From Rhizobiaceae bacterium (GTDB taxonomy: Bacteria > Pseudomonadota > Alphaproteobacteria > Rhizobiales > Rhizobiaceae), in NCBI GenBank assembly GCA_014380965.1, contig JACMIV010000162.1, positions 1 to 13,701 of the forward strand: a stretch of DNA of 13,701 bases, in the 5' to 3' direction. The notes below the pieces were generated by a model. It was not told where the DNA came from, ran no database searches, and saw only the letters and a list, made by a program, of their open reading frames with translations. Numbering within the stretch: position 1 is the stretch's first letter; every line of letters begins with the position of its first letter. Below, in pieces: positions 1 through 13,701 of this stretch. The position numbers and the translations under genes are program-made.

Positions 1-50
1 CCGCGCTTTCTTTCGACGCCGGGAGGTCCAAGCGAAAGCGACGACGTTCC

Positions 51-110
51 GATCTCCACCCTTGAGGGGGAGATGGCCTGCAGGCCAGACGGGGGGTTGC
101 TGCGGAACTC
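51..110. repeat. Rhizobial-type intergenic palindromic repeat
   Basis: An imperfect inverted repeat, ATCTCCACCC at 52-61 and GGGGGAGAT at 66-74 around a TTGA loop, is followed directly by the perfect palindrome GGCCTGCAGGCC (75-86) and a G-rich tail. From memory, this arrangement (CT-rich/AG-rich stem, then a GGC..GCC palindrome, then a G run) resembles dispersed intergenic repeats of Mesorhizobium and related genera. It lies just beyond the 3' end of the FtsX-like permease gene, so it could also act as a transcript-end hairpin. Copy number in the genome cannot be seen here. Confidence 0.5.
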
Positions 111-138
111 GGCGGCGAAAGATGCGGGCTTCGATCGA

Positions 139-1335
139 TCAACCCTTCAGGTTGTCGACGACCGAGCGGCTGTGAAGAAGAGCCGCGGGGATGAGCGCGA
201 CGATGCCGCCGATCGCGACCAGCGAGAGCGAGAGCATCACCTCGGCTCCGCCGAGCGTCGCCGTCATCGCGATCCCGGTCTCACGGGCGATCACAGCCGA
301 CAGGATCTGCGCGACTCCGTAGCCGAGGCCGAGGCCGAGCGTAGAGCCGATGGCGATCATCGCCGTCACGCCTGTCCAGACGACGGCGAAAATGTACCAT
401 CTCGATGCCCCGAGCGCGCGGAGCACGGCGAAACGCTCGGCCTGGAGCTGGATGAGCGCCATGAGGCCGGCCAGGATGGCCGCGACGACGAGAATCTGCG
501 TCGTCAGCGTCAGGATGTCCATGACGGAACGCATGTCGCCGAGGACCGCGTAGAGCTGCACGAGAACCTCGGCCGGGAAGAAGGCGGTGGTCTCCTCCGT
601 CCGGTAGGCGCTCCTGAGGCCGTAGGCCGACGGCACCGTATCGGGCGAGAGGACGACAGCCGGAACCCCCGGCAGATGCGCCGCATCGAAGGGAGGACCG
701 ATCCGCGTTTCGCCCGGCGGATGGCCGGTCGGCAGGCCGTGGACGCGCCAGTTCTGTTCGACGGGCACGACGATGGCGGTGTCCCAAGGGGTTCCCGTGC
801 GCGCCATGCGGCCGACGACCGTCAGCCGCGTTTCGTGCTGCCCCTCGGCGGCAGCCCCATGGCCGTGGACCGGCCGGAGCGTCGCGCCGATCGCATAGGG
901 CGAGGCAGAGCCGACCACCGCCTCCGCCTCGGACTCAAAGACGCGTCCCTCCGCAAGGGGTCCGGAGAGCCTGTCGACGAAGGCCGCAGTCGTCCCGACG
1001 ATGGAGAATCCCGAGACCGAATCGCCGAAGGCGATGGGGGCGACAAGCGTCGCCTTCGGTTCCGCGAGGAGCTTCGCCACGGTCTCGGGGCGCAGGAGCT
1101 CGACCGCCGACGGCTGGAGATAGACGACGTTCATGAGGATGTCGGTCTGACTGCCGGGTGCGGCGACGATGAGATCAAAACGGTCGGCCGCGCGGGCGCT
1201 GCCCTGGCGAAGGGCGCGCTCCTGCGACGAGACCGCGACGCCGAGCGCGACGGCCAGCGCGACGAGCCCGATGAAGAGGAGCACCGTCGCGCGGTTGCGG
1301 TCGAACAGCGTCTTGACGATCGGAAACGGGTTCAC
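139..1335 (-). CDS. FtsX/MacB-like ABC transporter permease
   Basis: This 398-residue inner-membrane permease partners the ATPase encoded just upstream. It has the FtsX layout: one helix near residues 17-36, a large periplasmic domain to about residue 275, then three C-terminal helices (near 278-300, 312-345 and 365-388). The stretch RFAVLRALGASR after the second helix is a hallmark of the FtsX/LolC/MacB permease domain. The start codon is GTG at 1335-1333 and overlaps the ATPase stop codon as GTGA, implying translational coupling. Such systems usually move lipoproteins, peptides or small molecules out of the inner membrane, or transmit force across it, rather than import solutes. The substrate is unknown. 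The neighbouring CPFC protein suggests an envelope or metal-related role, which is inference. Confidence 0.9.
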   Translation of the reverse strand: MNPFPIVKTLFDRNRATVLLFIGLVALAVALGVAVSSQERALRQGSARAADRFDLIVAAPGSQTDILMNVVYLQPSAVELLRPETVAKLLAEPKATLVAPIAFGDSVSGFSIVGTTAAFVDRLSGPLAEGRVFESEAEAVVGSASPYAIGATLRPVHGHGAAAEGQHETRLTVVGRMARTGTPWDTAIVVPVEQNWRVHGLPTGHPPGETRIGPPFDAAHLPGVPAVVLSPDTVPSAYGLRSAYRTEETTAFFPAEVLVQLYAVLGDMRSVMDILTLTTQILVVAAILAGLMALIQLQAERFAVLRALGASRWYIFAVVWTGVTAMIAIGSTLGLGLGYGVAQILSAVIARETGIAMTATLGGAEVMLSLSLVAIGGIVALIPAALLHSRSVVDNLKG

Positions 1336-2036
1336 GGTCGCTGCCTCCGGTGCAGCCGGCCGTGATCGAGATCATGGACCACGTCGGCGACGGCGATGAG
1401 TTCGGGATCGTGGGTCACCGCCACCACCGTCCGCCCCTCGTCACGGGCGAGGCTCACCAGCAGCGCGCCGACCTCCCGGCCGGCTGCGCCGTCGAGACTT
1501 GCGGTCGGCTCGTCGGCGAGGATGATCGGTGGATCGAAGAGAAGCGCCCGAGCGATCGCCACGCGCTGCCGTTCGCCACGGGAGAAGCCTTTCAGGGTCT
1601 TGCGCCGGGTCGGCACGCCGAGCCGTGCCAGCAGCTCGTCCGCGCGCGGATAAAGCGCCTTCGCCGACAGACGATCGAACCACGCGGCACAGGCGACGTT
1701 CTGGCGCGGACTGAGCTCGTCGATGAGATGGAAGCTCTGGAAGATGAGGCCGATCGTGTCGCGCCGCCAGCGGTCGCGGCGCGTTTCGGACAGCGCGGAA
1801 ACGTTCGACCCGGCGAACGTCACCTGTCCGGCCTCGGGACGCACGAGCCCGGACAAGACGTTGAGAAGCGTCGACTTACCCGAGCCGGAGGGGCCGGTGA
1901 CGGCGACGAGCGCGCCGGGCACGGGAGCAAAAGACACGCCGTCGAGGACGGACACCATCGTCCCGCCGGAATCGGCATAGCGCACGACCAGTCCTTCGGC
2001 AGTCAGCACCCCTGCAGTCGGTTTTCGTCCGGTCAT
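1332..2036 (-). CDS. LolD/MacB-class ABC transporter ATP-binding protein
   Basis: This 234-residue cytoplasmic ATPase energises the FtsX-like permease. All nucleotide-binding motifs are visible: Walker A GPSGSGKST (48-56), Q-loop glutamine 100 in IFQSFHLIDELSP, Walker B IILADEP (171-177) and the switch histidine 209 in VTHD. The signature motif is FSRGERQ (151-157) instead of LSGGQ/LSGGEQ. Its GE is kept, but the Arg in place of the first Gly is unusual. Length and the FQ-FHL-L-P pattern fit the LolD/MacB/FtsE group rather than importers. The ATG overlaps the upstream stop codon as ATGA, and its own stop overlaps the permease start, so the three genes form one translationally coupled unit. 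Confidence 0.93.
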   Translation of the reverse strand: MTGRKPTAGVLTAEGLVVRYADSGGTMVSVLDGVSFAPVPGALVAVTGPSGSGKSTLLNVLSGLVRPEAGQVTFAGSNVSALSETRRDRWRRDTIGLIFQSFHLIDELSPRQNVACAAWFDRLSAKALYPRADELLARLGVPTRRKTLKGFSRGERQRVAIARALLFDPPIILADEPTASLDGAAGREVGALLVSLARDEGRTVVAVTHDPELIAVADVVHDLDHGRLHRRQRP

Positions 2037-2476
2037 CCGACCCTTTCGAAATCGGCATCCTGAAGCCGAACGCGGCTGACGAAGCCCATTTCAGGATCTT
2101 TCGTCGTGCCGAGCTCAAGTCTGCCGTTGACGCGGATGGGGAAGTTGAACGGAACGACGCTGATGAGGTCCTGCGTGTAGACGACGATGATGTCGCTCGG
2201 CCAATCGGCCTCGGTCTCGCAGAACGGACAGACCGACATCGGCATCCGCGTCAGCACGAAGAAGCGCGACTCGGCCTTCAGCGGCGGCGCCATGAAGCCG
2301 ACCATCTCGACGGATGCACCGTCGAGGGCCTTGGCGCGCTCGGAGAAGATCGTCTGGCGTTCGTAGAGGTCGCCGAACTCGATCGTATCCACTGCGGCGC
2401 CGGCAGAAACCGAGCTCATCGGACAGGTGGCGCCCGCGACGAGCGCCGAGATCAGAAAGCTGCGTCTGTCGAGCAT
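2033..2476 (-). CDS. Tat-exported small CPFC protein, DUF3299-like
   Basis: This 147-residue protein is predicted to be exported. It begins MLDRRSFLIS, a twin-arginine motif followed by a hydrophobic stretch to about residue 28 with an Ala-rich end. The mature part has the pattern of the DUF3299 family: a LDGASVEMVGFMAPP segment (51-65), a cysteine motif CPFC (83-86), then a beta-rich tail. CPFC could bind a metal such as zinc or act as a redox pair; the sequence does not decide. AAGGAAG about 5 bases before the ATG is a good ribosome site. The gene is first in a unit with the ATPase and permease (4-base overlaps). From memory, Pseudomonas aeruginosa has a comparable zinc-responsive cluster (PA4063-PA4066), which would make it an accessory to the transporter; that parallel needs checking. 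Confidence 0.75.
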   Translation of the reverse strand: MLDRRSFLISALVAGATCPMSSVSAGAAVDTIEFGDLYERQTIFSERAKALDGASVEMVGFMAPPLKAESRFFVLTRMPMSVCPFCETEADWPSDIIVVYTQDLISVVPFNFPIRVNGRLELGTTKDPEMGFVSRVRLQDADFERVG

Positions 2477-2518
2477 CCGTCTTCCTTCCGCGAAGGCCGT
2501 CGTTCCAAAAACTATGAT

Positions 2519-2538
2519 CGCCGGCCCGAAGACCGGCG
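2519..2538 (-). terminator. Possible hairpin terminator after the phosphatase gene
   Basis: A perfect 6-bp inverted repeat, CGCCGG / CCGGCG, encloses an 8-base loop. Read on the minus strand it is followed, after about 7 bases, by a run of five T (plus-strand A run 2507-2511). It lies in the 114-base gap between the phosphatase stop and the CPFC-protein start. The offset T run makes it a weak candidate, so partial read-through from phosphatase into the transporter unit remains possible. Confidence 0.35.
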
Positions 2539-2590
2539 GCCCGATGCGGCGAACGAGGACGGGCGACAGCCCTGCCCGCCCCGTCCGTCA

Positions 2591-4138
2591 TTACTGCTTC
2601 TTGCCGAGGCCCGAAGCGTGGCTCAGCACATGGTAGATATAGTTCTCTTCCACGGTGCCGTGGAAGAGGTGGGCAAACGGGCCCCAGGCGTAGATAGCGA
2701 CGTCGTCGCCGGCGTGGGTCTCGCTGGCCATTGGAACGGTCGCGGGCTGGAGATAGTCGATGGTTGTGGTGTCGACATCGGTGAGATCGGGACGCACGCC
2801 GGCGGGCTGCGCCTTCGTCTTGTCCTCGTCCTTGCCGACCGGCGGGAAGTAGGCGCCCGGGCCGTTGGCATAGCTCAGCGTGGTGTAAGGCTTGCCGTCG
2901 CCGGCGAGTTCGACCTCGTCGTCGACGTTGACGACCGTGCCGAAGATCGGGTTGCCGCGCTTCGGATAACCGTTGATCGTCATCGTGTGGCTGTGATCGG
3001 CGGTGACGACCACGAGCGTGTCCTCGCGGTTTGTCTTCTCGAGCACGGCCTTCACCGCCGCGTCGAAGGCGAGCGTGTCCTCGAGAGCGCGCTGCGCGTT
3101 GCCGGCGTGATGGGCGTGGTCGATGCGTCCGCCCTCGATCATGAGGAGGTAGCCGGTCTCGTTCTGCGCCAGGCGGTCGATCGCCATGGTCGTCATCTCG
3201 GCGAGCGAGGGCTCGCCCGCGGCGTCCTTCGCGCGGTCGGCCTCATATTCCATGTGGCTCATGTCGAAGAGGCCGAGAACCTTGGCGCCCGAGGCGAGGT
3301 CTACGGCGTCGAAGCCGGCCTTGTCGAAGACGAAGACGTTGTTGTTGGACTTCGCCGTCCACTCGGCGGTGAGGTCGCGCGTGTCGGTGCGGCGGCCGGT
3401 CTTCTCGGTATCTTCCGGATCCTTCATCTCAGCGGGAAGGAAGTAGGCGCGTCCGCCGCCCATGGCGACCTCGAAGCCGTCGCCTTCGGGCCAGTTCACG
3501 AGCTGGTCGGCGATGTCCTTGCATCCGGCGGCCTTGCCCTCGGCCGAGATTTCCTTGTCGCTCTCCCAGTCGCGCACGGGCGTATGCGAATAGGTTGCGG
3601 CAGGGGTCGCGTGCGTGATGCGTGCGGTCGAAATGACGCCGGTCGCCTTGCCGGCGGCCTCCGCCATCGCGAAGATCGAGGTGACCTCGCCAGCCAGCGC
3701 GGCGGCGCAATCGCCGACCGCGACGGTCTGGTTGACGCCGAGAACGTCGTTGCGGGTCTTGACGCCCGTGACCATCGCGGTCGCCGTGGGCGCCGAGTCC
3801 GACACCTGGCCGTCATGCGAGTAGGTCTTCGACAAGGCGACGTATGGGAAAGTGTCAAGTGCCAGATTGTTCGATTCGCCGTCGACGCCGCGCTTCTGGC
3901 CGTCGAGAATGCGGGCGGCCGTGTTCGTCGCGATGCTCATGCCGTCGCCGACCATGATGATGACGTTCTTCGCTGCGCCGGTGATCTGCGGCGTCGCGAG
4001 GCGAGCCGCGAGATCGGCTTCGGCGGCTGTGAAGTAGCTGTCACCGGCCTGGGGGAGCGCATCCTGCGCAAGCGCCGGCTGACAGATGAAGAGAGCCAGC
4101 GAGGTGCCGGCGAGGAGCATCGTTGCGACGCGGCTCAT
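2591..4138 (-). CDS. phoA: Periplasmic alkaline phosphatase, animal-type PhoA family
   Basis: This 515-residue zinc/magnesium phosphomonoesterase releases phosphate from organic esters outside the inner membrane. A Sec signal peptide (hydrophobic to about 20, ALA-Q cleavage near 24-25) precedes the catalytic domain. Active-site motifs are complete: VGDGM (metal Asp65), SDSA with nucleophile Ser115, THATPA (His176), IEGGRIDHAHHAG (Glu335, Asp340, His341, His344), TADHSH (Asp381, His382) and ETHAGDDVAIYAWGP (His475). At the sites of E. coli Asp153 and Lys328 it carries His176 and His341, as animal enzymes do; flanking blocks also look animal-like. The start is fixed by CTGGAGGTC ahead of ATG. 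A Pho-box-like site lies about 70 bases upstream. The gene symbol is by family. Confidence 0.93.
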   Translation of the reverse strand: MSRVATMLLAGTSLALFICQPALAQDALPQAGDSYFTAAEADLAARLATPQITGAAKNVIIMVGDGMSIATNTAARILDGQKRGVDGESNNLALDTFPYVALSKTYSHDGQVSDSAPTATAMVTGVKTRNDVLGVNQTVAVGDCAAALAGEVTSIFAMAEAAGKATGVISTARITHATPAATYSHTPVRDWESDKEISAEGKAAGCKDIADQLVNWPEGDGFEVAMGGGRAYFLPAEMKDPEDTEKTGRRTDTRDLTAEWTAKSNNNVFVFDKAGFDAVDLASGAKVLGLFDMSHMEYEADRAKDAAGEPSLAEMTTMAIDRLAQNETGYLLMIEGGRIDHAHHAGNAQRALEDTLAFDAAVKAVLEKTNREDTLVVVTADHSHTMTINGYPKRGNPIFGTVVNVDDEVELAGDGKPYTTLSYANGPGAYFPPVGKDEDKTKAQPAGVRPDLTDVDTTTIDYLQPATVPMASETHAGDDVAIYAWGPFAHLFHGTVEENYIYHVLSHASGLGKKQ

Positions 4139-4208
4139 GAAAGACCTCCAGGAAAAAAGTTCGGCCGCCCAGCGGATCGGTCCGATAATCCTCTCCTAAG
4201 TCACCTCA

Positions 4209-4226
4209 ATGACGACGGCGTGACAA
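4209..4226 (-). promoter_or_regulatory. Candidate PhoB-binding Pho box
   Basis: On the minus strand the sequence reads TTGTCAC-GCCG-TCGTCAT. These are two 7-base units with the 4-base spacing of the Pho box; each matches CTGTCAT/C at five or six positions. The site ends 70 bases before the phosphatase ATG. Ten bases further on is TAGGAG, a poor but correctly placed -10 hexamer; a later alternative is GATTAT. The position and the downstream gene make PhoB control under phosphate starvation likely, but this rests on pattern alone. Confidence 0.5.
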
Positions 4227-4306
4227 GGCGAGAGGGGGCAGACGACGCCTTGCAGCCATCCGCTCGACCTACCTTGAGAAGGAAACAGCCCCTCGCCTCT
4301 GCGGCG

Positions 4307-4789
4307 TCAGTGTGCGTGCCCCGCATGGCTATGCTGCATGGCATCTCTCGCCTCGATCTCGACATGGACGAGAACGTCGCCCGCCTTCTCGAACGACAAC
4401 GTCATCTCCACTTCAGTCCCGATGCCAAGCGGCTGGCGAAGTCCGCGCAACTCGAGCGCCAGCCCGCCGGGGTCGAGCTCGAATGCCCCGGGCGGCACGT
4501 CCACCGGTCCAATCGGGCTCGTTGAGATCTCGCCAACGGCGTTCGTCAGGCCGACGATTAGGACGCTGCCCGCCACCAGGGTTGCTGCTCCCGTCAGACG
4601 ATCCGCCTCGCCCGCGTTAGCGATTTCCAGGAATACGAGCGTGTCTTCCCCGGCATCGGCCGCCCGGGCCCAGGCATGGACGATCGTCAAACTGCCCACG
4701 GAGGTTGCGTGAGCGTCGTTTTCGGCGAGTGCGCGACCTCCGACGATGAGAAGCGCAATTGCGCCGAGGGCTGCGTTGGTCCTAAACAT
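4307..4789 (-). CDS. Secreted PCuAC-fold protein lacking copper ligands, His-rich tail
   Basis: This 160-residue exported protein has the PCuAC (DUF461) periplasmic metallochaperone fold. A Sec signal peptide (MFRTNAALGAIALLIVGGRALA) is followed by family blocks: VHAWARA, TLVFLEIANAG, ADRLTGAATLVAG, VPPGAFELDPGGLAL and LRGLRQPL, then a terminal TLSFEKAG strand. Copper-binding PCuAC proteins have His-Glu, Met and His-x-Met ligands after these strands. Here the matching stretches read VLIVGLTNAV and LALEL, so no ligand remains. The end is instead QHSHAGHAH, with four histidines. The ATG at 4789-4787 is preferred over in-frame starts upstream because GAAAGG precedes it and the signal peptide begins there. 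A Zur-like palindrome lies 24-38 bases upstream. It probably binds another metal, perhaps zinc, but that is inference. Confidence 0.8.
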   Translation of the reverse strand: MFRTNAALGAIALLIVGGRALAENDAHATSVGSLTIVHAWARAADAGEDTLVFLEIANAGEADRLTGAATLVAGSVLIVGLTNAVGEISTSPIGPVDVPPGAFELDPGGLALELRGLRQPLGIGTEVEMTLSFEKAGDVLVHVEIEARDAMQHSHAGHAH

Positions 4790-4812
4790 CTCAAGCCTTT
4801 CACGGTACGTTT

Positions 4813-4827
4813 TGTTAGAACGTAACA
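4813..4827. promoter_or_regulatory. Zur/Fur-family-like palindromic operator
   Basis: TGTTAGAACGTAACA is a perfect 5-bp inverted repeat (TGTTA/TAACA) with a 5-base centre. This is exactly the arm sequence and spacing of the bacterial Zur core TGTTATANTATAACA; the central bases differ. It lies 24-38 bases before the start of the PCuAC-like gene, where a repressor would block transcription. The flanks do not extend the symmetry, so the match is to the core only. A MarR- or other Fur-family site is possible. Confidence 0.5.
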
Positions 4828-4903
4828 TCAGTGGATGGCGTTCGTGTGACCACGCGCAGCCACCCATTTCACCCGGCACCCAAAGCCGGCCTAAAGCGCA
4901 CGA

Positions 4904-5112
4904 AAGCTCACCACCGTCCGGCACCGGACCATACGGACAAAAGATGGGCTGTCGCACAAGACCGCGCGGCTGATGGTCTTCAAGCTCATCATGGCCGCCG
5001 CCAGGACCTGGCGCAGGCTAAAGGGCCAAAACTGCTTGCCGATGGTCATCGCCGACGTCAATTCACCGACGGCATCGCTGTCAACACCGACGCCAATCAA
5101 CGCGCCGCCTGA
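4904..5112 (+). pseudogene. IS256-family transposase C-terminal fossil, frameshifted
   Basis: Translating from 4913 gives TVRHRTIRTKDGLSHKTARL followed by MVFKLIMAAARTWRRLKGQN, a C-terminal block characteristic of IS256-family (Mutator-type) transposases. The frame is lost near 5060, where one A appears missing from GTCAA(A)TTC. Reading on in the next frame gives FTDGIAVNTDANQRAA and a TGA stop at 5110-5112, the expected family ending. Upstream, GAAAGC at 4902-4907 may be the remains of the NPIEST motif, and weak similarity continues back to about 4865. The N-terminal catalytic part is absent, so this is a dead remnant. It abuts the promoter of the PCuAC-like gene. The family call is from recalled sequence patterns. 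Confidence 0.65.
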
Positions 5113-5144
5113 TCGGCCCCGTCACCCAAATTCCACCGTAGCTC

Positions 5145-5276
5145 AAAGTCGCCACGCGCCACGACAAAGCCGCCAGGTCCTTCTTGGCCTTCCTCTGCCT
5201 CGCCAAATCACGCATCTGGCTCAAGGACTTTGTCAGCAGAGCCGAGCACAGTAGGATCGATTGTGTCAGCATGTGA
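5145..5276 (+). pseudogene. IS5-family transposase C-terminal fossil
   Basis: An open stretch of 43 codons ending in TGA reads KVATRHDKAARSFLAFLCLA then KSRIWLKDFVSRA and a short tail. The pattern R(R/K)VATR-DK-AR-(F/Y)LA..-LA...IWL is the usual C-terminus of IS5-group DDE transposases. Nothing upstream supplies the catalytic domain, and the preceding bases belong to the end of the IS256-type remnant, so this piece is a truncated leftover. Two different IS ends side by side suggest a past insertion and deletion hot spot. Confidence 0.5.
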
Positions 5277-5466
5277 ATGGGCACCAACTTGAACACTGAA
5301 CCGCCTCGGTCGGGCCGATGGCGGACTGTCGGCTTGCAGGTAGCCGGTCCTCAAAAGCCGCCGCCGCGGTCCAGGCCAAAAGGTTACCGTAATGGTCCTT
5401 CCGTGCCCATCATCATGGCATCCCTGCAGAATTCCTAATAGTTGCTCGTTGCGTTGCTGCCAACAC
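5277..5466. other. Gap with no recognisable gene
   Basis: This stretch joins the IS fossils to the 3' end of the GGDEF/EAL gene. No reading frame here resembles a known protein, and no terminator-like hairpin with a T run was found. It may contain further degraded IS sequence. Confidence 0.5.
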
Positions 5467-7521
5467 TCAAGAGGTCGAGCTCTTTTTCCCGTTCTGGAGA
5501 AAGACGATCTCGGATAGCGCCGAAGGCCGACCGACATAGTAGCCCTGCACCTGATGCAGCCCCGCCGATTGCGCGAACTTTAGCTGATCCGCAGTCTCGA
5601 TGCCCTCGACGAGGATCCTGGGGCCGCAGTTGCGCACCAGGGTGATGATGTCCAGAAGCATCAAGCGCCCCTTCGGTTCATTGATGCCGTGCAGGAATGA
5701 CTTGTCGATCTTGACCGTGTCGAACTCGATCATCCGCAGCCACGAAAGTCCCGCGAATCCGGTGCCGAAGTCGTCCAGCCAGATGCGGACGCCGAGCCTC
5801 TTCAGATCAGCGATGCAATTTAGCACGACCAAGTCCATGTCGATCTCGAGACCTTCGGTGATCTCGAGGGCCAGACGGCTCCCCATCACTCCGGTCTCCA
5901 TCAATATGGATGCGACCGCCGCGGCAAAACCTGGGTTGCGAAGCTGCACGGCAGACACGTTGACACTCGCGACCGGAACCAACCCGGTCGCGAGTGCGTC
6001 CCTGCAGACGGTACAAATCGCCCAGGTACCGAGCGTCACGATCGCACCCATGCGTTCGGCGACCGGGATGAACATGGAGGGAGGAACGGACGTGCCATCA
6101 ACCGACCTCAGGCGCATTAGGGTTTCAACTGCCTCGAGTCGACCGGACTCGACTCCGTGGATCGGCTGATAGACCAGCGAGACCAGTCCGCGTTCCACCG
6201 CGATTTTGAGCAGCGCGGCCACCGTCTCGTTCATGTCGTCGTTGTTTGGATCCTTCGGATCGAAGAGCTTCACGCAGTTCCGCCCGTCCGATTTCGCGGC
6301 ATAGAGCGCGCGGTCGGCCTCATGGACGATCCGCTCCAGGTTCGTCGTGGAGTCACTCCGCGTATACGACACGCCGACGCTGACGGTGACGACGGAATGA
6401 CCGTCCCGCCTCAGTCCGTGCTCGATGCCGAGCTGTTCGACGGTCCGGCGGACCGTCTCGGCGAGGCTTTCGGCGGCCGCACTGGTCTGAACAGGCGCCA
6501 GGATGATGAACTCCTCACCGCCATAGCGGCCGACGAGACCGTCGGCGCATTTGGCGACCGACGCCAAGGAGTTGGCGACCTCCACTAGACATCTGTCGCC
6601 CTGCTGGTGGCCGTGCCGATCGTTGAAGTTCTTGAAGAAGTCGACGTCGACTAGGATGGCAGCGAAGCTACGGCGCTCCGTCTGCCACCTGCTCCAGAAC
6701 TCGTGCAGTTTCACGTCTACGGAACGCCTGTTGTGAACGTTGGTCAGCGCGTCCGTGTAGGAGAGCTTCAGCAGCGCCTGGCCGTGGGCCTGCGTCTCCT
6801 CCTGGTGCAGGTTCGCCTTGTAGCTGTTCAGGAACGCACGGTAGCGCTCGTTCTCCAGCTTCATCGCGACGTAGGAGGTGAAGAAGAAGCACGAGAAGTA
6901 GAACGATCCGAAGATGAGGGATTGGACCGTTCCTCCCTGTCCAGAAAGGAGGATCGTCGCGGACAGCGTTAACAGGATGGACAGGCACGTCGTCAGTGCC
7001 ACGGCGGCGCGGAAAGCGAAGAACAGGTTCGCGCCGATCATGAACACGGCACCGTAGATCCGGTAGTATTCTCCGACGCTCTGTTCGATCGTGAACGACG
7101 CCGGTACGATCCAACCAAGGAAACCGAGGACGATGCCGCTCGCACAGACGAGGTCGAGGACGTCGGCCCCGGCATTCGTGCGGAACTGCCACTCCATCAT
7201 CGCCAGCGACAGGATCGCGACGGCGAAACGAGCGGCGATCGTATAGGCGGCCACGTCCGGCACGACAAAGACATCGAGGGCGGAAAACATGATGTAGACC
7301 ACGATTGCGGCCGCGCAGCCCGCCCGTGCAGTTTTCCTCCGATCGGCCTCCCGTGCTTTCCAGAAGCTTTGCCGGAGGCCACGATCCGAAGGTGCCCAAT
7401 ACGGCTTCCTCAGCTCCGCCTCGATCGCATCGACCCGTTTCTGCGTCATGCCGGCATCCAGAGTTGACCCGGCGGCGGCAGCAGGCCGCCATATCCAGAG
7501 GTAAAATCGCGACTTTACCAT
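5467..7521 (-). CDS. Membrane GGDEF-EAL cyclic-di-GMP turnover enzyme
   Basis: This 684-residue protein has about six predicted membrane helices (residues 68-220), then a GGDEF domain (about 252-420) and an EAL domain (about 432-675). The GGDEF half makes cyclic-di-GMP and keeps GRYGGEEF (GGEEF 334-338). The usual RxxD inhibitory site should fall at 325-328, which here reads CADG, so that feedback site is lacking. The EAL half degrades cyclic-di-GMP. Its key residues are present: ETLMR (466-470, ETL for EAL), Asn521, EITE (553-556), DDFGTG (583-588), KIDK (604-607) and EGIET (639-643). Both activities therefore look possible. The membrane part probably senses a signal and is not a domain I can name. 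The first ATG has a weak ribosome site; Met25 (7449) is a plausible alternative start. It is divergent from the methyltransferase gene. Confidence 0.92.
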   Translation of the reverse strand: MVKSRFYLWIWRPAAAAGSTLDAGMTQKRVDAIEAELRKPYWAPSDRGLRQSFWKAREADRRKTARAGCAAAIVVYIMFSALDVFVVPDVAAYTIAARFAVAILSLAMMEWQFRTNAGADVLDLVCASGIVLGFLGWIVPASFTIEQSVGEYYRIYGAVFMIGANLFFAFRAAVALTTCLSILLTLSATILLSGQGGTVQSLIFGSFYFSCFFFTSYVAMKLENERYRAFLNSYKANLHQEETQAHGQALLKLSYTDALTNVHNRRSVDVKLHEFWSRWQTERRSFAAILVDVDFFKNFNDRHGHQQGDRCLVEVANSLASVAKCADGLVGRYGGEEFIILAPVQTSAAAESLAETVRRTVEQLGIEHGLRRDGHSVVTVSVGVSYTRSDSTTNLERIVHEADRALYAAKSDGRNCVKLFDPKDPNNDDMNETVAALLKIAVERGLVSLVYQPIHGVESGRLEAVETLMRLRSVDGTSVPPSMFIPVAERMGAIVTLGTWAICTVCRDALATGLVPVASVNVSAVQLRNPGFAAAVASILMETGVMGSRLALEITEGLEIDMDLVVLNCIADLKRLGVRIWLDDFGTGFAGLSWLRMIEFDTVKIDKSFLHGINEPKGRLMLLDIITLVRNCGPRILVEGIETADQLKFAQSAGLHQVQGYYVGRPSALSEIVFLQNGKKSSTS

Positions 7522-7710
7522 CTCTACAGCCGGGAAACGAAAATTCCGTTATGCGGAATGGTTGACTTTTGGTCAGATCACTTCGCGTCCGAACTATGAG
7601 CTATGGCCGTTAACCAAGATTTTAATCGTTTGTCGCAGAGCAACGAAAGGAAAAGGACAACGTCAATTTCGTCGGCTACCTTTAATCAGCCTTTAACTAA
7701 TGGAGCCGCG
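7522..7710. promoter_or_regulatory. Divergent intergenic region
   Basis: This AT-richer stretch must hold the promoters of the minus-strand GGDEF/EAL gene and the plus-strand methyltransferase gene. TTGACT at about 7562-7567 could be a -35 hexamer reading right, and TGACTTTTGGTCA around it is a small inverted repeat (TGAC/GTCA). No convincing -10 at the right distance was found. The sequence stays open in the methyltransferase frame from 7603, so part of it might be translated. Confidence 0.35.
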
Positions 7711-8754
7711 ATGTCCCTCCTACATGCAATATTGGACGGCGAGAGTCTCATCACGCCGGATCTCCTATCGCGGCAGCTGCGCCCCGTCGTATCGCGCAAC
7801 GACGAACATCGTCTCGCGATCGCCGGCGATCAGCTCACGCTTGCGCTGGGTATCGCACGGCAGAGGTTCGAGTCCGGCAGCGCCGCGGCCCGCGTCGTTG
7901 AGGATCTGTCGAGGCATCTTCACGAAATCCGCTCGAACTGTGACGCAGGCATCTGGTCAATCCTAGTCGCGAAGGCGCAGCAGCACCCGGTGAGGGAACA
8001 CCTTTTTCAGGATCCTTTCACCCGGTGGTCGTTCGACAAGCCTCGCGGCTATTCCGGCGACGCTCATCTTCTCGATTTCATTTACGGTTGCGAGGCCGTT
8101 GCTTCGTCCGTTGAAGACAGCACGCCGCTGGGCCGCGAGATCTACGCCTACACGAGAAACGCGTCGTCCTCGGTCGCGGTCCGCGAGCGTCGCGATCTGC
8201 TTGCCCATCACGTGGACCGGCTGCATGCCGAAAAGGGTTCCAGCCTCGAAGTGCTGACGATCGCCGCCGGACATCTGCGGGAGGCGGAACGTTCGTCCGC
8301 CCTGGCGGAGGGCGGGATCTCGCGCTGGACGGCGATCGACCAGGATCCCGCCAGCGTCGAAGAAATTCGACGGACCTACGCGGAAACACCGGTCGAGCCG
8401 ATCGAGGGATCGGTCAAGGGCATCCTGTCCAACGCCTACCAGCTCGGACATTTCGACTTCGCTTACGCTGCTGGTCTCTACGACTATCTGCCGAGGGCGG
8501 TGGCGGTGAAGCTGACGCGGAAAGCGATGGAGCTCCTGAAGCCGCGAGGCGTCTATCTCTTCGCCAACTTCGCCCAAGGGATCGCTGTCGATGGCTACAT
8601 GGAGACCTTCATGAACTGGGAGCTCCTACTGCGCTCAGAAGCCGAGATGTGGGACATCATCAACGCGAGCGTCGACCGCAACATGGTCGATGCCACAGTC
8701 GAACCCGGCGAGAACGGAAACATCCTGTACGGTATCATTCGAATGAGGACGTGA
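7711..8754 (+). CDS. Class I SAM-dependent methyltransferase, PhcB-like family
   Basis: This 347-residue cytoplasmic methyltransferase belongs to a proteobacterial family often annotated as making 3-hydroxypalmitic acid methyl ester, the Ralstonia PhcB signal. Recognisable blocks are HLFQDPFTRWSFDKPRGYSG (the family N-terminal signature), LTIAAGHLREAE (SAM-binding motif I, normally ACGHLREAE; Cys is Ala here), AIDQDP (acidic loop after strand 2), FDFAYAAGLYDYL (motif IV) and ANFAQG...GYMETFMNWELL. The frame stays open to an ATG at 7603, giving 383 residues. The ATG at 7711 is preferred because GGAG stands 5 bases before it, while 7603 has no clear ribosome site. The true substrate is unknown; a fatty-acid methyl ester is only a family-based guess. 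It is divergent from a cyclic-di-GMP enzyme, suggesting a signalling locus. Confidence 0.8.
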   Translation: MSLLHAILDGESLITPDLLSRQLRPVVSRNDEHRLAIAGDQLTLALGIARQRFESGSAAARVVEDLSRHLHEIRSNCDAGIWSILVAKAQQHPVREHLFQDPFTRWSFDKPRGYSGDAHLLDFIYGCEAVASSVEDSTPLGREIYAYTRNASSSVAVRERRDLLAHHVDRLHAEKGSSLEVLTIAAGHLREAERSSALAEGGISRWTAIDQDPASVEEIRRTYAETPVEPIEGSVKGILSNAYQLGHFDFAYAAGLYDYLPRAVAVKLTRKAMELLKPRGVYLFANFAQGIAVDGYMETFMNWELLLRSEAEMWDIINASVDRNMVDATVEPGENGNILYGIIRMRT

Positions 8755-9382
8755 TCACAGCGTGTCGCAGCTCGACAGCGTTATGCGGAGGAAAGGCCGA
8801 CGGCCGGGCGTTCCTGTCCGCCTGCATGCGGCCAAAAATGCGCATCGCGGCCGCGGTCCACTCCGACGCCCAGGACACGACCTCTCGGATGACCGAGCGC
8901 GAGCACGTAAACCTCTCTCTTGTGCTGCAGTCGGCGGCTGACCCCTCGGCCGACGATGGCCTCTGCCGCGACCCGAGGAAACCGGTGTCCGCTGTTTCGG
9001 CATCTGCCGCCGAAAGCTGACCGAGCGCTTTCACCCGGGTCGGAAATGATTTCGAGTGCCGCCATGGGCCGAGAGCGGGCCGACAGCTTTCGGGCGGCTT
9101 GGCCAGAAAGCCGCCATTCCGGAAACGACCTATCTTGGACGCTTGCGAACAACGCCCCCGCTCCTCGGAGCGGCTGTTTGACACCGTCTGAGAGTTTTTC
9201 AGGGAACGCGACTGCGCTCGTGTCTTTCGCCGCCGTCATTGGGGATTCTGCAATCAAGACTAAAAACTCGACCGATTGGCAAAAAGTTTCGTTACAAATC
9301 TGAATTGAGTATGGTGTCGGCACACTTCGCTACAGATCGCCAAAATCTAGTCTGACAAATATCAAAAATACATAAAAATTAC
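8755..9382. other. 628-base gap without a convincing gene
   Basis: This lies between the convergent ends of the methyltransferase and DUF1993 genes. Open frames of up to 180 codons exist on the minus strand (8781-9323 and 8735-9184), but their translations resemble no family, are Arg/Ser/Ala-rich like GC shadows, and lack clear ribosome sites. GGCGGCTT (9093-9100) pairs with AAGCCGCC (9108-9115) as a perfect 8-bp hairpin with a 7-base loop and no T run. From about 9225 the sequence turns distinctly AT-rich up to the DUF1993 stop. Confidence 0.45.
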
Positions 9383-9940
9383 TTATCCATACTGAATCCT
9401 CCGCCCCTCGACCGGCACGCTGGCGCCATCTGTTGGAAAGGCGCCGAGATAGTCCAGTTTGCCAAGAGGGACGCGGTTGGTGCGGAGGATCGCGTAGGCG
9501 GTCGTGACGTGGAAGTAAAAATTTGGCAGTGCGAACTGCCGAAGATAGTCCGGCCCTCGATAGGAGACGCTGCGGCTGCCGTGCTGGATCGTGACGATGC
9601 GGCTTGACGACGCCTCGACCTCCAGAGGGTCGATGATTTCGAGAAAGCGTAGCGTCTTGTCGATACGAGCCTGAAGCTCGGGAAAGCTCGTCTCCGTGTC
9701 CAGAAAGCTCGGGGGAATCATGCCGGCGAGGCGAGCGCCGGCGAACTTGGCCGTATCCGTCGCCATCTGCACCTGTCGGACGAAGTTGTGCATGTCTGGC
9801 GCGAGCCGGGCCTCCAGAAGCGTCGCCGGATCGAGGCGGCTCGCTTGCGCGTAGGTCACTGCGGTGTCGAGCATGGCCGACAACGTGGTCAACATCCGCG
9901 TCATGACGCCGATCGAGGTGGAGTGGATGGAAATCGGCAT
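9383..9940 (-). CDS. DUF1993 family protein
   Basis: This 185-residue soluble protein starts MPISIHSTSIGVMTRML, and its whole length matches the DUF1993 pattern: a helical N-terminus, ARLAPDMHNFVRQVQMATDTAK near 45-67, a middle block with FPELQARIDKTLRFLE, and FALPNFYFHVTTAYAILRTN near 140-159. The family is helical and DinB-like, and no enzyme activity is established. The start is fixed by a perfect AGGAGG six bases before ATG, although the frame stays open further upstream. Its probable promoter lies about 250 bases away and carries two palindromes like those at the tetR/efflux promoter, so it seems to belong to the same TetR regulon. There is no export signal, so a cytoplasmic location is likely. 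The link with drug efflux suggests a stress or detoxification role, as inference. Confidence 0.88.
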   Translation of the reverse strand: MPISIHSTSIGVMTRMLTTLSAMLDTAVTYAQASRLDPATLLEARLAPDMHNFVRQVQMATDTAKFAGARLAGMIPPSFLDTETSFPELQARIDKTLRFLEIIDPLEVEASSSRIVTIQHGSRSVSYRGPDYLRQFALPNFYFHVTTAYAILRTNRVPLGKLDYLGAFPTDGASVPVEGRRIQYG

Positions 9941-10192
9941 GAGAGCCTCCTGTCGGGAAGTTACTTTCGGGCGAGCGATGCATTTTCGCGTCCGGTCGCC
10001 GGATGCAGATTTGGACAACACGATGTGCGATGGCGTCGAAGACCGTCCCGCAGTCCCACGTTGGAAGACCTGTCTGCGGGGAGGACGGTGCGGCTCGAGA
10101 CGAATGCCGGCCATGGGTTGCAGCGGGAGGACTACCGAGGAAAAAGCCGCGCAGGCGGGGCTCCTATCCCCAAACACCCACAAAACCTTTAT

Positions 10193-10206
10193 ATACCGCT
10201 TGGTAT
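10193..10206. promoter_or_regulatory. TetR operator-like palindrome at the DUF1993 promoter
   Basis: ATACCGCTTGGTAT has perfect 5-bp arms (ATACC/GGTAT). It lies one base beyond the proposed -10 hexamer of the DUF1993 promoter, over the expected transcription start. The arms match those of the palindromes between tetR and the efflux genes, which suggests the same repressor binds here. Confidence 0.55.
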
Positions 10207-10207
10207 C

Positions 10208-10237
10208 AATATGGCCGGCACCGGCCTGGCCTGTCAA
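10208..10237 (-). promoter_or_regulatory. Probable DUF1993 promoter
   Basis: On the minus strand TTGACA (10237-10232) is followed after 18 bases by CATATT (10213-10208). The -35 is a perfect consensus and sits in the context GGTTGACA, also found at the efflux promoter. Operator-like palindromes flank it on both sides. If it is used, the mRNA has a leader of about 260 bases before the DUF1993 start. Confidence 0.55.
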
Positions 10238-10248
10238 CCATTTATATT

Positions 10249-10260
10249 ATCGATCGGTAT
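10249..10260. promoter_or_regulatory. Second TetR operator-like site upstream of DUF1993
   Basis: ATCGATCGGTAT differs from the palindrome ATCGGT-type core ACCGATCGGTAT at one base. It lies just upstream of the -35 of the proposed DUF1993 promoter and just after the tetR stop codon. Together with the site at 10193-10206 it brackets that promoter. Confidence 0.45.
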
Positions 10261-10267
10261 AAAATCC

Positions 10268-10849
10268 TCAGCCGGGAAACGCCTTCATCGTCATGCTGAC
10301 GACCTTGCGCAGCGCGTCACGGCTTGCACCCGCCACAGCCTGCACTGCCATGCCTTGCGACACCGTCATGATGTAGCGGGCGAGATCCGCGGGATCGCTC
10401 TCGGGCGATAGGTCGCCCTCGTCGCGCGCTTTCGCGAAGCGCTCGCAGAGCGTCCGCTCGCCGAACTTGCGCTTCTCGATCACGGCCTTTTGCACTTCAG
10501 CGGCGGCATCGCTGCAAGCCATGGCGGCATTGATGCCCATGCAGCCGCCGGGATTGCAGGTTGCGGTCAGCGCGTCGACATAGCCGTTCATCATCTTTTC
10601 GACGACTTCGCGCGCGGTCGGCTCGCCCATGGCGTCACGGAAAAAGCCCATGTACCCCTGTTCATAGCGTTCTAGCGCCTTGCGGAAGAGCTCCTCCTTG
10701 TTACCGAAAGTGCCGTAGAGGCTCGGTCGGGTAATGCCCATCCCATCCGTAAGGTCGGTCAGCGACGTGCCCTCGTAGCCCTTGCGCCAGAACAGCTCCA
10801 TCGCGGCCTGAAGGGCCTCATCGATGTCGAACTCGCGGGGGCGTCCCAT
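10268..10849 (-). CDS. TetR/AcrR-family transcriptional repressor
   Basis: This 193-residue one-component repressor has a TetR DNA-binding domain at residues 1-55: the opening GRPREFDIDEALQAAMELFW, then GYEGTSLTDLTDGMGITRPSLYGTFGNKEELF, with the recognition helix in ITRPSLYGTF. The C-terminal ligand and dimer domain has TCNPGGCMGINAAMACSD (about 96-113), a Cys-bearing block seen in one common TetR subgroup. The start is supported by CAGGAG about 10 bases before ATG. It is divergent from a MexE/MexF-type efflux operon, the usual arrangement for a local repressor. Palindromes at 10892-10911 and 10955-10966 in the shared region, and two more by the DUF1993 promoter, are its likely operators. The inducing ligand cannot be told from sequence. 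Confidence 0.92.
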   Translation of the reverse strand: MGRPREFDIDEALQAAMELFWRKGYEGTSLTDLTDGMGITRPSLYGTFGNKEELFRKALERYEQGYMGFFRDAMGEPTAREVVEKMMNGYVDALTATCNPGGCMGINAAMACSDAAAEVQKAVIEKRKFGERTLCERFAKARDEGDLSPESDPADLARYIMTVSQGMAVQAVAGASRDALRKVVSMTMKAFPG

Positions 10850-10891
10850 TGCCTTGGTCTCCTGTGCGGCCTGGAAGCCGGAAAAAAGAAA

Positions 10892-10911
10892 AATACTGAC
10901 CGGTCGGTATT
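10892..10911. promoter_or_regulatory. Probable TetR operator between tetR and the efflux genes
   Basis: AATACTGACCGGTCGGTATT is a 20-base palindrome with one mismatched pair (CTG against CGG). It is placed 43-62 bases before the tetR start and immediately upstream of the -35 hexamer of the efflux promoter, where one bound repressor could affect both directions. It shares ACCGGTCGGTA / ACCGATCGGTA with the site at 10955-10966. Confidence 0.7.
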
Positions 10912-10916
10912 AAAGG

Positions 10917-10945
10917 TTGACACCGGCCGCCAACCGCTCTTATTT
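10917..10945 (+). promoter_or_regulatory. Probable promoter of the efflux operon
   Basis: TTGACA at 10917-10922 is a perfect -35 hexamer. Seventeen bases later is TTATTT (10940-10945), a weak -10; TATTTC is an alternative. Palindromic operators lie directly upstream (10892-10911) and downstream (10955-10966), an arrangement suited to repression by the divergent TetR protein. Confidence 0.5.
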
Positions 10946-10954
10946 CGTCAGTTA

Positions 10955-10966
10955 TACCGATCGGTA
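10955..10966. promoter_or_regulatory. Probable TetR operator at the efflux transcription start
   Basis: TACCGATCGGTA is a perfect 12-base palindrome about 10 bases past the proposed -10 hexamer. It is about 100 bases before the adaptor gene start, so it would cover the transcription start of the efflux operon. Confidence 0.65.
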
Positions 10967-11067
10967 GGAAACGTCAACTGAGCAATCGGTAACCCACCGC
11001 CGCTTCTCCGGGCCGCTTCTCCGACCCTGACTGACAATTCCGACACTTCTTCGCAAGGATGCCCGCC

Positions 11068-12297
11068 ATGACCCGTCGCACCCTCTTCCGGACGTTCCTC
11101 CTCGGTGGTGTCGTCCTCACCGCCGCCACTTTCGGAGGGCCTGCCCTCTTCCAGCTGCATGGCGCGCTCGATACGGGCAGCGTGCCGGCCGTCGCCGCTG
11201 CACCCGCTCCGGCGATGCCAGTTTCGGTCGCGCTGGTGAAGGCAGAGCCCGTCACCCGGTGGAACGCCTTTTCCGGCCGGCTCGAAGCCGTCGAACATGT
11301 CGAGCTGCGCTCGCGCGTCGCCGGCGCCATCGAAGCGGTCCATTTCGACGAGGGCGCCGTCGTGCAGAAGGGCGATCTCCTCGTCACGATCGACCGCGCG
11401 CCCTACGAGGCTGAGGTCGCCCGCGCCAAGGCCAGCGTGACGGCGGCGGAGTCGCGCGTCGCCTTCGCCCGCAACGAGCTTGACCGCGGCAAGAAGCTGG
11501 TGGAATCGCGCACGGTCTCCCAAAGCGACTACGACCAGCGCATCAACACCGAACTCGGCGCCGTCGCAGATGTAGAGGCTGCCAAGGCCGTGCTGCGCAC
11601 CGCCGAGCTGAACCTCGGCTATACCGAGATCCGCGCGCCGATCTCCGGCCGGGTCGGACGGATCGAGATCACCGCCGGCAACCTCATCGAGGCCGGCCCG
11701 TCTTCGCCCGTCCTGACGCGGCTCGTCTCGCTCTCGCCGATCTATGCAAGCTTCGAGGCGGACGAGGACGTCGTTGCCGCGGCGCTGTCCGAACTGCCGA
11801 AGGGCCCGAATGCCCGGAGCCATGTCGGCGATATCCCGGTGCGGATGGATGCCGCCGGACGGACGGACGTCACGGGCCGGCTGCAACTGATCGACAACGC
11901 GGTGGATGTGTCGAGCGGCACGGTGCGCGTGCGCGCCAGCTTCGACAATGAGGACGGCAGCCTGATGCCCGGCCAGTTCGCAAGGCTTCACATGGGCCGG
12001 CCGAAGCCCGAAGAGGCACTGCTCGTCTCCGAGCGGGCGGTCGGCACCGACCAGGACAAGAAGTACGTCTTCGTCGTCGGCGCAGACAACAAAGCGGAGT
12101 ATCGCGAAGTCGCCCTCGGCGAGCGCGCCGACGGGCTGCGAATCGTCACCTCGGGTCTCAGGCCCGACGAGCGCGTCGTCGTCAACGGCGTCCAGAGGGT
12201 GCGGCCGGGTGCGGTCGTCGCGCCGGAGCTCGTCGACATGAAGGCACAGCCGGCCGCCGAGATGCAGGTATCGGAAGCGGACGTGCCGAAGGGCTGA
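11068..12297 (+). CDS. RND efflux periplasmic adaptor, MexE/OqxA-like
   Basis: This 409-residue membrane-fusion protein links an inner-membrane RND pump to an outer-membrane channel. An N-terminal hydrophobic segment (about 8-28, with no lipobox cysteine) anchors or exports it. Next come the first lipoyl half VELRSRVAGAIEAVHFDEGA, a coiled-coil alpha-hairpin (about 112-175, rich in Ala/Glu/Arg), the second lipoyl half LGYTEIRAPISGRVGRIEIT, and the beta-barrel and membrane-proximal domains ending near GVQRVRPGAVV. The spacing and these blocks fit the MexE/OqxA subgroup. The ATG at 11068 is preferred to the one at 11059 because AAGGA lies 8 bases before it. The pump gene follows after 115 bases, so the two form an operon, probably repressed by the divergent TetR protein. 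No outer-membrane channel gene is visible in the window. Confidence 0.92.
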   Translation: MTRRTLFRTFLLGGVVLTAATFGGPALFQLHGALDTGSVPAVAAAPAPAMPVSVALVKAEPVTRWNAFSGRLEAVEHVELRSRVAGAIEAVHFDEGAVVQKGDLLVTIDRAPYEAEVARAKASVTAAESRVAFARNELDRGKKLVESRTVSQSDYDQRINTELGAVADVEAAKAVLRTAELNLGYTEIRAPISGRVGRIEITAGNLIEAGPSSPVLTRLVSLSPIYASFEADEDVVAAALSELPKGPNARSHVGDIPVRMDAAGRTDVTGRLQLIDNAVDVSSGTVRVRASFDNEDGSLMPGQFARLHMGRPKPEEALLVSERAVGTDQDKKYVFVVGADNKAEYREVALGERADGLRIVTSGLRPDERVVVNGVQRVRPGAVVAPELVDMKAQPAAEMQVSEADVPKG

Positions 12298-12412
12298 CGC
12301 CCGCTTCTCGCGAACGCTTCGTCGACCCCGGGGCTCGCCACCCGGAGGACGTCTTCCCCCTCGCGGCAGCTCATCGAGCTCGCCCCAGCCCATCGAAAGA
12401 CGGAGCGTTCCC

Positions 12413-13701
12413 ATGAACATCTCCAACTTCTTCATCGACCGCCCCGTCTTCGCGGGCGTCTTGTCCTTCATGATCTTCATCGGCGGCCTGATCGCCATGA
12501 CGGTGTTGCCGATCTCGGAATATCCCGACGTCGTGCCGCCCTCGGTCGTGGTGCGCGCCAACTATCCCGGCGCCAATCCTAAAGTGATCGCCGAGACGGT
12601 CGCGACACCGATCGAAGAGGCAATCAACGGCGTCGAGGACATGCTCTACATGTCGAGCCAGGCGACGACGGACGGGCTGATGACGCTGACCGTGACGTTC
12701 GCGCTCGGCACCGATCCCGACCAGGCTCAGCAGCTCGTGCAGAACCGCGTCTCCCAGGCCGAGCCGCGGCTGCCGGAAGAGGTGCGCCGCCTCGGCATCA
12801 CGACGATCAAGAGCTCGCCCGACCTGATGATGGTCGTCCACCTAACCTCGCCGGGCGGACGCTACGACATCAACTACCTTCGCAACTACGCCCTCATCAA
12901 CGTCAAAGACCGGCTGGCGCGCATCGACGGCGTCGGGCAGGTGCAGCTCTTTGGCGCGGGTGACTATTCGATGCGCATCTGGCTCGACCCGCAGAAGACC
13001 GCCGAGCTCGGCCTTTCCGCCGGCGACATCGTCAACGAGATCCGCGCGCAGAACGTCCAGGCCGCGGCCGGCGTCATTGGCTCCTCGCCGGGCCTTGCCG
13101 ACGTCGACCTGCAGCTTTCGGTGAATGCGCAAGGGCGGCTCGCGACCGAGGAGGAGTTCGGCGACATCATCGTCAAGACCTCGCCGACCGGCGCCATCAC
13201 GCGTCTGCGCGACGTCGCGCGGATCGAGCTTGGTGCCGCCGAATACGCGCTGCGCTCCCTGCTCGACAACCGGCAGGCCGTCGCCGTGCCGGTCTTCCAG
13301 GCCCCCGGCTCCAACGCCATCGAGATCGCCGACAAGGTGCGCGCGACGATGGAGGAGGCGAAGGCCGCAATGCCGGAGGACGTCACCTACGAGATCGTCT
13401 ACGACACGACGCAGTTCGTGCGCGCCTCGATCGAGGCCGTCGTGCACACGCTGCTCGAAGCGATCCTCCTCGTCGTCTTCGTGGTCATCCTCTTCCTCCA
13501 GACCTGGCGGGCGTCGATCATCCCGCTCATCGCCGTGCCCGTCTCGATCGTCGGCACCTTCGCGGTGATGCAGATGTTCGGCTTCTCGATCAACGCGCTG
13601 TCGCTCTTCGGCCTCGTGCTCGCCATCGGCATCGTCGTCGACGACGCGATCGTCGTCGTCGAGAATGTCGAGCGCAACATCGAGCACGGCCTCAACCCGC
13701 G
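12413..13701 (+). CDS. RND multidrug efflux pump, MexF/OqxB-like (3' end outside window)
   Basis: This is the first 429 codons of an inner-membrane drug/proton antiporter of the HAE1 RND family; full members run to about 1,050 residues. It begins MNISNFFIDRPVFAGVLSFM, the usual first helix. The periplasmic porter domain follows, with PGANPKVIAETVATPIEEAI, GVEDMLYMSSQATTDG and TIKSSPDLMMVVHL, all typical of MexF/OqxB. Helices from about residue 340 include FQAPGSNAIE before the membrane and the proton-relay motif GIVVDDAIVVVENVERN with both aspartates. GGAG stands 8 bases before the ATG. Only the window edge truncates it; no frameshift is seen. Substrates of relatives include chloramphenicol, quinolones and trimethoprim, but here they cannot be inferred. 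Confidence 0.93.
   Translation, partial: MNISNFFIDRPVFAGVLSFMIFIGGLIAMTVLPISEYPDVVPPSVVVRANYPGANPKVIAETVATPIEEAINGVEDMLYMSSQATTDGLMTLTVTFALGTDPDQAQQLVQNRVSQAEPRLPEEVRRLGITTIKSSPDLMMVVHLTSPGGRYDINYLRNYALINVKDRLARIDGVGQVQLFGAGDYSMRIWLDPQKTAELGLSAGDIVNEIRAQNVQAAAGVIGSSPGLADVDLQLSVNAQGRLATEEEFGDIIVKTSPTGAITRLRDVARIELGAAEYALRSLLDNRQAVAVPVFQAPGSNAIEIADKVRATMEEAKAAMPEDVTYEIVYDTTQFVRASIEAVVHTLLEAILLVVFVVILFLQTWRASIIPLIAVPVSIVGTFAVMQMFGFSINALSLFGLVLAIGIVVDDAIVVVENVERNIEHGLNP

What the first reader, a model, noticed from the sequence alone, without database searches (positions are those of the whole stretch)
4307..4789. PCuAC-like protein with all copper ligands replaced and a His-rich tail
The fold signature of the PCuAC copper chaperone is clear. 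At the positions of the His, Met and His-x-Met ligands, however, the protein has Val/Gly, Ser and Leu-x-Leu. A QHSHAGHAH tail offers new metal ligands. With a Zur-like site at its start and a zinc enzyme gene next to it, this could be a chaperone re-purposed for zinc, possibly for the phosphatase.
Basis: partly seen in the sequence, partly recalled or inferred. Interest (0 to 1): 0.7.

Follow-up and report, generated by a model that had tools for sequence, protein, structure and literature searches.

The report
Copper-chaperone relative inside a zinc-type operon
A small periplasmic protein related to copper chaperones has lost its copper-holding residues but carries conserved histidines, and it sits in a recurring gene set with a zinc-type transporter and the zinc enzyme alkaline phosphatase, so it probably carries zinc; this is inferred from sequence and has not been tested.

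Summary
The protein at 4307-4789 (-) is a PCuAC-domain protein without the four Cu(I) ligands: V79, T90, A111 and E113 stand there (not Ser and Leu-x-Leu as first read). Of 47 variant rows (45 distinct), 0 keep the Cu(I) motif; H38 and four tail histidines are in 47. They form one branch apart from canonical PCuACs (100/99). The gene heads an operon with PhoA, a small CPFC protein distantly linked to DUF3299, a MacB-like ATPase and an FtsX permease. ATPase plus permease are at 36 of 40 variant loci and 0 of 23 canonical loci. In 41 of 43 ZrgA-bearing genomes the permease's long match lies beside a zrgA match, the Zur-regulated zinc system of Vibrio and Pseudomonas. Zur-like and PhoB-like sites are enriched before these operons, though the window's own Zur-like site is weak against a published matrix. 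Best reading: a PCuAC-fold periplasmic metal (probably zinc) carrier in ZrgA's place in a Zrg-like system, usually with PhoA. Zinc binding, transport direction and delivery to PhoA are untested; copper(II) remains the main rival.

The parts
4307..4789 (-). PCuAC-variant gene, 160 aa: signal peptide (about 1-22), PCuAC beta-sandwich, His tail
   Evidence: PF04314 57.1 bits; AlphaFold2 model from 46 rows, mean pLDDT 87.7, strands between 28 and 146; variant side of one branch, 100/99
4310..4336 (-). C-terminal tail QHSHAGHAH (residues 152-160)
   Evidence: H153, H155, H158, H160 in 47 of 47 variant rows; all four His in 7 of 8 profile-only members
4709..4711 (-). codon of H27, aligned with the first His of PmoF1 chains
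   Evidence: 44 of 47, 3 gaps
4676..4678 (-). codon of H38 in the HxW motif
   Evidence: 47 of 47
4451..4555 (-). stretch holding the four lost Cu(I) ligand positions V79, T90, A111, E113
4813..4827 (.). Zur-like palindrome TGTTAGAACGTAACA, 23 nt upstream of the start codon
   Evidence: weak with the published Paracoccus matrix
2591..4138 (-). phoA, alkaline phosphatase with an N-terminal leader
   Evidence: PF00245 437.4 bits; five active-site motifs, patterns written from memory, present
2033..2476 (-). 147-aa protein with a twin-arginine-like start and CPFC (P147), linked to DUF3299 through an intermediate
   Evidence: C83 and C86 invariant in 34 rows
1332..2036 (-). MacB/LolD-type ABC ATPase
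139..1335 (-). FtsX-type permease: one N-terminal hydrophobic peak, about 240-residue loop, then C-terminal hydrophobic peaks
   Evidence: PF02687 28.9 bits, cut-off 25.5

Best explanation
A periplasmic Zn(II) (or other divalent-metal) carrier built on the PCuAC fold. Shown: the Cu(I) site is absent throughout the clade; H27, H38 and a four-His tail are conserved; the gene recurs with a Zrg-type MacB-like ABC pair, usually with a DUF3299-linked CPFC protein and PhoA; Zur-like and PhoB-like sites are enriched before the operons. Inferred: when zinc (and/or phosphate) runs short the operon is switched on; the carrier picks up zinc with the flexible tail and the H27/H38 pair and hands it on, through the ABC machine and/or the CPFC protein, either towards import or to periplasmic clients, of which PhoA (a zinc enzyme) is the obvious one. 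In the operon it holds the place that ZrgA/PA4063 holds in Zrg systems.
For: 0 of 47 variant rows keep the Cu(I) motif against 31 of 31 canonical. One branch separates 50 variant from 33 canonical rows, 100/99. ATPase+FtsX at 36 of 40 variant loci, all four partners at 30 of 40; at 23 canonical loci none passes the same thresholds. In 41 of the 43 genomes with ZrgA over the cut-off the window permease has a long match (80% or more of its length) within about 5 kb of a ZrgA match (14 of 14, 27 of 29; in G075 and G220 it lies beside a second, partial ZrgA match); G216 and G122 have no match, and G067 has a second, stronger long match elsewhere. ZrgA is required for normal growth in zinc-deficient conditions in a delta-znuA V. 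cholerae (PMC9820375, passages). The P147 profile finds an ORF at E 7.5e-7 that is DUF3299 (8.3e-9, over cut-off) beside a related ABC pair and a Fur-family protein in L166. Zur-like core in 19 of 45 operon promoters against 9 of 217 background (1 of 400 scrambled patterns reaches as many operon hits); Pho-box-like in 26 of 45 against 16 of 217 (0 of 400). With a matrix from published Paracoccus Zur sites, 16 of 47 operon promoters exceed the 95th percentile of background, p=2.9e-7. L015, L024 and L034, which lack the ABC pair, have Zur-like sites and a CPFC protein directly behind the carrier gene.
Against: No metal-binding datum. His/Met tails of PCuACs bind Cu(II) in Bradyrhizobium and Neisseria proteins, and methanotroph PCuACs lack the primary motif (PMC13006917, passages) yet bind copper with a histidine brace (PMC8424229, PMC10952591, passages). 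The window's own Zur-like site is weak by the published matrix and is not the best-scoring stretch in the window. The related PA4063-PA4066 system has been argued to export a pyochelin-cobalt complex (PMC11481552, passages). L036 has CueR/CopA-like genes nearby (read by eye). P147 with ABC genes occurs without a detected PCuAC variant, some on short contigs (L156-L162). L040 has neither partners nor a detected CPFC protein. The promoters come from related loci, so p-values overstate.
Confidence: 0.6

Rival explanations
1. A dedicated zinc-loading line for PhoA: the carrier and the ABC machine exist to put zinc into periplasmic alkaline phosphatase, under joint Zur and PhoB control.
For: PhoA at 30 of 40 variant loci; Pho-box-like sites before 18 of 27 PhoA-first operons, 14 of the 18 at 32-78 nt from the start, with a Zur-like site further upstream in seven of those promoters (L018, L022, L026, L033, L044, L046, L049); PhoA is a zinc enzyme (established knowledge).
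Against: PhoA was not found at 10 of 40 variant loci, 8 of them not cut by a contig end; L156 and L158 have PhoA, P147, ATPase and permease without a detected carrier; Pho-box-like sites also stand before 8 of 18 operons or runs that do not start with phoA; co-regulation alone would explain the linkage.
Confidence: 0.3
2. A copper(II) carrier: the Cu(I) site is lost but H27/H38 and the tail bind Cu(II), as in PmoF1 and in tails of known PCuACs.
For: H27 and H38 align with His residues of PmoF1, and each of the two columns is His in 27 of 31 canonical PCuACs; tails bind Cu(II) in known PCuACs; L036 neighbourhood.
Against: A histidine brace uses the N-terminal amine. In canonical rows the His of that column follows an Ala in 26 of 27 (AxA in 18 of 27), as at a signal-peptide cut; in the variants H27 lies further in (cleavage inferred). 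Tails average 0.19 Met against 1.74. Transporter and promoter context points to zinc.
Confidence: 0.2
3. Part of a cobalt or metallophore handling system, as argued for PA4063-PA4066.
For: Homology of the ABC pair to Zrg-type transporters and the published argument.
Against: None of its partners here points to a metallophore; I noticed no such genes by eye in partial flanks of six loci but made no search for them.
Confidence: 0.1
4. A structural adaptor that binds no metal and couples the ABC machine to its partners.
For: The Cu(I) site is lost.
Against: Of the nine residues invariant over 49 rows, five are His and one is Trp, hard to explain without metal binding, though tail-pattern selection contributes.
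Confidence: 0.07

Closest known systems
PCuAC copper chaperones (PF04314; solved relatives DR1885, TTHA1943; PcuC and AccA in papers)
   Same: Domain, predicted periplasmic, C-terminal His-containing tail in many
   Different: None of the four Cu(I) ligands; different operon; tail His nearly without Met
PmoF1-type methanotroph PCuAC (6p16, 6p17, 6p1e) and the entries 6p1f, 6p1g
   Same: Best single-sequence PDB matches; methanotroph PCuACs lack the primary motif; His at the positions of H27 and H38
   Different: PmoF1 uses its N-terminal His in a copper brace; here that His is probably internal; tail and operon differ
ZrgABCDE of Vibrio / PA4063-PA4066 of Pseudomonas
   Same: Homologous MacB-like ATPase and FtsX permease; a His-rich periplasmic protein; a DUF3299 or DUF3299-linked protein; Zur control known there, Zur-like sites here
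   Different: The His-rich protein is PCuAC-fold instead of ZrgA (PF10986); PhoA is added; P147 is only distantly linked to DUF3299; 2 of 37 variant genomes also hold a ZrgA over the cut-off
AztD and ZinT periplasmic zinc chaperones
   Same: Zinc-starvation-induced periplasmic zinc chaperone (AztD: PMC5387054, part 1 of the RNA-Seq section read; ZinT recalled)
   Different: Unrelated folds and a cluster A-I zinc ABC importer as partner (folds recalled)

Membership tests
PCuAC domain family (PF04314) | Domain match over the curated cut-off | tested here: met
   57.1 bits against 29.4
PCuAC copper(I) chaperones | H-x(n)-M-x(21/22)-H-x-M Cu(I) site | tested here: not met
   absent in the window; 0 of 47 variant rows, 31 of 31 canonical rows
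PCuAC copper(I) chaperones | Cu(I) binding and delivery to a copper enzyme | not testable with these tools
   needs protein
PmoF1-type histidine-brace PCuAC | Mature chain starts with His | tested here: inconclusive
   H27 is residue 5 after the likely cut at AxA 20-22; the cut is read by eye, no signal-peptide program was run
Zrg-type system | ZrgBC-type ATPase and permease | tested here: met
   Long permease match beside a ZrgA match in 41 of 43 genomes; ATPase 36-45% and permease 24-32% identical in aligned stretches
Zrg-type system | ZrgA (PF10986) periplasmic protein | tested here: not met
   No PF10986 match in the held 2.57 Mb of this genome, which is 66% complete; PCuAC variant in the operon instead
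Zrg-type system | DUF3299 (ZrgE/PA4066) protein | tested here: inconclusive
   Window P147: no Pfam match at 0.01; 1 of 30 relatives at E 0.063; profile-profile probability 66%, 22% and 2.6% by set-up; no PDB match by profile; linked through an intermediate that is DUF3299
Zrg-type system | Zur control | tested here: inconclusive
   Zur-like sites enriched across the family; the window site is weak by the published matrix; no binding test

The most novel reading that the evidence does not exclude
A copper chaperone fold was converted into the zinc carrier of a Zrg-like mechanotransmission ABC machine and combined with PhoA under joint zinc (Zur) and phosphate (PhoB) control: a dedicated periplasmic zinc-supply device for alkaline phosphatase, a genetic counterpart of zinc-phosphorus co-limitation.
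Probability: 0.25. Interest if true: 0.85.

Novelty: new variant of a known kind. Interest (0 to 1): 0.6.

Why it matters
It would show a copper-chaperone fold re-tooled for another metal by losing one site and keeping or adding histidines, and would give the disputed Zrg/PA4063-PA4066 family (import or export?) a new branch with a likely client enzyme, PhoA. It makes testable whether bacteria supply zinc to periplasmic alkaline phosphatase on purpose. The subfamily is sporadic (13 of 198 genomes of one family have a match over 90 bits) but spread over Hyphomicrobiales, Rhodobacteraceae-type families, Rhodospirillales and one gammaproteobacterial bin (L043). I found no paper describing it in the searches, which cover an open-licence library only.

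Tried and rejected
Considered and rejected: (a) ligands present but shifted: no. (b) Ordinary PCuAC in its usual place: the genome has a separate canonical copy and the operon differs. (c) Strict exclusion between ZrgA and the variant: 2 of 37 variant genomes hold ZrgA over the cut-off against 43 of 299 in a phylum sample, too little to claim exclusion. (d) P147 as a plain DUF3299 member: not shown directly. (e) Obligate carrier-transporter pairing: not so, L156-L162 hold P147 with ABC genes and some PhoA without a detected variant. (f) Promoter and terminator scan: nothing clearly above chance. (g) The first genome-contig scan, with the single sequence, found nothing.

Weaknesses: bit-score thresholds were set after seeing the data. 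The 45 loci were found by two patterns, one in the tail; L041, L042, L048, L050 and L051 were dropped before counting 40. One search was first run on 14 ZrgA genomes from which I had left out G075 and G216, whose fetched ZrgA regions showed no ABC match; one search added the other 29 over-cut-off genomes, giving 41 of 43. The Pho-box and first Zur consensus were recalled; one search trained its matrix on sites from these loci (leave-one-out), searches used consensus patterns, one search used published sites only. One search leaves out L014 as a near-copy of L013; searches do not. Duplicates among the 47 rows: L003/L009 and L010/L068; L109 is the locus of L010. Gene starts in fetched loci were set by script. 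PhoA motif patterns, from memory, matched 10 to 37 of 37 operon PhoAs, so I claim them only for the window.

Full report
What is there. The gene at 4789-4307 (minus strand) encodes a 160-residue protein with a PCuAC domain (PF04314, 57.1 bits, cut-off 29.4). The held genome is a 2.57 Mb, 66% complete assembly with a second PCuAC copy on another contig, which has the canonical ligands (L001). Downstream on the same strand follow phoA (4138-2591, PF00245 437.4 bits), a 147-residue protein with a twin-arginine-like start (2476-2033, no Pfam match at 0.01), an ABC ATPase (2036-1332; best NCBIfam matches MacB and LolD, none of the 25 shown over its cut-off) and an FtsX permease (1335-139). The last three overlap by four bases each; gaps of 168 and 114 bases lie on either side of phoA (sequence).

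Ligands. The comparison set is 31 canonical PCuACs: 27 from a sample of the window's family, the own-genome copy, and L041, L042 and L048. Their Cu(I) columns are H, M, H, M in 31 of 31. In 47 variant rows (45 distinct) the first column is V, I or M, the second mostly Y, T or W, the third A, G or Y, the fourth mostly R, E or K; the whole motif is in 0 of 47. The window has V79, T90, A111 and E113. H38 and W40 are in 47 of 47 and H27 in 44 with 3 gaps. The H27 and H38 columns are each His in 27 of 31 canonical rows, so the pair is not new to the variants. In canonical rows the His of the H27 column follows Ala in 26 of 27, AxA in 18 of 27, as at a signal-peptide cut; in the window it is the fifth residue after the likely cut at AxA 20-22. 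Cleavage is inferred. The best single-sequence matches in the PDB are 6p1g, 6p1f and PmoF1, whose chains start at or near a His aligned with H27 and carry His at H38. PmoF1 is described as a histidine-brace copper site using the N-terminal His (PMC10952591 and PMC8424229, passages). The primary paper was not held, so I could not check that its second ligand is the His aligned with H38. In the predicted structure strands 28-31 and 34-42 flank a two-residue gap, which would set H27 opposite H38 if they form a hairpin; this is inference from secondary structure only.

Tail. H153, H155, H158 and H160 are in 47 of 47 rows. Because one of the two search patterns lay in the tail, I searched by profile in 198 genomes of the family of Salipiger aestuarii. 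Thirteen have a match over 90 bits, of which five were known loci. The eight new ones were read (L191, L192, L194, L196-L200): all four tail His in 7 of 8, H38 in 7, H27 in 6; L199 is the outlier. L197, L198 and L200 end in HPHAGHNH, which the tail pattern would have missed. In the 47 rows, 16 have five or more His up to the H27 column, against at most three in canonical rows.

One clade, one neighbourhood. A tree of 83 rows splits 50 variant from 33 canonical rows by one branch, 100/99. Of 45 loci I dropped four canonical or odd ones (L041, L042, L048, L050) and a truncated one (L051). Of the 40 left, ATPase and FtsX are at 36, P147 at 31, PhoA at 30, all four at 30. Of 23 canonical loci (20 of about 16 kb from the window's family plus L041, L042, L048), none passes the same thresholds for any of the four; weaker generic ATPase hits do occur. 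Four plasmid loci and two same-family loci also have all four. In two Ensifer adhaerens plasmids the operon lies just behind an arsenic-resistance cluster. Of the four variant loci without the ABC pair, L015, L024 and L034 have a CPFC protein directly behind the carrier gene, L040 none by my pattern. In the other direction, P147 with ABC genes, with or without PhoA, occurs without a detected variant (L156-L162; L159 and L161 are short contigs).

Transporter type. ZrgA (PF10986) was found in 50 of 299 phylum genomes at E up to 0.001, 43 over cut-off. The window permease was searched in all 43: first in 14, from which I had left out G075 and G216 because their fetched ZrgA regions showed no ABC match, then in the other 29. 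In 41 of 43 a long match (80% or more of the permease) lies within about 5 kb of a ZrgA match; in G075 and G220 that is a second, partial ZrgA match. G216 and G122 have none. Only G067 has a long match elsewhere, which scores higher and which I did not examine; other extra matches are short or weak (E 1e-5 to 1e-3). ATPases are 36 to 45% and permeases 24 to 32% identical in the stretches aligned. The permease shows one N-terminal hydrophobic peak, a loop of about 240 residues and C-terminal peaks, like the four-helix layout with a large periplasmic domain described for ZrgB (PMC9820375, passages) and MacB-type PA4064/PA4065 (PMC11481552, passages). P147 (C83 and C86 invariant) is linked to DUF3299 through an intermediate: its profile finds an ORF in L149/L166 at E 7.5e-7 that Pfam calls DUF3299 at 8.3e-9, near a related ABC pair and a Fur-family protein (PF01475, 3.5e-12). 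Direct tests are weak. PA4066 is described as similar to the OB fold (PMC8561739, passage); the P147 model is beta-rich, but I could not compare the folds.

Promoters. With a consensus taken from memory, 19 of 45 operon promoters hold the Zur-like core with up to two mismatches against 9 of 217 background promoters of the same loci; 1 of 400 scrambled patterns has as many operon hits. Pho-box-like sites (recalled consensus) are in 26 of 45 against 16 of 217; 0 of 400 scrambles. With a matrix from five Paracoccus denitrificans sites, part of a set tested by gel shift (PMC5387054, part 1 of the section read), 16 of 47 exceed the 95th and 11 of 47 the 99th percentile of background (p 2.9e-7 and 4.7e-7). 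The sequences are related, so these values overstate. The window's own site is a perfect palindrome but scores only 10.4 by that matrix, below the 90th percentile (10.84), and another stretch of the window (9359) scores 12.6; the znuA intergenic site of the same genome scores 17.1. Six of the nine promoters at loci without PhoA (L015, L023, L024, L034, L036, L052) have the Zur-like core. Pho-box-like sites stand before 18 of 27 PhoA-first operons and 8 of 18 others.

What it most likely does. The evidence supports a periplasmic carrier that lacks the Cu(I) site and works with a Zrg-like machine under zinc-linked control; zinc is the likeliest cargo. That it binds zinc, which way metal moves, and whether PhoA is the client are inferences. 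The strongest rival on the cargo is Cu(II), because PCuAC tails bind Cu(II) (PMC13006917, passages). The function of the Zrg family itself is disputed: zinc acquisition in Vibrio against export of a pyochelin-cobalt complex in P. aeruginosa.

Verdict. New variant of a known kind; interest 0.6.

Noticed in passing
window 5467-7521 (-): GGDEF plus EAL protein.
   Followed up: no
window 7603-8754 (+): Protein with a Methyltransf_25 match just over its cut-off (27.7 bits, cut-off 27).
   Followed up: no
window 10268-13701: TetR regulator divergent from a HlyD/RND-type membrane fusion protein; what follows runs off the window.
   Followed up: no
window about 9383-10237 (-): DUF1993 protein (180.7 bits); the ORF start is unclear.
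   Followed up: no
window about 4831-5300: Short overlapping frames upstream of the operon that look by eye like a decayed transposase; not tested.
   Followed up: no
L006 and L007 (Ensifer adhaerens plasmids): The operon lies directly downstream of an arsenic-resistance cluster.
   Followed up: partly
L166:5956-9363: DUF3299 protein with CPFC, FtsX permease, ATPase and a Fur-family regulator close together in a 1.5 Mb genome.
   Followed up: partly
L156-L162: P147 with Zrg-like ABC genes, some with PhoA, but no detected PCuAC variant.
   Followed up: partly
G067:C1:2019337-2020542: A second, stronger relative of the window permease far from zrgA.
   Followed up: no
L051 / L205: PCuAC variant lacking its N-terminal part.
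   Followed up: no
L036:9383-12240: CueR-like and CopA-like genes downstream of a PCuAC variant (read by eye).
   Followed up: no
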